A stretch of 46,601 nucleotides of DNA from Verrucomicrobiales bacterium. GTDB taxonomy: Bacteria; Verrucomicrobiota; Verrucomicrobiia; Limisphaerales; UBA1100. A program made the translations under genes and the position numbers. The notes under the pieces were generated by a model. That model saw only the letters and a program-made list of their open reading frames with translations. It had not been told where the DNA came from and searched no databases. The stretch covers positions 1 through 46,601 of the forward strand of contig SYLI01000077.1 of NCBI GenBank assembly GCA_005809105.1, read 5' to 3'. Of this stretch, positions 1 to 46,601 are shown in pieces. The number at the start of each line of letters is the position of its first letter. Position 1 is the stretch's first letter.

Positions 1-353
1 CGTACTTCGAATGCCTGCACGAGCTCACGCTCATCGTGGACTTGATGAACGAGGCTGGCATTGCGGGCATGCGCTTCTCCATCTCGGAGACGGCCAAGTG
101 GGGGGATGTCTCCGTTGGCCCGAAAATCATCGACGCGTCGGTTAAGAAACGGATGCGCGCGGCTCTGAAGAACGTGCAGTCGGGCCGGTTTGCGCGTGAG
201 TGGGTGGCCGAATACAAGGGCGGCTACAAGCGCTACAACGCGCTGCTCAAACAGGGCGAGAAGCATCCTATCGAGGTCACCGGCGCACGCCTGCGCGCGC
301 TGATGCCGTGGATGAAAAAGCGTTCCATCAAAGGCGCACAGGCCGCCTATTAG
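1..353 (+). CDS. ilvC: Ketol-acid reductoisomerase, C-terminal part (partial, 5' end outside window)
   Basis: The reading frame is open from base 3 to the TAG at 351-353 and gives about 116 residues. They match the end of the all-helical knotted domain of class I ketol-acid reductoisomerase: ECLHEL with its Mg-binding glutamate, IVDLMNEAGI, SISETAKWGD, GPKIID, QSGRFAREW, and a final IEVTGARLRALMPW. The enzyme converts acetolactate or acetohydroxybutyrate to the dihydroxy acids of Val/Leu/Ile synthesis, using NADPH and Mg2+ in the cytosol. The NADPH-binding half lies outside the window. No terminator is obvious before the next gene. Identification is firm. Confidence 0.95.
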   Translation, partial: YFECLHELTLIVDLMNEAGIAGMRFSISETAKWGDVSVGPKIIDASVKKRMRAALKNVQSGRFAREWVAEYKGGYKRYNALLKQGEKHPIEVTGARLRALMPWMKKRSIKGAQAAY

Positions 354-414
354 CTCCTCTGCCTGCGAACAATATGTGCTGGCGGCAGGTGGGATGCCCT
401 GCTAGATTGGAACT

Positions 415-1401
415 GTGAGTGGAGGAAAGTTTAAGGCCATCATCCTGGTTTTGACGCTCGCATCCAGGGCATGGGCTCAGGAAGCGCCCGCCGGGGAGCC
501 GACCGTGCCTCCACCCAGCTTCGATCAGAACAAGACCGCGCCGGCAGCCTCCGACCAGAACAAGACCACACCGGCCGTCAATCCCGACCAGCCTGCAGTG
601 CCGGAACCGTCCACTGAACCTGTCATTCCCCCGCCGCCAAAGATCCGGATGCCCGAGCCCATCAACGGTGTCGATTTTGGAACATTCATCCGTACCAACC
701 CATTCCGGCTGGTTCGGCCCGAAGACAAGCCGGTAACCAAAACTACTGCGCCGCCGCCACCGCCGCGGTCTAGCGTGCGCGTCACCGGCATCGTTGTGTT
801 TCGCGGCAAGGAGAAGGTGTTCTTGGAAGTCAAGAGAACCGGCGAAAAGGATCCCTCGCACTATACGATGGAAGCAGGCGAGGTGGTGGATCGCATCAAG
901 GTGGTCAGCATCGACCCGGACAAGGGCGTCGTGAAATTGGAGAACGACGGACAGGCAAGCGTCGTGTTCTTTGACGAGGAGCAGACTAAGACCAGCACGA
1001 CCGAAGCGTTTCCCTCGCGCGGCGGTTTTCCAAGCAGCACGGGCGCTAGTGGGTTCCAAGGTTCCCGTGGCAGCAGCGGCGCAACGCAATTCGGGCAGCC
1101 GAGTGGTGGCAATCCCGGCGCTTCGGGATCCTTCGGCACTCGCGGCGGTGCTAGGGGCGGTGGCAATCCCGAGGGTAGTCTTAAAGGAGTGCCCACGCGT
1201 CGCCCTCGTGGAGACAACTTGGAGTCACCGGCCAATCCCACGACCATGCCGCGCGTGGCGCAGGCGCTTCCGCAGTGGTTTGACTTCGACAAGGTGGTGC
1301 AAACACAGATGGTGGCCGCCAATCAGATTCCCACCCAGCGTGAGCTCCCCCGGGGCGTGTTCTCGACCGAAGTGCCCACCGACCTGCCGGTGCGAAAGTA
1401 G
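415..1401 (+). CDS. Secreted Pro/Gly-rich protein with a GspC/PilP-like core domain
   Basis: A 328-residue protein with a GTG start at 415. It begins with a short Sec signal peptide: lysines at residues 5 and 7, a hydrophobic run at 8-16, and likely cleavage after AWA at 19-21. A Pro/Gln/Asn-rich linker covers about 22-85. A compact beta-rich segment (about 119-187: SVRVTGIVVF, YTMEAGEVVDRIKVV, GVVKLENDG, VVFFDEEQ) resembles the small periplasmic domain of type II secretion GspC or type IV pilus PilP. A Gly/Ser-rich tail follows at about 195-275. The domain match is from pattern only; no other secretion gene is nearby. It may instead be a lineage-specific envelope protein. It converges on the minus-strand gene ending at 1409, with 7 bases between them. 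Confidence 0.6.
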   Translation: MSGGKFKAIILVLTLASRAWAQEAPAGEPTVPPPSFDQNKTAPAASDQNKTTPAVNPDQPAVPEPSTEPVIPPPPKIRMPEPINGVDFGTFIRTNPFRLVRPEDKPVTKTTAPPPPPRSSVRVTGIVVFRGKEKVFLEVKRTGEKDPSHYTMEAGEVVDRIKVVSIDPDKGVVKLENDGQASVVFFDEEQTKTSTTEAFPSRGGFPSSTGASGFQGSRGSSGATQFGQPSGGNPGASGSFGTRGGARGGGNPEGSLKGVPTRRPRGDNLESPANPTTMPRVAQALPQWFDFDKVVQTQMVAANQIPTQRELPRGVFSTEVPTDLPVRK

Positions 1402-1408
1402 GCACACG

Positions 1409-2734
1409 TCAGCCTGCGGCGCAGGGTGCCAAGATGGCTTCGGGCATTCCGTGAAGCACCTTCTTGTCCGAAGGACAAATCGTTGCGAGTGCGCCGCCCA
1501 GCACGGCTCGCGCTTGGTCGCCGTCGCCCCTCACAAAATAGTACGGACTTAACCGGACACGCCCTGCCATCGATACGGCTTGGTCGCTCTCGAAGTCGAA
1601 GTATTGGGCCTCGAACACTTTCGTGCGCTGGAATCGCTGAAGCACGTGCGGCGAGCTCTCAAATCGCCCGATGGCCTTCTCCACTGCGGCAGCCCACGCT
1701 TCCGCCGAAAGGTCGTTGCCAATGGACACTCCACGCGCGCCCCAGGCTTCGGCTGAGAATCCCGATGGCTTGAGCACCAGCGCGCGGTCGCGCTGGGAAA
1801 GCGATGCGAGCTGCCGCCAGTCGGTGAGGTTGAGATCGGGCAGGGCCGCGTGCGGTGGCAAGGGGGTGGGATCCACCACCCAGGTTTGGGGAACCCACTC
1901 CAGCAGCTTCCCAAAAAACGCCCCACCCAACTCCTGCCGCCAGAATTCGCGAAGGTTGCGGTTCCACAGCAAGGCCAGCAGAAGTTTTTCCTCAAACAAC
2001 GGCTTGGGTGTCGGCGTCATCCACAACTGCCGGTTCGCCGAAAGTCGGAACAGTTCGGCGGCGACCGGCACGTTTTCCACGTCGAAGAGTTCAAAGAAAC
2101 GGTAGACGGCCGTCCCTTCGGACAGCGCTGCGGGCGAGGGCCCCGCTACGGAGAATCGTGGCCCCAGTTGCTGCGCCAGCCACTTCATCTCAGGACGGTA
2201 CACCGCGGACTCATCCGAAACGATGATGCGCACGTCGCGCGCTTCGCCAAAAATGCTTTCGAAACCGCGCAGCATGCCTGCCGCGCCGCCCAATACGGGG
2301 CCGTGGGTTGCGTAGGTTTGATTCAACCATGCGGTCAGGCCAATGCCGCCGGGAATACTGTCCAGTTCAGTGATGCGCAAGCCTTCCTCAGTCAACAGCA
2401 GGTCCGGCCGGATGACCCGCGGCACCTCATTCTTAAACACCTCATTGCGCTGCAGCGCGATGAGCTCAGCGGGCTTGCCTTGATCGAGCAGCGCCGCGAT
2501 CCACCCGGGCTGTTTGCCTTCGGCGCTGAGCCGGTAGAGGCGGTTTGCGGCGCGGTTAAACTGCAGCAACACACGCCCGAGAAACTCCAGTTGTCCCGCC
2601 ACGCCGGCATCCAGTTGGAACGGCCCCGTGGCGATGCGCCACTCATGTCCATGGAACAAACCTTGGGCAGGCAGCTGTGAGCGGACGAAGTGCGCGCGGG
2701 CGCGGTCGTCGGGGGCGGTAGGCGCGACATTCAC
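1409..2734 (-). CDS. Conserved hypothetical protein, possibly ATP-grasp fold
   Basis: A 441-residue protein, GTG start at 2734, 8 bases after the proA stop and therefore probably last in the same transcript. I do not recognise a named family. Features suggest a (circularly permuted) ATP-grasp enzyme: an early ITELDSIPGGIG stretch like the acidic Mg-binding loop of such enzymes, and in the last third VLKPSGFSAEAWGARGVSIG, which resembles the lysine plus glycine-rich loop that contacts ATP. It ends with RLSPYYFVRGD. No signal peptide or membrane segment is seen. If the fold is right it would ligate a carboxylate to an amine or thiol; the substrate is unknown. The neighbourhood (proline, arginine and histidine genes) suggests small-molecule or peptide metabolism, which is inference. 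Confidence 0.6.
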   Translation of the reverse strand: MNVAPTAPDDRARAHFVRSQLPAQGLFHGHEWRIATGPFQLDAGVAGQLEFLGRVLLQFNRAANRLYRLSAEGKQPGWIAALLDQGKPAELIALQRNEVFKNEVPRVIRPDLLLTEEGLRITELDSIPGGIGLTAWLNQTYATHGPVLGGAAGMLRGFESIFGEARDVRIIVSDESAVYRPEMKWLAQQLGPRFSVAGPSPAALSEGTAVYRFFELFDVENVPVAAELFRLSANRQLWMTPTPKPLFEEKLLLALLWNRNLREFWRQELGGAFFGKLLEWVPQTWVVDPTPLPPHAALPDLNLTDWRQLASLSQRDRALVLKPSGFSAEAWGARGVSIGNDLSAEAWAAAVEKAIGRFESSPHVLQRFQRTKVFEAQYFDFESDQAVSMAGRVRLSPYYFVRGDGDQARAVLGGALATICPSDKKVLHGMPEAILAPCAAG

Positions 2735-2742
2735 AGGCCAAA

Positions 2743-4026
2743 TCAGGCGCGGATCTGGCCCGTGCCAATGCCCAGCCAGCGGTAGGTGGTGAGTTCCTCC
2801 AGACCCATCGGGCCGCGCGCGCCCACCTTGTCGGTGCTAATGCCAATTTCTGCTCCCATGCCAAATTCGCCGCCATCGGTGAAACGAGTGGAGGCGTTCC
2901 AGTACACGGCCGCGCTGTCCACCTCAGAGAGGAAATGGCGTGCCGTCGCTTCGCCGGTCGTGACAATGCTCTCCGAATGCGCGCTGCCATACTGGGCGAT
3001 GTGTTCGATCGCCGCAGACACTCCCTCCACCACGCGCACATTGAGGATGAAGTCATTGTACTCCGTGTGGAAGTCATCCTCGGTGGCGGCCTTGAGTTTC
3101 CCGGCGGCTACGGGCACGGCGCCAAGGATGGCCCGGGCCTCGTCGTCCGCCCTGAATTCCACCTGGCTGGCCGCCATGCTTCGGGCGACACGCGGGAGAA
3201 ACTCCACCGCCACGGCCCGGTCCACCAGCAGCGTCTCCATGGCGTTGCACACGCCCGGCCGCTGGCATTTCGCGTTGAACGCAATGGCCTCCGCCATTCC
3301 CAGATCGGCGTGGCCGTCCACGTACACATGGCAGACTCCCTTATAGTGTTTAATCACCGGAACCCGGCTGCATTCGGTCACGGCGCGGATCAGCCCCTCG
3401 CCGCCCCGCGGCATGCAGAGGTCCACGTATTGCGTGAGTGAGAGCAGCGCGCCGATGGCCTCGCGATCGGGCGTGGGAACCATCTGAATCGCGTGTTCGG
3501 GAAACGCCGGAACGTGCCGCCGCGCCGCCTCTACCATGATGCGGGCGATGGCACTGTTGGAGCCCAACGCTTCCTTGCCGCCGCGCAGGATGGAGGCGTT
3601 GCCGCTCTTGAGGCAGAGCCCAGCAGCATCGGCCGTGACGTTGGGCCGCGACTCGTAAATGATGACCACGACTCCCAGCGGCGACGACACTTTCCTTAAA
3701 CGCAGCCCGTTGGGGCGGGTGCGTTCGTCGAGCACCCTGCCGACGGGATCAGGCAGCGCCGCCACCTCGCGCAAGCCACGAGCCATGGCGCCAATGCGCA
3801 CCAAATCCAATCGCAGCCGGTCGAGCATGGCGGCAGAGAGCCCCGACTTGTGGCCGGCGTCCAGATCCACGCCATTGGCGCGCTGGATCTCTTCTGATTG
3901 CGATTCCAACGCATCGGCCATCGCAATGAGGCAGCGGTTCTTCTCCTCCGTAGAAAGGCGGGCCAAGCTGCGCGCGGCGGCCTTAGCCTGCCGGCCCAGT
4001 AGCGCCATCTGTTCATTCAAGGACAT
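2743..4026 (-). CDS. proA: Gamma-glutamyl phosphate reductase
   Basis: Second enzyme of proline synthesis: NADPH-dependent reduction of gamma-glutamyl phosphate to glutamate semialdehyde. About 427 residues, the normal family length. It has the ALDH-like fold with YESRPNVTADAAGLCLKSGNA, GGKEAL, DLCMPRGGEGLIRAV, the catalytic cysteine in FNAKCQRPGVCNAMET, and the C-terminal ASTRFTDGGEFGMGAEIGIS signature followed by RGPMGLEELTTYRW. The start is placed at ATG 4026 (MSLNEQMALLG), which fits family N-termini; an upstream in-frame ATG at 4059 would also clear the preceding gene. Its partner proB lies 7 kb away on the other strand. It sits between an L,D-transpeptidase and an ATP-grasp-like gene. 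Confidence 0.96.
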   Translation of the reverse strand: MSLNEQMALLGRQAKAAARSLARLSTEEKNRCLIAMADALESQSEEIQRANGVDLDAGHKSGLSAAMLDRLRLDLVRIGAMARGLREVAALPDPVGRVLDERTRPNGLRLRKVSSPLGVVVIIYESRPNVTADAAGLCLKSGNASILRGGKEALGSNSAIARIMVEAARRHVPAFPEHAIQMVPTPDREAIGALLSLTQYVDLCMPRGGEGLIRAVTECSRVPVIKHYKGVCHVYVDGHADLGMAEAIAFNAKCQRPGVCNAMETLLVDRAVAVEFLPRVARSMAASQVEFRADDEARAILGAVPVAAGKLKAATEDDFHTEYNDFILNVRVVEGVSAAIEHIAQYGSAHSESIVTTGEATARHFLSEVDSAAVYWNASTRFTDGGEFGMGAEIGISTDKVGARGPMGLEELTTYRWLGIGTGQIRA

Positions 4027-4062
4027 CCGTTTTTGGAGTTTATGGGATGAGGGCTGCAATTG

Positions 4063-4638
4063 CTAGAATTCGTGGATCCAGACGAGACTGCCCGTGGGCA
4101 GCTCGTCGTGCAGGGGCAGCAAATCGGCCGCCGCCATGTGGATGCAGCCTTGGGAAGCGGGACGCCCCAGGGTGGTCTCGTCGCCCACGCCGTGGATGTA
4201 GATGTAGCGTGCGTGGGTGTCCTGAAGGCCGCCGCGATTGTGGCCCGGCTCCAGTCCGTCCAACCAGAGAATCCGGTGGGCGATGGCCGCGTCGGGCTGG
4301 CCGTCCCATGTGTGGCCTACGGGCACTCTGGCTTTAAACACCGTGCCCATGGGCAGACCCCCGCCAATCTTCTCCGCCACGCGGTGCAGGCCCAGCGGTG
4401 TGCGATTCGACCCCGACTCCTGTCCCACGCCAAATCGCGAGGTGGAGATGCGGTGACGGGCGTGCGAAAGATATCCCGGGAACCCTCCCGCGCAGCCACT
4501 GGAAAGGCGATGGCGCCGCGACAATCGGCGCAGGACGCACAAAGTTTGACTCGCGACGCAGATGAACAGGGCCCAATCGGTGGCGCGCACCCCCAGCCGA
4601 AGGCATGCGCTGGCAAATTGGGCGTGAGGGTCGGTCAC
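4063..4638 (-). CDS. L,D-transpeptidase (YkuD domain) with atypical active-site motif
   Basis: A 191-residue YkuD-domain protein. The GTG at 4638 overlaps the TGA of the upstream gene (GTGA), which decides the start. Family marks: VASQTL near residue 29, ISTSRFGVG (64-72), RTPLG, IGGGLPMGTVFKAR, HRILWLDGLEP, YIYIHG with His149, and the catalytic cysteine in ASQGCIHM (Cys165). The usual motif is S/T-H-G-C-x-R, so His is replaced by Gln and Arg by His. There is also a basic stretch of about 20 residues (37-63) before the first catalytic strand. No signal peptide is visible, though these enzymes crosslink peptidoglycan outside the membrane; the anchored small protein encoded just upstream may be a partner (inference). 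Confidence 0.85.
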   Translation of the reverse strand: MTDPHAQFASACLRLGVRATDWALFICVASQTLCVLRRLSRRHRLSSGCAGGFPGYLSHARHRISTSRFGVGQESGSNRTPLGLHRVAEKIGGGLPMGTVFKARVPVGHTWDGQPDAAIAHRILWLDGLEPGHNRGGLQDTHARYIYIHGVGDETTLGRPASQGCIHMAAADLLPLHDELPTGSLVWIHEF

Positions 4639-5054
4639 GGTTGCGGCACCAGTCGTTCTTTGGGAAGGAAAAATTCTGCGCCCGGCACAGCACCCACGCG
4701 CAGCCCGTCGGCCGACCACGCGGCGCGCCCCCATTTGGAGAGGGCTTCGGCGTGTGTTCCCACCACGCCCAGTTCATGGCGCGCGGTGAATCGCTGGGTG
4801 CGCTTGTCGCGCCCGATGAACACCCGCAGGCGCACGGCCAGCCCACGAGTTTTTCCATCCATGTGGGGCTCCACATAAACATGCGCGCCGTAAATGGTGG
4901 CGTCGCCCACGCCATCGCTCCAGGCCACGGCGAGCGTGTCGCCCAAGCCAAGCGAGTGCTTGCGGATTCCCAGCACGGCGCCCGTGCCGTAGCCAATCAT
5001 GAGGCAGACGCCGGCCACCAAGAGCAGCTCCGGCAGTTTTTGCGGAAGGCGCAA
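4635..5054 (-). CDS. Small membrane-anchored protein of unknown function
   Basis: The reading frame runs into argA, but the probable start is TTG at 5054, two bases after the argA stop, giving 139 residues. That start yields a short N-terminus followed by one hydrophobic segment (about residues 8-29, PELLLVAGVCLMIGYGTGAV), so a single membrane anchor or uncleaved signal is likely. The rest is soluble and beta-rich (YGAHVYVEPHMDG, LAVRLRVFIGRD, ADGLRVGAV). Its stop overlaps the GTG start of the L,D-transpeptidase, so the two are probably translated together. I recognise no family. ATG at about 5000 is an alternative start that would cut into the hydrophobic segment. Confidence 0.6.
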   Translation of the reverse strand: MRLPQKLPELLLVAGVCLMIGYGTGAVLGIRKHSLGLGDTLAVAWSDGVGDATIYGAHVYVEPHMDGKTRGLAVRLRVFIGRDKRTQRFTARHELGVVGTHAEALSKWGRAAWSADGLRVGAVPGAEFFLPKERLVPQP

Positions 5055-5056
5055 GG

Positions 5057-6346
5057 CTAGGCGGCGGCTTGAAGGGCCTTGATCAACACCTTGGAGTGGC
5101 GCCCATTCCGATCGTATTCCTCGCGGCGCGTCGGCGGCAGCGCTTCGGGCGAGCACTCGACAAATCCGCCCTTCGATTGAAAGTAGGAGAACGCCTGCGT
5201 CGAGAGGGCGATCAGGTTGCGGTAGCCGGCCTCGCGAGCGCGGTTCTCCACATACTGGATGAGCCGGCGGCCGATGCCCTGATTCTCATGCGAGGGGCTG
5301 ACAAAGAGGTGCATCAGCTCTCCGAGGGATTGTTCGGGATAGGGACGGAGCGCCACGCAGGCGACCGGATTGCGATCAATCTCGTAAATGTAGTACTGCG
5401 CCAAGTTCTTCTCGACGTCGGTGCGGGTGCGCTTCACCAGCTCGGCGTTGGCCACGGAATCCTTGGTGAGCATCAGAATCGACCGGAGGTCCTTCTTGAG
5501 CGCGCGGCGGATCTGGCGGTACTCGTCGGCGTAGATGAGCGTGCCGATGCCGTCGTTGGAAAACACCTCCGCCAGCAGCCCTTCGTTGACGAGGCCGTTG
5601 ATGACATGCACACGCTGCACGCCCGCCTTGCAGGCGGCGATGGCGTGCTGGGCGAGGGACACCTGTTTGGTTCCCACAAACGCCTTGGCATCCTGCATGC
5701 GCTTGGCGAGATCGGCCACGAGCACCTGCCGGATGACTTGACCCTGTTGAACCAGCCCATCGGTCGTGGTGATGAAGATGAGCTTCACCGCCCCGAGCGC
5801 CTCGGCTACGGCCAGCGCCACGCCGTCGGAGTTTACCCGGTAGGTGCGGCCCTCTCCGTCAAATCCCAAGGGAGGTATCACCGGCACCACTCCCTGCGCC
5901 AGCAGCGTCTGCAACAATTCCACATCCACACGCTCCACTTTGCCGGTGTAGAGGTGATCCACTCCGCCAAGGATGCCCATGGGGTGGGCGATGATGGCGT
6001 TGGAACAGGCGGCGCGCAGGTCGTTGGCAGAAAGCCCTTCGAGGATTTCGTGCGTGAGGCGGTTGGCGGCCGTGAGTGCCAGCTTGAGTGTCTCGGCGTC
6101 CGTCACGCCCGTGCCGTCCACGTTGGAGGGCTTCACTCCCTCCTGTCCGGCCAGCGCCTCAATCTGGGCGGCCGCGCCATGCACCAACACCACCCGGATG
6201 TTGAGCGAACGCAACACCGCGATATCCAGCAGGATGTTGGCGAAGTTCTCGCTGGTGACGATGGCGCCGTCCACCGCAAGGATGAAGGTCTTCTCGCGAA
6301 ACCTCGGGATGTATTGAAGGATGCCTCTGAGGTCGGTTGGCTTCAC
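5057..6346 (-). CDS. argA: Amino-acid N-acetyltransferase (N-acetylglutamate synthase)
   Basis: First step of arginine synthesis: acetyl-CoA plus glutamate to N-acetylglutamate. The protein joins an N-terminal amino-acid-kinase-like domain (FILAVDGAIV, VVLVHGAAAQIE, VPVIPPLGFDGEGRTYRVNSD, KLIFITTTDGL) to a C-terminal GNAT domain (MHLFVSPSHENQGIGRRLIQ with the acetyl-CoA loop QGIGRR, then FSYFQSKGGFVE). This is the classical ArgA layout, about 429 residues. The start is set at GTG 6346 (VKPTDLRGILQYIPRFREKTF), where family similarity begins; a TTG at 6406 is in frame but adds unlike sequence. The kinase-like domain usually carries arginine feedback control (known for the family). Confidence 0.93.
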   Translation of the reverse strand: MKPTDLRGILQYIPRFREKTFILAVDGAIVTSENFANILLDIAVLRSLNIRVVLVHGAAAQIEALAGQEGVKPSNVDGTGVTDAETLKLALTAANRLTHEILEGLSANDLRAACSNAIIAHPMGILGGVDHLYTGKVERVDVELLQTLLAQGVVPVIPPLGFDGEGRTYRVNSDGVALAVAEALGAVKLIFITTTDGLVQQGQVIRQVLVADLAKRMQDAKAFVGTKQVSLAQHAIAACKAGVQRVHVINGLVNEGLLAEVFSNDGIGTLIYADEYRQIRRALKKDLRSILMLTKDSVANAELVKRTRTDVEKNLAQYYIYEIDRNPVACVALRPYPEQSLGELMHLFVSPSHENQGIGRRLIQYVENRAREAGYRNLIALSTQAFSYFQSKGGFVECSPEALPPTRREEYDRNGRHSKVLIKALQAAA

Positions 6347-6418
6347 GGGCGCATTTTTTAAAACGGCTGGAATCTCTATCGCTTTTGACGCGCGATGCAA
6401 ACGCAATTTTGCGCACGA

Positions 6419-7528
6419 TTACGAGCGCGCCGCCATCCGCACCGCATCCAGCGCCGCAATGCACCGGCGATTCTCTGTGTCGGTGCCCACGCTGATGCGA
6501 ATCCACTCGGGTAGCGCGTAGCTTCCCATGGGCCGCGTGATGACACCCTCCTTCTGCATTCCCTCGAACACGCGCTGGCCGTCGCCCACTTGGGCCATGA
6601 TGAAGTTGGCGTGCGAATGAACAAACTCGATGCCGCGTTGCTTCAGGGCGCCCTCCAGCTCGGCCAGCCCGTTGCGGTTCTGTGCCCGGGTACGCTCGAC
6701 ATGGGGCGCGTCGGCCAGCGCGGCCATCGCCGCAGCCTGCGCCATGGCGTTGAGATTGAAGGGCTGTCGCACCGCCTCCAGTGCGCCAGCCAACGTGGAA
6801 TGACACACGCCGTAGCCCACGCGCAGGCCGGCGAGGCCATAGATTTTTGAAAAGGTCCGCATGAGCAGAAGGTTGTGCCGGCGGCCCTCGCGGATCTCAT
6901 GAAGCAGATCCAGCGGCGCATCCAAAAATTCGATGTACGCTTCGTCCATGACCAGCAGCACATCGTTGGGCAGCCCCTCAAGCAGGGCGAGCACGTCCTC
7001 TGCGGGCGCGAGCGTTCCTGTGGGATTGTTGGGATTGGCGACAAACACGATCTTGGTCCGTGGTGTCAGGGCGCGCAGCATGGCGGAGAGGTCGTGCCCG
7101 AAATTTCGACTGGGTGCCGTCACCACCTTGGCGCCCATCATGAGCGTGACGATGGGGTAGATGGCGAAGCAATACTGCGACATCACCACCTCATCGCCGG
7201 GGCCCAGCAACGCGCGGGCCACGAACTCGATGATCTCATTGGAGCCATTGCCAAACACCAGGTTGTTGGGCCGCACCGCCAGATGCTGCGCCAGAGCTTG
7301 GCGCAGGTAGAACGCGCTTCCATCGGGGTAACGATGCATGGCGCCGGCCGCCTGATGCATGGCTTGGATGGCCAGCGGCGATGGGCCGATCGGATTCTCA
7401 TTGGACGCCAGCTTGACGAGGTGATCCACCGGCTCGCCCAGTTCGCGAGCCACTTCCTCCAAGGGGCGGCCGGGCTGATACACCGGCAGGTGCTTCAAAG
7501 CGGGATTGAGTCGGTCGGGCAGGGCCAT
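6419..7528 (-). CDS. hisC: Histidinol-phosphate aminotransferase
   Basis: PLP enzyme converting imidazole acetol phosphate and glutamate to histidinol phosphate. 369 residues from ATG 7528 (MALPDRLNPALKHLPVYQPG), the normal family start and length. Family motifs: LASNENPIGPSP, VFGNGSNEIIEFVARALL, the NPNNPTGT substrate loop, VMDEAYIEF, and the PLP lysine in MRTFSKIYGLAGLRVGYG, ending with IRISVGTDTENR. It lies between recG and argA on the same strand, with 75 bases after recG and 72 before argA, so it is probably part of one long transcript. No other his-pathway gene is in the window. Confidence 0.96.
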   Translation of the reverse strand: MALPDRLNPALKHLPVYQPGRPLEEVARELGEPVDHLVKLASNENPIGPSPLAIQAMHQAAGAMHRYPDGSAFYLRQALAQHLAVRPNNLVFGNGSNEIIEFVARALLGPGDEVVMSQYCFAIYPIVTLMMGAKVVTAPSRNFGHDLSAMLRALTPRTKIVFVANPNNPTGTLAPAEDVLALLEGLPNDVLLVMDEAYIEFLDAPLDLLHEIREGRRHNLLLMRTFSKIYGLAGLRVGYGVCHSTLAGALEAVRQPFNLNAMAQAAAMAALADAPHVERTRAQNRNGLAELEGALKQRGIEFVHSHANFIMAQVGDGQRVFEGMQKEGVITRPMGSYALPEWIRISVGTDTENRRCIAALDAVRMAARS

Positions 7529-7603
7529 GGTGCGTCGTGTGCGGGAGTTCTCGTGTGGTGAGGAGAAGCTTAGGCCGCCATGGGCCTTGTGCAACGCCAA
7601 AGG

Positions 7604-9580
7604 TCAGGCGCGCAACTTGGAGGCGATGGCTCGCGCGCGGTCAATGAGGCTCAAATCGCGCGACAGATCGCCAAAACGAAACGGGGGCATTCCGCTTTGG
7701 TTCTGGCCCAGCAGGTCGCCGGGGCCGCGCAACCTTAAATCCGCCTCGGCCACCTCGAAACCATCCTGCGTGCGTGTCAGCACCGCCATGCGCTCCAACA
7801 CGGCGGGGGTCTTCTGGTCGGACAGGAGGATGAAATGCGCCGCATGCGGGCCCCGGCCGATGCGACCGCGCAACTGATGGAGTTGGGTGAGCCCGAAGCA
7901 TTCGGCATTTTCAACCAGCATCACGGTCGCATTGGGGACATCCACGCCGACTTCCACCACCGTGGTGGCCAGAAGCACCGACAACGCGCCCGTGCGGAAC
8001 GACTGCATGATCCTCTCCTTTTCCTCCGCACTCATGCGGCCGTGCAGCATGCCGACACGATGCGGCGCGAAGGCCCGCTCCAGGCGCCCGGCCTCACGCT
8101 CAACCCCCTTCACGTCGGCAGGCGTGGCCTCTTCCGATTCCTCCCCGACACGGGGATAGACGACGTAGGCCTGTCTGCCCCGCTGCAATTCGGCGCGGAT
8201 AAAGTCCATCACCCGCGGCAGCCGGTCGGCGGCTCGCACATGCGTGCGCACGGCGCCCCGCCCCCCGGGCAGATGGTCGATCACAGAAACATCAAGGTCG
8301 CCGTAAAGGGTGAGGGCGAGGGTTCTGGGGATGGGCGTCGCGGTCATCACCAGCAGGTGCGGACAGGCCCCCTTGCGCAGCAGCCGGTTTCGTTGCTCGA
8401 CGCCAAACTTGTGCTGCTCGTCGATGATCACCAGCCCCACCTCGGGCAGTTGGAAGCTCTCTTCCAACAGGGCGTGGGTGCCCACCACCAGGATGGGGCC
8501 CCGGGAGGCAAAGCCCGATTCAGTGGAGTCGTGGTGATGGCGCGTCCGCAGCGCCACGGTGATGCCCAGGGGTTCGAGCCAGGTGCGCAAGAGCCTTGCG
8601 TGCTGGTCGGCCAGGATTTCCGTGGGGGCCATCAATAACGTGTGGCGGCCGCACTCGGCCACGGTGGTGATGGCGGCGGCGGCGACCACCGTCTTGCCGC
8701 TGCCGACGTCGCCATGCAGAAGCCGGCGCATGGGCACGGACGCGGCAAGATCGCGTTGGATCTCCCCCAAAACCCGTTGCTGCGCGCCGGTGAGTTTGAA
8801 AGGGAGCGAAGCGAGCAGTTGTTTTGACCACCGGCCGTGACCCGCGCACGCGGTGGCGCGCGCACGCGATTGCACGGCCATTCGCCGCCGGCGCAGGTCG
8901 GCTTGGAAGTCCACAAATTCATCCAACGCCAGCCGCTGCCTAGCCCGCTCTGAATCGTCCAGCTCGTCCGGAAAATGCAAATGCCCGAAGGCGGCGGCGC
9001 GCGTGGGCAGGTTCTCCACGGTGTAGGCGGGTTCAGGCACGCTCGGGGCATGCGCGTGGACGATCGACCAGGCCAGGCTGCGGAGCCAGCGTTGGGGGAG
9101 GCCTTCGGTCAGCGGATAGATCGGCACGATCCGGTCCATGTGGACGGGCGCGTCATCCCCCGCCTCCACGCGTTCCGTCTCGGGGTGATCCATGGCGCGC
9201 GGCTTCTGGGAGGCAAGCTTTCCAAACACCAGCATCTCGTCGCCGGTGCGAAACCAGCCGTCCATGTACGGCATGTTCCACCAGCGGCAATGCAACCTCG
9301 CCGTCCCGTCATCGAGGATGAATTCGAAGAGCCCACGCCCCCCGCGCAGCCGCCGCGCCCCCTGCGCCACCAATGTTCCCCGCAGCAGCGTGGGCTGCCC
9401 CAATTCAAGGCTGGCAATGGCGCGCGGATGCCGGCGGTCTTCATGGCGCCGCGGGCGATGTTCTAGAAGATCCCCAATCGTGAGCACTCCCAGCCGCGCC
9501 AATTGGGCGGCACGCTCGGGCCCCACGCCTCGCAGCGAGGCCAGCGGCTGCGAGAGCGCAGAAGTGGATGCCGGCGGCAC
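7604..9580 (-). CDS. recG: ATP-dependent DNA helicase RecG
   Basis: Monomeric superfamily 2 helicase that remodels stalled forks and Holliday junctions. The N-terminal wedge/OB region has LASLRGVGPERAAQLARLGV, LLEHRPRRHEDRR and the FEFILDDGTARLHCRWWN OB strands. The motor has Walker A in LLHGDVGSGKTVVAAA, box II DEQHKFGVEQR, motif III TATPIPRTLALTLYGDLD, and helicase C motifs LHGRMSAEEKE, TTVVEVGVDVPNA and QLRGRIGRG. The start is placed at GTG 9580 (about 658 residues), which puts the family-like sequence some 15 residues in, as in E. coli; an ATG at 9664 would add a basic stretch unlike RecG. It is the first gene of a minus-strand run reaching 1409. Confidence 0.95.
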   Translation of the reverse strand: MPPASTSALSQPLASLRGVGPERAAQLARLGVLTIGDLLEHRPRRHEDRRHPRAIASLELGQPTLLRGTLVAQGARRLRGGRGLFEFILDDGTARLHCRWWNMPYMDGWFRTGDEMLVFGKLASQKPRAMDHPETERVEAGDDAPVHMDRIVPIYPLTEGLPQRWLRSLAWSIVHAHAPSVPEPAYTVENLPTRAAAFGHLHFPDELDDSERARQRLALDEFVDFQADLRRRRMAVQSRARATACAGHGRWSKQLLASLPFKLTGAQQRVLGEIQRDLAASVPMRRLLHGDVGSGKTVVAAAAITTVAECGRHTLLMAPTEILADQHARLLRTWLEPLGITVALRTRHHHDSTESGFASRGPILVVGTHALLEESFQLPEVGLVIIDEQHKFGVEQRNRLLRKGACPHLLVMTATPIPRTLALTLYGDLDVSVIDHLPGGRGAVRTHVRAADRLPRVMDFIRAELQRGRQAYVVYPRVGEESEEATPADVKGVEREAGRLERAFAPHRVGMLHGRMSAEEKERIMQSFRTGALSVLLATTVVEVGVDVPNATVMLVENAECFGLTQLHQLRGRIGRGPHAAHFILLSDQKTPAVLERMAVLTRTQDGFEVAEADLRLRGPGDLLGQNQSGMPPFRFGDLSRDLSLIDRARAIASKLRA

Positions 9581-9676
9581 AGGGCGATTATGGAACCGCC
9601 GGGCCCGGGCCGAAGGCCAAGTTATCCGCAATTTTTCCGTTGCGCATCCACGGCCAATTCTCATGCTCGTCGCCCG

Positions 9677-10279
9677 ATGGCGCACGAGCAGGATGGCGTG
9701 GACAAACTCTGGCGGGAGTACGGCGTGGTGTTTCGCGGATTTGACGACCTGACGCTCGCGCGCTGGATGGCCCAGACGCTGGGGCAGCTCCAGGGCGGGT
9801 TATGGCGTCTTTCGCACCCCCTGCTGGCGTCGTACCGGCTGGCCGCGCAGGTTGCGCACGAACGCCAGATCTGGCCCCAGCGGCTCATCCATGTCCCCCC
9901 GGGCTACGGTGTAGCCGACTGCTGCGGGGGGCCGCTTTTGCCCATGGTCACGCGTGACCTCTGCGAAAGCGGACTGGTGTGCCTGCACTGCAACGCAACG
10001 GCTGCGGCCCTGACGCAAATCGCCACGCATCGGAAGGGGCTGGAGCAATGGGCTCGAAAGTACGCGCCCATCCACGCCGTCGCGCACTGGGACGATGCGC
10101 AGCGCAAGGCCGCGCGCGACTACGACAAGGCGTATGACCGTGCCGCCGAGCAGGCGGAGGCCTTGCTGACGGAACTGGGCGGCAAGTTTGCGCGGCCCCT
10201 GCTGGCCGAATTCTGCGCCGTCGTGTGGGAGGACCACGACGAGTGTTTGCAAGTGCGCCCCGAGGACGTCCCCCTCTAG
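9677..10279 (+). CDS. Conserved hypothetical protein with paired-cysteine motif
   Basis: 200 residues from ATG 9677. Upstream in-frame codons would overlap recG and give unlike sequence. I recognise no family. The middle holds VADCCGGPLLPMVTRDLCESG followed by LVCLHCNATAA, so five cysteines lie within about 30 residues (CC...C...CxxC), spaced like a zinc site. The flanks are helical and rich in aromatic and charged residues (WREYGVVFRGFDDLTLARWM at the start; EFCAVVWEDHDECLQVRPED at the end). No signal peptide or membrane segment. It is divergent from recG, and its stop shares a CTAG with the M42 peptidase stop. Function unknown; a metal-binding soluble protein is a reasonable guess. Confidence 0.7.
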   Translation: MAHEQDGVDKLWREYGVVFRGFDDLTLARWMAQTLGQLQGGLWRLSHPLLASYRLAAQVAHERQIWPQRLIHVPPGYGVADCCGGPLLPMVTRDLCESGLVCLHCNATAAALTQIATHRKGLEQWARKYAPIHAVAHWDDAQRKAARDYDKAYDRAAEQAEALLTELGGKFARPLLAEFCAVVWEDHDECLQVRPEDVPL

Positions 10280-11343
10280 ATCTTCACCTTGAACTCCTCG
10301 CCGGCTTTGAGCGACCGGGCAAACCCCGCCATCAGCCGCGGGATGCATTCCAGGTCCTTGAGGTTCACCACTTCCACGGGGGAGTGCATGTACCGGTTGG
10401 GCAGGCTGATGAGCCCGCTGGGGATGCCGCCGCGTGTCCAGAAAATCACATCGGTGTCGGTGCCGCTGGAGGCGGACACCGCCTCATGCTGCACGGGCAT
10501 CTTCAACCCCGCCGCCACGGATTCCAGACGCCGGACCACCTCGGGATGGTTGCACACGCCGTGGGTGAGCGTCGGGCCGCGGCCCAGACGAATGTCGCCG
10601 TGCGTGGTTCGCGAAACCGTGGGAAAATCGGTTGCATGCGTCACGTCCACCACCAGCGCCACATCGGGCTTGAGGCTGTAGGCAATCTGCCGTGCCCCAA
10701 AGAGGCCCACCTCCTCCTGGGTGTTGGACACGGCGCAAACCTCGGCATGGCAACTGCCTGACAGGCGCAAGAGGCGCAGGGCTTCGGCCACGGCGAAGGT
10801 GCCGATGCGGTTGTCAAACGCCCTCGCCACGGCCAGGTCGCCGTGCAGCATTTGAAATTCCTGATTGAGCGTGATGGGGTCGCCGACGCGGACGCGTTTC
10901 TCCGCCGCCTTCCGGTCCGGCGCGCCGATGTCGATGAAGAGATCCTGCACCTTGGGCAGCTTGGGCTCGCCGTCCACCTTGGTCAGGTGCGGGGCGACAC
11001 TGCCGATGACACCGAGCACGGGGCCGGTGCGCGAGTGGATGGTCACCCGCTGCGCCTTGCTCACGACCGCGTCCACGCCGCCCATGCGCTTGACGTAGAG
11101 GTATCCGTGGTCGTCGACATAGTTCACGGCAAGCGCGATTTCGTCGGCGTGCGCGGCGAGCATCAGCCGGGGCGAGCCGCCCTTGTTATACACCGCAACG
11201 CAGTTGCCGTAGGAGTCGCTGAAGGTCTCGTCGGCAAAAGCGGCGACATAGTCCAGCCACACGCGCTGGCCGCGCGCCTCGTAACTGGTCGGGCTGGGGG
11301 TGTTGACCAACTGTTGGAGAAAGTCCAGCGATTCCTTGCGCAT
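10276..11343 (-). CDS. M42-family metallo-aminopeptidase (glutamyl aminopeptidase/TET type)
   Basis: 355 residues, normal for M42 dizinc aminopeptidases, which form large cytosolic TET-like assemblies that trim peptides. Metal-site motifs in order: AAHADEIALAV (His65, Asp67), ARAFDNRIG (bridging Asp near 178), SNTQEEVGLFGA (catalytic Glu pair near 211), VVDVTHATD (Asp near 236) and PNRYMHSPVEVV (His near 328). The start ATG at 11343 begins MRKESLDFLQQLVNTPSPTSYE, as in the family. Specificity cannot be told from sequence; some members are annotated as endoglucanases, which is doubtful. It converges tail-to-tail with the 200-residue gene at 9677, overlapping by four bases. Confidence 0.93.
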   Translation of the reverse strand: MRKESLDFLQQLVNTPSPTSYEARGQRVWLDYVAAFADETFSDSYGNCVAVYNKGGSPRLMLAAHADEIALAVNYVDDHGYLYVKRMGGVDAVVSKAQRVTIHSRTGPVLGVIGSVAPHLTKVDGEPKLPKVQDLFIDIGAPDRKAAEKRVRVGDPITLNQEFQMLHGDLAVARAFDNRIGTFAVAEALRLLRLSGSCHAEVCAVSNTQEEVGLFGARQIAYSLKPDVALVVDVTHATDFPTVSRTTHGDIRLGRGPTLTHGVCNHPEVVRRLESVAAGLKMPVQHEAVSASSGTDTDVIFWTRGGIPSGLISLPNRYMHSPVEVVNLKDLECIPRLMAGFARSLKAGEEFKVKI

Positions 11344-11407
11344 GGCGGGATAGGTTACCGGGAGGTGCTCGCGCGTCCAGCAGGAATGGACTTTGCGCCA
11401 CCCACGC

Positions 11408-11436
11408 TCGACAGGTGCCTCCCAAGTTCGCTAAAT
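11408..11436 (+). promoter_or_regulatory. Possible promoter for proB
   Basis: TCGACA at 11408-11413 (five of six to the -35 consensus) is followed after 17 bases by CTAAAT at 11431-11436, a weak -10. Transcription would begin around 11443, only a base or two before the proB GTG at 11445, so the message would be nearly leaderless. The 101-base divergent gap between the M42 peptidase and proB is the only place a proB promoter could sit. Weak, by inspection only. Confidence 0.3.
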
Positions 11437-11444
11437 AGCCATGC

Positions 11445-12521
11445 GTGCGCGCCGCCAGCATTGGCAATCCAGCCCGGGTCGTTCTGAAACTGGGAACCGG
11501 AGTCCTTACCGACGAGCGCAGGCGCATGGACGTGCCTCAGCTCAAGCGGCTGGTTGCGCAGGTTGCCGCGCAGTGCAAGGAGGGGCGCGAGATGGTGATC
11601 GTGACCTCCGGCGCGGTCGGCGCGGGCATGGGCGCGCTGGGGTACGACCGGCGTCCGGTGTCGCTGGCGCAATTGCAGGCGTGCGCGGCCGTGGGCCAGT
11701 CGCGCTTGATGGCGACGTACGAGAAGCTTTTTGCAGAGCACGACCTGACGGTGGCCCAGGTGCTGCTGACCCATGATGACCTGGCCGACCAGGACCGCCA
11801 TCTCAACGCGCGCAACACGCTGGTGACGCTGCTGGGCCGCGGCGTGGTGCCCATCATCAACGAGAACGATGCCGTCTCCTCGACCGAACTAAAGTTTGGA
11901 GATAACGACCGGCTCTCGGCGCTCGTCGCGGCGTTGTTGCCGGCCGACCTGCTCATCGTACTCACCACGGTCGAGGGCGTGGTGGAGAACTTTGGCACGA
12001 AGGACGCGCGCGTCCTGCCTCTTGTTGAGCGCATCGACGCGGGCTTGGAAAGCATCGCCCGCGGTACCACAAGTGCCACGGCCGTGGGCGGGATGGCGTC
12101 AAAAATCCAGGCGGCAAAAATTGCCGTGCGCTCGGGCATCCCACTCGTCATTGCTTCGGGGCGCAGGGCTGGCGTGCTTGCTTCGATTTTTGCGGGTGAG
12201 GACGTGGGAACCCTCTTCCTGCCCAAGCCCACGCGGCTAAAGGGTCGCAAGCGGTGGATCGCCTTTTTTCATCACCCGCGGGGAACGCTGACGGTGGACG
12301 AGGGTGCCAAGCGTGCCCTGCGCGAAAGGGGACGGAGCCTCCTGCGCCCGGGCATCGCGCACTGCGAGGGTACCTTTAATGCGGGCGACGTGGTGTGCCT
12401 GTGCGACGCCGACGGGCTTGAGTTCGCTCGCGGCATCAGCCGCCGTAGCGCCGCCGACATTCGTTCCGGCGCCCAAAGCCGCGAGGAAGTGGTGCACCGC
12501 GACGACTTGGTCATCCTCTAA
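11445..12521 (+). CDS. proB: Glutamate 5-kinase with C-terminal PUA domain
   Basis: First step of proline synthesis: ATP-dependent phosphorylation of glutamate. 358 residues from GTG 11445. The amino-acid kinase domain shows VVLKLGTGVLTDE, TSGAVGAGMGALGY, AAVGQSRLMATYEKLF, AQVLLTHDDL, NENDAVSSTELKFGDNDRLS and GGMASKIQAAKIAVRSGIPLVIASGR. A PUA domain follows from about residue 270 (RKRWIAFFHHPRGTLTVDEGA, GDVVCLCDADGLEFARGIS). Both proline feedback and ATP sites lie in the first domain (family knowledge). It is divergent from the M42 peptidase, 4 bases upstream of mazG, and not next to proA (2743-4026). Confidence 0.96.
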   Translation: MRAASIGNPARVVLKLGTGVLTDERRRMDVPQLKRLVAQVAAQCKEGREMVIVTSGAVGAGMGALGYDRRPVSLAQLQACAAVGQSRLMATYEKLFAEHDLTVAQVLLTHDDLADQDRHLNARNTLVTLLGRGVVPIINENDAVSSTELKFGDNDRLSALVAALLPADLLIVLTTVEGVVENFGTKDARVLPLVERIDAGLESIARGTTSATAVGGMASKIQAAKIAVRSGIPLVIASGRRAGVLASIFAGEDVGTLFLPKPTRLKGRKRWIAFFHHPRGTLTVDEGAKRALRERGRSLLRPGIAHCEGTFNAGDVVCLCDADGLEFARGISRRSAADIRSGAQSREEVVHRDDLVIL

Positions 12522-12525
12522 AGGC

Positions 12526-13197
12526 GTGAGCGTACGAAAGAAATCCACAGCTCGAAAGTCGGGTATCCAAGAGCTGTTGGTGGTGATGAGCCGGCTGCGT
12601 GGCCCCAAGGGCTGCCCTTGGGATCGCGAGCAGACGCACCAGACGCTGCGGTATCACGCGGTGGAGGAGGCGTACGAACTCATGGACGCCATCGAGTCGC
12701 GAGACGACCACGAGCTGGTCGAGGAACTCGGCGACCTGCTCTTGCAGGTGGTCTTTCACTGCCAGCTTGGGCGTGAACGGGGCGCGTTTGACTTTGAGAG
12801 GGTGGCGTGCGGAATCGCACAAAAACTCGTGCGGCGTCACCCGCATGTGTTTGGCAGTGTCCGAGTGAAAGATGTGGACGAGGTGTGGGCAAACTGGGAG
12901 CGCATCAAGGGTGAGGAGAAGCGCGGTACGCGCCGTGCGCGGCCCAGCGCGCTCGATGGCATTCCCCGCCACCTGCCCGCGTTGCTGCGTGCGGAGACGT
13001 TGGTGAAAAAGGCCCGGAAGTCGGGACTGCTGGGGAGCGACGCGCGTCGCCGGCGCAAGTCGGTGGTGGTGGGGGAGATCTTCGCGCTGTGTGCCGAGGC
13101 GCAGGCCGATGGTTGGTCGGCCGAGGCGGCGCTGCGCGCGGAAACCGACCGACGCGAGAGTCGTTTGCGTCGGATTGAACAAGGGCGTGCAAAATGA
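12526..13197 (+). CDS. mazG: Nucleoside triphosphate pyrophosphohydrolase
   Basis: All-alpha NTP pyrophosphohydrolase that hydrolyses (d)NTPs to monophosphates and pyrophosphate, as a housecleaning enzyme. 223 residues from GTG 12526, which lies 4 bases after the proB stop; E. coli MazG has 263. Motifs: LRGPKGCPWDREQTHQTLR, the EEAYELMDAI and ELGDLLLQVVFH metal-binding helices (ExxE...ExxD), RHPHVFGSV and WERIKGEEK at the first-domain end. The second domain is shorter and basic (ARKSGLLGSDARRRRK). Its TGA overlaps the ATG of the secreted CotH protein (ATGA), so the two are translationally coupled. Confidence 0.93.
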   Translation: MSVRKKSTARKSGIQELLVVMSRLRGPKGCPWDREQTHQTLRYHAVEEAYELMDAIESRDDHELVEELGDLLLQVVFHCQLGRERGAFDFERVACGIAQKLVRRHPHVFGSVRVKDVDEVWANWERIKGEEKRGTRRARPSALDGIPRHLPALLRAETLVKKARKSGLLGSDARRRRKSVVVGEIFALCAEAQADGWSAEAALRAETDRRESRLRRIEQGRAK

Positions 13198-15818
13198 TCC
13201 CGTCATTCTTGCTGCGGGCGATTGGCTTGGGACTCGTGATGGTCTTGAGTCCGCCGGTGATGGCAAGGGTAGTCATTAACGAGATTCATTTTGATCCGCC
13301 GGGAAAGGTGCCGGCGGACTTCATCGAGCTCTACAACTCCGGCGTGACCCCGGTGGATCTGGCCGGTTGGACGTTGGAAAAGTTTACCTTCACCACCAAT
13401 GCGGTTGTCCCCCCCGACGGCTATCTGGTTGTGGCGAAGGATCCGGGGCTTTTCGCCAAAGCGTTTGGCGCGCGCGCGCTGGGTCCGTTGCCGGGAAAGC
13501 TGCAGGCTAGAGGCGAACGCGTCACGCTGCGCGACGCCTCCGGGAAGGCCGTGGACGCCGTGGCTTTCGATGTGGGGTTTCCTTGGCCGACGGCGGCGGC
13601 AGGAGGCGGCTCGTCGATGGAGCGAATTCATTCGACGCTCGATGGCAGGCGTGCAGCGTCTTGGCGAAGTTCCGGATTCCCGGTGGTCGGGGCACCCGTT
13701 GCCCGGAATCCCACACCGGGACGCAAGAATTCTGTGTGGGCTACCAATGCTCCCCCTGCCGTCGCCGCTGTGGCGCATTTCCCCTTGAAACCCAAGTCGG
13801 GCGAACGAGTGCGCGTCTCGGCGCGGGTGGAGGATCCCGACGGCGTGAAGAGCGTCGTGTTGCAGGTGCAGGTGGTGGATCCCGGGGCGTATGTGCGCCG
13901 CACTGATGCGGAGTATGACCGGCGCTGGCAGGAGTTCGCCATGTACGATGATGGAACGAGTGGTGACGCGCTGGCCGGTGATGGACACTTCGAGGTCGAG
14001 CTGCCAGCGGATCTGCAGCGACACCGGCGGCTCATCCGATACCGGATTGTCGCGACCGATGGCGTGGGACTTGGATGCCGTGTTCCCTACGTGGACGACG
14101 ATTGTCCCAACTTCGCCTGGTTCTGCCACGACGGCATTCCCGCTTGGGCCGGAAGCAGTCAGCCTGGAAAGACGCCTGCGGTGGAGTTTTCGCGGGGATT
14201 GCTCGGCACCCTGCCGGCCTACCATCTGGTCGCCACCCACGATGACGTGGAGCGCAGCCAGTGGGATGGCGGCTTTAACAAGCGCCGGCTGCATGGCACG
14301 CTGGTTCACGAGGGGCGCGTTTACGATCACATCCTTTTTCAGAACCGCGGCCAAGCCAGCACGCATGTGGCGGGCAAAAACAAGTGGGGCCTTCATTTCA
14401 ATCGCGCCCACGAACTGCGGGCTCGCGACCACTGGGGCCGGCCCTACTCCAGCGCGTGGGATCATCTCAACTTGAGCGCGTGCGCCAGTCCTTGGGTGCA
14501 GGTCAATCGCGGCATGGCCGGAATGGACGAGGCCGTTGCGTTTCGCGCGTATCATCTGGCGGGTGTTCCCAGCCCAAACACGCACTGGCTTCACTTCCGT
14601 GTGGTCAGCCGCGCCGAGGAGTCATCGCCGCGCAATCAGTTCGAAGGCGACTTGTGGGGGCTCTACCTCGCTGTGCAGGATCCCGACGGCGGCTGGATGA
14701 AGGACCGGGGTCTTCGCGAGGGCAACTCGTACAGTCCGGAGACCGGGCGCAAGCATCTGGCGAGCGGCATGCCCTCCAATCATGAGGACTACAACCAGTT
14801 CATGAATGGATCGCGCACCACGCAACTGGAATCATGGTGGCGCGAAAACCTGGATCTGGACGCCTACTTCAGCTTTCACGCCATGAACAGGATTGTTTCC
14901 AACGTCGACCTGCGTCACGGCGCGAATCATTTTCTCTACCACGCCCGTGGCGGCAAGTGGTCGCCGGTGCCGTGGGACATTGACATGATGTTCATCCCCA
15001 AGACGCACTGGCCGGGAATCATCGACCAGGCGCGGTGCTTGGAGCTTCCGACGTTGCGGCGTGAGTACCAAAACCGTGCGCGGGAAATCCTGGATCTCTT
15101 CTGCAGCGACCCCGGGCGCCAAGGCGGACAGATTGGCCAACTGGTGGCTGAACTGGCGAGTGCCATCGAGCCTGCGGGCCACACGCGGGATTGGGCGCAG
15201 CTGGATATGGCCCTTTGGAATTGGCATCCGCGAACGGGCGACAAGGGCGCGTTTTACCGAAACCCCGCGCGGCAAGGAATGATGGGGGGCGAGTTTGAAC
15301 GCAAGCTGTCCACGCCGGACTTCGCTGGCTTCTGCAGGTACATCGTCGAATTCTGCACCGACTCCCGCCCAGCGGGGAATTACCGGCCCAACGATGGTGA
15401 TCCGCGTGGCTACGGGTTCGGGCATCTGTCCTGGGAGGCAAAGGATGCAGCGGCCCCCCATCGGCCGGTGGTTCGCTACACCGGGCCCGTGGGATTCCCT
15501 GCGGGCAATCTCACGTTTGAGGTGTCTGGATTTGCCGCGCCGGTCAGCGGTGGAAAGGCGGCCGCCGTGCAATGGCGGGCGGGCCGGATCAGCGCACCGG
15601 GCCTTTCGGGCCATGTCGCGGGTGAACCCTGTCGCTACGAAATCGAGCCGCATTGGACTTCCAAACCAGAGCCCCCACAGCAGGGCATCTGGCGTCTCCC
15701 GCCCTCGGCGGTTTCCCCGGGCGGAGTGATCCGTGTGCGTGCGCGCTATCAGGACGATGCGGGACGCTGGAGCCATTGGTCGGCCCCCTTCCAGTTCGCG
15801 CCCTCGCCGGGCCTGTGA
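13194..15818 (+). CDS. Secreted lamin-tail domain / CotH-like protein
   Basis: 874 residues starting in an ATGA overlap with mazG. The N-terminus is a Sec signal peptide (hydrophobic through about residue 23, likely cut after VMA). Residues about 24-165 form a lamin-tail domain (RVVINEIHFDPPG, DFIELYNSG, LAGWTLEKFTF, LVVAKDP). An Ig-like segment follows (about 190-300, RVSARVEDPDGVKSVVLQVQ). A CotH-type region runs about 325-640 (LPAYHLVATHDDVERSQW, FQNRGQASTHVAGKNKWG, GLYLAVQDPDGGW, and the acidic WDIDMMFIPKTHW). A beta-sandwich tail ends the protein. CotH proteins are atypical protein kinases known from spore coats, but LTD-CotH proteins are common as secreted proteins in Planctomycetes and Verrucomicrobia. 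Substrate unknown; cell surface or secreted location is inferred. Confidence 0.88.
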   Translation: MIPSFLLRAIGLGLVMVLSPPVMARVVINEIHFDPPGKVPADFIELYNSGVTPVDLAGWTLEKFTFTTNAVVPPDGYLVVAKDPGLFAKAFGARALGPLPGKLQARGERVTLRDASGKAVDAVAFDVGFPWPTAAAGGGSSMERIHSTLDGRRAASWRSSGFPVVGAPVARNPTPGRKNSVWATNAPPAVAAVAHFPLKPKSGERVRVSARVEDPDGVKSVVLQVQVVDPGAYVRRTDAEYDRRWQEFAMYDDGTSGDALAGDGHFEVELPADLQRHRRLIRYRIVATDGVGLGCRVPYVDDDCPNFAWFCHDGIPAWAGSSQPGKTPAVEFSRGLLGTLPAYHLVATHDDVERSQWDGGFNKRRLHGTLVHEGRVYDHILFQNRGQASTHVAGKNKWGLHFNRAHELRARDHWGRPYSSAWDHLNLSACASPWVQVNRGMAGMDEAVAFRAYHLAGVPSPNTHWLHFRVVSRAEESSPRNQFEGDLWGLYLAVQDPDGGWMKDRGLREGNSYSPETGRKHLASGMPSNHEDYNQFMNGSRTTQLESWWRENLDLDAYFSFHAMNRIVSNVDLRHGANHFLYHARGGKWSPVPWDIDMMFIPKTHWPGIIDQARCLELPTLRREYQNRAREILDLFCSDPGRQGGQIGQLVAELASAIEPAGHTRDWAQLDMALWNWHPRTGDKGAFYRNPARQGMMGGEFERKLSTPDFAGFCRYIVEFCTDSRPAGNYRPNDGDPRGYGFGHLSWEAKDAAAPHRPVVRYTGPVGFPAGNLTFEVSGFAAPVSGGKAAAVQWRAGRISAPGLSGHVAGEPCRYEIEPHWTSKPEPPQQGIWRLPPSAVSPGGVIRVRARYQDDAGRWSHWSAPFQFAPSPGL

Positions 15819-15863
15819 TTTTAAGTCGCCAGAAGGGCCGTGGAATCTATATTCGCCGCCACC

Positions 15864-16973
15864 ATGGCTGATCCACGTTTTCAAAAGCTCGCCAAGCTGC
15901 TCATCGGTTATTCGGCAAAAATGCGGCGCGGTGAGGCAGTGTTGCTGGACATGATTGATGTGCCCGACGAGTTCACGGTAGAGCTCATGCGGGCGACTCG
16001 CAAAGCGGGCGCGACCCCGCTCGTCGAAACGCGCCACACGCGCGTGCTGAGGGAAGCACAGAAGGGGACGGATGCCGCCCACGCCGCACTGGTGCGCGAT
16101 GTGGAGTTGCATCGCATGAAGCGGGTGCAGGCGTACATCGCCATTCGCGGCGCGGCCAATACCAGTGAGATGTCCGACGTGCCGGCCGAGCGTATGCAGC
16201 TCTACATGAAGTCGCTGCGCCCCGTGCTCGATTATCGCATCAACAAGACCCGCTGGTGTGTGCTGCGCTGGCCCACCCCCAGCATGGCGCAGGCTGCCAA
16301 CATGAGCACGGAGGCCTTCGAGAATTTCTACTTTGATGTCTGCACGATGGATTATCGCCGCATGGAACGTGCGATGCGGCCGCTGCGGCGGCGGATGAAA
16401 CGCGCCAAGCGTGTACATCTCAAGGGGCCCGGCACCGACCTCACCTTCAGCAAGCAGGGCATTGACGCCATTGCCTGCGAAGGGCTGCGCAACATCCCTG
16501 ATGGCGAGTGCTTCTCCTGCCCCGTCAAGGACTCGGTCGAAGGGGTGATTAGCTTCAACACGCCGACCATCTACTCAGGCACCAAGTTTGAAGGCGTGCG
16601 ACTGGAGTTTCAGAAAGGCCGGATCGTCAAAGCCACGGCGAACAACACCCGGAAGCTCAACGAGATCCTGGACACCGACGAGGGTGCGCGGTACATCGGG
16701 GAATTTAGCCTGGGATTCAATCCCCACATCCTCTCGCCCATGTGTGACATCCTCTTTGACGAGAAGATCGCAGGCTCGCTGCACTTCACCCCCGGACAGG
16801 CGTATGAGGTGGCCGATAACGGGAACCGTTCGGCCGTGCACTGGGACATGGTGCTCATCCAGCGCAAGGAATGGGGCGGGGGCGAGGTGTGGTTTGACGG
16901 CGAGCTCATTCGCAAGGATGGCCTGTTTGTGCCGGCCGATCTTCGCGCGCTCAATCCAGACCGGCTGCGCTAG
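15864..16973 (+). CDS. M29-family aminopeptidase (AmpS/PepS type)
   Basis: 369 residues from ATG 15864 (MADPRFQKLAKLLIGYS). An upstream in-frame ATG at 15840 adds only eight residues. M29 enzymes are cytosolic dizinc or dicobalt aminopeptidases of broad specificity. Ligand regions are visible in order: NIPDGECFSCP (Glu), GARYIGEFSLGFNPH (Glu), AGSLHFTPGQAYE (His plus nearby Tyr), and SAVHWDMV (His and Asp). The N-terminal half (KMRRGEAVLLD, VELMRATRKAGATPLVE) is typical. It is 45 bases downstream of the CotH gene on the same strand, and its end faces the LysR gene with 9 bases between. Confidence 0.92.
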   Translation: MADPRFQKLAKLLIGYSAKMRRGEAVLLDMIDVPDEFTVELMRATRKAGATPLVETRHTRVLREAQKGTDAAHAALVRDVELHRMKRVQAYIAIRGAANTSEMSDVPAERMQLYMKSLRPVLDYRINKTRWCVLRWPTPSMAQAANMSTEAFENFYFDVCTMDYRRMERAMRPLRRRMKRAKRVHLKGPGTDLTFSKQGIDAIACEGLRNIPDGECFSCPVKDSVEGVISFNTPTIYSGTKFEGVRLEFQKGRIVKATANNTRKLNEILDTDEGARYIGEFSLGFNPHILSPMCDILFDEKIAGSLHFTPGQAYEVADNGNRSAVHWDMVLIQRKEWGGGEVWFDGELIRKDGLFVPADLRALNPDRLR

Positions 16974-16982
16974 GGCGCACTT

Positions 16983-17861
16983 TCAGGCACGCAACAGGTC
17001 GATGAATTCGCGCATCGCCGGCGAGAGCACCTTGCCGCGCTTGTAAATGGCCGCCAGGGGCCGGTAGAAATCGGCGTCCTCGATCCGAAGCTGGGCGATG
17101 GTTTTCTTCGCGCACTCCTGCGCCACGGTGTTGCGCGGCACGATGGAGACGCCGGCGTCGATTTCCACGGCGCGCTTCACCGTCTCGATGTTATCAAACT
17201 CCATCACATGGTTCACGGTGATGGCGCGGTCGCGCAGAATGTGGTCGATCGCCCGGCGCGTGGGGATGTCCGGCTCGAATCCGATGAACTTCATTCCATG
17301 GAGCGCCTTGAGGCTCAGCTTCTGCCGGCCCGCCAGCGGATGCTTGGGGTGGCAGATGATGACGAGCAGGTCGTTGCGCAGGGGCACCGTTTCCAGCCGC
17401 TGATCGTTCTGGGGATACGCCACGAGTCCAATGTCGGCCACATTCCCAACCACCTCCTCGTACACGTGACTCGCGCGGCGGTATTCGACCGACACGTTTA
17501 CGGTCGGCCGCTTTTTTAGGAACTCCTTGAGATACGTCGGCAGCTCGTGCAGGCCGATGCTGTAGATGGTCACGATGCGAATGGAGCCGGTGACGATGTC
17601 CTTGATCTCCTGCAGCCGGTGCCGCATCGAGTCGTACGCCTGCATGATCTGCTTGCTGCCGTCGTACAGGGCCTGGCCTTCGCGCGTCAGCGCAAAGCGC
17701 CTCTTGCTCCGCTCCACCAGCGTCGATTGGAACTTGCGTTCGAGTGAACTGATCTGCTGGCTGATGGCCGACTGGGTGACCCCGTTGATGCGTGCGGTCT
17801 TCGTGAAGCTTTTGGTTTCTGCCAGATGGCAAAACACCCTGAGGCTTTCGATCTGCACCAA
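16983..17861 (-). CDS. LysR-family transcriptional regulator (CysB-like)
   Basis: 292 residues. The start is TTG at 17861 or GTG at 17858 (VQIESLRVFCHLAETKSF). The N-terminal winged helix-turn-helix is clear (SFTKTARINGVTQSAISQQISSLERKF). The effector domain begins near residue 92 (GSIRIVTIYSIGLHELPTYLKEFLKKRP, VADIGLVAYP, DAGVSIVPRNTV). The overall pattern resembles CysB-like LysR proteins that are well conserved in Verrucomicrobia and Planctomycetes, so it is likely a core regulator rather than a local one. It follows cdd by 27 bases on the same strand and has no divergent partner, unlike classical LysR genes. Ligand and targets unknown. Confidence 0.93.
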   Translation of the reverse strand: MVQIESLRVFCHLAETKSFTKTARINGVTQSAISQQISSLERKFQSTLVERSKRRFALTREGQALYDGSKQIMQAYDSMRHRLQEIKDIVTGSIRIVTIYSIGLHELPTYLKEFLKKRPTVNVSVEYRRASHVYEEVVGNVADIGLVAYPQNDQRLETVPLRNDLLVIICHPKHPLAGRQKLSLKALHGMKFIGFEPDIPTRRAIDHILRDRAITVNHVMEFDNIETVKRAVEIDAGVSIVPRNTVAQECAKKTIAQLRIEDADFYRPLAAIYKRGKVLSPAMREFIDLLRA

Positions 17862-17888
17862 GCCACTAGAACAGACTCCAACCTGAAG

Positions 17889-18305
17889 TCAACCGGCCGG
17901 CGGCGCACCTGCCAGCGCGTCGCCCGTGAAGGGTCGCGGCAATAATTCGGCAACGGTGGTGAACACCGGCTTGTCCGGCACGGCTGCGTCCACGAGGATG
18001 ACGGTGGCGCCTCCTGCATGCTCGGCGAGCCACTGGCGGCACGCGCCGCAGGGCGCAGGGCCTCCGGGCGCCGCCACGGCGATGGCGGTGAAACCGCGGT
18101 GTCCTTCTGAGAGCGCCTTGAAGAGTGCCACTCGCTCGGCACAGCAGCTGAGCCCATAGCTCGCACTCTCCATGTTGGCGCCGCTGATGATGGCTCCCTC
18201 GGCTGTGAGCAGGCTGGCTCCCACCCGAAAGCGGGAATAGGGCGCCACTGCGGCCGCGCGCGCCGCCAGCGCCGCGGCGATCAACTCTTGATGAGCCTCA
18301 TTCAT
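17889..18305 (-). CDS. cdd: Cytidine deaminase
   Basis: 138 residues, the short homotetrameric type. Deaminates cytidine and deoxycytidine to uridine forms in pyrimidine salvage. The zinc site is complete: SGANMESASYGLSCCAERVA with Cys55 and catalytic Glu57, and PCGACRQ with Cys86 and Cys89. The substrate motif GANMES (Asn44, Glu46) and PYSRFRVGASL are present. Its ATG at 18305 overlaps the end of the purine nucleoside phosphorylase gene by eight bases, so the two salvage enzymes are cotranscribed. Confidence 0.96.
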   Translation of the reverse strand: MNEAHQELIAAALAARAAAVAPYSRFRVGASLLTAEGAIISGANMESASYGLSCCAERVALFKALSEGHRGFTAIAVAAPGGPAPCGACRQWLAEHAGGATVILVDAAVPDKPVFTTVAELLPRPFTGDALAGAPPAG

Positions 18306-19116
18306 AATGGGCGGCGAAGGCGCCGATCATTTTCTCTGACAACGCGGCTGTGTGGGCGGCGGCCGCGAGGACGCCTTCATGCAGCAGCGGGCTGCTGGTG
18401 CGCCCCGCCGCCAGATTGGTGACCAGGGAAAGCGCCGCCACACGAAGGCCGCATTGCCGTGCGACCAGCACCTCGGGCACGGTGCTCATTCCAACCACAT
18501 CAGCCCCCAGGCGGGCGAAGGCGCGGATTTCCGCCGGCGTTTCATAGCTGGGCCCCGGAACGGCAAGATAGACGCCCATGTGCGATCGCGCGCCCGCATG
18601 ACGCGCTGCTGCTTTGAGCTGCCGCGCCAGGCGGGAGTCGTACGCGCCACACAAATCCACGAACCGCGGCCGTGGGCCGAGAGCCGCACCCCGCAACGGA
18701 TTGTCGGGGAGCAGACTGATGTGGTCTCGGAAAACCATGAAGTCGCCCACACGAAACCGGGGATTGATGCCCCCGGCGGCGTTGGTGAGCAACACCGACT
18801 CAATCCCGTATTCGGCGAGGGCGCGAATGGGGAAGGTGAGGGCCGCCATGGAATGCCCTTCATAGTAGTGTGCGCGCCCGCAGAGAATCAGCACGGGAGT
18901 GTGCTGGAGTGTGCCCACGAGGACGCGCCCGCCATGGCCGGGAACGCTCGCCTTGGGGAAGCCGGGCACGGAATGCCACGCTGCATGGCCATCCACCTCG
19001 ACCCCGCGGGCAACCGACTGGAACCCAGTGCCGAGCACGATGGCGAGCCTGGGCGCAAGCTTGCTCAGGCGACGCAGACGATCCGCCGCGGTTTTGGGGT
19101 TGACTTTGGGGGTCAC
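18298..19116 (-). CDS. Purine nucleoside phosphorylase (inosine/guanosine type)
   Basis: 272 residues from GTG 19116 (VTPKVNPKTAADRLRRL). Trimeric PNP that cleaves inosine, guanosine and their deoxy forms with phosphate. Motifs: IVLGTGFQSVA (phosphate loop), VPGHGGRVLVG, LILCGRAHYYEGHS, LTNAAGGINP, FRDHISLLPDNPLRG, VPGPSYETPAEIR, GADVVGMSTVPEV (Glu/Met substrate region) and LVTNLAAG with the base-binding Asn. Glycine-rich loop GTG replaces the common GSG. It heads the minus-strand pair with cdd and is divergent from the moeB-like gene, with 56 bases between starts. Confidence 0.94.
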   Translation of the reverse strand: MTPKVNPKTAADRLRRLSKLAPRLAIVLGTGFQSVARGVEVDGHAAWHSVPGFPKASVPGHGGRVLVGTLQHTPVLILCGRAHYYEGHSMAALTFPIRALAEYGIESVLLTNAAGGINPRFRVGDFMVFRDHISLLPDNPLRGAALGPRPRFVDLCGAYDSRLARQLKAAARHAGARSHMGVYLAVPGPSYETPAEIRAFARLGADVVGMSTVPEVLVARQCGLRVAALSLVTNLAAGRTSSPLLHEGVLAAAAHTAALSEKMIGAFAAHYE

Positions 19117-19172
19117 TTTTGGCGGGCTGACTTTTCGCGACAGGCTTCGTGGCTGTCGCCCCTATTGTCCAA

Positions 19173-20327
19173 ATGAGCGTGCAGTTGAGCAACGAGGAAA
19201 TCCGCCGGTACTCCCGGCATCTCATCCTGCCCGAGGTGGGCATGGCGGGGCAGAAGCGCATCAAGGCCGCGAGCGTGCTGTGCGTGGGCACGGGCGGATT
19301 GGGGTCGCCGATTGCGCTCTATCTGGCCGCAGCGGGCATCGGGCGCATTGGCGTCGTGGATTTTGACGTGGTGGACTACTCCAATCTGCAGCGGCAGATC
19401 ATCCACGGCACGGCCGATGTCGGCCGGCCCAAGGTGCAATCGGCGCGCGAGTCGCTTCACGACATCAATCCGGAGGTGGAGGTGGTGGTGCACGAGACGC
19501 GGCTCACCAGCCAGAACGCGCTGGAAATCCTGCGCCCCTACGACATCGTCGTGGATGGCACGGACAACTTTCCCACGCGCTATCTTACCAATGACGCCTG
19601 CGTGTTGCTCAAGAAGGCCAACGTGTACGGCTCCATTTTTCGATTCGAAGGACAGGCCAGCGTGTTTGCGCCAACCCTGGGAGGGCCGTGCTACCGCTGC
19701 CTGGTTCCCGAACCGCCGCCGCCGGGCATGGTGCCCAGTTGCGCGGAAGGCGGCGTGCTGGGAGTGTTGCCGGGGATCATCGGCTGCATCCAGGCCACGG
19801 AGATTCTAAAACTGGCCTTGGGACGGGGCAGCACACTCGTGGGGCGCCTGCTCTTGTACAACGCGCTCGACATGAAGTTCCGGGAGCTCAAGCTGCGGCG
19901 CGATCCGCATTGCCCGGTGTGCGGCGAGAATCCCACGATCAAGGAGCTCATTGACTACGAACAATTCTGCGGTCTGGGCGCCGAACCGGCGCAGCCGGAT
20001 TTGCATCCGGACGAGGTGACGGTGCAGGAGATGAAGCGGGCCTTGGATCAGCCCTCGCTGGGCATCCAGATCCTTGACGTGCGCGAGCACGACGAGGGCG
20101 AAATCGCGCGCGTGCCCGGTGTGCCGCTGCTGCCGCTGGGGGAATTGCCGCAGCGATTCACCGAGCTGGATCCAAATCAGCAGATCTACATCCATTGCAA
20201 GATGGGGGCGCGCTCCCTCAAGGCGGTGGAATTCCTCCGGCAGCAGGGTTTTAAGTACGTCAAGAGCGTTCGCGGCGGCATCAATGCGTGGAGCGATGAG
20301 ATCGACCAAGGCGTGCCGCGGTACTGA
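19173..20327 (+). CDS. moeB: MoeB/ThiF-type adenylyltransferase fused to a rhodanese domain
   Basis: About 384 residues from ATG 19173 (MSVQLSNEEIRRYSRHLILPEVG); a GTG at 19149 is in frame. E1-like enzyme that adenylates the C-terminal glycine of a small sulfur-carrier protein (MoaD or ThiS). Nucleotide loop CVGTGGLGSPIALYLAAAGIG, IGVVDFDVVDYSNLQRQ, VDGTDNFPTRYLTNDAC and a zinc pair CYRC...CPVC are all present. The C-terminal rhodanese domain (from about residue 280) has active-site IHCKMGARS, the sulfur-carrying cysteine. This MoeZ/MOCS3-like fusion can both activate and thiolate its carrier. No moaD or thiS is nearby, so molybdopterin versus thiamine use is open. Confidence 0.92.
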   Translation: MSVQLSNEEIRRYSRHLILPEVGMAGQKRIKAASVLCVGTGGLGSPIALYLAAAGIGRIGVVDFDVVDYSNLQRQIIHGTADVGRPKVQSARESLHDINPEVEVVVHETRLTSQNALEILRPYDIVVDGTDNFPTRYLTNDACVLLKKANVYGSIFRFEGQASVFAPTLGGPCYRCLVPEPPPPGMVPSCAEGGVLGVLPGIIGCIQATEILKLALGRGSTLVGRLLLYNALDMKFRELKLRRDPHCPVCGENPTIKELIDYEQFCGLGAEPAQPDLHPDEVTVQEMKRALDQPSLGIQILDVREHDEGEIARVPGVPLLPLGELPQRFTELDPNQQIYIHCKMGARSLKAVEFLRQQGFKYVKSVRGGINAWSDEIDQGVPRY

Positions 20328-20354
20328 AGCGCCGCCAAGAATTTCCTTTCGCGC

Positions 20355-20894
20355 ATGTCGGTTCTGGCGCATCGTTGCGGCGTGGGAATCCGACGCGCGG
20401 CGCGCGAGCGCGCCGTCCAGTTTCTGTTCCAGTACGACCTGAACCCGCCGAGCGACGACCTGGCGGGGGCGTTGGACTATTTCTGGCAATCGCAGCGCGA
20501 TTCGGCGCTTCTGGCCGCCGACGGCAAGGCCACGTGGGGTGAGAGCATTGCGTTGCCGCCACCCACCGTCGAGGAAGTTGCCGTGCGCGTGTTTGCCGAG
20601 CCGCTCATCCGGGGGGTGCTGGATCACCGCGCAGAGATTGATGAGTGCATCGGCCGCCACGCCGACAACTGGGACTTGCACCGCATGGCGGGAGTGGACC
20701 GCAATGTCCTGCGCCTGGCCATTTACGAGATGCTCCACCGTCAGGACATCCCGCCGGTGGTGAGCATCAATGAGGCCGTGGACATCGCCAAGCGGTTCTC
20801 CACCGATGAGAGCGGCCGGTTCGTCAACGGTTTGCTCGACAAGGTCAGGCAGGGGCTGTCGCGGCCGGCGCGCACCGTGGCCCCCGCCGCGTGA
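20355..20894 (+). CDS. nusB: Transcription antitermination protein NusB, with an insertion
   Basis: 179 residues, about 40 longer than E. coli NusB. NusB with NusE (S10) binds boxA RNA and supports rRNA transcription. Conserved parts: RRAARERAVQFLFQYDL at the N-terminus, and a long C-terminal block NVLRLAIYEMLHRQDIPPVVSINEAVDIAKRF followed by FVNGLLDKV. The extra length is mostly an insertion at about residues 42-70 (around DSALLAADGKATWGESIALPP). It ends with a short basic/Ala tail. It lies 27 bases after the moeB-like gene and 9 bases before the PHP gene on the same strand. Confidence 0.93.
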   Translation: MSVLAHRCGVGIRRAARERAVQFLFQYDLNPPSDDLAGALDYFWQSQRDSALLAADGKATWGESIALPPPTVEEVAVRVFAEPLIRGVLDHRAEIDECIGRHADNWDLHRMAGVDRNVLRLAIYEMLHRQDIPPVVSINEAVDIAKRFSTDESGRFVNGLLDKVRQGLSRPARTVAPAA

Positions 20895-20903
20895 GGGGGC
20901 GCC

Positions 20904-21725
20904 ATGTACGCCGACCTGCATCTGCACACGTACTTTTCCGACGGCACCTATTCGCCGGAGGAACTGGTGAGCCATGCCCGCGCTTCGGACTTGGGCACCA
21001 TCTCCCTGACTGACCACGACACCGTGGAAGGCTGCGAGCGCGCCCATGCCGCCTGTCGCGAAGCGGGCATTGAGTTTATCACCGGCTGCGAATTCACCGT
21101 CGAGCACGGCCACCGCGAGCTGCACTTGCTTGGCTACTATCTGGACACGCAGAATGCCCCGCTTCAGGCCGCGTTGTCCCGGCATCAGGCCGCGCGCCGC
21201 GAACGCGTCCGGCAGATGATCGAGCGGCTCAACGCTTTGGGGATTCCCATTTGCGAGGAGACGGTGGACGGGCTGGCTGCATGCCGCGCCCCGGGCCGTC
21301 CGCACCTGGCTCGCGCGCTGGTGCAGCAGGGCTACTGTGAGAGCATGGACGCGGCCTTCCAGACCTACCTCAAGCGCGGACGGTCGGCGTGGGTGGCCAA
21401 GGAAAAGATGACCTGCGCCGAGGCCATCACCATCATCCACGGGGCCGGGGGTGTCGCCGTCATGGCCCATCCGGGAATCACCCACATGGATGACGCGATT
21501 CCCGAACTGGCCCGGTCGGGCTTGGATGGCCTCGAATGTTTTTACACCCGCCATTCCACGGCCATGACCGAGAGGTACCTCGCCCTGGCCGCGCGGCTCG
21601 GGCTGCTGGTCACCGGCGGCTCCGATTGCCACGGCATGAACAAGGGGCGGCCGCTCATGGGCGGCATCCGGGTGCCCATCGAGTATGTCGGGCGGCTCAA
21701 GGCGGCGGCCAGGGTGGCGGCCTGA
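20904..21725 (+). CDS. PHP-domain phosphoesterase (RnaM/TrpH-like)
   Basis: 273 residues. Polymerase-and-histidinol-phosphatase fold with a trinuclear metal site: ADLHLHTYFSDGTYSPEE at the start, SLTDHDTVEG, ITGCEFTVE, MAHPGITH and GGSDCHGMNK. Closest known relatives are nucleoside 3',5'-bisphosphate phosphatase / 5'-3' RNase AM (YciV/TrpH), which finish 5' ends of small RNAs. Insert residues 85-150 carry the usual helical cap. Located between nusB and ftsY, with 9 bases before its ATG and 2 between its stop and ftsY. Exact substrate is inferred from family only. Confidence 0.9.
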   Translation: MYADLHLHTYFSDGTYSPEELVSHARASDLGTISLTDHDTVEGCERAHAACREAGIEFITGCEFTVEHGHRELHLLGYYLDTQNAPLQAALSRHQAARRERVRQMIERLNALGIPICEETVDGLAACRAPGRPHLARALVQQGYCESMDAAFQTYLKRGRSAWVAKEKMTCAEAITIIHGAGGVAVMAHPGITHMDDAIPELARSGLDGLECFYTRHSTAMTERYLALAARLGLLVTGGSDCHGMNKGRPLMGGIRVPIEYVGRLKAAARVAA

Positions 21726-21727
21726 CC

Positions 21728-22636
21728 ATGGGGTTGCTCGAGAAATTCAGGGCCGGCCTGCGGCGCACGCAGGAGAAGCTCTCGCACGAAATCCGCCGCA
21801 TTGTCACCGGTTCCTCCCGGCTTGACGGGCAATCCCTCGAGTCGCTGGAAGCGGCCCTGCTGGCGGCCGATCTGGGGGTGGAGACTACCGGGCGCATCGT
21901 GGAGTCCGCACGGCGCGCCTACGAAACCCAGGGGGCCGGCGGGGTCCATGTGCTGGAAATCGCGCGCGCGGAAATCGAATCCTCCCTGGGCGCGCCGGCC
22001 GCTCTCAAGGAAGCCAACGGCGCCCTCACCGTCTTCTCTGTCGTGGGCGTGAATGGCACGGGCAAAACCACCACTTGCGCAAAGCTGGCGCACCGGCTTC
22101 AGGGGCAGGGACACACCGTGGTGCTGGGTGCCTGCGACACCTTTCGCGCTGCGGCAGTGGAGCAGTTGCAGGCGTGGGGAGGCCGCCTTTCCGTGACGGT
22201 GGTCTCTGGAAATCCGGGGGCCGATCCCGCCGCCGTGGCGCACGATGCCATCGCGGCGTCGCAGGCACGCCATGCGCAGTACGCGCTGTTGGACACCGCA
22301 GGCCGCCTGCACACCCGGAACAATCTGATGCAGGAGCTGCAAAAGATTCACCGCGTGGCGGGAAAGAAACTTCCCGGGGCGCCGCACGAGGTGCTGCTGG
22401 TGCTCGACGCCACCACGGGCATGAACGCGATGAACCAGGCGCGCGAGTTCCACAAGGCCGTGGGTGTGACGGGACTGATCATCACCAAGCTCGATGGCAC
22501 CAGCCGGGCCGGCATGGTGGTTGCCATCCGGCGCGAGCTGGCGCTGCCAGTCTACTTCGTGGGTTTGGGCGAACAGCCTGACGACCTGCAGCCCTTCGAT
22601 CCCGGCCAGTTTGCGCGCGCCTTGGTGGGGGGGTAA
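21728..22636 (+). CDS. ftsY: Signal recognition particle receptor FtsY
   Basis: 302 residues from ATG 21728 (MGLLEKFRAGLRRTQEKL). SRP receptor GTPase that delivers ribosome-nascent chain complexes to the Sec translocon. The N domain is helical (1-85). The G domain has VVGVNGTGKTTTCAKLA (P-loop 107-115), GACDTFRAAAVEQL, LLDTAGRLHTRNNLMQEL, the TKLD base motif in IITKLDGTSRAGMVVA, and the closing FVGLGEQPDDLQPFDPGQFA. It lacks the acidic A domain of E. coli FtsY, as in many bacteria. P-loop GVNGTGKT has Thr-Gly where GxNGxGKT varies, which is normal. It is followed 6 bases later by ribD. Confidence 0.97.
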   Translation: MGLLEKFRAGLRRTQEKLSHEIRRIVTGSSRLDGQSLESLEAALLAADLGVETTGRIVESARRAYETQGAGGVHVLEIARAEIESSLGAPAALKEANGALTVFSVVGVNGTGKTTTCAKLAHRLQGQGHTVVLGACDTFRAAAVEQLQAWGGRLSVTVVSGNPGADPAAVAHDAIAASQARHAQYALLDTAGRLHTRNNLMQELQKIHRVAGKKLPGAPHEVLLVLDATTGMNAMNQAREFHKAVGVTGLIITKLDGTSRAGMVVAIRRELALPVYFVGLGEQPDDLQPFDPGQFARALVGG

Positions 22637-22642
22637 AACACC

Positions 22643-23806
22643 ATGTCGCAGGCCCGACCATCCCCGGCCGAGGACGCAACCCACATGCGCCGCGCCTTGG
22701 TGCTGGCCGCACGCGGGATGGGGTCCACCTCTCCCAATCCCATGGTGGGCGCAGTGTTGGTCCGTCGCGGCCGTGTGCTGGGTTGGGGATGGCATGCACG
22801 CGCGGGGGAGAACCACGCCGAGCGCGAGGCCGTGCTGCACGCTCGCAGGCGCGGATTCACCGCCCGGGGCGCGACGCTGTACGTCACGCTTGAACCCTGC
22901 TGCACGCAGGGCCGGACGCCTCCCTGCACGCAATTCATCATCGCCCAGCGCATCGCGCGCGTGGTGGCCGGCGCGCAGGATCCCAATCCGAAACATCGGG
23001 GGAGGGGATTTGGGCTGCTTCGTCGCGCGGGAATTGACGTCACCCAAGGCGTGCTGGCTGAAGCATGCGAACGGCTCAACGAGGCGTTTAGTCATTGGAT
23101 CACGCAGCAGACCCCGCTGGTGACGGTGAAGGCGGCGATGACGTTGGACGGGAAGGTCGCGACGGCGAATGGCGAGTCCAAGTGGATCACCAGCAGCGTG
23201 GCGCGGCAATGGGGACACCGGCTACGCATGGAATCGGACGCGGTGTTGGTGGGGGTGGAGACGGTGCGGATGGACGACCCGTCGCTCACCGTGCGCCTGC
23301 GCGGGGCGCGCAAGAAAGCGATCAGGCGCATCATCCTGGACTCGCGCGCACGCACGCCGCTCACCTCGCGGGTGATCGGTGATGAGCACGCAGCCCTCAC
23401 CACGGTGGTGGTCACCCGGGCCGCTCCGGCGCGGCGCGTGAAGGCGCTCTCGCGGCGAGTGAGTGTGGTGCTGGCGCCGAAGGTGGCGGCGGGTGTGGAT
23501 TTACGCTGGTTGCTTGCGCGCCTTGGCGCCGAGGGGGTGACCCGCCTGCTGGTGGAAGGAGGCGGCACCGTCCATGCCTCCTTCCTGCGTGAACGACTGG
23601 CACAGAGGATCGTGTTCTTTTACGCGCCCAAAATCCTGGGAGGCAGGGACGCGCGCAGAGCCGTGGGAGGGGCGGGCGCGCGCAGCCTCACGGAGGCGCT
23701 GCGCCTCGAAGGGGTGCGCTGGCGTCGCGTCGGGCCAGATTTGATGTTGACGGCCCGTATGGCGGTGGTTTTGAGTGCGCGTCCGGATGTTCACCGGCAT
23801 CATTGA
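22643..23806 (+). CDS. ribD: Bifunctional riboflavin deaminase/reductase RibD
   Basis: 387 residues. Deaminates diaminohydroxyphosphoribosyl-pyrimidine (N-terminal domain) and then reduces the ribose (C-terminal domain) in riboflavin synthesis. Zinc deaminase motif: ENHAEREAV (His58, Glu60) and LEPCCTQGRTPPC (Cys86, Cys95). The usual PCSHxGRTPPC reads PCCTQGRTPPC here. Reductase domain: VTVKAAMTLDGKVAT, SKWITSSVARQWGHRLR, DAVLVGVETVRMDDPSLTVR and LLVEGGGTVHASFL. Its end overlaps ribE by 20 bases. ribBA and ribH are not in the window. Confidence 0.96.
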   Translation: MSQARPSPAEDATHMRRALVLAARGMGSTSPNPMVGAVLVRRGRVLGWGWHARAGENHAEREAVLHARRRGFTARGATLYVTLEPCCTQGRTPPCTQFIIAQRIARVVAGAQDPNPKHRGRGFGLLRRAGIDVTQGVLAEACERLNEAFSHWITQQTPLVTVKAAMTLDGKVATANGESKWITSSVARQWGHRLRMESDAVLVGVETVRMDDPSLTVRLRGARKKAIRRIILDSRARTPLTSRVIGDEHAALTTVVVTRAAPARRVKALSRRVSVVLAPKVAAGVDLRWLLARLGAEGVTRLLVEGGGTVHASFLRERLAQRIVFFYAPKILGGRDARRAVGGAGARSLTEALRLEGVRWRRVGPDLMLTARMAVVLSARPDVHRHH

Positions 23807-24386
23807 GGAGACGGGCGTGGTTGAGTCGGTGCGCCCCATGGAGCAGGCCATCCGATTGACCGTCGCGGCGCGACGCTGCGGCGCGGGACTCAAGGTGGGG
23901 CACAGCATCGCCGTCAACGGCTGTTGCCTGACGGTGGCGCGGGCGACGGCGGCCGGACGACGCAAGGTGCTCCAGTTTGATCTTCTGCAGGAGACGTGGG
24001 CGCGCACCAATCTCCAGTTTGTGCGCACCGGGTCGCTGGTGAATCTGGAACGCAGCCTGCAGGCGGGGGGGCGCCTGGGCGGCCACTTCGTCACCGGGCA
24101 CATCGATGCGATGGGAAAAATCACCGGCTGGGAGCGCGTGGGGCCGGATCAGTCGCTGGTGATCAGCCCGCCGGCGGAGCTGATGCGCTACATCGTCCAC
24201 AAGGGTTCGGTGGCGGTGGACGGCATCAGCCTCACCGTCGCCAAGGTGTCGCGCGACACGTTTCAGATCTGGGTCATCCCCCACACGCTGGAGGTGACGG
24301 CGTTGCGCGAGCGCGCCGTGGGCGACTGGCTCAATCTGGAAGCCGACATTCTGGGCAAGTACGTGGAACGCCTAACGGCGCGCTAG
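23787..24386 (+). CDS. ribE: Riboflavin synthase alpha chain
   Basis: 199 residues from ATG 23787 (MFTGIIEETGVVESV), the invariant family start, inside the ribD end. Dismutates two 6,7-dimethyl-8-ribityllumazine molecules to riboflavin. Two lumazine-binding repeats are visible: the first with GHSIAVNGCCLTVA, the second beginning GGHFVTGHIDAMGKI with GSVAVDGISLTVAKV. Ends with ILGKYVERL. Its TAG stop shares a CTAG palindrome with the stop of the LacI-type gene on the other strand. Confidence 0.96.
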   Translation: MFTGIIEETGVVESVRPMEQAIRLTVAARRCGAGLKVGHSIAVNGCCLTVARATAAGRRKVLQFDLLQETWARTNLQFVRTGSLVNLERSLQAGGRLGGHFVTGHIDAMGKITGWERVGPDQSLVISPPAELMRYIVHKGSVAVDGISLTVAKVSRDTFQIWVIPHTLEVTALRERAVGDWLNLEADILGKYVERLTAR

Positions 24387-25414
24387 GCCGCGTGCGGCGC
24401 TTTGGGGACGGGGCCCGTGCTTTTTCGGACCACCAGTTCTGCCGGCAAGACCTTGCTTTCGACACTCTGCCCCGCGAGCAGCGCCATCATCGACTCCACC
24501 GCGGCGATGCCCCGCCGATACTTGGGCTGGCGCACGGTGGTCAGCGGCACCCGAAAGTGTTTTGCATTGAGCGCATTTCCAAACCCGGTCAGCGAGATGT
24601 CCTGTGGAATGCGCAGCCCCTGATCCAGCAAAACATTGGCGATGCCAAACGCGACCAAGTCATTCGCCGCCATGATGGCGGTGGCGGCGGGCGCCTCTTG
24701 AATCATCTGCAGCGCGGCCGCCTCACCTTCCTCGATGGTGCTGCCGGCATGGAACACCAGCCGGTCGTCCAGTTCCAGACGGGCCGCCAGCATCGCGCGC
24801 CGGTAGCCCTCCCATCGCTCCTGCGCCCACGGCGCAAAAATCGGCCCCGTGAAACAGGCGATGCGCCGGTGCCCCAGTTCAATCAGGTGCTGGGTGAGGG
24901 CCGTGGCCGCGGCGAGATCGTTGGTCTGGACATTGGGAAACTCGCTGCAGAAGAGGGCGCGATGCCCCAGGATCACCGTCGGCACCCGCTGCCGCCGCAG
25001 TTCGTCGTAAATCCTCGCGACGGGATCGGGGCGGTACACCGGCCGGATGAACAGCCCGTCCACTCGACGCGCCAGCATGCGCCGGATGGCCCGTTCCTCG
25101 CGTTCGGCATTGTTGAGCGTCTGCGCAAAGAGCACGTCGTAACCCAGCTCGTGCGCCTGCTCCTCCACGGCCATGAGCACCCGCGTATGCAGCGGGTTCG
25201 TCAACGCGGAGATGACCAGCCCAAACTGTCGCGTGGACTTCACACGCAGATCGCGCGCCGCTGAGTTGGGCACGTAGCCCGCCTGCCGCGCGATCTGGCG
25301 GATGCGATGCCGGGTGGCCTCCGAGATGTCCGGTTCATCGCGCAGCGCCTTGGAAACCGTCATGACCGAGACGCCGGCGACTTGCGCAATGTCTTTAAGC
25401 CGCACCATGCTCAT
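24383..25414 (-). CDS. LacI-family transcriptional regulator
   Basis: About 343 residues. The start ATG at 25414 overlaps the nadK TGA (ATGA); a second ATG two codons later (25408, MVRLKDIAQVAG) is equally good. The HTH and hinge are textbook: VRLKDIAQVAGVSVMTVSKALRDEP, then RIRQIARQAGYVPNSAARDLR. The periplasmic-binding-like effector domain follows (FGLVISALTNPLHTRVL, ERRAIRRMLARRVDGLFIRP-like region, GHRRIACFTGP, NDLVAFGIANVLLDQGLRIPQDISLTGFGN, LTTVRQPKY). LacI proteins usually bind sugars and sit next to sugar genes; none is nearby. It is translationally coupled to nadK instead. Confidence 0.93.
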   Translation of the reverse strand: MSMVRLKDIAQVAGVSVMTVSKALRDEPDISEATRHRIRQIARQAGYVPNSAARDLRVKSTRQFGLVISALTNPLHTRVLMAVEEQAHELGYDVLFAQTLNNAEREERAIRRMLARRVDGLFIRPVYRPDPVARIYDELRRQRVPTVILGHRALFCSEFPNVQTNDLAAATALTQHLIELGHRRIACFTGPIFAPWAQERWEGYRRAMLAARLELDDRLVFHAGSTIEEGEAAALQMIQEAPAATAIMAANDLVAFGIANVLLDQGLRIPQDISLTGFGNALNAKHFRVPLTTVRQPKYRRGIAAVESMMALLAGQSVESKVLPAELVVRKSTGPVPKAPHAA

Positions 25415-26292
25415 ACGTGCGAGCCGCTCCACTGCAGCTTGTGCCGCAACGTCTCGAAGAACGACCGGCCCGCCAATCGCACGAGCCGCGTCTTCTGGGT
25501 GCTGCGGCGGATGACCACACGCTGGCCGGGCGCGAGCTCGGTCTGAAACTTGCCGTCCGCGTTGAGATAGGTGTCGGCCCGATGGTTGAGTACCTCGATG
25601 GTGAGGGTCGACTTGAGGCTGATGATGAGCGCCCGATTGGAGAGAGTGTGCGGGCAAATGGGGGTGAGTGCGAGCACTTCGGCGCGAGGCGTCACCACCG
25701 CGCCGCCCGCCGCCAGCGAGTAGGCGGTGGAACCGGTGGGCGTGCAGACGATGAGTCCATCGCAGCGGTAGCGCGTCACTGGCTCATCATCCACACTGAC
25801 GGCCAGCTCGATGAGGCGCGGAATCCGGCCGCGGCTAATCACCACATCATTCAACGCCAGGTGACGTTGGCCGCGCCCCCGGCCGGTGCAGGCTTCGATC
25901 ATCGCCAAAGGCTCGATGGTGTACTGCCCCTCCCAAAGTTTCGCGAGCGCCCCCGTCAGTTTCTTCCCTGAGGCAGCCGTCAGAAATCCCAGCCCGCCGA
26001 CGTTGAGCCCCATGATGGGCGTGCCGATTCCCGCCGTCTCGCGGGCGACGCGCAGGATGGTGCCATCGCCACCAAACACCAACAACATGTCGCAGGCCCG
26101 CGCCAGCGCCTCAGCGCCCGCAAGGGGCGTGGTGGGCCAGTTGATGAGGCTGGCCGTGGCCGGGTCCAGCAACAACTGGCGGCCGGTCTTGGCCACGGCA
26201 CGCGCCGCGTGGGACACCAGATCCACGCGGTCGGTTTTTTCCGGATTGGCGATGAGGCCAATCCTCTTGAGTTGGCTAGCGGGTTTTTTCAA
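25411..26292 (-). CDS. nadK: NAD kinase
   Basis: 293 residues. Makes NADP from NAD with ATP or polyphosphate. Motifs: RIGLIANPEKTD, LLVFGGDGTILRVAR (GGDGT at 74-78), GLNVGGLGFLTA, LALNDVVISRG, YRCDGLIVCTPTGSTAYSLAAGG and ALIISLKSTL. ATG at 26292 overlaps the 3' end of tlyA by 17 bases, and its stop overlaps the LacI-type start. The three genes tlyA, nadK and lacI therefore form one compact minus-strand unit. Next to tlyA, nadK is a common bacterial arrangement. Confidence 0.97.
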   Translation of the reverse strand: MKKPASQLKRIGLIANPEKTDRVDLVSHAARAVAKTGRQLLLDPATASLINWPTTPLAGAEALARACDMLLVFGGDGTILRVARETAGIGTPIMGLNVGGLGFLTAASGKKLTGALAKLWEGQYTIEPLAMIEACTGRGRGQRHLALNDVVISRGRIPRLIELAVSVDDEPVTRYRCDGLIVCTPTGSTAYSLAAGGAVVTPRAEVLALTPICPHTLSNRALIISLKSTLTIEVLNHRADTYLNADGKFQTELAPGQRVVIRRSTQKTRLVRLAGRSFFETLRHKLQWSGSHV

Positions 26293-27043
26293 TCAGACAG
26301 AGGAATTCCTTGTTGCCCGCAGGGCCTTCCAGTGGCGATGGAGTGACGCCACGCCAGTGCAACCCACGGAGGGAGGATACGTGCGTCTCCAGTTCGGCAA
26401 TCACGCGCTGATGCACCGCCGCATCGGTGATGACGCCCCGGCCCTTGTCCGCCTCGGCCTTGCCGGCTTCAAACTGCGGCTTGATGAGCGCAACGATACC
26501 GCCGCCTTTGCGAAGAAGCGTGGCGGCCGGCGCCAGCAGCAGGCGCAGCGAAATAAAGGAGCAGTCAATTGTCACCCAGTCCACCGGCTCAAAGTTTCCG
26601 GGAAAGTTCTGCGGCACCAGATGGCGCGCATTGGTTTTTTCCATCACCACCACACGGGGATCGCGGCGAAGGGTCCATGCAAGCTGACCGCGCCCGACGT
26701 CCACCGCATAGACCCTGCTGGCGCCGTGCTGAAGCAGACAATCGGTGAATCCGCCCGTGGACGCGCCCAGATCCACGGCGCGCGCCCCCTGCACCGAGAT
26801 TTGAAAGTGCCCGAGCGCATGCTCCAGCTTGTGCCCGCCGCGGCTGACGAATCGCTCGGCCTCGATGAGGGCAATCTCGTCGCTCTCCTCCGCGGGGTCG
26901 CTCGCCTTTGCCGCGGGGTGACCGTTGACGCGCACGCGCCCCGAGAGGATCAGCCGCTTGGCAAATTCGCGACTGGGGCAAAGCCCGCGCGAAACCAAGG
27001 CTTGGTCCAGCCGGCGTCCGGGTTGGGCAGGGCGTACGTTCAA
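26276..27043 (-). CDS. tlyA: TlyA-family rRNA 2'-O-methyltransferase (hemolysin A family)
   Basis: 255 residues, TTG start at 27043. S4 RNA-binding domain at about 9-70 (RRLDQALVSRGLCPSREFAKRL, SGRVRVNG, FVSRGGHKLEHAL), then an FtsJ/RrmJ-like methyltransferase: AVDLGASTGGFTDCLLQHGA (SAM loop), YAVDVGRGQL, VTIDCSFISLRLLLAP and VALIKPQFEAGK. Members methylate 16S and 23S rRNA riboses (capreomycin sensitivity in mycobacteria). The 'hemolysin' name is historical. It heads the tlyA-nadK-lacI unit and is divergent from the MidA-type gene across 53 bases. Confidence 0.94.
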   Translation of the reverse strand: MNVRPAQPGRRLDQALVSRGLCPSREFAKRLILSGRVRVNGHPAAKASDPAEESDEIALIEAERFVSRGGHKLEHALGHFQISVQGARAVDLGASTGGFTDCLLQHGASRVYAVDVGRGQLAWTLRRDPRVVVMEKTNARHLVPQNFPGNFEPVDWVTIDCSFISLRLLLAPAATLLRKGGGIVALIKPQFEAGKAEADKGRGVITDAAVHQRVIAELETHVSSLRGLHWRGVTPSPLEGPAGNKEFLCLIEKTR

Positions 27044-27082
27044 GGGAAGGTTGCGTTGCGGTTGCTTTTATCCAAACTGCCC

Positions 27083-27095
27083 GCTTGCCGCAAGC
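27083..27095. repeat. 13-bp perfect palindrome before the MidA-type gene
   Basis: GCTTGC-C-GCAAGC, six-base arms around one centre base, ends one base before the ATG at 27097 and lies in the 53-base gap between two divergent genes. The position suits an operator, but a chance palindrome of this length is possible. On the minus strand the same region contains TTGCGG and, 17 bases on, TAAAAG, a weak promoter-like pair for tlyA. Confidence 0.35.
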
Positions 27096-27096
27096 C

Positions 27097-28173
27097 ATGA
27101 ACCTGCTGGTTGAGCGCATCCGCGAGGAGATTGCTGGACGCGGCCCCATCTCCTTCGCGCGATTCATGGAGCACGCCCTCTACGAACCGGGCTTGGGTTA
27201 TTACGAGAAGGCCGTTGTGGGGCGGCAGGGTGATTACTTCACGAGCGTCTCGGTGGGGGGATTGCTGGGGGAGTTATTGGGGTTTCAGTTTGGCCAATGG
27301 TCGGGAGGTGATGCGTTGCATCTGGTGGAAGCCGGCGCGCACGACGGCCGGTTGATGGCCGACATCCTTGAGAGCCTGCGTTGCCATTGGCCGGAATTGT
27401 TGCCGCGCCTTTCGTGCCGGATTGTGGAGCCTTCTCTGGCACGGCGCGCCCAGCAGGCGCAGACACTTGAGCGATTCCAAGACAAGATCGCCTGGGTGGG
27501 CGCGGTGGAGGAGATCGCCCCGGGAAGCGTGCGCGGGGTGATTTACAGCAACGAGCTGCTTGATGCGATGCCCGTGCACCGGCTGGGCTGGGACGAGAAG
27601 CAGCAGGCTTGGTTTGAGTGGGGTGTGGCATGGGAGGCCGACCGGTTCGTCTGGCAGCGGATGGCCGAGCCGGAGATCAAGGCGGCGCGCAATCAGACCC
27701 TGCAGATTCCGCAGGCCATGCGCGCCGTGTTGCCCGAGGGGTTTGTCACCATTGCCTCACCGCGCGCCGCCGAGTGGTGGCACCATGCCGCGTTGCGATT
27801 GGCAAAAGGATGCCTGATGACCTTCGATTACGGCTTCGCGGCGGAGGAGTTCTATTCGCCTCAGCGGGTGGACGGCACGTTGCGCGCCTATCATCGCCAC
27901 CGGCAGGAGCAGGACCTGCTCGCGCGGGTGGGGCTGCAAGACCTCACGGCCGCCGTGAACTTCACCGTGTTGCAGGCGATGGGAGAGTTGGCTGGGCTCA
28001 CCACGCGCGCCGCGCAGTCGCAGGAGCAGTTCTTGACGGGAATATTTGCCCGGACACTGGAACTTCCCGGGCGATTCCCCGAGTGGACGGCCGAGCGCCG
28101 GCGTCAGTTCCAGACACTGACACACCCCGAGCACCTCGGCCGCTCGCACCGCGTGTTGGTGCAGGGGCGCTAG
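27097..28173 (+). CDS. MidA/NDUFAF7-family SAM-dependent methyltransferase
   Basis: 358 residues from ATG 27097 (MNLLVERIREEIAGRGPISFARFMEHALYEP); a TTG at 27085 is in frame. Family marks: YEPGLGYYEK, GRQGDYFTSVSVG, LHLVEAGAHDGRLMADIL (SAM loop, where the usual GAGxG reads AGAHDG), YSNELLDAMPVHRL and MTFDYGFAAEEFY. Eukaryotic NDUFAF7 dimethylates an arginine of complex I subunit NDUFS2; bacterial substrates are poorly known. No complex I genes are nearby. Converges on the Gfo/Idh gene with two bases between stops. Confidence 0.9.
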   Translation: MNLLVERIREEIAGRGPISFARFMEHALYEPGLGYYEKAVVGRQGDYFTSVSVGGLLGELLGFQFGQWSGGDALHLVEAGAHDGRLMADILESLRCHWPELLPRLSCRIVEPSLARRAQQAQTLERFQDKIAWVGAVEEIAPGSVRGVIYSNELLDAMPVHRLGWDEKQQAWFEWGVAWEADRFVWQRMAEPEIKAARNQTLQIPQAMRAVLPEGFVTIASPRAAEWWHHAALRLAKGCLMTFDYGFAAEEFYSPQRVDGTLRAYHRHRQEQDLLARVGLQDLTAAVNFTVLQAMGELAGLTTRAAQSQEQFLTGIFARTLELPGRFPEWTAERRRQFQTLTHPEHLGRSHRVLVQGR

Positions 28174-28175
28174 AC

Positions 28176-29507
28176 TTAAAGCCCGGCGACTTCCCAGCCC
28201 TTGCGGTACTCGCGGCGCACCAGCGCGGTGGCCTCCTTGCTGTTCGAGAAGGCCAGCTTTGCCGCATCCCATTGCAGAGGCACGTTGGGGAAGTGCGTGG
28301 CGATGCCACCCAGCAGCACCGCCTCGGTGAGCGGCCCGGAATAGTCGAAGCCCGCGCTCGTCCTGCCCTTGCCGCGGACGGCGTCGATGAACTGGTGCCA
28401 GTGGTTGGCGCCGGGCACGGCGTCGAATTTCGCGCCGGCGAACTTGTTCTTGGGGTAGAGCCGAGGCCCAGACACGTGCGGAATCAGCATCACCCCCTCG
28501 GTGCCGATGAGGATCGACCCCTGATCGGGCAGCGCATCGCCCTCCAAGAGCGCCGCGATGGCCTGCGGTGGGCGCTGGTCGCCATCATACCAAGTGACTT
28601 CCACCGTGGGCGCCACGGTGAACTCGGTGGCCGGAAACACATACCGGATGCGCGCGTTGATGGCCCAGTTGTGGCCGCGGGGCGCGGGACCCTGGGACTC
28701 CAGCGAGAGCGGCGCCGTCAGTGCCAGGGCCTTGTACACCGGATCGTAGATGTGACAGCCCATGTCGCCAAACGTGCCGGTGCCAAAGGCCAGGCGCTTG
28801 CGCCAGTTGCCCGGGTGATAGTAGCCGCCACCCAAGTAGGGCACCTTCTCGACCACGCCGCACCAGTGATCCCAGTTGAGGTTCGCCGGCAGTGCGTCGA
28901 CGCGTTCGGGCCGCGGGTTGGTGTCGCCCCATTTCTTGCTGCTCCAGGTGTGGACGCTTTTCACCTTGCCGATGGCGCCAGACTGCACGCGCGCCACGGC
29001 CGTTCGATACGCGCCATCCGAATGCACCTGGATGCCCATCTGCGTGACCAGCCCGCGGCTGCTGGCGTATTCGCGCAGGCGGCGCGACTCAAACACCTCG
29101 TGCGTCAGCGGCTTTTGCACGTACACATGCTTGCCCAGCCGCATCGCGCTCATGGCGATGGGCGCGTGCATGTGGTCGGGGGTGGAGACATTGGCGGTGT
29201 CAAAATTGCGCGCTTCAGTCCGGAGCAGCTCGCGCCAGTCGGCGTACACTTTGGCCTTGGGGAATTTCTTTTGAAACGCGGCGGCGGTATTCGCGTCAAT
29301 CTCCGCAGCCGCCACCACGTCCACATTGGGGTGCCCGGCAATGGAACCCAAGTCGGCGCCCGCCATGCCGCCGGCGCCAAAGCTGACATGGCCAATGCGG
29401 TCGTTGGGCGCGACGGCCCAGGAGCGTCGGGCTACAAACGGGAAGAGGACACCGGCGGCAAACGCGCGTTGGACGAAGCGGCGGCGGGGGATCGTGCAGG
29501 CATTCAT
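28176..29507 (-). CDS. Tat-exported Gfo/Idh/MocA-family oxidoreductase
   Basis: 443 residues. The N-terminus has a twin-arginine-type signal (PRRRFVQRAFAAGVLFPFVA), so it is probably exported folded with its nucleotide. The Rossmann domain follows (RIGHVSFGAGGMAGADLGSI, VVAAAEID, VSTPDHMHAPIAMSAM), then the family EKP motif as HVYVQKPLTHEV, with Gln for Glu, a variant seen in secreted PVC members. The C-terminal beta-sheet domain includes GDMGCHIYDPVY. These proteins use NAD(P) on sugars or sugar derivatives; substrate unknown. Divergent from the DUF4838 gene across 92 bases, suggesting joint control of a glycan-related locus. Confidence 0.92.
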   Translation of the reverse strand: MNACTIPRRRFVQRAFAAGVLFPFVARRSWAVAPNDRIGHVSFGAGGMAGADLGSIAGHPNVDVVAAAEIDANTAAAFQKKFPKAKVYADWRELLRTEARNFDTANVSTPDHMHAPIAMSAMRLGKHVYVQKPLTHEVFESRRLREYASSRGLVTQMGIQVHSDGAYRTAVARVQSGAIGKVKSVHTWSSKKWGDTNPRPERVDALPANLNWDHWCGVVEKVPYLGGGYYHPGNWRKRLAFGTGTFGDMGCHIYDPVYKALALTAPLSLESQGPAPRGHNWAINARIRYVFPATEFTVAPTVEVTWYDGDQRPPQAIAALLEGDALPDQGSILIGTEGVMLIPHVSGPRLYPKNKFAGAKFDAVPGANHWHQFIDAVRGKGRTSAGFDYSGPLTEAVLLGGIATHFPNVPLQWDAAKLAFSNSKEATALVRREYRKGWEVAGL

Positions 29508-29599
29508 GAATGAGGGAGATTATGCACGCGGCTTTGACACTGGCAATGCGATTGAAGGTTGCGAGGGGGCGTGAGAAGGCTCCATACTCCGGCCGTCCC

Positions 29600-31930
29600 A
29601 TGAACAAGACCGGCTTGACGCTTTGGGGGGCCACCCTGCTTTGGGGCGCACTTGCGTTGCCGGCGGCATTGCCGGTCGCAAAGGAGGGAAAGCCGGCGGC
29701 CGTGATTGTGGTGGCGCCAAGGATTTGGGATGATCCCAAGAAGACCCCCGAACCCGTCGGCGTCTGGCGCGGCGGCATCAAGGCCGAGGGGCATCGGGCG
29801 CGGCTGCGCGAGTCGGTGCGCGACCTCTCCTTGGTGTTGCAGCGTATCTCGGGAGTGGCTGTTGAGGTGCGCACCCAGATGCCCCCGGCGGGTGATCCGC
29901 TGCGGCCCATCCTGATTGGGGAGATAGCAGTACAACGCTTTGGTCCGGCGCAGAAGAAGTTTCCAGCGCAGCAGGGATTTCGCATCACGGTGAAGGCGGA
30001 CGCCGCCGGCATTTCCGGCGAGAGCGATCTGGCCACCAGCTACGGAATCTACACGCTGCTGGACCAGCTCGGGTGCCGCTGGTACATGCCCGGGCCCATG
30101 GGCGAGGTGCTGCCCCGCCTGCCGGCATTGTCGCTGCCCGCGCAGGATATTTCCTCGGGGCCACACACGGTGTTTCGCGGCCTGTGGTATTGCGACAACG
30201 ACTTTGCGCGGCGCAACCGGATGGGGGGGATGGAACTCTCCGCGGGACATAACCTGGAGACGAGTGTTCCCAACGCCCTTCGCGAGAAGCATCCTGAAAT
30301 CCGGGCCATCATCGGCGGCAAGCCGCATCCGGAGAAGCTCAAGTGGACGCATCCCAAGGTGGCCGATGCGTTGGCCCAGGTGACCCTGGAGCAGATCAAG
30401 CAGGACCCGACCCTCAAGACCTTCTCCCTGTCGCCCATCGACGGGATCGGCTGGGACGAGTCCGACGACACCAAGTTTGACCAAGGCGATTTTGATCCTT
30501 CCGCTCAGGCTGTTTCCAAGACCGACCGGCTGATGCTGCTCTCCGAGCGCGTCGCCACCAAGGTCTGCGCACAGCATCCGGAGGTGTTGTTCGGCATCCT
30601 CGCCTACGTCGACTACACGCGGCCTCCCATCAAGCAGCGGGTGCATCCCAACGTGGTGCCTGAAATCGCGCCCATCACTTACAGCCGCGCGCACCCCATG
30701 ACCGATGAGAGCGAACCCAATAACGCCGCGCTGCGCCATCTGGTGGAGGGCTGGGGCAAGGCGGCACCGCAGGTGTCCTATTATTTCTATTCGTGGTTTC
30801 TGGCGGAGCCCGCCGCCCCCAATCCCTATATCCGCAAGTGGAGCGTGGACATCCCCTTGATCTACAAAAACCGCTGCACGTTCTGGCAGCCCGAAACCAT
30901 CTCCAACTTTGAAAGCACACTGCACGCGCACTATCTTGGGCTGCGTCTGGCGTGGGATCCGGCGCAGTCGCCCAAGGAGGTGATGGACGAGCTGCACCGC
31001 AAATTCTACGGCGAGGCCGCCGCTGCCATGGCGGCGTACTGGCATTTCATTGACGATGTTTGGGTGGACACCCCCGAATATTCCGGCTGCGGCTTTGGCT
31101 ACCTGCGTCGGTTCACCGCGGAACGGATGACGGAAGCGCGCCGCCGGATGGACAAGGCTCTGGTGGCCGCCGCCACACCCGAGGTCAAGTTTCGCGTGAC
31201 GATGGCGGATAGTTCGTTTCGCCTGTTTGAGCAATTCATGGCGCTGCGAAGGGAACTGGCCGAAGGCAAGTGGGCAGGCCTTGACGCCCGCGCCAAGGAT
31301 TATCAGCGGCGCCTCATCGAGCTTTGCGACAAGCATGAGCGCGAATTCGCCTTTGGCCGCATGGGCTGGACGGGGAAGGACAGCCTTTATGGGCGCTACT
31401 TTGCCTCGTTTTACCAGCTCACCTACGACGACGCTGCGCGAGTGGCGCGCGACTTTCGCCTGCTGACACCCGCCCTGATCGACTGGCGCTATCAGGTGGA
31501 CCGCGACAAGAAGGGCCAAGGTCTGGGCTGGAGCAAGCCGGCGCACGACGATGCGGGATGGAAGTTCACCGATGTCTGCCGAGAGACGTGGTCCACGCTG
31601 GGGCTGCACAATTACATGGGTGCCATGTGGTATCGGCGCAGCGTGGATCTGCCCGCTGTGGCCGCAGGAAAAAAAATCAAGCTGTGGATTGGCGCCGCCG
31701 ACGGCCGCGTCAAAGTCTTCGTGAACGGTCAGCATGTTCCCCATCAGGCGGAGGGCAAGACGGCACCGGATTTTTCGGGGTACTGCCAGCCGGCGAGCTT
31801 TGACATCACGGCTGCGGCGAAGCCCGGCTCGAAGAACCAACTTAGCCTCTATTGCGAGCGCGAATTCCTCAATGAACTGGGAACCGGAGGACTCATCGCG
31901 CCCGTGGCGATTTATACCGACAAAGACTGA
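29600..31930 (+). CDS. Secreted DUF4838-domain protein with C-terminal jelly-roll domain
   Basis: 776 residues from ATG 29600 (MNKTGLTLWGATLLWGALALP), which gives a clean Sec signal peptide; upstream in-frame ATGs do not. Residues about 25-160 look like an alpha-glucuronidase/hexosaminidase-type N-terminal domain (RESVRDLSLVLQRISGVAVEV, ESDLATSYGIYTLLDQLGCRWYMPGP). The DUF4838 core follows at about 200-480 (FSLSPIDGIGWDE, YTRPPIKQRVHPN, FYSWFLAEPAAPNPY). A galactose-binding-like jelly roll ends the protein (about 640-776: HDDAGWKFTDVCRETW, MWYRRSVDLP, IGAADGRVKVFVNG). The family is thought to act on polysaccharides (glycoside hydrolase-like) and is typical of Verrucomicrobia, Lentisphaerae and Planctomycetes. 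Activity not proven. Confidence 0.87.
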   Translation: MNKTGLTLWGATLLWGALALPAALPVAKEGKPAAVIVVAPRIWDDPKKTPEPVGVWRGGIKAEGHRARLRESVRDLSLVLQRISGVAVEVRTQMPPAGDPLRPILIGEIAVQRFGPAQKKFPAQQGFRITVKADAAGISGESDLATSYGIYTLLDQLGCRWYMPGPMGEVLPRLPALSLPAQDISSGPHTVFRGLWYCDNDFARRNRMGGMELSAGHNLETSVPNALREKHPEIRAIIGGKPHPEKLKWTHPKVADALAQVTLEQIKQDPTLKTFSLSPIDGIGWDESDDTKFDQGDFDPSAQAVSKTDRLMLLSERVATKVCAQHPEVLFGILAYVDYTRPPIKQRVHPNVVPEIAPITYSRAHPMTDESEPNNAALRHLVEGWGKAAPQVSYYFYSWFLAEPAAPNPYIRKWSVDIPLIYKNRCTFWQPETISNFESTLHAHYLGLRLAWDPAQSPKEVMDELHRKFYGEAAAAMAAYWHFIDDVWVDTPEYSGCGFGYLRRFTAERMTEARRRMDKALVAAATPEVKFRVTMADSSFRLFEQFMALRRELAEGKWAGLDARAKDYQRRLIELCDKHEREFAFGRMGWTGKDSLYGRYFASFYQLTYDDAARVARDFRLLTPALIDWRYQVDRDKKGQGLGWSKPAHDDAGWKFTDVCRETWSTLGLHNYMGAMWYRRSVDLPAVAAGKKIKLWIGAADGRVKVFVNGQHVPHQAEGKTAPDFSGYCQPASFDITAAAKPGSKNQLSLYCEREFLNELGTGGLIAPVAIYTDKD

Positions 31931-31942
31931 CCCCACCCTTCA

Positions 31943-33205
31943 ATGAAACCTGCCTGCCTGAAAGCACTCCCTCTCATCCTCGCGGCGCTGATGATCCAGC
32001 CCGGCTGCGCGCTGCTCGCGCAGAAGCCGCCGCCCAAGCGCATCGCCGCCGTGGTCACCGAGTATCGGCACAACTCGCATGCCGACGTCATTGTGGGGCG
32101 GCTCATCGAGTCTTACACACTCGATGGCAAGGGCGAGTTTCCCAATCTCAAGCTGGTGTCGCTCTACACCGACCAGGTTCCCAAGTCGGACTCGAGCCGT
32201 GAGCTGATGAAGAAACACGGCGTGCCCATCTACACCAACATCACGCAGGCGCTGACGCTGGGAAGCGGCAAGCTGGCGGTGGACGGCGTGCTGCTGGTGG
32301 CCGAGCACGGCGTGTACCCCACCAACTCCACCGGCAATGTCATCTGGCCCAAGCGCCGGATGTTCGATGAAATCCAGCAGGTGTTTCGCCAGAGCGGCCG
32401 CTCGGTGCCCGTATTCTGTGACAAGCATCTCTCCGACAACTGGGCCGACGCCAAGTGGATGTACGACACGGCCCGCGAACTCAAGGCGCCGCTCATGGCG
32501 GGTTCTTCGCTGCCGGTGCTCTGGCGTTATCCGGCCGCCGACACGAAGCGCGGCGCGACCCTCAAGGAGTTGGTCGTCGTCTCCTACCATACGCTCGACG
32601 CCTACGGCTTTCATGCGCTGGAGATGGTGCAGTGTCTGGCCGAACGCCGCGCCGGCGGCGAGACGGGCGTGCGCAGTGTCAAGGGCACCCGCGGTGAGGC
32701 CGTGTGGCAGGCGGCGCGCGATGGCGTGTTCGACCGCGCGCTCATGGACGCCGCCTTGGGCACGCTTAAACACAGCCCCATCAGCCGTGGCGGCACGGTG
32801 GAGCAGCTCGCCAAGGATCCCATTCTCTGCACGATTGAGTATCGCGACGGGACGCGCGCACACATGATCACCCTCAATGGCGCGGTGGGTGAATGGGCTG
32901 CAGCCTGGCGCACGGCGGAAGGCCCCAAAATCACCGCCACCAATTTCTTCACGCAGGAGGCGCGGCCCTTCATGCACTTCACCCACCTGCTCAAGGGGGT
33001 GGAGAAGATGTTCCACACCGGAGAGCCCGCATGGCCGGTGGAGCGCACGCTCATCAGCAGCGCGGTGCTGGATGCGCTGCTCATCTCACTCAAGGACGGG
33101 GGCCGGCGGGTGGAAACGCCCTATCTCGACATCAAGTACACGACCCTCTGGAACTGGCAGCAGCCCCCGCCGATGCCGCCCGATCGGCCCATCCCCGGCC
33201 AGTGA
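31943..33205 (+). CDS. Secreted protein of unknown function
   Basis: 420 residues, starting 12 bases after the DUF4838 stop. It has a signal peptide (KALPLILAALMIQPGC); Cys22 follows a poor lipobox (QPGC), so a lipoprotein is possible but not clear. The mature part starts RIAAVVTEYRHNSHADVIVGRL and continues with Rossmann-like alternation (LKLVSLYTDQVP, KLAVDGVLLVAEHG, PVFCDKHLSD), loosely like an oxidoreductase nucleotide domain without a glycine-rich loop. A second half has IEYRDGTRAHMITLNGAVGEW and ends Pro-rich. I recall similar unnamed proteins in Planctomycetes and Verrucomicrobia. It is probably cotranscribed with the DUF4838 gene. Confidence 0.75.
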   Translation: MKPACLKALPLILAALMIQPGCALLAQKPPPKRIAAVVTEYRHNSHADVIVGRLIESYTLDGKGEFPNLKLVSLYTDQVPKSDSSRELMKKHGVPIYTNITQALTLGSGKLAVDGVLLVAEHGVYPTNSTGNVIWPKRRMFDEIQQVFRQSGRSVPVFCDKHLSDNWADAKWMYDTARELKAPLMAGSSLPVLWRYPAADTKRGATLKELVVVSYHTLDAYGFHALEMVQCLAERRAGGETGVRSVKGTRGEAVWQAARDGVFDRALMDAALGTLKHSPISRGGTVEQLAKDPILCTIEYRDGTRAHMITLNGAVGEWAAAWRTAEGPKITATNFFTQEARPFMHFTHLLKGVEKMFHTGEPAWPVERTLISSAVLDALLISLKDGGRRVETPYLDIKYTTLWNWQQPPPMPPDRPIPGQ

Positions 33206-33211
33206 CGTGCT

Positions 33212-33475
33212 ATGAATGAAGAATCGTTGTCCCGGAACGAGGCGGTGGGCTTTGTGGCGTACTCTGTGGAGGACGCCGCGGCTGCCATCAACAGCTACGC
33301 CTCAAAGACCGGATCCGTTCCCATCAGCGCTTCGATCGTGCAGGAAGGGGAGGGCACCTCAGCCACCATCAAGGCGCTGGCGGTGTTTGCGCCGTTGCCG
33401 CCGGCCATCGACGGCACCGTGGAAAGTGAGGTGCCCGATCAGCAATCAGGCGAGTCGGGTGTGGGCCAATGGTGA
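33212..33475 (+). CDS. Small hypothetical protein (87 aa)
   Basis: ATG at 33212 lies 6 bases after the preceding stop. The frame has strong third-position GC, as in real genes here, and few arginines. Sequence is acidic with an alanine-rich start (VEDAAAAINSYASKTGSVPISASIVQEGEG) and a Pro/Glu tail. No signal peptide, motif or family is recognised. An overlapping frame starting at 33216 is arginine- and proline-rich and looks like a shadow. Probably real, function unknown. Confidence 0.55.
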   Translation: MNEESLSRNEAVGFVAYSVEDAAAAINSYASKTGSVPISASIVQEGEGTSATIKALAVFAPLPPAIDGTVESEVPDQQSGESGVGQW

Positions 33476-33533
33476 GAGGCGATGTTTTGACTTTACCTGA
33501 TGCCGGCAAGCGGCCCACTCTTGCCCGTCCGCT

Positions 33534-33540
33534 AAGGAGG
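33534..33540 (+). promoter_or_regulatory. Strong Shine-Dalgarno sequence with short spacing before hemQ
   Basis: AAGGAGG is a near-perfect anti-16S match, but only two bases separate it from ATG 33543. No in-frame start occurs at the ideal distance; the next is GTG at 33558. Pairing through AAGG alone would give five bases. Most other genes in this window have no recognisable Shine-Dalgarno, so this one stands out. Confidence 0.6.
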
Positions 33541-33542
33541 AT

Positions 33543-34358
33543 ATGAGTCTACCAATCGTGAAGCTCGATCGGGGCATCCATTCGATGCACCTTTTTTACC
33601 GGGTCAATCGCACCGCTTGGGCGCACTGGGGATCCGGTGCCGCCGCGCAGGCGAGGGAGAGGCTGGAGTCACTGTGCGCGTTGAATGTGGGGCCGTCGCA
33701 CCCGCTGCTTCGCACCTACGCAGGCGTCGGCGGCAAGGCCGATCTGGCATTCTGGCTTTTCCACGAGGATCTGGTGGGGCTGTCGCGGCTGCACCGGGAG
33801 ACGGAGGCGTGCTTCGCACCGGGCACGCTCACGCCCGTCTACAGTTTCCTCAGCATCACCGAGCTCACCGAGTACATGCCCAAGGAGGAGGACAACAAGC
33901 GGCGGGTGCAGCATGAGTTCAAGCTGGAGGCGGGCACGCCAGAATTTGCGGCAAAGCTGGCTGAGATCGAGAAGCAAAGCCGTGAGTACGAGCACTACCG
34001 TCTCTATCCGGAGATGCCCGACTGGGAGATCATGAGCTTTTACCCCATGCTCAAGCGCCGGCAGGGTGCGGACAACTGGTATCTGCTGGATTTTGAGAAG
34101 CGCAAGGGGTTGATGCGCGGACACGCCGCCACCGGCAGAAAATTTGCCGGGCGGGTGAAGCAGCTCATCACCGGCAGCACTGGGCTCGACGATTGGGAAT
34201 GGGGCGTCACCCTGCTGGCGCACCAGTTGGACGCCCTCAAGGACATCGTGTACGAGATGCGTCTGGATGAGGTGAGCGCGCGGTATGGGGAATTCGGCCC
34301 CTTCTACACCAACCTGCGCCTGCCCCCCGCGGCGCTGTGGGCCCATCTCAATCTGTAG
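33543..34358 (+). CDS. hemQ: HemQ-type coproheme decarboxylase (chlorite-dismutase family)
   Basis: 271 residues. HemQ decarboxylates coproheme III to protoheme with H2O2, the last step of the coproporphyrin-dependent heme route. Family marks: LFYRVNRTAWAHW, YPEMPDWEIMSFYPMLKRR with the catalytic tyrosine (Tyr167), GADNWYLLDFEKRKGLM, the proximal haem histidine in MRGHAATGRKFAG (His194), and LDDWEWGVTLLAH followed by YEMRLDEVSARYGEFGPFY. The last block separates HemQ from true chlorite dismutases. No other hem gene is in the window. Its stop abuts that of the opposing amidohydrolase with no gap. Confidence 0.92.
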   Translation: MSLPIVKLDRGIHSMHLFYRVNRTAWAHWGSGAAAQARERLESLCALNVGPSHPLLRTYAGVGGKADLAFWLFHEDLVGLSRLHRETEACFAPGTLTPVYSFLSITELTEYMPKEEDNKRRVQHEFKLEAGTPEFAAKLAEIEKQSREYEHYRLYPEMPDWEIMSFYPMLKRRQGADNWYLLDFEKRKGLMRGHAATGRKFAGRVKQLITGSTGLDDWEWGVTLLAHQLDALKDIVYEMRLDEVSARYGEFGPFYTNLRLPPAALWAHLNL

Positions 34359-36080
34359 TCACTTCGCCGCGAAAATCCGCCGGCCGCCCAGATAGGTCTG
34401 CAACACCTTCGCGCCGGCGATCTCGTCATCGGGGCAGGTCAACAAATCGCGATCCAGCACGATGAAGTCCGCCAGCTTGCCAGCCTGCAGCGACCCCACC
34501 TCGTCCTCGGCGAACATCAGGAAGGCGTTGTTGGCGGTGTAAAACCGGAGGGCCTGCTCGCGGGTGAGCGACTCCTCCGGGTGCAGCGCGCCTTCGCGCC
34601 ACCGAGCCTTGCGCGTGAGGGCCGTCGCCATCCCCAGGAACGGGTTGTAGGGGTTGACGCTGCGCAGCGACCCGATTTTCTGCATGTGATCAGATCCGCC
34701 GCCCGCCACCGCGCCGGCCTCAAAGAGGCTTCGCAGAGGCTGAAACCAGCGCAGCCTCTCGTAGCCGAATTGCTGCTCCAGCGTGCGCGCGTCCAGATAA
34801 AGCCATGCGGGCTGGATGTCGGCGACGACTCCCAGCGGCGCCATGCGCTTCACCGCCTCGGCGCTCATGAAATTGCAGTGGGTGATGCACGGGCGCGTGC
34901 GCGCAATGGGAAGATCCTTGGCGACGGTTTCATAGGCGTCCAGCAGCGCGTGGACCGCGCCATCGCCAACCGCATGAGCGGTGAACTGCAGGCGGCTCTC
35001 CGCGGCGGCGCGCACCATGGGCGTGAGGCGCTCGGCGTTGATGAAGAGCAGGCCGCGGTATTCGGCGTCGGTGATGGCGTAGATGCTGCTGCGGCCCCAA
35101 GGCTGGCGCATATAGGCACTGCCGGTCAGCATCCCTCCATCCAGAAACGTCTTGGTGCCGATGAGGCGCAGCATGGGGTCCTTTTTCTTAAACAGGGGAT
35201 GGGCTGCAACGCTGCGGATTTCCCCGGTAATCTGATCGATGGGGCCCTGATTGCGGATGAAGTGCGAGAGCGCCATCCGCACGGTGAGCGTGCCGGCCTC
35301 GCGCAGCGATTGATAGTGCTCGATGCTGCCGGCATTGGCGCTGCGGTCGCACACGCTGGTGATGCCCACGGCATTGTAGTCGGCAAATAGCTGCTGCAGT
35401 CGCTCCCGGTGTTCCTTGGTGCTGGCGGACTTGCGCGGGCTCTTTGATTTCACGAGGCGCGTGCAGCCGCGCAGGATGCCCGTGAGTTCCCCCGCCGCAT
35501 CCCGTTCAAGCTGGCCGGGCCCGCCGTCCTTTATGGTGGAGGCACGATCCAGACCGCTAAGCTCAAGCGCCAGGCTGTTGAGGCTGGCATCGGGCCCTGT
35601 TCGGAATGCCACCGGATGCTTGGGCGCAGCTCGATCTAACTCCTGGCGGGTTGGATAACGCTGCTCCTTGAGGCGCGTAATAAACACCTGGTCCAGCTCA
35701 ATCCACTGTCCTTGGGGGAGGGCTTTGGCGCGGGCGGTGACATAAGCCAAAACATCGGCGATGGACTCCATGACGGGAATGGGATGGTCGTATTCCGTCA
35801 GTGCGGCGCCGGGATGAACATGGCTGTCAATCAGGCCGGGCATCACCATCTTGCCGCTCAGATCAACGAGCTTGGTCTGCGGCCCCTTGGTTTGCAGCAC
35901 GTCGGCGTTGCTGCCGATGGCCGTGATGCGGTCGCCCGTGATGGCGAGGGCCTGGGCGATGGAGAAGGGCTTGTCCACCGTCACCACCTTGCCGTGGTGG
36001 AGGATGAGATCCGGCGGCACCGCGGTGGCGGTCTGGAGTCCAAAGCCAGCGATGAAGAGGCAGGCAAACCTGGGGGTCAT
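34359..36080 (-). CDS. Secreted amidohydrolase, YtcJ-like (Amidohydro_3)
   Basis: 573 residues from ATG 36080 (MTPRFACLFIAGFGLQTATAVPP), which gives a Sec signal peptide cut near TATA; upstream in-frame codons do not. TIM-barrel metal-dependent hydrolase: LILHHGKVVTVD, the first metal motif GLIDSHVHPG, LIGTKTFLDGGMLTGSAY (where many members carry a Lys), FTAHAVGDGAVHALLDAYE, ITHCNF, and the catalytic Asp in AGGGSDHM, with the C-terminal LQAGKLADFIVLDRDLL. YtcJ-like enzymes act on varied amides and exo-enzymes; the substrate is unknown. Divergent from HU across 143 bases. Confidence 0.9.
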   Translation of the reverse strand: MTPRFACLFIAGFGLQTATAVPPDLILHHGKVVTVDKPFSIAQALAITGDRITAIGSNADVLQTKGPQTKLVDLSGKMVMPGLIDSHVHPGAALTEYDHPIPVMESIADVLAYVTARAKALPQGQWIELDQVFITRLKEQRYPTRQELDRAAPKHPVAFRTGPDASLNSLALELSGLDRASTIKDGGPGQLERDAAGELTGILRGCTRLVKSKSPRKSASTKEHRERLQQLFADYNAVGITSVCDRSANAGSIEHYQSLREAGTLTVRMALSHFIRNQGPIDQITGEIRSVAAHPLFKKKDPMLRLIGTKTFLDGGMLTGSAYMRQPWGRSSIYAITDAEYRGLLFINAERLTPMVRAAAESRLQFTAHAVGDGAVHALLDAYETVAKDLPIARTRPCITHCNFMSAEAVKRMAPLGVVADIQPAWLYLDARTLEQQFGYERLRWFQPLRSLFEAGAVAGGGSDHMQKIGSLRSVNPYNPFLGMATALTRKARWREGALHPEESLTREQALRFYTANNAFLMFAEDEVGSLQAGKLADFIVLDRDLLTCPDDEIAGAKVLQTYLGGRRIFAAK

Positions 36081-36151
36081 GCGTGGGATAATGCGGCACA
36101 GGACGCTGGCGGGCAAGCCTGCGACTAAAGAAGGAAATCTCATGCGAGTGC

Positions 36152-36182
36152 TTGACCGAAGGACTTGCCGCCGCCATGTTAT
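36152..36182 (+). promoter_or_regulatory. Possible promoter for the HU gene
   Basis: TTGACC at 36152-36157 (five of six to the -35 consensus) and TGTTAT at 36177-36182 (four of six to the -10) are separated by 19 bases, slightly long. They lie in the 143-base gap before the HU start at 36224 and give a leader of about 35 bases. Judged by eye only. Confidence 0.35.
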
Positions 36183-36223
36183 CAAAGTCACAGACTAGGT
36201 TAGGGCGGCGGCCAACGGCTCCC

Positions 36224-36535
36224 ATGACAAAACGCGACATCGTTCTGGCGATTGCCAAGCAGTCGGTCTCTGGCACCCACAAGGTCAAGCAGCAGCAGAT
36301 CATGTGGGTGGTGCAGGCCACGCTCGACCAGATCCGCGGTGCCGTGGCGAATCGACAGACGGTGGAGTTGCGAAACTTCGGGGTGTTCCAGGTTGTCAAA
36401 CGCGAGGCCAGGGTTGGACGCAACCCGAAGAACCCGGGCGTGGACGTGCCGATCCCGGCGAGGTACACCGTGAAATTCAAGCCCGGCAAGGAAATGAAGA
36501 ACGACATGGCGCGGCTTGCCGCCGGCGCCTCCTAG
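36224..36535 (+). CDS. HU/IHF-family DNA-binding protein
   Basis: 103 residues from ATG 36224 (MTKRDIVLAIAKQ). Nucleoid-associated dimer that bends DNA. The helical base is VLAIAKQSVSGTHKVKQQQIMWVVQATLDQI, and the beta arm region VELRNFGVFQVVKREARVGRNPKNPG carries the GRNPKNPG turn and the Pro that intercalates (VDVPIPARYTVKFKPGKEMK). In-frame upstream starts (36152) fall within the promoter region and are not expected. hisS follows 47 bases later on the same strand. Confidence 0.93.
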   Translation: MTKRDIVLAIAKQSVSGTHKVKQQQIMWVVQATLDQIRGAVANRQTVELRNFGVFQVVKREARVGRNPKNPGVDVPIPARYTVKFKPGKEMKNDMARLAAGAS

Positions 36536-36582
36536 TTGAAAGCGCCTTGACCTGCACAGGCGCCCGGTTGTTCCCTGTGCCG

Positions 36583-37833
36583 ATGGAACACTTGCCGGGT
36601 TTCCGCGAATTCTTCCCCGAGCCGATCCCGAGCGGCGAGGCGTGGAGCGCCGCGGTGCGCGAGCACCTTTTTGAGCGATGGCACGCGGTCGCCCGGCGCT
36701 ATGGGTTTCAACTCTACGACGGCCCACCGGTCGAGCCCTTGGAACTCTACACGGCCAAGAGCGGCGCGGAAATTGCCGGCCAGCTCTATCATTTTACGGA
36801 CAAGGGGGGACGCGAGGTGTCGCTGCGGCCGGAGATGACGCCGACGGTCGCGCGCATGGTGGCGGCGCGCGAGCGGCATTACAAAAAACCCCTCAAATGG
36901 TATTCCATCCCCCAGCTCTTCCGCTACGAGCGCCAGCAGAAGGGCCGGTTGCGCGAACACTTCCAGCTCAATGCCGACATCTTTGGCGAAACCAACACGG
37001 CCGCCGACGCCGAGTTGATTGCGCTTCTCATCGACCTGCTTCGGGCCTTCGGGCTGAGTTCGGAGGACTTCGTCATTCGCTTAAGCTCTCGAAATGTGTG
37101 GCAGGACTTCTATCGCCGCCACGGCAATTCGCCAGACCGGGCCTATGACTTCTTCCAGGTCGTGGACAAACTGGAACGCAACGATCCGGCCCAGAGCGAT
37201 GCCACATTGCGAGAGCTGGGCCTCTCATTGGAGGCCGTTCGCGCCTTCATTGCGCAGGGGGCACCCACGGTGGAGCTGCAAGCGGTGCTGGACAATCTCG
37301 CCGCGCGAGGGCTGGCCGAATTCGTGCGTGTCGATTACACCGTCATCCGAGGCCTGGCTTATTACACGGGCATCGTCTACGAGGCATTCGACCGCCACGG
37401 CAAATTCCGCGCGATTGCCGGTGGCGGCAGATACGACGAGCTGGTGACACTCGTCTCCGGCGGGCGCTCCAATGTGCCTGCTGCGGGATTCGCCATCGGC
37501 GACGTGGTCCTCACCGAACTGCTCAAGGAACGCGGCAAGCTGCCCGCCATTGGAGAGCGCCTGGACGCCTATCTCATGATCGAGGACGAGTCGCGTCGGG
37601 GTGAGAGCCTCTCGCTGCTGCAGCGCCTTCGCGACGCGGGCATGGTGGTGGACTTCTCCCTCACTCCCGCCAAGCCGGACAAGCAGTTTAAACGCGCGCA
37701 GGAAGCCGGCGCCGCCTTCACGCTCGCCCTCGACGCCCAATTGCGCGTGCGGGTGCGGCATCTGGCAACTCGCGAGGAGGCGATCTTGCCCCACGAAGGC
37801 GTGGAAACCCACCTTCGATCCAAGCTCGCCTGA
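36583..37833 (+). CDS. hisS: Histidine--tRNA ligase with variant catalytic motifs
   Basis: 416 residues from ATG 36583 (MEHLPGFREFFPEP); GTG 36577 is close. Class II synthetase with motif 1 (about 20-60), LRPEMTPTVARM (82-93; most have LRPEGT), motif 2 FRYERQQKGRLREHFQ (113-128), the HisA block IRGLAYYTGIVYEAF (255-269), GGGRYDEL (280-287) and a HGTP anticodon-binding C-terminus. The usual RGLDYYTG reads RGLAYYTG, with Ala259. HisZ also lacks synthetase residues, but motif 2 and the C-terminal domain here favour a true HisRS. Follows HU by 47 bases; xylB starts one base after its stop. Confidence 0.88.
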   Translation: MEHLPGFREFFPEPIPSGEAWSAAVREHLFERWHAVARRYGFQLYDGPPVEPLELYTAKSGAEIAGQLYHFTDKGGREVSLRPEMTPTVARMVAARERHYKKPLKWYSIPQLFRYERQQKGRLREHFQLNADIFGETNTAADAELIALLIDLLRAFGLSSEDFVIRLSSRNVWQDFYRRHGNSPDRAYDFFQVVDKLERNDPAQSDATLRELGLSLEAVRAFIAQGAPTVELQAVLDNLAARGLAEFVRVDYTVIRGLAYYTGIVYEAFDRHGKFRAIAGGGRYDELVTLVSGGRSNVPAAGFAIGDVVLTELLKERGKLPAIGERLDAYLMIEDESRRGESLSLLQRLRDAGMVVDFSLTPAKPDKQFKRAQEAGAAFTLALDAQLRVRVRHLATREEAILPHEGVETHLRSKLA

Positions 37834-37834
37834 C

Positions 37835-39385
37835 ATGAGGGAACTCTACATCGGCATCGACAGCGGCACCCAGTCGACCAAGGCGCTCGTGGTGGAAGGC
37901 CGCCATGGCAAAGTGGTGGGCACCGGACACAAGGCCTACGGCCTCATCCCCGGACTGCCGGAGGGTGCCAAGGAGCAGCATCCGGAAACCTGGCGAAGGG
38001 CGGCGCGTGCTGCGGTGCGATCGGCGCTCAAGGCGGCGCGCGCCACCGCTGGCGAAGTGCGCGCCATTGGTGTCAGCGGCCAGCAGCATGGGTTCGTGCC
38101 TCTGGACAAGCAGGGCCGTGTGATCCGGCCCGCGAAATTGTGGTGCGACACCTCCACGACGGAGGAATGCGAAATCCTGACAGCCCGGCTCGGCGATCAG
38201 CGCAGGGTGATTGCGCGCGTGGGCAACGCGATGCTGCCGGGATTCACCGCGCCAAAGATTCTCTGGCTCAAACGGCACGAGCCTCATCACTACGCGAGGC
38301 TCGCGACGGTGCTTCTGCCGCATGACTATCTCAACCTCTGGCTCACCGGTCGCGCCGTGATGGAGTGCGGGGATGCCAGCGGCACGGCGCTGTTGGATGT
38401 GCGCCGCCGCGTCTGGTCCTCTCAGGTGTTAAACGCCATCGATCCGGAATTGGAGGGCAGGCTGCCGGAGCTTATCGCCAGCGATGAACTGGCCGGCACC
38501 CTTTCGGAATCGGCAGCGGCCGACTTGGGCTTGCCGCGCCAGGTCGCCGTGAGCGCGGGTGGCGGCGACAACATGATGGGCGCCATCGGGACGGGCAACA
38601 CACGTCCGGGAGTCATCACCGCCAGTTTGGGAACCAGCGGCACCATTTACGCCTGCGCCGACAGGCCCGTGGTGGATCCCGCCGGGGAAATTGCCGGCTT
38701 TTGTGACAGCACCAACCGCTGGCTGCCCTTGTTGTGCACGATGAATGTCACGGTGGCCACCGAGATGGTTCGCCGCGATTTCAATCTCGCGCACGCCGCC
38801 TTTGAGCGGATGGCCCGGCGCGCGCCCGCGGGAAGCGACGGGCTTCTGCTACTGCCTTATCTGGAGGGAGAGCGCACCCCCAATGTGCCCAGCGGCACCG
38901 GCGTTTACTTTGGCGTCCGTCCGCAGACGTTCACGGCCGCCCACTTTGCCAGGGCTGCCATGGAGGGCGTGACGATGGGGATGAATTACGGATTGCGCCG
39001 GCTGGCCTCGCTGGGCTTGAAGGCGCGTCAAATCCGGGCGACCGGTGGCGGCGCGCAATCCCGGCTCTGGCGCCAGATCATGGCCGACATCTTCGGGGCG
39101 GAAGTGGTCACGCTTTCGGTGGCGGAGGGCGCTGCCTATGGAGCGGCGTTGCAGGCGATGTGGGCGACGCGCCGGGCGCGTGGGGAGCGCGCCTCGATTT
39201 CCGATGTCACCGACGCCTTCGTGCGCGTCCATCGCCGCCAATCAGCCACACCCTGCGCGCAGAACATGAGGATGTATCAGGAGCTCCAGTCCATCCAGGA
39301 CAGCCTCTCAACCGCGCTTCGCCCGGTGTTCGGCCGGCATCGTGCGCTGCGCGATGGGAGCGCGCAGGCCCGCAATTCTCCCTAA
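37835..39385 (+). CDS. xylB: Xylulokinase (FGGY family)
   Basis: 516 residues from ATG 37835, one base after the hisS stop. Phosphorylates D-xylulose with ATP. Motifs: IGIDSGTQSTKALVVE, IGVSGQQHGFVPLD (substrate Met/Gln region), NAMLPGFTAPKILWLKRHEP, DASGTALLDVRRRVWS, the catalytic Asp in AGGGDNMMGAIGTG, SLGTSGTIYACAD and ATGGGAQSRLWRQIMADIFG. Specificity for xylulose is the best guess; FGGY kinases vary. No xylose isomerase or transporter is near, and its pairing with hisS looks incidental. Confidence 0.9.
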   Translation: MRELYIGIDSGTQSTKALVVEGRHGKVVGTGHKAYGLIPGLPEGAKEQHPETWRRAARAAVRSALKAARATAGEVRAIGVSGQQHGFVPLDKQGRVIRPAKLWCDTSTTEECEILTARLGDQRRVIARVGNAMLPGFTAPKILWLKRHEPHHYARLATVLLPHDYLNLWLTGRAVMECGDASGTALLDVRRRVWSSQVLNAIDPELEGRLPELIASDELAGTLSESAAADLGLPRQVAVSAGGGDNMMGAIGTGNTRPGVITASLGTSGTIYACADRPVVDPAGEIAGFCDSTNRWLPLLCTMNVTVATEMVRRDFNLAHAAFERMARRAPAGSDGLLLLPYLEGERTPNVPSGTGVYFGVRPQTFTAAHFARAAMEGVTMGMNYGLRRLASLGLKARQIRATGGGAQSRLWRQIMADIFGAEVVTLSVAEGAAYGAALQAMWATRRARGERASISDVTDAFVRVHRRQSATPCAQNMRMYQELQSIQDSLSTALRPVFGRHRALRDGSAQARNSP

Positions 39386-39461
39386 AGCACTGCCCCTGAC
39401 GGACACCATTTTTGTTGTCATCCCCTCTGGCGCAATCGCCTGCGTGTGGTAGGCTTCGACC

Positions 39462-39797
39462 ATGAAGTTGGTCCTCTCGACCCACAATGTCACGCTTACC
39501 GACGGCATCAAGGATCACCTCGCGCAGCGACTCTCCAAGCTCGAACATCTGGACGGTCACGCGCTCACGGCGTTTGTGAATTTGGAAATGGATCACAAGC
39601 GGACGCCGCTTAAAAAGTTCAGGTGCACCTTCAAGCTGACCCTTCCCGGTCAGACCATCGTGGCGCGCGATTCGGAGAGCGACCTGTATGCGGCAATGGA
39701 TCTGGCGACCAAGAAGGTTCAGCAGCAACTGCGTACCCGGCATAACCGATTCAAGGCAAAAAACCACCACGAGGCTTCCGTGGGCAAACGCGGTTAG
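39462..39797 (+). CDS. hpf: Short ribosome hibernation-promoting factor
   Basis: 111 residues, the short type without the dimerising C-terminal domain of long HPF. Binds the 30S decoding site in stationary phase. Pattern: MKLVLSTHNVTLTDGIKDHLAQRLSKLEHL, then CTFKLTLPGQTIVARDSESDLYAAMDLATKKVQQQLR, the sheet and helix of the family, with a basic tail. 76 bases separate it from xylB. No recognisable promoter was settled. Confidence 0.93.
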   Translation: MKLVLSTHNVTLTDGIKDHLAQRLSKLEHLDGHALTAFVNLEMDHKRTPLKKFRCTFKLTLPGQTIVARDSESDLYAAMDLATKKVQQQLRTRHNRFKAKNHHEASVGKRG

Positions 39798-39880
39798 CTA
39801 AGAAACGCGCGCCCGGAAAAAATCCAACGGCAATGGGCGTGCCATTGACCCGTGGCGGGCTTCCCCATTACGAATGACGC

Positions 39881-41140
39881 ATGTGGTTGCGCGCCCGATT
39901 GGTCTGGCCGGCTGGCCAAGAGCCCATCGCTGACGGGGCGGTGCGAGTGGAGCGGGGCCTCATCGCCGAAGTGGCGCCGTGGCGCAGTGTCGCCCGCGCG
40001 GCTTCTGAAGTGACCGATCTGGGCGATGCCATCCTGATGCCCGGATGGGTCAACGCCCATTGCCATCTGGACTACACCCAATTCATGGGACGCATCGCGC
40101 CCGGGGGTTCCTTCACCACATGGATTGCCCACATGGTGGCTCTCAAGGCCGATACGGGCGAGGAGTCGCGTCAGCAGTCATGGCTCGATGGCGCCCGACA
40201 ATGTCGCGCCGCCGGCATGACCACCGTCGCCAACATTGAAACGCAGCGCGGGTCGCTCTCCGCGCTGTGGCCGCAGGCGTTGTTGCGGCTGCGTTCGTTT
40301 CTTGAAGTCATCGCGCTGCGCGCCGATGTGTCGGCCGAGGCGGCCATGGGAGACGCGCTGGACTGGATCGGCCGAAACCTCCCGCCCGAGTTGTGCTCCG
40401 TCGGCCTTTCACCCCATGCGCCTTACACGACCACGGCTCAAGTGCTGCGTGCGTGCGCCGCGCAGCTTGAAGCCCGATTGCCCATGGCGATGCATCTGGC
40501 GGAATCAGCCGAGGAAGACGAGATGTTTCGGCGCGCACGTGGCCCGCTGTACGAGCTGGTCGCCAGTGCCGGCCGTGACATGAGCGACTGCGGAAAAGGA
40601 TCGCCCGTGTTGCACGCGGCGCGCTGCGGCCTGTTGCGCCAAGGTCTCATCGCCGTTCATTGCAACTATGCCGATGCGGACGACATTGCCCTTCTGGCGG
40701 CGGGTTCGGTGCCGGTGGTGCATTGTCCGCGCAGTCACGACTATTTCGGCCACCAGGCATTTCCCCTCAATGCAATGCAGGAGGCCGGGGTGAACGTGTG
40801 TCTGGGCACCGACAGTCTGGCCACGACGCGCGGTAGCGCACGTGAGCGGCTCGACCTGTTTGAGGAGATGCGCCACTTCCAAGTGGCGCACCCTATGGTG
40901 GATCCAGCGGAGGTCGTCCGCATGGCGACGCTTTACGGAGCTCGCGCACTGGCGATGGCTGGCCAGGTTGGCGAACTCGCGCCGGGCGCGTGGGCCGACC
41001 TCATCGTGCTTCCCTTCGGAGGCCCTGACGAGTCGGCGGCCGCGGCCATCATCGCGCATCGCGGTCCGCCCTCCGGGGTCATGTTGAATGGACAATGGCT
41101 GCACGCGCCCCCATCATCCGCGCGGAGCCATGCAGGATGA
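39881..41140 (+). CDS. TRZ/ATZ-type amidohydrolase (deaminase-like)
   Basis: 419 residues. TIM-barrel deaminase of the TRZ/ATZ/AMDHD type. Metal residues: GWVNAHCHLDYTQ, the LSPHAPYTTT substrate region, MAMHLAESAEEDEMF, AVHCNYAD, and the Asp in LGTDSLATT, with ADLIVLPFGG at the end. Related proteins include aminodeoxyfutalosine deaminase (MqnX), cytosine/guanine deaminases and chlorohydrolases. An MqnX role in menaquinone synthesis is possible in this lineage but not shown here. Its end overlaps bioF by 11 bases. Confidence 0.85.
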   Translation: MWLRARLVWPAGQEPIADGAVRVERGLIAEVAPWRSVARAASEVTDLGDAILMPGWVNAHCHLDYTQFMGRIAPGGSFTTWIAHMVALKADTGEESRQQSWLDGARQCRAAGMTTVANIETQRGSLSALWPQALLRLRSFLEVIALRADVSAEAAMGDALDWIGRNLPPELCSVGLSPHAPYTTTAQVLRACAAQLEARLPMAMHLAESAEEDEMFRRARGPLYELVASAGRDMSDCGKGSPVLHAARCGLLRQGLIAVHCNYADADDIALLAAGSVPVVHCPRSHDYFGHQAFPLNAMQEAGVNVCLGTDSLATTRGSARERLDLFEEMRHFQVAHPMVDPAEVVRMATLYGARALAMAGQVGELAPGAWADLIVLPFGGPDESAAAAIIAHRGPPSGVMLNGQWLHAPPSSARSHAG

Positions 41141-42326
41141 TTTTCAGGGCGCGCTTGGGGCGCAGTTGATCGAGTTTGAGGAGCGTGGGTTGCGCCGCCG
41201 CCTGCAACCGGTGGATTCCTCCCAGGGATCGCGCGTGGTGATTTCGGGCCGGGAGGTTCTGAACTTCTCCTCCAATGACTACCTGGGCCTTGCCACCAGC
41301 CCGTGGCTCAAGCAGGCGGCTGCGCGCGCGTTGGAGCAGTACGGAAGCGGCAGCGGCGCGGCAAGGCTGCTGAGTGGTTCCTTGAGGCCCCATCACGATC
41401 TGGAGGACGCGCTGGCCGAGTTCAAGGGCACCGAGGCCGCCCTCTGCTTTAACTCCGGCTACGCGGCGGCGCTGGGTGCCGTCGGCGCGGTGCTGGGCCG
41501 GGGTGACATCGCCATCCTCGACAAGCTTGCCCACGCCAGTCTGGTGGACGCCGCGCGCTTGAGCGGCGCCACGCTGCGGGTGTTTCGCCACAACGATCTC
41601 GATGACTTGGAAGCCAAGCTTCGGTGGGCGCGGCGCTCCACGGGCGTGCGCCGGCCGCGTGTCCTGATTCTCACCGAAAGTGTCTTTTCGATGGATGGCG
41701 ACATCGCGCCCCTGCGCAACATCGTGGACCTCAAGGACCGGCACGGCGCCTGGCTGCTGGTGGACGAAGCCCACGCCACCGGCCTCTATGGCGAGGAGCG
41801 GCGCGGCGTGCTGGAGGAGTTTGGAATTGCCGGCCGCGTGGAACTGCAGATGGGCACGCTGGGCAAGGCGCTGGGGTCAGCCGGCGGTTACCTCTGCGGA
41901 ACGCGCCCATTGGTGGACGTGCTCTTAAACCGCGCGCGCCCCTTCCTGTTCTCCACCGCGCCTGTTCCTGCGCAAGCCGCCGCGGCGACAGCCGCCATTG
42001 CGGTCGTGCGATCGGCCGAAGGCGCGCGCCGGCGCGAGAGCCTGTGGGGGTTGGTGGATCAGTTAAAGAACCGGCTCATCCAATCGGGCTGGAAGCTCCC
42101 TGCGGTTCGCAGCGCCATCCTGCCGCTGCGCATCGGTGGAGAAGAGGCCGCCTTGCGGCGCGCCCAGAGCCTTCACGCGCTGGGCCTCTGGGTTCCTGCC
42201 GTGCGATATCCCACCGTGGCGCGGGGCGCGGCGCGGCTTAGAATCACCGTCAGCGCGGCACATCAGCCCGAGGACTTGGATCGCCTCTGCGCCGCGTTGG
42301 CCACCACAGAGTCCGGCAATGGATAG
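41130..42326 (+). CDS. bioF: 8-amino-7-oxononanoate synthase
   Basis: 398 residues from ATG 41130 (MQDDFQGALGAQLIEFEERGLRR). PLP enzyme condensing pimeloyl-ACP/CoA with alanine for biotin synthesis. Motifs: FSSNDYLGLATSP, YGSGSGAARLLSGSLRPHHDLE, LCFNSGYAAALGAVG, LVDEAHATGLYGEE, the PLP lysine in MGTLGKALGSAGGYLCG, and FLFSTAPVPAQ. C-terminal VPAVRYPTVARGAARLRITVSAAH fits. It overlaps the upstream amidohydrolase and, by eight bases, bioA downstream, so the three are coupled. bioB and bioD are absent from the window. Confidence 0.95.
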   Translation: MQDDFQGALGAQLIEFEERGLRRRLQPVDSSQGSRVVISGREVLNFSSNDYLGLATSPWLKQAAARALEQYGSGSGAARLLSGSLRPHHDLEDALAEFKGTEAALCFNSGYAAALGAVGAVLGRGDIAILDKLAHASLVDAARLSGATLRVFRHNDLDDLEAKLRWARRSTGVRRPRVLILTESVFSMDGDIAPLRNIVDLKDRHGAWLLVDEAHATGLYGEERRGVLEEFGIAGRVELQMGTLGKALGSAGGYLCGTRPLVDVLLNRARPFLFSTAPVPAQAAAATAAIAVVRSAEGARRRESLWGLVDQLKNRLIQSGWKLPAVRSAILPLRIGGEEAALRRAQSLHALGLWVPAVRYPTVARGAARLRITVSAAHQPEDLDRLCAALATTESGNG

Positions 42327-43743
42327 GCTGGAGCGACTGGATCATCGGTTCGTCTGGCATCCGTTCACGCAGATGCGCGAATGGTTGCGTGAAACTCCCA
42401 TCGTGATCGCGTCCGGCAAGGGCGCGGTGCTGCGCGACACCCGCGGCCGGGAGTATCTGGATGCCAATGCCTCCATCTGGACCAACCTCCACGGTCATCG
42501 GCATCCTGCCATCACCGGCGCGATCAACCGCCAACTCCGCAAGATCGCCCATTCCTCGGCATTGGGATTGGCCAACGAGCCCGCGTCACTGCTTGCGGCC
42601 CGGCTGGTGGCACTGGCGCGGCCCGCTGCGGCAAAGCCTGCGGCGACATTGGCGAAGGTGTTTTTCTCCGATGACGGCGCCACCGCATTGGAGGTTGCCT
42701 TGAGGCTCGCGGCCGAAAGCGCGCGGCGCTCGGGATTGGCGCGGCGGCCACGCTTTCTCTCCATCGAGGGCGCGTACCACGGCGACACGGTGGGTGCGGC
42801 GAGTCTGGGGCAGATTGGGCTTTTTAAGCGCGCGGGAGGCAGCCTGCAGTTCAAGACCGATTCGGTGATGGCACCGTACTGCTACCGTTGCCCCCACAAC
42901 CGCGCCCAGCCGGAGCGCGCCGATGCGCGGGAGTATCGCCGGTGCAACTGGGAATGCACGCAACAGGTGGAGGCCCGGTTTGACGCACGGCGCGGGAAAC
43001 AAGGCCGCTATGCGGCGCTCGTGGTCGAACCGCGGATTCAGGGCGCCGCCGGGATGATTGCCCAACCTTCCGGTTGGCTTCGCCGCGTGGGAGCGATTGC
43101 GAAAGCGCATCAAACCCCAATCATCGCCGACGAGGTGATGACGGCATTTGGCAGGGCAGGGGACGCGCACGCAGCGCCGGAATCCCTGCTCGCCTGCCAG
43201 GTCGAAGGCGTGGCTCCTGACTTTGTGTGTCTGGCCAAGGGTCTCACCGGCGGTTATCTGCCCATGGCCGCCACGCTCACCACGCAGCGGGTGTTTGATT
43301 TGTTTCTGGGCGAGCATGGCGAACACAGGACGTTTTTCCACGGGCACAGTTTTACGGGCAACCAATTGGGGGCGTCGGCAGCGCTCGCCAATCTGGACCT
43401 CCTTCAAAGCCATGCCAGCAGGGCAGCGCGTCAACGACTGGAGCGCGTGCTTGCAAAGGAGTTGGCAACTCTGTGGTCGTTGCCGGCCGTGGGCGATGTG
43501 CGCCGGGTGGGCCTCGTGGCGGGGGTGGAACTGGTGCGCGACTGGCGCACGCGCGCGCCAGTCCCCACGGCAGGGCGGGTGGGCAATCGCGTCTGCGCGG
43601 CCATGGCCCGGCGCGGCGTGCTGACGCGCCCGGTAGGGAACGTCGTGGTGTTGATGCCGCCCTTTTGCATGACGAGTGCGCAGGTGCGCCGGATGGTCGG
43701 AGCGCTGGCTGAGTCCATCGCCGAGGTGCTCCCTTCGCGTTGA
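42319..43743 (+). CDS. bioA: Adenosylmethionine--8-amino-7-oxononanoate aminotransferase
   Basis: 474 residues from ATG 42319 (MDRLERLDHRFVWHPFTQMREW). PLP class III aminotransferase that aminates KAPA to DAPA. Markers: VWHPFTQM, LDANASIWTNLHGHRHPAI, FFSDDGATALEVALRLA, SIEGAYHGDTVGAASLG, YCYRCPHN (typical insertion), VVEPRIQGAAGMI, the IIADEVMTAFGRAGD metal/PLP Asp, and the PLP lysine in CLAKGLTGGYLPMAATL. Donor is probably SAM, or lysine as in BioK; not decided from sequence. Followed by 64 bases before miaB. Confidence 0.95.
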   Translation: MDRLERLDHRFVWHPFTQMREWLRETPIVIASGKGAVLRDTRGREYLDANASIWTNLHGHRHPAITGAINRQLRKIAHSSALGLANEPASLLAARLVALARPAAAKPAATLAKVFFSDDGATALEVALRLAAESARRSGLARRPRFLSIEGAYHGDTVGAASLGQIGLFKRAGGSLQFKTDSVMAPYCYRCPHNRAQPERADAREYRRCNWECTQQVEARFDARRGKQGRYAALVVEPRIQGAAGMIAQPSGWLRRVGAIAKAHQTPIIADEVMTAFGRAGDAHAAPESLLACQVEGVAPDFVCLAKGLTGGYLPMAATLTTQRVFDLFLGEHGEHRTFFHGHSFTGNQLGASAALANLDLLQSHASRAARQRLERVLAKELATLWSLPAVGDVRRVGLVAGVELVRDWRTRAPVPTAGRVGNRVCAAMARRGVLTRPVGNVVVLMPPFCMTSAQVRRMVGALAESIAEVLPSR

Positions 43744-43807
43744 AGCGCCAGAGGCGTTTCGCGCTTCCTTTTCGAGAACCCGCCCCCTAGTCTGCCGAGC
43801 CGGCGCC

Positions 43808-45166
43808 ATGCCTAGCGTGTACATCAAGACCTACGGCTGCCAGATGAACGAGCGCGACAGCGAAGCCGTCGCCGCGCAATTGGTCGCCAAGGGCTACACA
43901 CTCGCCACCGGCGAGGGCTCGGCCGATGTCGTGCTGATCAACACCTGCAGCGTGCGCGACACCGCGGAGCAAAAGGCTCTGGGAAAAATGGAAACCCTCG
44001 CCGGCACCCTGCGGGATCGGCGGCCTGCTGTGGTGCTGGGGTTCATGGGGTGCATGGCTCAGAGCCGGGGGCGCGAGTTGATGGATCGCGTGCCCGACGT
44101 GGATCTGGTGCTGGGCACGCAGAAGTTTCACCGCGCGGGCGAGCTGCTTGAGGAGCTGCTCTCCGGACGCCGCAGCAAAGTGGTGGAGACCGCCGCCGAA
44201 CCCCGCAGCGAGGCGTCCATTCGCGAGCATCTCATGCCGGAAAGTGGTGGGGCGCGGTCGGTGTCGGCGTTCGTCAGCATCATGCAAGGCTGCAACCAGC
44301 ACTGCACCTTCTGCATCGTGCCGCACACGCGCGGCGCAGAGCGCAGCCGCACCATCGAGGAGGTTGTGGACGAATGCCGAGAGCTGGCTGCCCGAGGCGT
44401 GAAGGAAGTGACGCTCCTCGGCCAGATCGTGACGAGCTACGGCCGCCGCGAGATTCCCGCACGCGATGGGCGTTCGGGGTTCGTCCAGCTGCTGGACGCC
44501 GTGCACGCGGTTGAAGGCATCGAAAGAATACGGTTCACCTCGCCGCATCCCAAGGGTTATGGGCCCGATCTCGTGGAGGCGTTTGCGCGCCTGCCCAAAT
44601 TGATGGAAAGCGCACACGTGCCCGTGCAAAGCGGCAGCGATCGCGTGCTGCGGCTCATGCACCGCGGTTATACGCGCTCGCGTTTTGTCGAACTGGCCAC
44701 CCAGCTTCGTGCGGCTCAGCCGGGCATGGGGCTGACCACCGACATCATCGTGGGATTTCCTGGAGAGTCGGAGGAGGATTTTGCTGAGACGCTCTCGCTT
44801 TACCGCGAGGTGGAGTTTGACAACGCCTTCATCTTTAAATACAGCCCGCGCCGCGACACGCCCGCGGCCACCATGCCCTGCCCGGTGCCGGCCGAGGTGA
44901 TTGATGAGCGTCACGCCCGGCTCTTGTCGCTGTGCGATGAGGTGCGCAAACGCAAGCTTGGCGCGATGGTGGGCCGCCGTGTGGAAATCCTCGTGGAAGG
45001 TGCGAGCCGCAGGAATCATTCAAGAATGCAGGGCCGCACGCGGTGCAATAACATTGTCGTATTTGAAGGCAGCCCTCGCCACAAGGGGCAGGTGATGGAC
45101 GTTCGCGTCACTGCGGCCACCCTCACCACGCTCTACGCCGACCCCGCGATCCACAACCCAGACTGA
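43808..45166 (+). CDS. miaB: tRNA-2-methylthio-N6-isopentenyladenosine synthase MiaB
   Basis: 452 residues from ATG 43808 (MPSVYIKTYGCQMNERDSE). Adds the methylthio group at A37 of UNN-decoding tRNAs using two [4Fe-4S] clusters and SAM. The UPF0004 cluster cysteines are Cys11 (TYGCQMN), NTCSVRD and GFMGCMAQ. The radical SAM triad is CNQHCTFCIVPHTRGAERSR. It continues with EVTLLGQIVTSYG, PVQSGSDRVLRLMHRGYTR, TDIIVGFPGESEEDF, and a TRAM domain (about 385-445, VEILVEGASRRNHSRMQGRTRCN). LGQIVTSY reads where LGQNVNSY is usual. Confidence 0.95.
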   Translation: MPSVYIKTYGCQMNERDSEAVAAQLVAKGYTLATGEGSADVVLINTCSVRDTAEQKALGKMETLAGTLRDRRPAVVLGFMGCMAQSRGRELMDRVPDVDLVLGTQKFHRAGELLEELLSGRRSKVVETAAEPRSEASIREHLMPESGGARSVSAFVSIMQGCNQHCTFCIVPHTRGAERSRTIEEVVDECRELAARGVKEVTLLGQIVTSYGRREIPARDGRSGFVQLLDAVHAVEGIERIRFTSPHPKGYGPDLVEAFARLPKLMESAHVPVQSGSDRVLRLMHRGYTRSRFVELATQLRAAQPGMGLTTDIIVGFPGESEEDFAETLSLYREVEFDNAFIFKYSPRRDTPAATMPCPVPAEVIDERHARLLSLCDEVRKRKLGAMVGRRVEILVEGASRRNHSRMQGRTRCNNIVVFEGSPRHKGQVMDVRVTAATLTTLYADPAIHNPD

Positions 45167-45168
45167 CC

Positions 45169-45741
45169 ATGCCCATTGTCGACGTCGCCACATTGTCGCT
45201 GTTGCTCGGGCTCTTGATCTGCCTGCCACAGGTGTACGGCTTGTGGAAGCCCGCCACCATGGGCGAATTTGCCCGACGGCTGCCGCGTTCCGAACCGGCT
45301 GGCTACATCCTGATGGCGGCTGCCACCGCCTGGTTTCTCATGGTGTTGCACCATGAGAATCTTGCGGACTTCGACCCCTACAAGACCAAGCTGAAGGTGG
45401 CCTTCGCACTGGTGGGCGTGGGGGCGTGCATCTACCTGCGCGACTTTCTAGCCGTGCGTGGCCTTGCGGTGTTGTTGCTGCTGCTTGCCAAGCTCGTGGT
45501 GGACAACGCACGGCACGCGGAGAGCGCGTGGCGCATGGTGCCCGTGGGGATTGCCTACGCGTGGATCGTAAAGGGGATGATTCTCACCGTCTCGCCATGG
45601 CGTTGCCGTGACCTCATCGAATGGGCCTTTGCCTCCGAGCGCCGCATCCGGCTGCTCTGCGCAGTGCGGCTGGTGATTGGCCTGCTGTTGGTGTTGCTGG
45701 GCTTGACGGTGTTCCGGTCGCCCGTGGTGGCCGGGCAATAG
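45169..45741 (+). CDS. Polytopic membrane protein of unknown function
   Basis: 190 residues starting two bases after the miaB stop. Hydrophobic segments at about 5-24 (VATLSLLLGLLICLPQVYGLW), 46-62, 74-90, 95-113, 122-140 and 160-183, so five or six membrane helices. Loops carry HHENLADFDPYKTKLK and SPWRCRDLIEWAFASERRIR. I recognise no family; related proteins appear to exist in Verrucomicrobia but I cannot name them. Cotranscription with miaB is likely from spacing. Confidence 0.7.
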   Translation: MPIVDVATLSLLLGLLICLPQVYGLWKPATMGEFARRLPRSEPAGYILMAAATAWFLMVLHHENLADFDPYKTKLKVAFALVGVGACIYLRDFLAVRGLAVLLLLLAKLVVDNARHAESAWRMVPVGIAYAWIVKGMILTVSPWRCRDLIEWAFASERRIRLLCAVRLVIGLLLVLLGLTVFRSPVVAGQ

Positions 45742-45750
45742 TTTTGGAAT

Positions 45751-45782
45751 AAAAAAACGGGCGGCTGGATTTCAGCCGCCCG
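45751..45782 (-). terminator. Intrinsic terminator of the repeat-protein gene
   Basis: A perfect 10-bp hairpin (CGGGCGGCTG at 45758-45767, CAGCCGCCCG at 45773-45782, five-base loop) is followed on the minus strand by seven T residues (A7 at 45751-45757 on plus). It lies 23 bases past the stop of the minus-strand gene. On the plus strand only an AT-rich mixed run follows, so it may work weakly for the miaB transcript too. It is the only clear intrinsic terminator in the window. Confidence 0.85.
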
Positions 45783-45804
45783 ATAATTTCGTTCTTACAA
45801 ACTC

Positions 45805-46601
45805 CTACTTGGGCTGGCCCCTTTCGGTCAACAGCCTGTGGAGCTGTTGCACCGCCTGCCGCAGTTCCTGCACCTCGGCACGGAGCCTCTGGATTTCCGA
45901 GCCTTGGTCGTGGCCTTCGCGCTGTCCGGGGGCGTTTGCCAGATGATGCTCCAAGCGCGCGCGGAGTTCCTTTTCCATGCGTGCGGCCTGTTCGTGATGT
46001 CCCGACTCGCGCAGCTTCTGGATGGCGGCCTTGACCTGCTCTAGCTGCGCGCCGCCGGGATGTGGCTCGGCAAACTTGCGGCCTTCTGCCCCGGCTCGCG
46101 CCTGATGATGTTGCAAGGCGGCCTTGAGCTTTTGCAACAACGCTTCGGCTTGTTCATTGTGCCCGGCCTTGCGCAGCTCCTGAATCTGCCGTTCCTGCTG
46201 TTCGGCCCAGGCTCGCAGGTCGCTCTTGGCGCCTTCGTGGCCTCCCTTCACAGGTTTGTCGCCTTCCCGGTGGGCTTTCGCACGGTACGCGGCAATCTGC
46301 TTTTCAAGCTCTTGAGCGACCTTATGCGCTGCGTCTTTTTCTCCGCGCTCGTTTAAGGAAGCGATTTCTGCCCGGCGCGATTGAACCCATTCCTCAAACT
46401 TCCGGTCGGTTCCCTCACGCGGCTGATCCTTCTCACCCTTCACTCCCGGGCGGGCTTCCTTGTCACCCTTGCTGTCAGGGCGGCCCTTGTCGCCTTTGCC
46501 TTCGGGTGTGCCTTTGTCACCCTTGCCGTCAGGGCGGCCCTTGTCGCCTTTGCCTTCGGGTGTGCCTTTGTCACCCTTGCCGTCAGGGCGGCCCTTGTCG
46601 C
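45805..46601 (-). CDS. Repeat-rich helical protein with KGD-rich N-terminal tract (partial)
   Basis: The frame is open from the window edge to the stop at 45805; the GTG at 46443 is internal, so the true start lies outside. The visible protein (about 265 residues) begins with a Lys/Gly/Asp repeat (GDKGRPDGK GDKGTPEGK) of 18 residues. Three helical repeats follow, at about 46398-46280, 46218-46090 and 46045-45940, each with an 'ExL..xG....A...' core: AEIASLNERGEKDAAHKVAQ, RQIQELRKAGHNEQAEALLQ, AAIQKLRESGHHEQAARMEK. The last segment (IQRLRAEVQELRQAVQQL) is coiled coil. Very polar, His/Glu/Gln/Lys-rich, no membrane segment seen. Family not recognised; similar repeats occur in PVC-group secreted proteins. 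Confidence 0.75.
   Translation of the reverse strand, partial: DKGRPDGKGDKGTPEGKGDKGRPDGKGDKGTPEGKGDKGRPDSKGDKEARPGVKGEKDQPREGTDRKFEEWVQSRRAEIASLNERGEKDAAHKVAQELEKQIAAYRAKAHREGDKPVKGGHEGAKSDLRAWAEQQERQIQELRKAGHNEQAEALLQKLKAALQHHQARAGAEGRKFAEPHPGGAQLEQVKAAIQKLRESGHHEQAARMEKELRARLEHHLANAPGQREGHDQGSEIQRLRAEVQELRQAVQQLHRLLTERGQPK
46467..46601. repeat. 54-bp tandem repeat within the right-edge gene
   Basis: Copies begin at 46467, 46521 and 46575; the third is cut by the window end. Copies 1 and 2 differ at one visible position (GCTGTC versus GCCGTC). Each unit codes for 18 residues, itself a doubled nine-residue unit (GDKGRPDGK / GDKGTPEGK). The near identity implies recent expansion or gene conversion. 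The copy number beyond the edge is unknown. Confidence 0.9.

Follow-up and report, generated by a model that had tools for sequence, protein, structure and literature searches.

The closest described systems are the amino-acid tandem-repeat (aaTR) proteins of archaeal Borg elements, in which in-frame arrays produce disordered and often charge-balanced tracts, are enriched in extracellular proteins, and collapse or end contigs (PMC9879509). Periscope proteins are surface proteins with variable, near-identical tandem repeats that fold individually, make rods and are unresolved by short reads (PMC9704523). The gene analyzed here resembles the Borg proteins in its in-frame, charge-balanced arrays, their predicted disorder and the position of an array at a contig end, but it is chromosomal and bacterial and occupies a fixed slot; its hairpins and coiled coil are conserved and its arrays lineage-specific (PMC9879509). 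With the Periscope proteins it shares tandem repeats that are nearly identical, in a protein that is probably exported, and an unassembled array, whereas its 18-residue KGD units, mostly at pLDDT < 50, are predicted not to be individually folding domains (PMC9704523). The family works partly like the Borg aaTR proteins and is not assigned to the Periscope class. The repetitive tract is rich in Gly, Lys, Asp and Pro as in bacterial collagen-like proteins, but lacks Gly at every third residue (PMC8968730). A further comparison is with tetratricopeptide (TPR) and related alpha-solenoid repeats (PMC8635915, PMC11514114). The hairpins share with these the helix-turn-helix build, and their turn, G-x-x-(E/D)-x-A, is TPR-like; their helices are longer, sit isolated on linkers and stay below Pfam cut-offs.

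The window is the whole stretch of DNA analyzed, 46,601 nucleotides, and equals the entire contig C65 of a genome of 2.99 Mb in 106 contigs. The C-terminal half of the gene lies at one end of it, next to two genes that mark the slot:

43811..45166, + strand: miaB, slot marker (TIGR01574, 475.3 bits against a cut-off of 355.3)
45169..45741, + strand: TM190, a convergent 190-aa membrane-like neighbor, slot marker outside the protein
45805..46599, - strand: 264 codons of the gene's C-terminal part, the 5' end open where the contig stops
45817..45903, - strand: C-terminal helix, residues 233-261, whose heptad pattern suggests a coiled coil (AlphaFold2; alignments)
45937..46059, - strand: helical hairpin 3 (h3), residues 181-221, hallmark of the wider family (AlphaFold2; alignment A6)
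46075..46233, - strand: helical hairpin 2 (h2), residues 123-175 (AlphaFold2; shuffle tests)
46264..46416, - strand: helical hairpin 1 (h1), residues 62-112 (AlphaFold2; shuffle tests)
46460..46601, - strand: 54-bp array encoding the Gly/Lys/Asp (KGD) tract, predicted disordered (TRF; pLDDT mostly < 50)

An earlier note on this DNA had described an 18-residue repeat encoded by near-identical 54-bp units, and TRF bears this out with 2.6 copies of a 54-bp unit at 98% matches (score 277), alongside an alternative reading as 5.3 copies of a 27-bp unit at 75% matches. The encoded sequence, (GDKGRPDGK GDKGTPEGK)n, refines the description, the 18-residue unit being a doubled 9-mer. The composition, rich in Gly, Lys, Asp and Pro, would suit a bacterial collagen-like protein whose stalk is triple-helical, and the NCBIfam model adhesin_Lcl matches the N-terminal part described below at E 0.0035, with 15.9 bits against a cut-off of 500. 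Glycine spacing in the tract is 4-2-3, however, with a longest Gly-X-Y run of 2 triplets, just as the earlier note had said of a collagen-like composition lacking strict phase, and the linkers of the orthologues that were read have other compositions. As glycine does not recur at every third residue over the repeat region, we rejected a collagen-like protein, a reading that we regard as extremely improbable.

Beyond the array, AlphaFold2 places helices at residues 62-85/88-112, 123-145/148-175, 181-198/202-221 and 233-261, while residues 1-61 are mostly at pLDDT < 50; with a pTM of only 0.27, the model does not fix how the modules are arranged. The hairpins resemble one another beyond composition, most strongly h2 and h3 (z 11.4, 0/1000 shuffles as high), followed by h1 and h2 (z 4.7, 1/1000) and by h1 and h3 (z 3.1, 16/1000). 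Three helical repeats followed by a coiled coil, as originally proposed, thus stand within the window on the model and the shuffle tests, but the whole gene is four-fold, with a fourth hairpin on another contig.

That contig is C103: in the gene's own genome the 54-bp array is confined to the ends of C65 and C103. The earlier note had advised extending the contig in search of the true start and a signal peptide, and a likely start and a signal-like sequence were located there:

C103:26044-26502 (= L003:1294-1752): likely N-terminal part of the gene, with an ATG at L003:1294 (C103:26044)

This part runs from the signal-like sequence through one hairpin into 4.7 copies of the 54-bp array, which reach the contig end. 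Its hairpin resembles h2 (z 4.8); its similarity to h1 is weak (z 2.1) and that to h3 is not significant (z 0.8, 206/1000 shuffles as high). A GT9 glycosyltransferase (87.7 bits, cut-off 22) divergently adjoins the gene on C103, and on the C65 side lie convergent TM190 and then miaB. In four relatives (L036, L044, L049, L094) a single ORF fills the slot in the order MiaB, TM190, gene, GT9, so the split between C65 and C103 is best read as an assembly break; tested for a position between TM190 and GT9 on the strand opposite TM190, the own genome agrees with the orientation in these four, its flanks lying on separate contigs. Of the frame break or assembly collapse at the repeats that the earlier note had envisaged, an assembly break is found, whereas the frame is intact on either side of it.

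The alternative is that the ORFs on C65 and C103 are two genes, unrelated paralogues with a common array. Counting against the proposed C65–C103 join, the C103 part matches six other orthologues at only z 2.1 to 5.3, where the C65 part matches seven at z 7.2 to 16.0. Both halves nevertheless match one orthologue, L049, to which the C103 part without its signal scores z 11.9 and with which it shares NLYAPD; the slot order recurs in the four relatives; and the C-terminal part has no second copy in its own genome at E 0.1. We consider two genes very unlikely, and on these sequence comparisons the two parts are best read as one gene split by assembly at the repeats. The whole protein would have about 370 residues (153 + 264 - 47) if the C103 array already contains all of the C65 array, and would otherwise be longer.

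A seven-row profile (A3, threshold E 1e-6) finds the gene in 12/20 genomes of the same family and in 31/293 genomes of the order, own genome included in the family count. The remaining 8/20 family genomes have no match at that threshold, among them the sole other genome of the genus (G009), which has a match to neither the gene nor TM190. In three genomes (G014, G015, G016) TM190 abuts GT9 with gaps of 41-45 bp, and the slot gene is therefore dispensable. A TM190 profile scan of genome_contigs gave 194 relatives, mostly labelled as MAGs of Verrucomicrobia, Limisphaerales and Pedosphaera, and the best 80 were taken further. In 52 of these best 80 of 194, TM190 is followed by a GT9 match, with a gap between the two matches of 6-191 bp in 41 cases, of 244-598 bp in another 5 and of 680-1358 bp in the other 6. 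The profile detects the slot gene in 8 of the best 80, namely the 6 with gaps of 680-1358 bp together with L042 and L055, which are without GT9 in the stretch examined. A MiaB+TM190 tree was built from the 56 of 81 rows in which enough of each protein is present; its 9 occupied rows take 3 changes against 8.5 in shuffles, and occupancy may reflect one gain and two losses. TM190 itself matches nothing in Pfam or NCBIfam above cut-off. Five of the relatives (L042, L082, L090, L094, L105) are labelled Akkermansia muciniphila; three of them (L042, L094, L105) group among Limisphaerales/Pedosphaera rows on the tree, and the Akkermansia labels look wrong. At L112:5680-6210 (-) the slot gene is broken, its frame ending just after an 18-bp array, and at L064:5850-6767 (-) it lies in two ORF pieces; each may be an assembly error or a real loss.

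Seventeen slot stretches were scanned for tandem arrays, and different lineages carry different ones:

Own genome (G000), both contig ends: 54/27-bp KGD array
L036: 42/24/18-bp KPREGERD-type array
L064 and L007: 24-bp array
L044 and L007: 15-bp GEREH-type array
L094: 30/15-bp KEGVKKEGGN array
L033, L112 and L133: 18-bp HHGDRE-type array
L049: weak 12-bp array
L044:5549-6587: 156-bp duplication, 2.1 copies, 89%, a hairpin with its linker

The 156-bp tandem duplication means that hairpins too, besides linkers, multiply by DNA duplication. No array was found in 6/17 stretches (L042, L043, L121, L127, L128, L129). All 31/31 TRF rows have a period divisible by 3, although the rows overlap and are not independent, and an array meets a contig end or N-run in G000, G018 (L133) and G012 (L033). 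Length may also vary between strains, as the earlier note had suggested; orthologues of different species, a between-species comparison, span 205 to 353 aa with different arrays. Linkers differ between lineages, whereas the hairpins and coiled coil are kept, and models of the window part and of L042 show the same module order (pTM 0.27 and 0.23). Seven linkers picked by eye have charged fractions of 0.41-0.76 and net charge per residue of -0.08 to 0.07.

An expressed but nearly dispensable orphan under low constraint, with repeats that are neutral slippage, would explain why the gene is lost in some relatives, why its arrays change fast, and why the frame breaks in L112 and falls into two pieces in L064. 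Yet dN/dS is 0.12-0.32 in 9 pairs from two groups, measured over alignable codons with linker alignment uncertain, and the hallmark domain persists in 50/293 genomes of the order. The alignable codons are under purifying selection, and we judge the low-constraint reading decidedly unlikely; selection maintains this protein, whose helical modules are conserved and whose linkers are replaceable. Function could instead reside in the linkers, if charged or His-rich tracts bound ions or matrix as part of a metal, mineral or polysaccharide binder and the hairpins were scaffolding. His-rich linkers do occur in L112, L033 and L137/L197, and the metal-binding protein SmbP (3u8v) gives a weak profile match (E 0.051); but the KGD tract is without His, the window has Gln where the hallmark hairpin has a conserved His, and linker sequence is not conserved, which makes such a binder quite improbable.

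The wider family was followed with profile A6, built from 17 rows over 89 positions of the last hairpin and C-terminal coiled coil, window row included, and applied at E 1e-5 to genome samples drawn evenly from larger groups. The L132 protein, run as a single query over the phylum, found 3/387 genomes at E 1e-8 and missed the own genome; the profile was used instead. A6 matches 50/293 genomes in the order and 7/387 in the phylum, own genome counted in both, and matches that genome at E 2.5e-21, the window row being part of the profile. There is one match each in 49/50 and 7/7 of these, a count in which second copies may be missed, a limited number of candidates being scored per genome; the matches in G015 and G016 fall inside frames of 760 and 816 codons and could be coiled coils matched by chance. 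By our own rule a signal-like N terminus is present in 38/42 family members against 25/84 neighboring ORFs, the latter unchecked as genes. Arrays are mildly enriched in the wider family (12/42 vs 9/84, p 0.013), with 16/19 periods divisible by 3 and 3/19 not. In family f21 (L197:5205-6566, - strand, and also L137), a 454-aa exported-looking protein carries a 180-bp repeat in 2.9 copies (TRF score 923), in which a hairpin and a His/Asp-rich linker are amplified as one unit.

The earlier suggestion that the architecture fits no common family agrees with the Pfam and NCBIfam scans, in which neither the window part, the C103 part nor any further member scanned reaches a cut-off; in NCBIfam, ten members gave sub-cut-off coiled-coil-type matches only. 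The window part has no match among solved structures at E 1, and profile matches there are to designed helical proteins, coiled coils and similar. Fold comparison of the window model reaches at best Z 7.4, to other helical proteins, with TPR chains at Z <= 5.0, a level common for helical models; the method is uninformative for helices and leaves room for families beyond those listed. The TPR consensus has a turn like G-x-x-(E/D)-x-A, and the hairpins could be divergent tetratricopeptide-type units of an adaptor binding peptides or proteins, with incidental linkers. TPR_2 matches the C103 part below threshold (E 0.022), TPR_10 does so in 3/7 members (best E 0.00011), and profile matches extend to designed PPR proteins (E 3.2e-5). 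All TPR matches nonetheless lie under the gathering score (best 22.5 bits vs 27.5; C103 part 15.3 vs 27), ten other members show none at E 0.01, and helices of 18-28 residues set on linkers contrast with contiguous 34-residue units. We rejected TPR membership, as neither the C103 part nor the members scanned reach the Pfam gathering score, and regard an adaptor of this type as improbable.

Clustering of the ORFs around 42 loci of the wider family gave no partner gene conserved across them: the shared named neighbors, MiaB, TM190 and a transporter-like ORF (named by eye), are restricted to families f1 and f8, and four further neighbor clusters span at least two families. At L161 and L163, listed with L191 and L193 (family f87), the gene stands beside sulfatase-like ORFs (by eye). 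A plasmid or phage origin was rejected: the window part matches none of 72,556 plasmid records, TM190 as query has no relative in viral contigs, and in PHROGs neither the window part nor L042 has a match at E 0.01. The L132 protein matched a tail tape-measure family in PHROGs at 3.8e-8, taken as a generic coiled coil. We found no description of the hairpin-protein family in open-licence papers. The family may resemble planctomycete proteins.

The explanation we favor, tentatively and at slightly less than an even chance, is a single exported protein, at least about 370 residues long, that oligomerizes by a coiled coil and whose hairpins are spaced by disordered, repeat-driven linkers. The gene would be cut between C65 and C103 because the 54-bp array was not assembled through. 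Its product would begin with a signal-peptide-like sequence and a hairpin, continue through a long Gly/Lys/Asp linker that may arise by in-frame tandem duplication, and carry three hairpins on short linkers before the C-terminal coiled coil. From this anatomy we infer that the protein is exported and that it would oligomerize through the coiled coil, with the hairpins as small units for packing or binding, separated by linkers predicted to be disordered and charge-balanced. Through DNA duplication the linkers would rapidly change length and sequence, staying rich in charge and nearly neutral overall, and the protein may act as a flexible spacer or scaffold, either in the envelope or in the extracellular matrix.

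The protein, unnamed and from a group of Verrucomicrobiota, is probably exported, and as a family it is a modest new one, otherwise of familiar type, a hairpin protein with charged repeats. Possible, though on balance unlikely, is a stronger reading, that of an undescribed exported family of Verrucomicrobiota whose lineages rebuild their linkers from unrelated in-frame arrays, with spacer length tuned quickly, perhaps within populations, and selection keeping only charge richness and balance. When an assembly splits repeat genes of this sort, each half can be recorded as a fragment, and the family goes without a name. Kept modules and replaced linkers in the same chromosomal slot are a natural test of whether selection acts on linker length, on charge, or on nothing.
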